From an uncultured Coprococcus sp. (GTDB lineage: Bacteria > Bacillota_A > Clostridia > Lachnospirales > Lachnospiraceae): a stretch of DNA of 20,771 nucleotides. The translations under genes and the position numbers were made by a program. The stretch is taken from NCBI GenBank assembly GCA_900767685.1, contig CAAGAB010000076.1, forward strand, positions 1-20,771, written 5' to 3'. A model generated the notes under the pieces. That model was not told the origin of the DNA and made no database searches. It worked only from the letters and a program-made list of their open reading frames with translations. Below are positions 1 through 20,771 of this stretch, in pieces (positions within the stretch are counted from its first letter, which is position 1; every line of letters begins with the position of its first letter).

Positions 1-23
1 ATGAAATGAAAAGAGGTGGTTAT

Positions 24-350
24 ATGGATAATTATGAATATATTCTGGAGACGGTTCATCTGAGCAAGAGATTTGGAAGCCTTGAGGTATTGAAGGATAT
101 CAATCTGGAGGTCAGAAAGGGTGAGGTTATATGTATAATCGGACCTTCTGGAGCCGGAAAATCCACATATCTGAGGTCGCTTAACCAGCTGGAAAAGATC
201 ACAAGCGGTAAAATATATATACATGGGGACTTGTTTCTTCACCGGGAAAATGATAAAACTGTTGAGAGGATTGATAAAGAAACACAGCAAAAACTGCTGC
301 TTGAGATGGGGTTCGCCAGGGAAGTTCTCAGTTCAATTCTCAACACTTAA
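24..350 (+). pseudogene. Truncated amino-acid ABC transporter ATPase (GlnQ-type), N-terminal fragment
   Basis: An intact protein of this family would be the cytoplasmic ATPase of a polar amino-acid importer. The fragment has the GlnQ-like N-terminus, with 'LSKRFGSLEVLKDINLEV' leading into the Walker A motif GPSGAGKST and the following LRSLNQLE. It stops at about 109 residues, where the family has about 240, so the Q-loop, the LSGGQ signature, Walker B and the switch His are all missing. The start at 24 is preferred over the in-frame ATG at 6 because AAGAGGTGG at 11-19 lies at proper spacing. In a shifted frame, 311-385 reads FN..HL....V.ML, faintly like the expected Q-loop region 'FNLF.HLTVLENVMLAP', which suggests a frameshift plus loss of the 3' half. 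A possible upstream gene ends with TGA at 7-9. It cannot work as a transporter ATPase as it stands. Confidence 0.75.
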
Positions 351-410
351 AAGAGTGCCTGTATGTTTTTATGCTGTGGCACTGACTAAAAAGAACGAGA
401 GGTTTCACAG

Positions 411-1349
411 ATGAAGAGTAGACAGGTAAGGAATTCACTGCTGCTGGTTTTGACAGCTTTTATATGGGGCGTAGCCTTTGTTGCACAGAGACAGGGAGGA
501 GATACGGTTGGACCGTTCTCTTTCAACGGAATACGATCGCTGATCGGAGGTGCTGTTCTTATACCGGTCATATTTATAATTGACAGGATAAAGCCATCTG
601 ATAGGAAACCGCGCAATAGATCAGATAGAAAGAGACTCGTGATTGGCGGTATATGCTGTGGAACTGTTCTGTTTCTGGCAAGCTCTGCACAGCAGCTTGG
701 TCTTTATATGGGAACCCCGGCGGGAAAAGCGGGATTTCTCACAGCATGTTACATATTGCTGGTTCCAATCCTGAGCCTGTTTTTGAAGAAGAAATGTGGT
801 TGGAATATATGGATCGGAATAGTTATAGCTGTGGTGGGACTTTATCTGCTTTGTATGAGCGGATCACTGTCATTTCAGAGCAGTGATCTGATGGTGCTTG
901 CATGCGCATTGCTTTTTGCTGGACATATACTTGTGATAGACCATTTCTCACCGCTTGTGGATGGAGTCAGAATGTCTTGTATACAGTTCTGGGTATGTGG
1001 AATCCTCAGCATATTCCCGGCGTTTTTCTCAGAGATGCATCACAGTGTGGCCGGAATCGCGGCATGGGTTCAGCCTCTCGGTACAATGAGTGCGTGGATT
1101 CCGATACTCTATGCAGGAGTATTGTCGTGCGGAGTGGCATATACACTTCAGATAGTTGGACAGAACGGACTAAATCCTACTGTCGCTTCAATGATCATGA
1201 GCCTTGAGTCGGTATTCTCTGTCATTGCTGGTTGGTTGATACTTGGTGAGAAGATGGGAGGTAGGCAGCTGGCAGGATGTGGGCTGATATTTGCCGCAAT
1301 ACTTCTGGCGCAGATTCCGGTCGGACGAGAAAAGGGAGAGATAGTCTGA
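411..1349 (+). CDS. EamA/DMT-family transporter
   Basis: A 312-residue inner-membrane protein of the drug/metabolite transporter superfamily. It is hydrophobic throughout, with about ten membrane segments arranged as two EamA halves. The first half begins with the family-like 'LTAFIWGVAFVAQRQG' at about residues 14-29. The second half ends with 'MIMSLESVFSVIAGWLILGE' followed by a last helix and a short charged tail. Length is normal for the family. GAGAGG at 397-402 sits 8 nt before the ATG. Members export amino acids, nucleotides or other metabolites, and the substrate cannot be read from sequence. It directly follows the broken ABC ATPase. No convincing terminator was seen behind it before the next promoter at 1486. 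Confidence 0.9.
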   Translation: MKSRQVRNSLLLVLTAFIWGVAFVAQRQGGDTVGPFSFNGIRSLIGGAVLIPVIFIIDRIKPSDRKPRNRSDRKRLVIGGICCGTVLFLASSAQQLGLYMGTPAGKAGFLTACYILLVPILSLFLKKKCGWNIWIGIVIAVVGLYLLCMSGSLSFQSSDLMVLACALLFAGHILVIDHFSPLVDGVRMSCIQFWVCGILSIFPAFFSEMHHSVAGIAAWVQPLGTMSAWIPILYAGVLSCGVAYTLQIVGQNGLNPTVASMIMSLESVFSVIAGWLILGEKMGGRQLAGCGLIFAAILLAQIPVGREKGEIV

Positions 1350-1485
1350 ACGTCTTGAGTGTCGATGATAGAAATACCAATGATAGAAATACTTTGTTTT
1401 CACAAGAAAAAATATTCAACAAGCGTACATATATCGCTGAAACACTTGAAAAAAATACGAGTTTTTATTTACTTGAAAAAATGGG

Positions 1486-1514
1486 TTGACAATAAAATGC
1501 TTCAGTGCTAGTTT
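1486..1514 (+). promoter_or_regulatory. Sigma-A-type promoter with extended -10 (T-box/cstA)
   Basis: The -35 box is a perfect TTGACA at 1486-1491. A 17-nt spacer follows, then a -10 box TAGTTT at 1509-1514 preceded by TGC at 1506-1508 (extended -10). Transcription would start near 1521, just ahead of the T-box leader. Confidence 0.8.
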
Positions 1515-1520
1515 AGGTAC

Positions 1521-1851
1521 CGAACAAAGAGCAAATGCAAAGAACAGAATACGGTCGTCAAAGATCGCATACTTCAGAGAGCCGCTGGTTGGTGTGAGAC
1601 GGTGTATGTCCTTGATGATTATCCTCTGCGAGCAGTACACTGAATTCCTTGGTCATGAGATATCAGGGACAATAGGTGTCACCGGTTTTCTACCGTTACA
1701 TAGAAGCTTATTTCAATAGACATTGAGTAGTGGTCAGGCGAGATGAGGTCAGAGAGGCCATTAATTTAATTATGATGGCAAATAAAGTGGTAACGCGGAA
1801 GTATACAGGCTTTCGTCTTTATGAGATTGCATAGAGACGAAAGCCTTTTTT
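1521..1851 (+). promoter_or_regulatory. T-box riboswitch leader (tRNA-sensing) upstream of cstA
   Basis: The leader senses uncharged tRNA and permits read-through into the gene downstream. The distal stem I motif 'agagagccgctggttggtg' at 1576-1594 is a close match to the family consensus. Flanking stems can be drawn: 1567-1572 with 1604-1609, 1554-1561 with 1612-1619, and 1537-1542 with 1624-1629 (one mismatch). The T-box sequence AAAGTGGTAACGCGG lies at 1784-1798, close to AGGGTGGNACCGCG. Its UGGU would pair with a tRNA acceptor end whose discriminator base is A. It is followed at once by a strong terminator. The specifier lies around 1617-1623. ATT (Ile) and TAT (Tyr) both fit by eye, and I cannot decide between them. 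The ends of the leader are approximate. Confidence 0.88.
1807..1851 (+). terminator. T-box-controlled intrinsic terminator
   Basis: A perfect 12-bp stem (1807-1818 with 1835-1846), with AGGCTTTCGTCT as the left arm and a 16-nt loop, ends in a run of T at 1846-1851. It lies directly behind the T-box sequence, the usual position of the terminator that competes with the antiterminator. Confidence 0.92.
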
Positions 1852-1982
1852 AATGTGTTTTTTATGTATAAACTCTTTGTACGAATAAATCATGTATCAG
1901 CCAGCTTGAGGTCATTACGGATTCATGAGCAGGCATATACCTAAAAAAGGAGCCGCTGCAAGGCGGGAGAAAGGAGAAAGAT

Positions 1983-3707
1983 ATGAATAGTTTAGTTATC
2001 ATTCTTATCGCAGTAGTAGTTTTAGGTGCTGGCTATCTTGGTTATGGAAGATGGCTTGCAAAGAAGTGGGGCGTAGATTCAAATGCAAAGACCCCTGCAG
2101 TTGCAAACGAGGATGGAAAGGATTATGTACCATCGTCAAAGCTTACAGTATTCGCACATCAGTTTTCATCGATAGCAGGTGCAGGCCCTGTCCAGGGACC
2201 TATCATCGCAGCTATGTTCGGATGGGTGCCGGTTCTGCTCTGGCTGCTTGTCGGAGGCGTATTCTTCGGAGCAGTTCAGGATTTTGGTTCACTTTATGCA
2301 TCAGTTAAAAATGGTGGAAAGTCAATAGGACTTGTCATCGAGAAGTACATAGGCAAGGCTGGAAGAAGATTCTTCTCATTGTTCTGCTGGCTCTTTACAC
2401 TTCTTGTTATAGCAGCATTTACATCGATGGTTTCATCGACATTTAACGGTTTCACAGCAGGAGCTGATGGAGCTGTGACAAAGAACTTCAATGGTGCTGC
2501 AGCAGCAACAGTTTCCATGCTGTTCATCGTAGTTGCCATGGTATTCGGTGTGGTTATGAAGACATGCAAGAATATAAAGGAGTGGCTCAAAGCTATTGTA
2601 GCCATCGTCCTCATCGTTGCAATGTTTGCAGTTGGTATGAAACTTCCTTGGTACCTGACAGGTAACCAGTGGAATTACGTAATCATGGCTTACCTCTTCC
2701 TTGCATCAGTACTTCCAATGTGGTTACTCATGCAGCCAAGAGATTACATGACAACATTCATGCTGGTAGGCATGCTGATCGGTGCATTTGTCGGTGTCCT
2801 GGTCGGACATCCGGACATGAACCTGAATGCTTTCAACGGTTTCTCAGTTGTATCATCAACAGGTGTTAAGAGTTATCTGTTCCCAACACTGTTTGTAACG
2901 ATCGCCTGTGGTGCTGTTTCCGGTTTCCACAGCCTTGTTTCATCGGGAACATCATCAAAGACAGTAAAAAATGAAAAAGATATGCTTTTCGTAGGTTATG
3001 GAGCAATGATACTTGAGACACTCCTCGGAGTTATCTCACTTATAGTTGTTGGTGCTGTAGCAACAAAGGCTGGTACCGTGCCAGAAGGACTTACACCTTT
3101 CCAGATCTTCTCACAGGGTATCGCAGGATTCCTCGAGAAGTTTGGTCTTCCAAATTCAGTTGCAAATGTATTTATGACAATGTGTGTATCAGCACTTGCT
3201 CTTACATCACTTGACTCAGTTGCACGTATAGGACGTATGTCATTCCAGGAGCTCTTCATGGGAGACACAACAGACACATCCAAGATGCCTGCATGGCAGA
3301 AGGTGCTCACAAACAAGTATTTTGCAACAGTTATAACACTGTTCTTTGGATATCTTCTCTGCAAAGGTGGATATTCAAATGTATGGCCACTCTTCGGATC
3401 AGCAAACCAGATGCTTGCAGCCCTTGTACTTATAGGCGTAGCAGTATTCCTCAAGGCAACGAACAGAAAGCATGCAATGCTCTACCCACCTATGCTGATA
3501 ATGCTTGCCGTTACATTCACAGCTATCGTGCTCAATGTAATTGGCAATATTCAGAAGTTCCAGGCTGGTACAGCAACATTCCTTGTAGAGGGACTTCAGC
3601 TTATAGTTGCAGTATTCCTCATTGTGCTTGGTATCATAGTGGCTATCACATGTATCAAGAAGCTCGTTTTTATGAAGAAGGAGAACGCTGAGAAGGCAGA
3701 GGCTTAA
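1983..3707 (+). CDS. cstA: CstA-family carbon starvation transporter
   Basis: A 574-residue polytopic membrane protein. The CstA N-terminal signature is clear: 'FAHQFSSIAGAGPVQGP' at about residues 57-73, then 'FGWVPVLLWLLVGGVFFGAV' and QDFG. Further hydrophobic segments continue to the C-terminus, which ends in a short Lys/Glu-rich tail. CstA proteins take up peptides or small acids such as pyruvate under starvation. Which substrate applies here is not visible. The length is below that of E. coli CstA (about 700 residues). AAAGGAG stands ahead of the ATG. The gene lies about 130 nt behind a T-box terminator, so it is expected to be induced when one aminoacyl-tRNA is scarce, which argues for a role in amino-acid or peptide supply. 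It ends before the terminator at 3830-3874. Confidence 0.93.
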   Translation: MNSLVIILIAVVVLGAGYLGYGRWLAKKWGVDSNAKTPAVANEDGKDYVPSSKLTVFAHQFSSIAGAGPVQGPIIAAMFGWVPVLLWLLVGGVFFGAVQDFGSLYASVKNGGKSIGLVIEKYIGKAGRRFFSLFCWLFTLLVIAAFTSMVSSTFNGFTAGADGAVTKNFNGAAAATVSMLFIVVAMVFGVVMKTCKNIKEWLKAIVAIVLIVAMFAVGMKLPWYLTGNQWNYVIMAYLFLASVLPMWLLMQPRDYMTTFMLVGMLIGAFVGVLVGHPDMNLNAFNGFSVVSSTGVKSYLFPTLFVTIACGAVSGFHSLVSSGTSSKTVKNEKDMLFVGYGAMILETLLGVISLIVVGAVATKAGTVPEGLTPFQIFSQGIAGFLEKFGLPNSVANVFMTMCVSALALTSLDSVARIGRMSFQELFMGDTTDTSKMPAWQKVLTNKYFATVITLFFGYLLCKGGYSNVWPLFGSANQMLAALVLIGVAVFLKATNRKHAMLYPPMLIMLAVTFTAIVLNVIGNIQKFQAGTATFLVEGLQLIVAVFLIVLGIIVAITCIKKLVFMKKENAEKAEA

Positions 3708-3829
3708 GATCCATAAAAAGCAGTAAGAATAAGATGAAGTATTAGAAGTAATAAAAATCTATTTATAATATGATCATTATAATACTATAATAATATAATA
3801 AGGAAGAAATACGAAAAATACATATGCAG

Positions 3830-3874
3830 ATAATGGTGTCAATCTCGGAGATGAGGCTGACACCATTATTTTTT
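3830..3874 (+). terminator. Intrinsic terminator after cstA
   Basis: A perfect 12-bp stem (3830-3841 with 3858-3869), ATAATGGTGTCA against TGACACCATTAT, with a 16-nt loop and a T-run to 3874. The 120 nt between the cstA stop and this hairpin are very AT-rich and contain no gene. Confidence 0.9.
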
Positions 3875-3948
3875 GTGTACAAATTCTTGTAAAGATTATT
3901 GCAAAGAAAATGGTAAATATATACAAAAATCATCTGTTATTTATTACA

Positions 3949-3978
3949 TTGACACTAAACAATGGCGTGTTGTATTTT
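3949..3978 (+). promoter_or_regulatory. Sigma-A-type promoter of the surface-protein/MoxR operon
   Basis: A perfect -35 box TTGACA lies at 3949-3954. TATTTT at 3973-3978 (18-nt spacer), or the overlapping TGTATT with a shorter spacer, would be the -10 box. The start would fall near 3985, giving an untranslated leader of about 80 nt before the ATG at 4065. The site lies just behind the cstA terminator. It is the only clear promoter seen before the six-gene run. Confidence 0.65.
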
Positions 3979-4064
3979 AGATGTAAAAGGGAAAATCTGC
4001 ACATGATCGGTTTTATGACAAAGCGGCAGTAAAATTAGCATACAAAAAGGGGAGAAAATAGAAT

Positions 4065-7000
4065 ATGAAGACTTCAAGATTCAGACTCACGATATTCGCA
4101 GGAGTGATAGTTCTCATCCTGTCAGTTCTAATGATCAATTCGGCATCTATCAGTGCCAACGCCTCAGCAACAAATGTAAGTAGTGATGGAAAGTGGAAAT
4201 TCCAGATAATCAACTCGGACAAGTCGACAGCCAGACTTGTATGTTATACAAGAGAAAGCGGAAATGATGTAGCCATTCCGGGAACAGTTACAGGGAAAAA
4301 TGGCAAGAAATATACTGTGGTTGAGATAGGTATTCCAAACGAGTACGTGTTTAATTATGTGTGCAAGACTAAAACGCTGACCATACCGGCATCTGTGGTG
4401 AAGATAAACAGTGGTGCGTTTGGGAGTGACAAGATCACCAATGTGAGGTTCGAGAAGAATTCAAAGTGCAAATATATTGGCGAGTCGGCGTTCACTTCTG
4501 CTGGAGTATCCACCGTGGAATTTCCGGCTTCATTGGAGACGATAGGTGAGAGTGCGTTTTATGGCAATTGTGATACGTTGACCAGTGTGAAATTTGAGGA
4601 TAAGAGTAAGTGTAAAACTATAGGTGCTTCAGCATTTGGCTTTGCAACGAAGCTGAAAAGCATAAATATCCCGAAGTCCGTGACAAGCATAGGGGAAAAT
4701 GCTTTTGAACATTGTGAAGCACTCAAATTGCTGACATTTGAAGAGGGCAGCAGCTGCAAGACCATAGGAGATTCAGCGTTCAGAGGTACAGGAATCACCA
4801 GACTTAATCTTCCGGCCAGTATAGAGAGCATAGGAGAAAGTGCTTTTTTGGGATGTATCAGTCTGGTCAATATTGATATAGCATCCGATTCATTGACAGT
4901 TAGCAGTAAAGCATTTGCAACAAATGTAAAAACAAAATTGTTAAGAGATAGCTATGGAGATTTGTACGAGCGAATCATAGGAGAGCCATGTCCGTATACA
5001 GGGGTAATATATGTTAATAATAAGAATGTAAAGCAAGAATGTTTAGACCCCCAGATTGTAAATTCAGGCAGCGTCATAGTAAGAAATTACAATATAGAAA
5101 TGTATGTGAAGTCGGGAAGCACATGGGTGAAAAAAGTATCAAAGACAGTGGGTTACAACCAGTCGGTGGCATTATCGTCCATTGCACCAAATGCACCTAC
5201 AGGATTCAAATATGAATGGTATAAGGATAGCAGTTTCAGGGATTATGCCGGTGATACTATATGTAAGGCATCAAAGGATGGGGTCTACAGACTTTATGCT
5301 AATACAATAGAACATTTGTATACGATTATCTTTATGGCAAACGATGGAACACAGAACATGACAAAGAAAGAGGATATAAAGTATACAGAGTTTGTAGATC
5401 TTCCGGCAGGAAACGGACCTGCCAGAGACGGATTCTGGTTTAAGAGCTGGAATACAAAAGCGGATGGCACGGGAACAGCATACAAAGGAATGGTAAGCAG
5501 ACTTACCACAGAAAATGAGATAACGCTGTTTGCCGTTTATGAAAAAACGTATTCTGCTTGTTGGTATTCTTTAAGAAGCGGGATACATGGAAAGCTTGTA
5601 TATTCATACAATACATTTAGTACAGCGAGGGAAGGATATGAGCAGGTTGTGAATCCTCTAGATCAATATTTGGATGCGGATATTACATATAACTATACTG
5701 ATCCTGATGGCAATTATAAAGAGATAAAAAAGCATATATCCGACATAGCGACAGGGGATGGATGGATCAGAGTTGATTATTCGTCGGCAAACTATAAACA
5801 GATGTATCCTAATATAGACAAGCAGAGCGATTATGCCAGTGGTTCAAAATATGTAGCTTCCGAGGATTGTGGATTCCTGCCTAATCCGGTATATAAAGAT
5901 CTCACCATCAGATTCGATGGAAGCAGTGCAGAAAATACGATGGGGGATGTGACATGCGTGCGCGGAAAGCTTTACGCAGATAAGCTTTCAAACATGCTGA
6001 TAAAAGAAGCTTACGAGTTCGCGGGATGGACTGTGGAGCAGCTTGAAGGAACAGATAATCCAACTATTCTGATATCGGATTCAGATATTAGAGAGAACAG
6101 AATAAACGAGTCAAAAATATATGCACTGTATATGTTTGCTGATAAGGATCTGACAGTAACACTTAAGCCGGTCTGGAAAGCTCCAGAGACATATAATGTC
6201 CTATTCAAGTCCGGAGGAGGAACAGGTACTATGCAGATGATCACGTTGGAGTGCGGAAAGGTAAGCCGAATCCCGGATTGTACATATAAAAAGAAAGGTT
6301 ATTTGTTTGCAGGCTGGGCAATAGACGGTGAGAATACGGTAAAGTATGCGGATGGAGCTAGAATAAATAGAACAGCGCAGGAAGGCGATATAAGATTAAA
6401 GGCCATATGGAAGCAGGTCACATATAAGCTGGTGTACGATGCGAACGGCGGTCAGGGCTTTATGTCATCGGAGAATGTTGCAAGTGCATCCTTGCATAAA
6501 CTAAAGGACAGTACATATGAGAAGCTGGGTGCGAAGTTCAATGGATGGAATATGGAGAAAGATGGTTCCGGAAAATCCTACAGAGATGGAGCACAGATAC
6601 AGTATGAGCCAGAGAATGAAGGGGAGACCATTACCTTGTACGCAGACTGGTCTCCGGCTCCGGTTATAATATCATTTAATGCAAATGGCGGAACGGTTGC
6701 CAAGTCACAGAAGACTGTAGAGTTTGGAGAGACATGTGGCGTACTGCCTACGGCAAGAAGAGATGGGTATGATTTCCTTGGCTGGTTTACAAGACGAACA
6801 GGCGGAACACAGTACAGCAGTGGAACAGAGGTGGATTCTGACAGTGACATCACCCTGTATGCACATTGGAAAGAACGAAATTATACAGTTACATTCAACT
6901 CGAATGGCGGTAATGCAGTTCCGAATGGAGTCAGGACTATTATGGCGGGAAAATCTTTGGGAACTCTTCCTACTGCAAAGAAGGACAAGGCAACATTTGC

Positions 7001-7358
7001 GGGCTGGTATACTTCACCGACTGGTGGTTCTAGAGTGAGTGCGTCATTTAAGGTGAATAAGGATTGTACATTCTATGCACACTGGACAGATCTTACAAGG
7101 AAGGTCAGGGTGACATTTAATGTTCAGAAGATAAAGAATACAGCAGGCTATGAGGTACAGTATTCGACATCATCCGGATTCGGCGGAGCCGGAACGGTAT
7201 ACGGCAAGGTAAGCGGAGGCAACGTATATGTAACTCAGGTTGGAGGACTGAAATCCGGGACCAGATATTATTTTAGAGCGAGATCATATGCTATTAAGAA
7301 TGGAAGAAAGACATATGGCTCGTGGAGTAGTGTATCGAGTAAGACTACAAGTAAGTAA
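4065..7358 (+). CDS. Secreted BspA-like LRR / InlB B-repeat surface protein, paralog 1
   Basis: A 1097-residue secreted protein. It opens with a Sec signal peptide: a basic start, a hydrophobic stretch, and a likely cut after 'SISANASA' near residue 35. Residues about 84-287 are BspA-type leucine-rich repeats (LRR_5), seen as recurring 'IGESAF', 'IGASAF' and 'IGDSAF' cores followed by 'LxxLxIPxSVxxI' strands. From about 417 to 1010 come roughly six Listeria-Bacteroides/InlB B-type repeats ('YxVxFxxNGG ... GYxFxGW ... ITLYAxW'). They are interrupted near 497-612 by a stretch I do not recognise. Residues 1012-1097 resemble a clostridial fibronectin III domain ('GYEVQYSTSS', 'GTRYYFRARSYAIKNGRKTY'). 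There is no LPXTG, SLH or other known anchor. Families of this type bind host or matrix ligands; binding here is inference. It is the first gene of the run and is followed after 45 nt by its paralog. Confidence 0.9.
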   Translation: MKTSRFRLTIFAGVIVLILSVLMINSASISANASATNVSSDGKWKFQIINSDKSTARLVCYTRESGNDVAIPGTVTGKNGKKYTVVEIGIPNEYVFNYVCKTKTLTIPASVVKINSGAFGSDKITNVRFEKNSKCKYIGESAFTSAGVSTVEFPASLETIGESAFYGNCDTLTSVKFEDKSKCKTIGASAFGFATKLKSINIPKSVTSIGENAFEHCEALKLLTFEEGSSCKTIGDSAFRGTGITRLNLPASIESIGESAFLGCISLVNIDIASDSLTVSSKAFATNVKTKLLRDSYGDLYERIIGEPCPYTGVIYVNNKNVKQECLDPQIVNSGSVIVRNYNIEMYVKSGSTWVKKVSKTVGYNQSVALSSIAPNAPTGFKYEWYKDSSFRDYAGDTICKASKDGVYRLYANTIEHLYTIIFMANDGTQNMTKKEDIKYTEFVDLPAGNGPARDGFWFKSWNTKADGTGTAYKGMVSRLTTENEITLFAVYEKTYSACWYSLRSGIHGKLVYSYNTFSTAREGYEQVVNPLDQYLDADITYNYTDPDGNYKEIKKHISDIATGDGWIRVDYSSANYKQMYPNIDKQSDYASGSKYVASEDCGFLPNPVYKDLTIRFDGSSAENTMGDVTCVRGKLYADKLSNMLIKEAYEFAGWTVEQLEGTDNPTILISDSDIRENRINESKIYALYMFADKDLTVTLKPVWKAPETYNVLFKSGGGTGTMQMITLECGKVSRIPDCTYKKKGYLFAGWAIDGENTVKYADGARINRTAQEGDIRLKAIWKQVTYKLVYDANGGQGFMSSENVASASLHKLKDSTYEKLGAKFNGWNMEKDGSGKSYRDGAQIQYEPENEGETITLYADWSPAPVIISFNANGGTVAKSQKTVEFGETCGVLPTARRDGYDFLGWFTRRTGGTQYSSGTEVDSDSDITLYAHWKERNYTVTFNSNGGNAVPNGVRTIMAGKSLGTLPTAKKDKATFAGWYTSPTGGSRVSASFKVNKDCTFYAHWTDLTRKVRVTFNVQKIKNTAGYEVQYSTSSGFGGAGTVYGKVSGGNVYVTQVGGLKSGTRYYFRARSYAIKNGRKTYGSWSSVSSKTTSK
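5315..7094 (+). repeat. About six InlB B-type repeats encoded in paralog 1
   Basis: Units of about 70-80 residues share a start such as 'VTFNSNGG', a middle 'GYxFxGW' and an end 'ITLYAHW'. The second unit is degenerate. The copies have diverged at DNA level, so this is an old array. Confidence 0.8.
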
Positions 7359-7403
7359 ATCCATTGACTGATTATTGACTAATTTCATGAGGAGGAAAAA
7401 CAT

Positions 7404-10400
7404 ATGAAGGGAATGAAAAAGGTTTCACTGTGGTTATGTTCAGTGCTGGCAATGTTGGTCGTCATAGGGAGTATGACACTCAGAGTCAGTGCAGCCACAT
7501 ATAGCGGAGTGACATCAGATGATAAGAAATGGAAGGTGTGGATAAACACATCTACAGGAAGGTGCTCGATCAAGCCGGCAAAGGCAGGGGTATCCGGTGT
7601 CAGTTCGGGGGAGATCATAATACCGGCTAAAATCCAGTATAATAAGAAATCCTATGATGTAACAGGCATTGCACCGAGTGCATATTCAGGCAACACCAAA
7701 GTTACGAATGTCAATCTGGGCAAGGCAGTCAATCTTATCGTTATATCATCGAATTCGTTCAAGGAATGTACATCGTTGGAGCACATTAAGCTGATCGAAA
7801 ACACAAAGCTGACAACGATAGGAGACAGTGCGTTTTACGGCGACAAGAAATTGGTGGGAAACACTAAGAATCAGTTATATCTGCCGTCAAGGCTTAGCAA
7901 GATAGGCGTTTCGGCATTTGAAGGGTGTTCAAAGATAAAGGTGATAAATGCTGAGACATGCTCAGCGATCTCAACTATCGGTTCGAACGCTTTTAAGGGT
8001 ATAGCATCAACACATACCACCTATACATACAATGCATCAAAATATAATCTCTTTAAGAATACATATAAAATTGGCGGCACGGTAATTTCAAAAAATTATG
8101 TTGTAACATACAATAACAATACCTCACCTGCGGGCAAAACAACGCAGACCTTGAAGTATGGAAGTGAAAACAGCAAATTCCTTGCGAACACAGCATTTAG
8201 AAAAAACGGATACGCTATAAGCTCATGGAACACAAAGGCTGACGGAACCGGTACAAAGTATACCCCTGGGGCATCTATAAGCAAGATCACACCAACCGGT
8301 GCGATAAATCTTTATGCAAGATGGACTCCGATCACATACAAAGTAAGATTCAATGCGAACGGAGGTCAGGGAAGTCAGCCGGATCAGTCTATGACTTATG
8401 ACAATCAGAGGGGATTATCAATCAATATATTTACAAAAACCGGATATGTATTCGATGGATGGTCATTAACCGCAAATGGAAGCAAGACATATAATGATGG
8501 CGCTTCTGTAATAAATCTGTCATCGACATCCGGTGCGGTTGTAAATCTATATGCAGTGTGGACCCCTATACAGTACAGAATAAATTTCACAAGTACAAGA
8601 TGCTGGACAAATAAGAATGAAAATATACAAGCGTTAGTGACATATGATAAAACATATGTTACAGCATCCTATGATACAACCGTTACATTGCCACAGAATA
8701 TAGTAAGGTGTAAGGGGTATGAGTTCAAGGGATGGTACTATAATGGTTCATTAGTGACATCCATCAAAAATGCTACTACGGTAAACAATGGTACAGTTAC
8801 AGTTCAGGCTAAGATGGAGCCGATCAGATACAAAGTTATTGTTGACGGAAATCATGGTGTGGTGACGAATGGAGATGCGACAGGACCATCTGTTGTCTAT
8901 GGTGATGTGACATATGCTTCCACATTTAACCTGTCAGGAATCACATGCAGTAGAGAAGGATATACATTAGTGGGATGGGCGAAAAGTCCAAATGGGGATG
9001 CTGACTATGATATAGATGAGGCTATACTTAACCTTGCAGATGCAAACATAATAGTGAGTCTGTATGCGGTGTGGAAGCCTATAAATTATAATATAAAGTT
9101 TGATGCAAATGCGCCGGAGGGAATCGTGGCTGCGGGATATCAGCCAGATGTTCAGTGCGTATATGATAAAGAAAAAAAGCTTGGTTTGTGTAATTTCTCA
9201 TGCCCTGGATACAGATTCACCGGCTGGAATACCGAGCCGGATGGAAGTGGACAGCAGTATCAGGAGGGAGAACTTGTAAAGAACCTGATTGCAACACCTG
9301 AAACATATGTGCTTTACGCTCAGTGGACACCGGTAAAATACACAATAAGATTTGAGGTTGGAGAGGAAGGAGAAGAAACTCCACCAGATAGTATAGAATG
9401 TGAATATGGAAAGCCGTTTACGATACCTGAGTTTGATTCATCCAAGATGAACAGGGACGGATATCATTTTGTAAAGTGGTGCACAGAGGTGAATGAAAGT
9501 GATACGTCTAAGACATTTGAGGCGGGAGAGACATACGATATATCTCTTGCGACTGAGGATGGCGAGGAGGTTGTGCTGTATGGTATATGGGTATGTGGCA
9601 AATACATAATACATTTTGAGACCGGAACTCAAAGTACTGTTCGGGATAAAGAACTCACATATAGTGATAATGAGAGATTCAACATTTCGATTCCTGAGCC
9701 GGATTTGAGAAGTGGATATTATTTTGATTCATGGAATACAGCTGTTGATGGTTCAGGAAAGAGAGTAGATGACAAGATCAGACCGAAGGCTGATTATCAG
9801 GTACTTGCAACCGGAGTTCCAAGCGCAGATGATCCATATGTTACGGTGATCACATTATATGCCCAGTGGAAGCCGAACCAATACAAGGTTATGCTGGATA
9901 TAGTTACCAAAGAGGGCGTTGCATCACTGCCGGCAAATACAAGACAGGAAATACCAGTGTATTACGGAAGTACTTTCTATTCAAAGCTTCCGACTCCGAC
10001 GCTTAGAGGATACGATTTCAAGGGATGGAAGACTCCTAGTGGAACAAAGATAACTTCTGAGACAGAATACCGGAAGGCAGGAGATATAACCATCTATCCA
10101 ATATGGCAGATTAAAAAGTATAATATAACATTCGATTGTAAAGGCGGAACGCTGGGGGGAAAGAGCAGTGTTACAAAAACATACAACTGGAGAACGGAGC
10201 TTGGAAATCATGTGCCGGGTCTGTCACAACAACAGAAACGCGATAATAAAATTTTCCTTGGATGGTATTATCTGACTGGAAGCACAAAGCATTATGTGAC
10301 AGCGACCAGCAGAGTAGACAAGTCGCTAACTTTGTATGCGGATATCAGAAGACCTAACTACAATGTAAAATTTGACCTTGGCTATAGAGACAGAAGCGGC

Positions 10401-11141
10401 AGAAAGGTTGTCAAGACTGTCTCGTACGCATATAAAAGCACTCTTGGAAGTAAATCTGCAGTCGGTGCATTTGAGAAGAAATCGGGATATTTATTCGATG
10501 GATGGTATTACAAGAAAGGAAATAAGATCTATAAAGCAGTCCGCGGTGATAAGATCGTTGGATCACTGACCCTCACAGCACGCTGGAAGAAGCTTAAGGT
10601 AGATAAGAATGGATCTACACTTGACAATAGAAATAAAGTTGTGAAAGTGTCATGGAATAATGATGAAAAATTTGTCTCGCTTCAGTACAGATATGCGAAA
10701 AATACATCGGGATTAAAGAGTGCCAGAGTTTATGCTATAACTAAGAAGAGAGGAAAACCGCTCGGACAGGGACTTAAGGTTCCATATTCACTTGGTTATA
10801 TAGTAGTGCAGGTGCGTGCGAAGTATAAAGATTCAAAGGGACAATATACATATACTGATTGGGCAACGTTCTGTGATGTATGCAACAAGCGAGAGACTGT
10901 TACATTTAATCCAAATGGTGGAAAGATAGGTAATAGCACGTCGATCAGGACGGTTGCATTTGTAAAGGGAAAGACTCTTAAGACAAGCCCGTCATTCTGC
11001 AAGGGACAGCTTTATACTCCGAAGAGAAACGGATATAAATTTGACGGCTGGTACTACAAGAAGGCAGGAAGAGAGAGAAAGGTGGCCATCAATACAAGAC
11101 TTGCTGCCGGAACAAGGGTGTACGCAAAGTGGAAGAGATGA
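7404..11141 (+). CDS. Secreted BspA-like LRR / InlB B-repeat surface protein, paralog 2
   Basis: A 1245-residue secreted protein, sister to the gene before it. The signal peptide 'MKGMKKVSLWLCSVLAMLVV' runs to a likely cut after 'LRVSA' near residue 30. Residues about 81-201 are BspA-type LRRs ('TIGDSAFYG', 'KIGVSAFEGCSKI', 'TIGSNAFKGI'), a shorter block than in the paralog. From 232 to about 1063 run ten InlB B-type repeats, most ending 'LYAxWxP'. A weak FN3-like stretch (about 1064-1160) is followed by an eleventh repeat that closes the protein. No cell-wall anchor is visible. GGAGG at 7391-7395 stands 8 nt before the ATG. It is followed after 43 nt by moxR with no terminator seen, so co-transcription with the MoxR module is likely. 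Confidence 0.9.
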   Translation: MKGMKKVSLWLCSVLAMLVVIGSMTLRVSAATYSGVTSDDKKWKVWINTSTGRCSIKPAKAGVSGVSSGEIIIPAKIQYNKKSYDVTGIAPSAYSGNTKVTNVNLGKAVNLIVISSNSFKECTSLEHIKLIENTKLTTIGDSAFYGDKKLVGNTKNQLYLPSRLSKIGVSAFEGCSKIKVINAETCSAISTIGSNAFKGIASTHTTYTYNASKYNLFKNTYKIGGTVISKNYVVTYNNNTSPAGKTTQTLKYGSENSKFLANTAFRKNGYAISSWNTKADGTGTKYTPGASISKITPTGAINLYARWTPITYKVRFNANGGQGSQPDQSMTYDNQRGLSINIFTKTGYVFDGWSLTANGSKTYNDGASVINLSSTSGAVVNLYAVWTPIQYRINFTSTRCWTNKNENIQALVTYDKTYVTASYDTTVTLPQNIVRCKGYEFKGWYYNGSLVTSIKNATTVNNGTVTVQAKMEPIRYKVIVDGNHGVVTNGDATGPSVVYGDVTYASTFNLSGITCSREGYTLVGWAKSPNGDADYDIDEAILNLADANIIVSLYAVWKPINYNIKFDANAPEGIVAAGYQPDVQCVYDKEKKLGLCNFSCPGYRFTGWNTEPDGSGQQYQEGELVKNLIATPETYVLYAQWTPVKYTIRFEVGEEGEETPPDSIECEYGKPFTIPEFDSSKMNRDGYHFVKWCTEVNESDTSKTFEAGETYDISLATEDGEEVVLYGIWVCGKYIIHFETGTQSTVRDKELTYSDNERFNISIPEPDLRSGYYFDSWNTAVDGSGKRVDDKIRPKADYQVLATGVPSADDPYVTVITLYAQWKPNQYKVMLDIVTKEGVASLPANTRQEIPVYYGSTFYSKLPTPTLRGYDFKGWKTPSGTKITSETEYRKAGDITIYPIWQIKKYNITFDCKGGTLGGKSSVTKTYNWRTELGNHVPGLSQQQKRDNKIFLGWYYLTGSTKHYVTATSRVDKSLTLYADIRRPNYNVKFDLGYRDRSGRKVVKTVSYAYKSTLGSKSAVGAFEKKSGYLFDGWYYKKGNKIYKAVRGDKIVGSLTLTARWKKLKVDKNGSTLDNRNKVVKVSWNNDEKFVSLQYRYAKNTSGLKSARVYAITKKRGKPLGQGLKVPYSLGYIVVQVRAKYKDSKGQYTYTDWATFCDVCNKRETVTFNPNGGKIGNSTSIRTVAFVKGKTLKTSPSFCKGQLYTPKRNGYKFDGWYYKKAGRERKVAINTRLAAGTRVYAKWKR
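8098..10594 (+). repeat. Ten consecutive InlB B-type repeats encoded in paralog 2
   Basis: Ten units of about 75-90 residues follow each other directly. Most start with Tyr and a beta strand (YKVRF, YNIKF, YTIRF, YNITF) and carry a 'GYxFxGW' core. Units 6 and 7 are more acidic and longer than the others. An eleventh unit lies apart, after the FN3-like stretch. Confidence 0.85.
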
Positions 11142-11184
11142 CAGCCTGTAGACATATAGTATAACTTGAGATGGAGAAAAGAGA

Positions 11185-12129
11185 ATGAATCAGCAGATAC
11201 AACAGTTAATATTGGAGATAAAAAAGGCAATAAAGGGTAAAGATGAGGTTATATGCAAGGTTATAATGGTCATTCTTGCATCGGGACATATCCTCCTTGA
11301 AGACAATCCGGGACTTGGCAAGACAACGCTTGCCAAGTCACTGGCAAAGGCGATGAGTCTTAATGATGACAGAATACAGTTTACACCGGACACGATGCCA
11401 AGTGATATAGTGGGATATTCTATCCTTAACAAAGAGACAAACAAAATGCAGTTTACAAAGGGTCCTGTATTCACAAACCTTCTGCTGGCTGATGAGATCA
11501 ACAGAACTTCAAGCAAGACACAGGCTGCACTCCTTGAGGCTATGGCAGAGGGAACGGTTACGGCGGAGGGCAGCACATATAAGCTTCCGAATCCGTTTAT
11601 AACCATAGCGACTCAGAACCCTATTACATCCGGTGGAACACAGGCACTTCCTGATTCCCAGCTGGATAGATTTATGGTTAAGCTCAGTATGGGATATCCG
11701 GATGTTCAGAGCCAGATGGCTATGATCCTTGAAGATCATGGAGGTAATCCGATAGATCAGATAGTTCCTGTTATGAATCTTGAGCAGCTCGTAGCGATAA
11801 GAACACAGGTTGCACAGACATATATTTCACAGGAAGTTGCGGAATATATATCTCTTCTTGTTGATGCAACAAGACATCATGACAAGATAGAGTGTGGAAT
11901 AAGTCCGAGAGGAACAAAGGCATTTGCCAATCTTGCAAAAGCCTGCGCCTACATGAACGGAAGAAATTACATTATTCCAAGTGATGTTTCGGCAGTGATA
12001 TTCGATGTATTTATGCATAGACTTGTGCTTACACCTTCTGCCCGCAGGGAGAAAAATGCAGAAGAAAATATAGTTAAGGGTATATTGGGACAGGTAAAGC
12101 CTCCTGTGATAAATGGAGCGAGAAGATAG
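11185..12129 (+). CDS. MoxR-family AAA+ ATPase
   Basis: A 314-residue cytoplasmic AAA+ ATPase (AAA_3 type) of normal length. Walker A is 'LEDNPGLGKTT' (Lys46), Walker B is 'LLLADEINR' (Asp103, Glu104), sensor 1 is 'ATQNP' (142-146), and 'LPDSQLDRF' follows (155-163). The C-terminal lid contains 'GISPRGTKA'. MoxR proteins are thought to act as chaperone-like motors that mature or activate partner proteins, usually encoded next to DUF58 or VWA and transglutaminase-like genes. All but the VWA type are present downstream here. A GGAG site precedes the ATG. Confidence 0.95.
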   Translation: MNQQIQQLILEIKKAIKGKDEVICKVIMVILASGHILLEDNPGLGKTTLAKSLAKAMSLNDDRIQFTPDTMPSDIVGYSILNKETNKMQFTKGPVFTNLLLADEINRTSSKTQAALLEAMAEGTVTAEGSTYKLPNPFITIATQNPITSGGTQALPDSQLDRFMVKLSMGYPDVQSQMAMILEDHGGNPIDQIVPVMNLEQLVAIRTQVAQTYISQEVAEYISLLVDATRHHDKIECGISPRGTKAFANLAKACAYMNGRNYIIPSDVSAVIFDVFMHRLVLTPSARREKNAEENIVKGILGQVKPPVINGARR

Positions 12130-12172
12130 ACATACTTAGTTAAGCAACATGCTTTAGATAGGAGAATATGCG

Positions 12173-12793
12173 ATGAGAAAGAAGATATATGGTCTCCTTG
12201 TGGCCGGACTGATACTTTCTGTTGCAGCAACGGGCTGTGCCAGAGAAAAATCCAAATTTACAATGAAAAACAACCAGAATACAGAGGAGCGTATGAACGA
12301 TCAGAAGTTTGCTGATATGGCTGATAAAGAAAATGACAATACGGAGGATGATTCCGGAGAAAAGACTGAGGATCAGACCACAGAGGCAACCACGGAAATG
12401 ACGACACAGGCGACCACGGAGGCAACTACAGAGGCAACCACAGAAGCAACCACGGAGGCGACTACAGAGGCAACCACAGAGGCAACAACCCAGGCTGACA
12501 CAGAGAAAGCTACAGAGGATGACACACAGGTCAAGCCTGATGAACCAGATCAGAATCCACAGGACGAACCAGAGGTAATACCGGCTGACGGTGGCGATGA
12601 TCAGCCGGGCGGAGAAGATGGAATAGGCGTAGACGACGGTGGTTCAGGTGATGGTGGTAAAGACGGCAAAGGCGGAAAAGGCGGTTCTGGAGACGGCGGC
12701 TCCGGAGGCGATGGTTCAGGCGGACGTGGCATAGGCGGGGATGATGACACCCCTGGTGAGATAGATATTATAGACATAGAAGAAGTGGAGTAG
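12173..12793 (+). CDS. Lipoprotein with TTEA repeats and Gly/Asp-rich tail
   Basis: A 206-residue protein with a lipoprotein signal (hydrophobic 'LLVAGLILSVAATGC', lipid Cys22). A polar Asp/Glu/Asn-rich stretch follows, then ten TTEA-type units (residues 69-108), a Pro/Asp/Glu-rich linker, a Gly/Asp/Ser-rich stretch (about 139-193) and an acidic end 'IDIIDIEEVE'. It contains no folded domain that I recognise. The design suggests a membrane-anchored, elongated and strongly acidic stalk crossing the wall. It lies between moxR and the transglutaminase-like gene, and its stop is 3 nt from the next start. The next gene's ribosome site (GTGGAG) lies inside its last codons, so the two are probably translationally coupled. 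The function is unknown. Confidence 0.85.
   Translation: MRKKIYGLLVAGLILSVAATGCAREKSKFTMKNNQNTEERMNDQKFADMADKENDNTEDDSGEKTEDQTTEATTEMTTQATTEATTEATTEATTEATTEATTEATTQADTEKATEDDTQVKPDEPDQNPQDEPEVIPADGGDDQPGGEDGIGVDDGGSGDGGKDGKGGKGGSGDGGSGGDGSGGRGIGGDDDTPGEIDIIDIEEVE
12377..12496 (+). repeat. Ten 12-bp tandem repeats (TTEA coding)
   Basis: Ten units of 12 bp, each encoding TTEA, TTEM or TTQA, with synonymous third-base variation (ACC/ACA/ACT/ACG and GAG/GAA). Because the unit is a multiple of three, gain or loss of units changes stalk length without breaking the frame. Confidence 0.95.
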
Positions 12794-12796
12794 CTT

Positions 12797-15004
12797 ATGG
12801 GAAATGAGATTTCGGTTGACATAAGTGGAATAAAGGCTTCGTCAAAGAACACATGGATACTCAGAGGATTGATCACAGGCGTGGCTTCTCTCAGTATTCT
12901 TATGGGAATAGTATCCGGATTTAATATGAGTGCTGGTGTTGCTGCTGTGTTGCCGGGAGCGCTTGCTGGAGGTTTTTTATTCCAATTTTTGCTCAGAAAA
13001 AAGAAATCAGCGATCATTGGCTATGCGGCGTTTGTTGTGGTCGTGGCAGCGGTCTGTGGTGCAATGCTGAATCAGGTTGGAAATGGATTTGCGAAGATTG
13101 CGAATGACATCCTGACAACTGTAAACAAAAATATGGCTATGGCTAACCTGATGTTTGTCGTCGATGAGAGCACTGCAAAGACAGATGAGTTGATAACAGT
13201 GATGATTTTCTCTGTTGTCATAGCTGCTGTTGTAGCTTTGATCGTAAAGGCTAGACTTAATCTTCTAGCTGCATTGCTGGTATTTCTTGCAGTCACGCTT
13301 CCTATGATATACAAGGGAGAGGGTCACCCGGTATGGCTGATGACTGGTCTGGTGAGTGTGGTTCTTGTAATGTACGTGGGTAATGTCCACGGAAAGATAA
13401 CCGCAGACATGTATATACATCTTGGAATCTGTATGGCTGTTGTGGCGGGGGTAACTATGGCGGTGTATATGTTCATGACCTACAGTCCGCTTCAGATCGT
13501 TGATGATATCAAGACAAATATGCAGTATCATGGAGAGAATGTCGTATATGGAAAAAGTGATTATCCTGAGGGCAAATTTTCAAGATACAATGAAACAGTG
13601 ATAACAGGAGAAGAGAGACTTCAGATCAGGATGTCACAGCCAAAGCAGATGTATATGAGGGGATTCGTTGGATCAAAGTATACGGAAGACGGTTGGGAGG
13701 ACAGCGATCTCAAGATATATGGCGGAGACTACGAGGGTGTATTTGACTGGTTTTCAAGCAATGATTATTCACCGCTTACCAATCTTTCAGCTTATGTAAC
13801 ACAATCTGCGGAGCATGGCGGAGAGGCAAAAGAAAACAGTATATATGTTGAGGTATCCAACATATCGGCTAGAAGAAAATACCAGTATGTGCCGGAATGT
13901 GTCACATATGGCTCGCTTGAAAATCTGTACGCACCTAAGAATGATGTGAATTTCAGATCACAGGGACTTGGCCGCGAAAAGGATTATTTCTTTGATATGG
14001 TGGATGTAATGAACAATGATTATAAAGCCATATACGGAGAGACGTGGTATCAGGATCAGACGGGAGATAAGCTGTTTCATGACAGTGAGAATGTATATGG
14101 TACATTTGCGAGGACTTATTACGAAGATGTTCCAGATGAATTGAGGGCGTATTTTGACAGTCATGCTCCAAATGCCGGACAGAAGATGAATCCGTTCGAC
14201 GCAATTAAAGTTGTGCGTGATTATACAGCGGGAAATATGTCCTACAGTAACGATGCAGATGAATATTCAGGCGATGAAGATTTTGTAATAGAGATGCTCA
14301 GTGGGCACAAATCAGGATATTCAGCACATTTTGCAACGGCAGCTACAATGCTTTTCAGGTATTATGGTATACCGGCCAGATATGTGGAGGGATATCTTGT
14401 GAACCCTGAGGCTGGATCGGATGTGATATCTGTCACCGATGAAGATTCTCATGCGTGGGTTGAGATATATGCAGGTGGACTGGGTTTCATCCCGATAGAG
14501 GTGACACCCGGATATTATTCGGATGACGATGATACAGGTATGTCCAATGCAAACAGCGGAACAACACCGCAGACAATTCCACCTGAGCCGGAAGATCAGC
14601 AGGAGGATAACGGCGGCGGTGGCGGTTCGATGGAGACTGTACTACTTATCGGATATATAATTCTTGGACTTGTGGCGTTATTTGCAGTTGTTCTGATAAT
14701 AAGAAGAATAATCTGTGCGATTCTAAGAAGAAAGAGAATGAATGACAAGGATAGTGAAAAGTCTATTGCTGCGTCCGGAGATTATATGGCGGCGCTCATG
14801 GCTTACCAGAAGAAGAATCTGGAAGATAACATAAGTCCGCAGCTTCTGGAATTGTTACAGCAGTATAAGTTCAGCAGGTATATACCAACTGAAGAGGATG
14901 CACGGTTTGTGAGGTCATCGGCTCTTGATATGAAGAAGAAGGTTGTGCATGAAGAAAATATACTGAGCAGGATCAAAATGGGATTCTGGAATGCACTAAG
15001 GTAG
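12797..15004 (+). CDS. TgpA-like membrane protein with extracellular transglutaminase-like domain, catalytic Cys replaced by Ser
   Basis: A 735-residue membrane protein. Several membrane helices occupy residues about 20-240. A long extracellular part (about 245-610) ends in the transglutaminase core, then a polar 'EPEDQQEDNGGGGGS' linker, one helix (613-635) and a basic cytoplasmic tail. The core reads 'SGYSAHFATAATMLFRYYG' then 'IPARYVEGY', 'DSHAWVEIY' and 'FIPIEVTPGY'. In the family the residue after 'GY' is the catalytic Cys ('GYCxHFA'). Here it is Ser509, codon TCA at 14321-14323. His552 is kept, and Glu568 stands where the third residue is expected. The domain is therefore probably not a normal Cys enzyme and may bind rather than cut or crosslink peptides. 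The cytoplasmic tail resembles the short 'KFSRY..TEEDARF' ends of related proteins. It belongs to the MoxR-DUF58 module. Confidence 0.9.
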   Translation: MGNEISVDISGIKASSKNTWILRGLITGVASLSILMGIVSGFNMSAGVAAVLPGALAGGFLFQFLLRKKKSAIIGYAAFVVVVAAVCGAMLNQVGNGFAKIANDILTTVNKNMAMANLMFVVDESTAKTDELITVMIFSVVIAAVVALIVKARLNLLAALLVFLAVTLPMIYKGEGHPVWLMTGLVSVVLVMYVGNVHGKITADMYIHLGICMAVVAGVTMAVYMFMTYSPLQIVDDIKTNMQYHGENVVYGKSDYPEGKFSRYNETVITGEERLQIRMSQPKQMYMRGFVGSKYTEDGWEDSDLKIYGGDYEGVFDWFSSNDYSPLTNLSAYVTQSAEHGGEAKENSIYVEVSNISARRKYQYVPECVTYGSLENLYAPKNDVNFRSQGLGREKDYFFDMVDVMNNDYKAIYGETWYQDQTGDKLFHDSENVYGTFARTYYEDVPDELRAYFDSHAPNAGQKMNPFDAIKVVRDYTAGNMSYSNDADEYSGDEDFVIEMLSGHKSGYSAHFATAATMLFRYYGIPARYVEGYLVNPEAGSDVISVTDEDSHAWVEIYAGGLGFIPIEVTPGYYSDDDDTGMSNANSGTTPQTIPPEPEDQQEDNGGGGGSMETVLLIGYIILGLVALFAVVLIIRRIICAILRRKRMNDKDSEKSIAASGDYMAALMAYQKKNLEDNISPQLLELLQQYKFSRYIPTEEDARFVRSSALDMKKKVVHEENILSRIKMGFWNALR

Positions 15005-15017
15005 GAGAGGTATAGAT

Positions 15018-16067
15018 ATGAGAACTAAAATAGAATACATAATAATAGTTATACTGCTCCTTTTGGCGTACATATGGACAAATAATCTGTATACTTTATG
15101 GATTGCGGCAGCAGTCATTGGAGCCTGGCTCATATCAGCTATTATCAATCTGTTTGTAGCAAAGAAGATAAAGATCAGCTTTACGATACTGAATGAGCTT
15201 TCGGAGGACAGACAGCTCCAGTTGTGCGTTGAGAACAGTTCAGTATTTCCGGCACCTCATGTCAGGGTTGTGTTTGGATGTCAGAATGTTGTATTTGCAT
15301 CAGATTGTAATGCGACTGTGGATTGCTCGGTCGGGGCAAAAAAGACAAGCACCTACGAAGTCCCGATAGGAAGTAAATACTGTGGACGAATCAACATTGA
15401 TATATTCGGGATAAAGGTATATGACTGGATGGGAATTACCGCAAAGAAGCTGAGACCGCATGGTGACTGCTATTTCTATCAATATCCTGATGAATCGAAT
15501 GAAGTACTGCAGGAGTTTGAAGGCAATAAATCCAGTGACAGCGATGTCAATTATAAGCATATTAAGGGTAATGATGTTTCTGAGATACTGCAGATCAGAA
15601 AATATGTCATAGGTGACAGTATAAAGCAGATTCACTGGAAGATGTCTGCAAAATTTGATGATATTATGGTCAAAGAGTTTGACAGACCAAATGATATGTC
15701 AACCATGCTGGCATTTGATTATTCTTCTACGAATGATAAAATGGAGAATAAAAAGATCATAGAGGCTGTGGCAACGATTAGCAAGGAACTCATGCAGTCG
15801 GCGACTGGGCATACGGTGTACAGAATGAACACGGCGCAGACAAAGGTTGTTCATAGAGATGTATTTGAGTATTCTGAGTATGATGTAATGCTTCAGGAGC
15901 TTCTTGGAACGGTTGCCTCCGGTGGCGAGTACAGTGTGGTGGATCATATAATAAGGCACAATACTGTAGAGAGATTTGCAAAGGTCATATATATCACAAG
16001 TGCAAGAGACAGGGGCAGAGCGGCAGAACTTGACAGTCAGGAGAAGTGCTTTGTGATAGCTGTATAA
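15018..16067 (+). CDS. DUF58 domain membrane protein
   Basis: A 349-residue protein with two N-terminal membrane helices (about residues 7-47), a beta-rich region, and the DUF58 signature 'RKYVIGDSIKQIHWKMSAK' at residues 194-212. The C-terminal half resembles a von Willebrand A-like fold ('TMLAFDYSS' near 229-237). DUF58 proteins are the usual partners of MoxR ATPases and transglutaminase-like membrane proteins. GGAGAGG stands ahead of the ATG, 13 nt behind the preceding stop. It closes the tightly spaced six-gene run. In many genomes DUF58 lies between moxR and the transglutaminase gene; here it comes last. Confidence 0.93.
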   Translation: MRTKIEYIIIVILLLLAYIWTNNLYTLWIAAAVIGAWLISAIINLFVAKKIKISFTILNELSEDRQLQLCVENSSVFPAPHVRVVFGCQNVVFASDCNATVDCSVGAKKTSTYEVPIGSKYCGRINIDIFGIKVYDWMGITAKKLRPHGDCYFYQYPDESNEVLQEFEGNKSSDSDVNYKHIKGNDVSEILQIRKYVIGDSIKQIHWKMSAKFDDIMVKEFDRPNDMSTMLAFDYSSTNDKMENKKIIEAVATISKELMQSATGHTVYRMNTAQTKVVHRDVFEYSEYDVMLQELLGTVASGGEYSVVDHIIRHNTVERFAKVIYITSARDRGRAAELDSQEKCFVIAV

Positions 16068-16080
16068 CAGAAAGTGTTGC

Positions 16081-16103
16081 TGTATATCGCACTGCGGTAT
16101 ATA
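16081..16103 (+). other. Hairpin behind the DUF58 gene, possible transcript end
   Basis: A 10-bp stem with two wobble pairs, TGTATATCGC against GCGGTATATA, and a 3-nt loop starts 13 nt after the DUF58 stop. No T-run follows, so it is not a classical terminator. It could stabilise the 3' end of the operon message. The rest of 16068-16535 holds only the small ORF listed separately; no convincing promoter for the next gene was found. Confidence 0.35.
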
Positions 16104-16222
16104 GAAGCCCGGTGAAAAAAGTGTAGAATAGAGGAGTTGTTTATTGCCTGCACGCTGGAAGTGCCTATCAGAATAAAGCGGATACAGCTACTTCAGAAAG
16201 AAAGCCAGCGAGATGAACGGAG

Positions 16223-16393
16223 ATGAGAAGAACTTCTGTGTTTTACAGGGGTATGAAGAGCCATAGTATGTTGTCAATTCCGGGTATTATATGTATAATC
16301 CTAGTTGTATTATATGTTCTGATGATACTTTACATGCACAGCTTCATACCGCTAATTTGTAAAGCGCATGAAGAAGAAATATTGATATATTAG
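16223..16393 (+). CDS. Possible 56-residue single-span membrane peptide
   Basis: An ATG-started frame encodes 56 residues. It has a basic N-terminus (MRRTSVFYRGMK), one strongly hydrophobic stretch (about residues 18-45, including 'IICIILVVLYVLMILYM') and an acidic end (HEEEILIY). The layout of basic residues, helix and acidic residues is typical of small membrane proteins and unusual for chance reading of a gap. Against it, the ribosome site is poor (ACGGAG abuts the ATG) and an in-frame stop lies at 16214. Internal ATGs at 16253 and 16268 are no better placed. It could be a real small gene at the end of the MoxR operon, a remnant, or chance. Confidence 0.33.
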   Translation: MRRTSVFYRGMKSHSMLSIPGIICIILVVLYVLMILYMHSFIPLICKAHEEEILIY

Positions 16394-16535
16394 TTACAGA
16401 GCGTGCTGTCGCAAATGTGTTTTTCATTGGAGCATAAAGTATATCAGAACAGAAATTTATAGGAATATTTGTCAAAATATTATAACTATGTGTTCTGATA
16501 TCGGAATACAATAGAGTAAGATGGAGAATACAGAC

Positions 16536-17411
16536 ATGATACAGGATATAGAACCACAGAGGTTTAATAATCAATATAGTAACAGGAGAGAACCAGAGGA
16601 TCACGATATGGTTCTCTCTTTTTCTGAGAAAATGATATTTGCAAAGGTGATGGACGATGAGAACCGGCTAGTGTTTATGACGTACGGTGAACTGAAGAAA
16701 ATAACTGGATGCGATAGGAAAATAGGAGATCTGGTTTATCTCTTTTCAATAGATGATACCGCATATTTTATGTGGAATGGAGATAACAGACTTGCTGCCC
16801 CGGGCTATGAATACCGAAGCATGTATAAGACAAGGGCTTGCTATCCGAAGACTGCGGTTCTTGCGGCGGCGACAGGCTGGCATCTGTCGCTTTGGTACAG
16901 GACCAACAGGTTCTGTGGTGCCTGTGGAGAGAGAACTGTTCATGATGAGAAAGAGCGGATGCTCAGATGTCCGTCATGCGGCAGGCTGATATTTCCAGTC
17001 ATAGCTCCTGCTGTCATAGTGGGCGTGATCGACGGCGACAGGATCATACTTACCACATATGCGGGCAGGGAGTACAAGAGATATGCCCTGATAGCGGGAT
17101 TTACCGAGATAGGGGAGAGCGCTGAGCAGACCGTCAGACGGGAGGTCATGGAGGAGGTCGGCATCAGCGTTAAGAATATCACTTATTACAAGTCACAGCC
17201 ATGGGGCTATGACAGCAATCTTCTCATGGGTTATTTCTGTCAGGCAGACATACCAGAGGGCGGTGACGGACATCTGACCATAGACAGACAGGAGCTTGCA
17301 ACCGGAGAGTGGGTGAACCGTGATGATATTCCAGACTATCCGGAGCACCTGAGCCTCACACATGAGATGATGGTATACTTTAAAGAGCACGGACAGGAAG
17401 TGTTTAAGTGA
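16536..17411 (+). CDS. nudC: NAD(+) diphosphatase, NudC-type Nudix hydrolase
   Basis: A 291-residue cytoplasmic enzyme expected to split NAD(H) to NMN(H) and AMP, and possibly to remove NAD caps from RNA. A four-Cys zinc ribbon (CGAC ... CPSC, residues 127-148) comes before the Nudix box 'GFTEIGESAEQT...REVMEEVGI' (188-210), which fits GX5EX7REUXEEXGU. The NudC-specific motif after it reads 'SQPWGYDSN' (from 220), where the E. coli form is SQPWPFPxS. An ATG at 16521 gives five more residues. I prefer 16536 because GGAGA at 16523 is well placed and the protein then begins 'MIQDIEPQRFNNQY', like clostridial NudC proteins as I recall them. A third ATG at 16608 also has a site (AGAGGA) but lies in a hairpin. 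No linked NAD gene is visible. Confidence 0.9.
   Translation: MIQDIEPQRFNNQYSNRREPEDHDMVLSFSEKMIFAKVMDDENRLVFMTYGELKKITGCDRKIGDLVYLFSIDDTAYFMWNGDNRLAAPGYEYRSMYKTRACYPKTAVLAAATGWHLSLWYRTNRFCGACGERTVHDEKERMLRCPSCGRLIFPVIAPAVIVGVIDGDRIILTTYAGREYKRYALIAGFTEIGESAEQTVRREVMEEVGISVKNITYYKSQPWGYDSNLLMGYFCQADIPEGGDGHLTIDRQELATGEWVNRDDIPDYPEHLSLTHEMMVYFKEHGQEVFK
16586..16623 (+). terminator. Terminator-like hairpin inside the 5' end of nudC
   Basis: A perfect 10-bp stem (16586-16595 with 16609-16618), GAGAGAACCA against TGGTTCTCTC, with a 13-nt loop, is followed by TTTTT at 16619-16623. It covers residues about 18-29 of NudC and hides the internal ATG at 16608. It has the form of an intrinsic terminator or attenuator although it lies in coding sequence. 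Whether it works is unknown. Confidence 0.5.
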
Positions 17412-17506
17412 CAAGTAGAGTTAAGATGTAATATCCATTGAATATCCGGACGGGTGGTCATTGTCGTTTTCAAGCCACCACAGGATTCCCTTTTTACGTT
17501 TTAGGT

Positions 17507-17526
17507 AATAACACATCAGTGTTATT
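17507..17526 (+). other. Small hairpin in the gap after nudC, weak terminator candidate
   Basis: A perfect 8-bp stem, AATAACAC against GTGTTATT, with loop ATCA, is followed by a short T-rich run (TGTTTGT). It lies 96 nt behind the nudC stop. The rest of the 334-nt gap 17412-17745 shows only the promoter listed next and no convincing gene. Confidence 0.35.
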
Positions 17527-17608
17527 TGTTTGTCATACATACACTATATTGCAGGACTTACTACAAATACCCTACGGGCAGAAAAAAGATTATTTAAGTT
17601 TTAGACGG

Positions 17609-17638
17609 TTGTGTAAATGTATGGAGTTATTGTATTAT
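17609..17638 (+). promoter_or_regulatory. Probable sigma-A-type promoter of the lipoprotein gene at 17746
   Basis: TTGTGT at 17609-17614, an 18-nt spacer, then TATTAT at 17633-17638. The start would lie near 17645, giving about 100 nt of leader before the chosen ATG. Confidence 0.5.
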
Positions 17639-17745
17639 AGACAAATCGAGGATATGGATACTTGAGAAAAATATGGGAGAATGTTTCTTTATATAATAAG
17701 ACATTAAAAATGGGCTTATATCGAGAAAAAAGGGGTAAATGGAAT

Positions 17746-18447
17746 ATGAAAAAGACAGGAATTGTGATATGTGTGCTTGCGGCACTGGTGGGACTTGCGG
17801 GATGTTCATCAGTGGTAAGCAGTGATAAAACAGATAGAACCAAATCGGGTATAGAGAGTCAAGAAAAGTTCAAGGTCAATACACCGGATGAGGAGTGGTT
17901 CAAGGAGACTGCCCTAGATGTGGCGGCTTCGGTGAACGAACTTGCAAATGATGAAGCTTATATAAAGATAATGGGCGGAAGTGACGAGGTTGCTGAAGTC
18001 GCAAGTGACTGGGGTGATAATATAGCCGACACAAGTGGCAAGATTGCAGTTGTGATAATCTCGGATAAAGCAGCAAAATTCATTATGGGGCAGACTGATG
18101 GTGAAACGTCCCTGTCCGATACGGCCAGAGACCGTGTTGAAAAAAATGCGTGCTTGGCATTTGGAAATTATGTGACCGCCAGCGCTGGGGGAGCGAGTGC
18201 ATTGGCGGCCTCATCAATACTTAGGTATGATCAGGCGTATGTAGTAAGTGAACCGGTGCTGGATCAGGTGTGGGTGATCCCAGCTGGGGAGGAATGTGCA
18301 CTGTGGATAGCCTATAGTAACTGTGGTGACGGAATAGTGAGCGTGAGTGGAAGTTACATGGCACTCCCTGATGGTCAGACTGTGGAGGAGGCTGCGGATT
18401 CACTGTTCAGTACGTGGGGGTTAGAAGTAGAGGTGCACGAGTGGTAA
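17746..18447 (+). CDS. Lipoprotein of unknown function
   Basis: A 233-residue lipoprotein. The signal 'MKKTGIVICVLAALVGLAGC' places the lipid Cys at 20. AGGGGT at 17731-17736 is 9 nt upstream, so this ATG is preferred over the in-frame ATG at 17662, which would add 28 residues before the signal. I recognise no family. The mature part begins with a polar linker, then an Ala/Asp/Glu-rich stretch with likely helices (about 45-130), a small-residue run 'ASAGGASALAASS' (about 148-160) and a beta-like C-terminal part ('AYVVSEPVLDQVWVIPAG', 'CALWIAYSNCGDGIVSVSGS') with two late Cys residues. It stands alone behind its own promoter. Its stop abuts the remnant of an unrelated LRR gene, so its 3' end may lie at a rearrangement point. 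Confidence 0.8.
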   Translation: MKKTGIVICVLAALVGLAGCSSVVSSDKTDRTKSGIESQEKFKVNTPDEEWFKETALDVAASVNELANDEAYIKIMGGSDEVAEVASDWGDNIADTSGKIAVVIISDKAAKFIMGQTDGETSLSDTARDRVEKNACLAFGNYVTASAGGASALAASSILRYDQAYVVSEPVLDQVWVIPAGEECALWIAYSNCGDGIVSVSGSYMALPDGQTVEEAADSLFSTWGLEVEVHEW

Positions 18448-18449
18448 AG

Positions 18450-18628
18450 TCACTTTGTAAGAATCCTGAGCTTGAAAATCTTGTATGTTCAGGCAACAAG
18501 ATAACCAGACTTGATGTGAGTAAGAACAAAAAGATGAAGATAAGCTGGATGTCAGAAAGAATAAAAAGCTTACAGCGAAGAGCGGCATTATTGATGCAGA
18601 CAAGGGCGTAAAAATTATAAAAAAGTAA
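18450..18628 (+). pseudogene. Frameshifted C-terminal remnant of a leucine-rich-repeat protein
   Basis: Directly behind the lipoprotein stop, one frame reads 'NPELENLVCSGNKITRLDVS' then KNKKM, a clear repeat of the 'L.C..N.I..LDVSKN' type. Near 18536 the reading continues in another frame as 'KLDVRKNKKLTAKSGIIDAD' followed by KGVKIIKK and TAA at 18626-18628. The two parts join smoothly as one LRR tail only if a frameshift is assumed. There is no start, no signal and no upstream LRR part, so this is the 3' end of a lost gene. Its repeat type differs from the BspA-type LRRs of the two large surface proteins. Confidence 0.75.
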
Positions 18629-18753
18629 ATAATATAGCTCTCATAGACGGATTCAGGATGATTTTATAGATACAAAATACAATTATCCATATCATTTTGT
18701 TAGATATAGTTGTAAAATAACAATAATGATGTACATGGTATATGGACGGCGAT

Positions 18754-18778
18754 AATAAAGGGCGATAAGCCCTTTATT
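18754..18778 (+). terminator. Possible terminator before the TAXI gene
   Basis: A perfect 10-bp stem, AATAAAGGGC against GCCCTTTATT, with a 5-nt loop GATAA, ends in TTATTTC. The T-run is short. The flanking A- and T-rich arms could let it act in both directions. It separates the lipoprotein/LRR-remnant stretch from the TAXI-gltS pair. Confidence 0.5.
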
Positions 18779-18861
18779 TCGTGTTATACGCGATTGTTGT
18801 ATGGTGGTGGCAATAGCGAAGAGAAAGATCTTTCGCCAAGTCACATAAGGAGGAAAATAAA

Positions 18862-19839
18862 ATGAAACTGAAAAAGATAAAAAGATTGGCTGCAGCGGGG
18901 GTAGCCATGCTGATGACGTTCTCCCTTGCCGGGTGTGGAGCGGGCAGCAGATCCGTGAAGCTTGGTGCAGCGGGAGTTGGCGGTGGGTATTATGCCTTCT
19001 CAAATGCATTTGCGCAGATGGCAGTGGCAGCGGACGAAGATCTTGAATTTGAAGTAAAGGCGACTGCGGGATCTACAGCGAATATAAGACTCCTGTCAGA
19101 TGGGTATATTGATATGGCTATAGCACAGGCAGATCTGGTGGATGCAGCCTACAATGGAACAGGGGTCACAGATAAGAAGCGGTATCGTGGTTACTCGGCG
19201 GTTGCCAGTCTGTACACTGAGGCGTGTCAGATCGTGGTGAGGGCTGACTCAGGCATAGACAGCCTGGATGATCTTCAGGGCAAGAAAGTTTCCGTTGGCG
19301 AGGAAGAATCAGGAACCCAGAGAAATGCAGAGCAGATACTTAAGATGACAGGTCTTGTGGAATCCCTTGTAGACACAGTAAATCTCGATTATGTGGATGC
19401 GGCAAATGAACTCAAATCAGGCCAGATAGATGCATTCTTCTGTACAGCAGGTATACAGACTTCAGTGATCGAGGAGCTGTCTAAAGAGTGCACTGTGAAG
19501 CTTATCGGAATAGATGATAAATGTAGGGACAGGCTTAAATCCGTGTATGGCTTCTATACAGATTACACCATACCAGCGGGAACATACGAAGGACAGGATC
19601 AGGACGTTGAGACTCTTGGGGTTAGAGCTGTGCTTCTTGCAAGAGATGATATGGATGAGGAAATAGTGGAGGAGCTCACAGGACTTCTCTTTGAACATTC
19701 GCAGGATATACAGTATTCCATAGCACTCACTTTCCAGATCGACGAGAGCGAGGCTGTGAAGAACGTGACCATTCCATTTCATGATGGTGCGAAAGCTTAT
19801 TATCAGAAAAAAGGGATAGAGATCCCGGCTGAACAGTAG
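18862..19839 (+). CDS. TAXI-family substrate-binding lipoprotein (TRAP-type)
   Basis: A 325-residue extracellular binding protein tethered by lipid at Cys25 ('MLMTFSLAGC'). Family hallmarks are clear: 'GVGGGYYAFSNAFAQM' (39-54), 'ATAGSTANIRLLSDGYIDMA' (68-87), 'QADLVDAAYNGTG' (89-101), 'IVVRADSGIDSLDDLQGKKV' (124-143) and 'SVGEEESGTQRNAEQIL' (144-160). TAXI proteins of TRAP systems bind organic acids or amino acids such as glutamate or 2-oxoglutarate. They are normally paired with a fused TRAP membrane subunit. None follows here; the next gene is gltS, 124 nt downstream. AAGGAGG gives a strong ribosome site. The substrate is probably glutamate or a related acid, judged only from the neighbour. 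Confidence 0.92.
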   Translation: MKLKKIKRLAAAGVAMLMTFSLAGCGAGSRSVKLGAAGVGGGYYAFSNAFAQMAVAADEDLEFEVKATAGSTANIRLLSDGYIDMAIAQADLVDAAYNGTGVTDKKRYRGYSAVASLYTEACQIVVRADSGIDSLDDLQGKKVSVGEEESGTQRNAEQILKMTGLVESLVDTVNLDYVDAANELKSGQIDAFFCTAGIQTSVIEELSKECTVKLIGIDDKCRDRLKSVYGFYTDYTIPAGTYEGQDQDVETLGVRAVLLARDDMDEEIVEELTGLLFEHSQDIQYSIALTFQIDESEAVKNVTIPFHDGAKAYYQKKGIEIPAEQ

Positions 19840-19963
19840 TTGTCAGCTGCTGATAATAAATATACTGAATGCGGAAAAGAATATATGCAGATGATATTGG
19901 GTGAAATGGTATCTGATCACGGATGTCTGCATGTGTATATAATATAGATAAGAGAGGTCTTAC

Positions 19964-20771
19964 ATGGAGATACAGATAGATATGTATCAGACACTGGCGG
20001 TGTCAGTTCTGGTACTTATATTGGGACAGTTTTTAAAGAAAAGAATTAATTTCCTGGAGAAATTCTGCATACCGGCGCCGGTCATAGGAGGTCTGCTTTT
20101 CGCAGTCCTGACATGTGTGTGTTACAGTCTTGGCATAGCAGAATTTACATTTGACGACACGCTTAGAGAGGTGTGCATGGTATTCTTCTTCACATCAGTT
20201 GGATTCCAGGCAAATCTTAAGGTGTTGAAGAGCGGAGGAAAATCGTTGTTCATATTCCTTGGATTGGTTGTGGTGCTCATAGTGTTTCAGAATTTCTTAG
20301 CACTCGGGGTGAGTAAGCTGCTGCACCTTGATCCGCTTGTTGGCTTGTGTACAGGTTCCATTCCTATGGTAGGTGGTCATGGAACTGCAGGAGCGTTTGG
20401 CCCGGTGCTGGAGGATTTTGATGTCAAGGGGGCAACCACTATATGCACGGCTGCGGCAACATTTGGACTTATCGCAGGAAGTCTTATAGGCGGACCTATA
20501 GGCAAGAGACTCATAGACAGGAAGAAGCTTCTGGACACTGCAGTTGCTGAGGACGACAGTATACTGGTTGAGGATGAGAAGAAACATGAGCGTCATACCA
20601 ATATGTATGCGGCAGCAGTGTTTCAGCTCATCATAGCAGTAGGAATAGGAACCATCATATCGGAACTCCTCACAAAGACAGGGCTTACATTCCCTATATA
20701 TATAGGTGCGATGATCGCGGCTGCGGTCATCAGAAATATCGGAGAGTATTCCGGTAAGTTTGATATTTATA
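19964..20771 (+). CDS. gltS: Sodium/glutamate symporter GltS, 3' end outside window
   Basis: An open frame of 269 codons runs to the window edge; full GltS proteins are about 400 residues. It carries family motifs: 'FCIPAPVIGGLLFAV' near residue 34, 'FFFTSVGFQANLKVLKSGGK' near 77, and the hallmark 'GGHGTAGAFGPVL' near 131, then 'AAATFGLIAGSLIGGPIGKR' before a charged cytoplasmic loop. GltS imports glutamate with sodium through the cytoplasmic membrane. AGAGAGG at 19951-19957 serves the ATG. A TATAAT at 19938-19943 without a clear -35 box leaves room for an own promoter, but no terminator separates it from the TAXI gene. Confidence 0.93.
   Translation, partial: MEIQIDMYQTLAVSVLVLILGQFLKKRINFLEKFCIPAPVIGGLLFAVLTCVCYSLGIAEFTFDDTLREVCMVFFFTSVGFQANLKVLKSGGKSLFIFLGLVVVLIVFQNFLALGVSKLLHLDPLVGLCTGSIPMVGGHGTAGAFGPVLEDFDVKGATTICTAAATFGLIAGSLIGGPIGKRLIDRKKLLDTAVAEDDSILVEDEKKHERHTNMYAAAVFQLIIAVGIGTIISELLTKTGLTFPIYIGAMIAAAVIRNIGEYSGKFDIY

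Follow-up and report, generated by a model that had tools for sequence, protein, structure and literature searches.

Why should genes for two giant repeat proteins stand in one row with genes for a MoxR-family AAA+ ATPase, a lipoprotein, a transglutaminase-like membrane protein and a DUF58 protein? The row lies in a 20,771-nt stretch of DNA from an uncultured Coprococcus sp. (hereafter, the window). A sequence-only reading had proposed that it encodes a surface-display or surface-assembly system in which MoxR remodels a DUF58/transglutaminase-like membrane complex that handles or holds the repeat proteins. Comparison with related loci adds to that reading: loss of the catalytic Cys from the transglutaminase domain accompanies the repeat-protein partner, a kinase gene lies ahead of the row in many relatives, and the PFNA operon of bifidobacteria is closest among known systems.

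Organization of the gene row

All six open reading frames begin with ATG and run co-directionally on the + strand, separated by gaps of 45, 43, 43, 3 and 13 nt exactly as first reported, and a purine-rich, Shine-Dalgarno-like stretch precedes each start. P0001 (1097 aa; 4065..7358) and P0002 (1245 aa; 7404..11141) are the repeat proteins. They are followed by the MoxR-family ATPase (314 aa; 11185..12129), the lipoprotein with its low-complexity stalk (206 aa; 12173..12793), a TgpA-like membrane protein with a Cys-less transglutaminase domain (hereafter, TG; 735 aa; 12797..15004) and the DUF58 membrane protein (349 aa; 15018..16067). Besides the open reading frame, the assignments of all except the lipoprotein draw on Pfam.

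Two terminator-like sites occur on the + strand, one at 13265, within the TG gene, and one at 16595, past the operon and within the next open reading frame, and the gaps contain none; such sites are not above chance (5 found against 7.7 expected). The promoter-like site before the first gene (TTGACA-18-TATTTT; 3949..3978, + strand) is weak evidence. Across 14.5 kb there are 56 promoter-like sites where 37 would be expected, and many lie inside the row; because they are so frequent here, a single front promoter is not provable from sequence. At the other end, the 453-nt gap after the DUF58 gene contains an 11/12 promoter-like site (16271-16299), which makes it plausible that the transcription unit ends at 16067.

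Upstream of the row, an Rfam scan of the window found nothing besides a T-box leader (1531-1823; 94.7 bits), which lies ahead of a CstA-family gene (1983-3707).

The repeat proteins

P0001 matches the Pfam models LRR_5 (BspA-type; 155 bits) and Flg_new (InlB B-repeat; 197 bits in five stretches), while in P0002 Flg_new reaches 234 bits over ten stretches and LRR_5 reaches 58 bits. Both models score above their curated cut-offs in both proteins, which thus qualify as BspA/InlB-type surface proteins. Each has one hydrophobic N-terminal segment in a hydropathy scan (residues 6-24 in P0001), and the two are 25% identical across 949 columns. At the C-terminus of P0001 a sub-threshold Pur_ac_phosph_N match is the nearest thing to FN3 domains in the giants. 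Database relatives share 63% identity with P0001 and 64% with P0002, and the longest contig is 15173 for both; this suggests, without proof, that the two relatives are adjacent in another species.

It had been argued that the module holds the repeat proteins, these having no anchor of their own. The LPxTG sortase motif is indeed absent from P0001 and P0002, but the argument may not apply generally. An N-terminal hydrophobic segment is found by a simple hydropathy scan in 14 of the 16 LRR partners described below, and several of these, judged by eye, could be uncleaved signal anchors needing no other anchor.

MoxR, lipoprotein and DUF58 proteins

The MoxR protein scores 191.3 bits against AAA_3 and 69.7 bits against AAA_lid_2, both above the Pfam cut-off, and contains a P-loop (PGLGKTT) and a Walker B motif (LLLADEINR); its nearest solved relative is 2r44. 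The stalk of the lipoprotein is acidic, low-complexity sequence rich in Thr and Gly, with counterparts in the related loci L113 and L033. Within the lipoprotein gene, a 12-nt tandem repeat of 9.2 copies (12377-12486) encodes the Thr/Glu/Ala run of the stalk, and its length possibly varies among strains.

The DUF58 protein (profile score 37.9 bits; Pfam cut-off 23.4) is laid out as a TM hairpin, a beta-sandwich and a C-terminal alpha/beta domain. The nearest fold to the beta-sandwich (residues 49-156; window 15162-15485) is the C-terminal barrel of animal transglutaminases, and one of 36 DUF58 members has a weak Transglut_C match. Results of the fold search, in which the C-terminal domain was covered together with the rest of the DUF58 protein, were filled by the beta-sandwich. 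No VWA family is among the profile matches of the 36 members at E 0.1. The MoxR-DUF58 stretch had no match in phage records, and none of three pattern matches to DUF58 in viral contigs is a relative.

The transglutaminase-like protein carries Ser in place of the catalytic Cys

TG matches Transglut_core with 70 bits (Pfam). An N-terminal helical membrane region is followed by an outer domain (residues about 252-576), a further TM helix and a tail, and the TgpA periplasmic fold between transmembrane segments is present. The active-site positions are occupied by Ser509, His552 and Glu568. The name pseudo-transglutaminase is correct as far as the Cys goes: Ser509 occupies the column of the Cys in the TgpA motif GFCAHYA. 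Glu in the place of Asp does not mark a dead enzyme, as 37 of 45 Cys-bearing relatives have Glu as well. On the residue at the Cys position, the window domain looks enzymatically dead.

The wider family was drawn from 121 loci, namely 80 from a genome scan, 40 further stretches and the window. Removal of four duplicates (L157, L159, L160 and L161) and of four loci without a TG by the ORF caller (L032, L040, L129 and L150, of which L032 and L040 encode TG by tblastn) left 113 TGs; short loci (L081-L112 and L133-L144) were excluded, longer stretches covering most of the same places. In this set, picked by similarity to the window TG and enriched for its kind, Cys is retained in 45 of 113 loci and replaced in 68, by Ser in 37, Asp in 19, Ala in 10 and Glu in 2. 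The catalytic His is retained in 112 of the 113.

A quick tree of the TGs has one branch, with full SH-aLRT support, that sets apart 44 of the 45 Cys rows together with the Cys-less L034, and constraining every Cys-less row to a single group gives a tree that is no less likely (p-AU 0.57). That the Cys-less rows fit one clade suggests that the catalytic Cys was probably lost once, with the residue drifting afterwards. As the loss fits one event, Cys loss and partners are not testable as independent correlates, and the link between them is a property of the clade.

Conservation of the row

The row is not unique to one strain, a point on which the sequence-only reading had made itself depend. 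Database relatives of TG include about 50 near-identical proteins (98-100%) and others at 87, 84, 76, 71, 64, 45 and 43% identity, and the same row order recurs in a second genome, G300. There, locus L113 encodes on one strand an LRR_5 and Flg_new protein (656 aa), MoxR (316 aa), a lipoprotein (187 aa), a TG with Ser (759 aa) and DUF58 (349 aa), followed by a Wzy_C-like protein and then a secreted-looking protein. Its gene order is that of the window, and its TG is about 30% identical to the window TG. G300 is the sole window-type genome among those sampled, scoring 1030 bits where the runner-up reaches 304.6. At E 1e-20 nothing matches in either of the two congeners of G300; in the sampled genomes the window type looks rare and accessory.

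Among 97 full trios, the order MoxR-lipoprotein-TG-DUF58 is found in the window and L113, and the rest have MoxR-DUF58-TG, in a few cases with an extra open reading frame in between or with one frame split. The window and L113 belong to a supported clade with L014, L117 and L033. By sight, all five of its members encode an anchored low-complexity stalk protein, and in four of the five an LRR protein stands directly ahead of MoxR.

Exported repeat proteins often accompany the Cys-less family

Of the loci that could be scored, 27 of 57 Cys-less and 1 of 32 Cys loci have a co-directional neighbour of at least 900 aa next to the trio, the neighbour state being missing for 24 of the 113 loci where the trio was not fully recognised or the neighbour was lost at a contig end. 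In the lone Cys locus, L153, the neighbour is a GGDEF/TPR protein. Proteins related to the LRR partners or to the propeller/Ig giant of L077 occur somewhere in the stretch in 43 of 68 Cys-less loci against 0 of 45 Cys loci. All queries for this count came from Cys-less loci, such that it would miss any other type of giant next to a Cys TG; its match in L041, at E 3e-8, is weak and lies on the opposite strand, and export was checked for part of the matches. The size criterion (at least 900 aa) and all-against-all clustering are free of this query bias. By clustering, the LRR giants come from 12 loci and the L077-type proteins from 23, every one of them Cys-less, and the number of open reading frames per locus is similar in the two groups (median 13 in Cys-less and 14 in Cys loci). 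Neither partner family is in the stretch in 25 of the 68 Cys-less loci, two of which (L014 and L117) carry LRR_4 partners. The TG tree requires 10 or more changes of the large-neighbour state; partners therefore come and go. One genome, G268, holds a Cys-less trio (L130, with an L077-type relative in its stretch) together with a Cys-bearing trio (L158), which makes it a natural place to compare the two kinds within a single genome.

Besides the window's own, 11 of 13 large upstream neighbours match LRR_5, the exceptions being L152 and L153. An LRR gene stands directly before MoxR in 16 loci: these 11, L035 (LRR_5), L014 and L117 (LRR_4), L113 and the window. It overlaps the MoxR gene by 4 nt in L008, L019, L021, L035, L115, L120, L121 and L124. 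As background, 453 LRR_5 stretches occur in 20 genomes totalling about 70.5 Mb, which, counting one gene per kb, is no more than about 0.6% of genes, with up to 57 in some of these genomes. LRR_5 is directly upstream in 8 of 34 full trios of one genome subset, a frequency for which relatedness inflates any p-value.

In 10 of the 12 LRR_5 loci of usual order, the LRR gene is immediately preceded by a kinase-cluster gene, and in the other two the stretch ends. In these ten (L004, L008, L019, L021, L035, L115, L120, L121, L124 and L128) kinase, LRR giant and MoxR are followed by DUF58 and a Cys-less TG. HisKA-HATPase-receiver hybrid kinases were found in L008 and L124, the two scanned of the ten, and also in L043; in the Adlercreutzia, Gordonibacter and Slackia loci (L035, L040 and L043) such a kinase is encoded near the trio. 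Neither the window operon nor the immediate surroundings of the L113 row showed a kinase or regulator.

Taken with the shared order in G300 and the restriction of the partners to Cys-less loci, the LRR genes before MoxR support the proposed link between repeat proteins and MoxR module, and at the level of gene neighbourhood the association of the Cys-less module with exported repeat partners appears strong.

In L010, L009, L003, L041 and about 30 related Cys-less loci, the trio occurs with CbiQ-like and ABC components beside beta-propeller/Ig giants. The cluster containing the DUF4430 protein of L010 spans 32 Cys-less and 0 Cys loci, and that containing the Prenyltrans alpha/alpha-toroid protein of L003 spans 29 and 0. 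The toroid and DUF4430 proteins presumably resemble the two halves of transcobalamin, and on that likeness these loci may be a cofactor-capture system.

Possible roles of the row

We tentatively favor, at a little short of an even chance, an ATP-driven membrane module in which the pseudo-transglutaminase docks the exported repeat proteins of the same operon. On row conservation, the MoxR motifs and the Cys-less TG clade, the six genes would be one conserved surface system. MoxR would act inside the cell on the DUF58 protein, itself membrane-bound to TG. The outer domain of TG, no longer cutting or cross-linking yet retaining the fold and the old active-site His, would be the docking site for the LRR/InlB proteins, whose loading, release or switching would be driven from inside by ATP-dependent remodelling. 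The lipoprotein may be a flexible stalk that spaces or holds the repeat proteins through the wall. The whole would work in a PFNA-like manner, with LRR/InlB proteins replacing the FN3 protein. Several points count against this explanation: Cys loss fits one event, 25 of the 68 Cys-less loci have neither partner family in the stretch, LRR_5 proteins are common in some of these genomes, and the window lacks the kinase of its relatives. The proposed contact between MoxR and DUF58 would rest on a VWA domain in DUF58, for which the profile matches of the 36 members at E 0.1 gave no candidate.

Alternatively, repeat proteins and MoxR module may simply be switched on together without acting on each other, the module having a general role in maintaining the envelope, which may also be what the tgpA cluster does in Pseudomonas. 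In P. aeruginosa we take PA2875 and PA2874 to be MoxR and DUF58. Both are co-transcribed with tgpA, which is essential (PMC3507681), and LRR_5 genes are frequent in many of the genomes with related loci, both of which favor mere co-regulation. However, partner clusters contain Cys-less loci only, with 43 of 68 against 0 of 45 in the count above, TG chemistry changed in the same clade as the partners, and the 4-nt overlaps of LRR and MoxR genes recur in 8 loci; we consider co-regulation alone rather unlikely, while giving it real weight.

The exported repeat protein could instead be a receptor whose state is relayed inward by the pseudo-TG and DUF58, with MoxR, and elsewhere a kinase, setting the signal threshold. 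The kinase genes directly ahead of the LRR gene in 10 loci, hybrid histidine kinases in L008 and L124, fit such a sensor complex, as does the phosphorylation of MoxR by the Pkb2 kinase in PFNA (PMC8430577). As none was seen in the window operon or beside L113, the window would have to signal via an unlinked partner, and we regard this role as unlikely. It is very improbable that Ser509-His552-Glu568 is a live serine hydrolase or transamidase trimming or linking the repeat proteins, for although the three residues are invariant in a 20-row alignment of window-type TGs and Glu is common in Cys-bearing relatives also, the Ser position is Asp (19), Ala (10) or Glu (2) in other members of the 68 Cys-less TGs, with Ala, which at least is no nucleophile, in the LRR-linked loci L021, L035, L115, L121, L124, L128 and L146 and Asp in L120.

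A clade with a dead-looking enzyme part and an adjoining exported repeat protein narrows what MoxR-DUF58-transglutaminase clusters may do to something that can be tested, namely the handling of surface proteins and not their cross-linking. It also provides candidate genes for the display, by a commensal, of repeat proteins that may meet the host or its neighbours. Extended to the whole Cys-less TgpA-like clade, for which our searches found no name, the docking reading becomes rather doubtful. The clade would be a large family of transmembrane docking machines, in which an outer pseudo-transglutaminase, connected via DUF58 to the MoxR ATPase inside, captures giant exported repeat proteins and actively mounts them, exchanges them or reads them out. 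Its interchangeable outputs would be LRR giants with a histidine kinase, LRR/InlB proteins with a lipoprotein stalk, and beta-propeller/Ig giants with an ECF-type transporter.

Comparison with known systems

Inactive transglutaminases serve as scaffolds, for example erythrocyte protein 4.2, which appears low in the Foldseek list for TG (E 0.16 and 0.67). Both place a transglutaminase fold at a membrane; however, protein 4.2 is from another branch of the superfamily, is an animal protein and has no MoxR. Like BspA-like and InlB-repeat surface proteins, P0001 and P0002 combine LRR_5 with Flg_new, but they lack LPxTG and stand in a row with MoxR, TG and DUF58. LRR/InlB proteins with a MoxR-DUF58-TG module, or a Cys-less clade, are not reported in the available portions of PMC8430577, PMC10688814, PMC12067865, PMC4858521 and PMC3507681, or in a full-text literature search that left most subscription papers outside its reach. 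That literature held nothing joining MoxR with a BspA leucine-rich repeat or with a Coprococcus surface protein, and by title the work joining MoxR, DUF58 and transglutaminase concerns mainly bifidobacteria. Among the titles listed, those touching internalin were all on Listeria or InlB, and none of those on inactive transglutaminase-like domains dealt with a clade of this kind.

In RavA-ViaA and similar MoxR-vWA systems, a MoxR AAA+ ATPase works with a cognate partner from its operon (PMC12067865). The window MoxR likewise has an operon partner, which differs in being DUF58, without a VWA model match in the 36 members. TgpA of P. aeruginosa, whose domain was tested for transglutaminase activity (PMC3507681), keeps the catalytic triad, whereas in the window the Cys is replaced by Ser and repeat proteins adjoin TG.

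The bifidobacterial PFNA operon is the closest known system. It reads pkb2-fn3-aaa-atp-duf58-tgm, and its FN3 protein is described as serving in adhesion and the binding of cytokines (PMC8430577, PMC10688814). As in PFNA, a giant exported protein directly precedes moxR, P0002 ending 43 nt ahead, and DUF58 and a membrane transglutaminase-like protein are in the same row. In contrast to PFNA, the window has two LRR/InlB-repeat proteins in place of FN3, includes a lipoprotein and follows the order moxR-lipoprotein-TG-DUF58 rather than moxR-duf58-tgm. PFNA also has a kinase at its front, while the upstream open reading frames scanned in the window are an ABC ATPase fragment, an EamA protein and the CstA relative (a 77-aa frame at 1486 fell outside the scan). 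The parallel is more complete in the ten relatives with kinase, LRR giant, MoxR, DUF58 and Cys-less TG, which correspond in turn to the kinase, FN3, MoxR, DUF58 and TGM of PFNA. We infer that the window row may work like PFNA, yet is not a member of it, which would extend the PFNA idea beyond bifidobacteria to other lineages.
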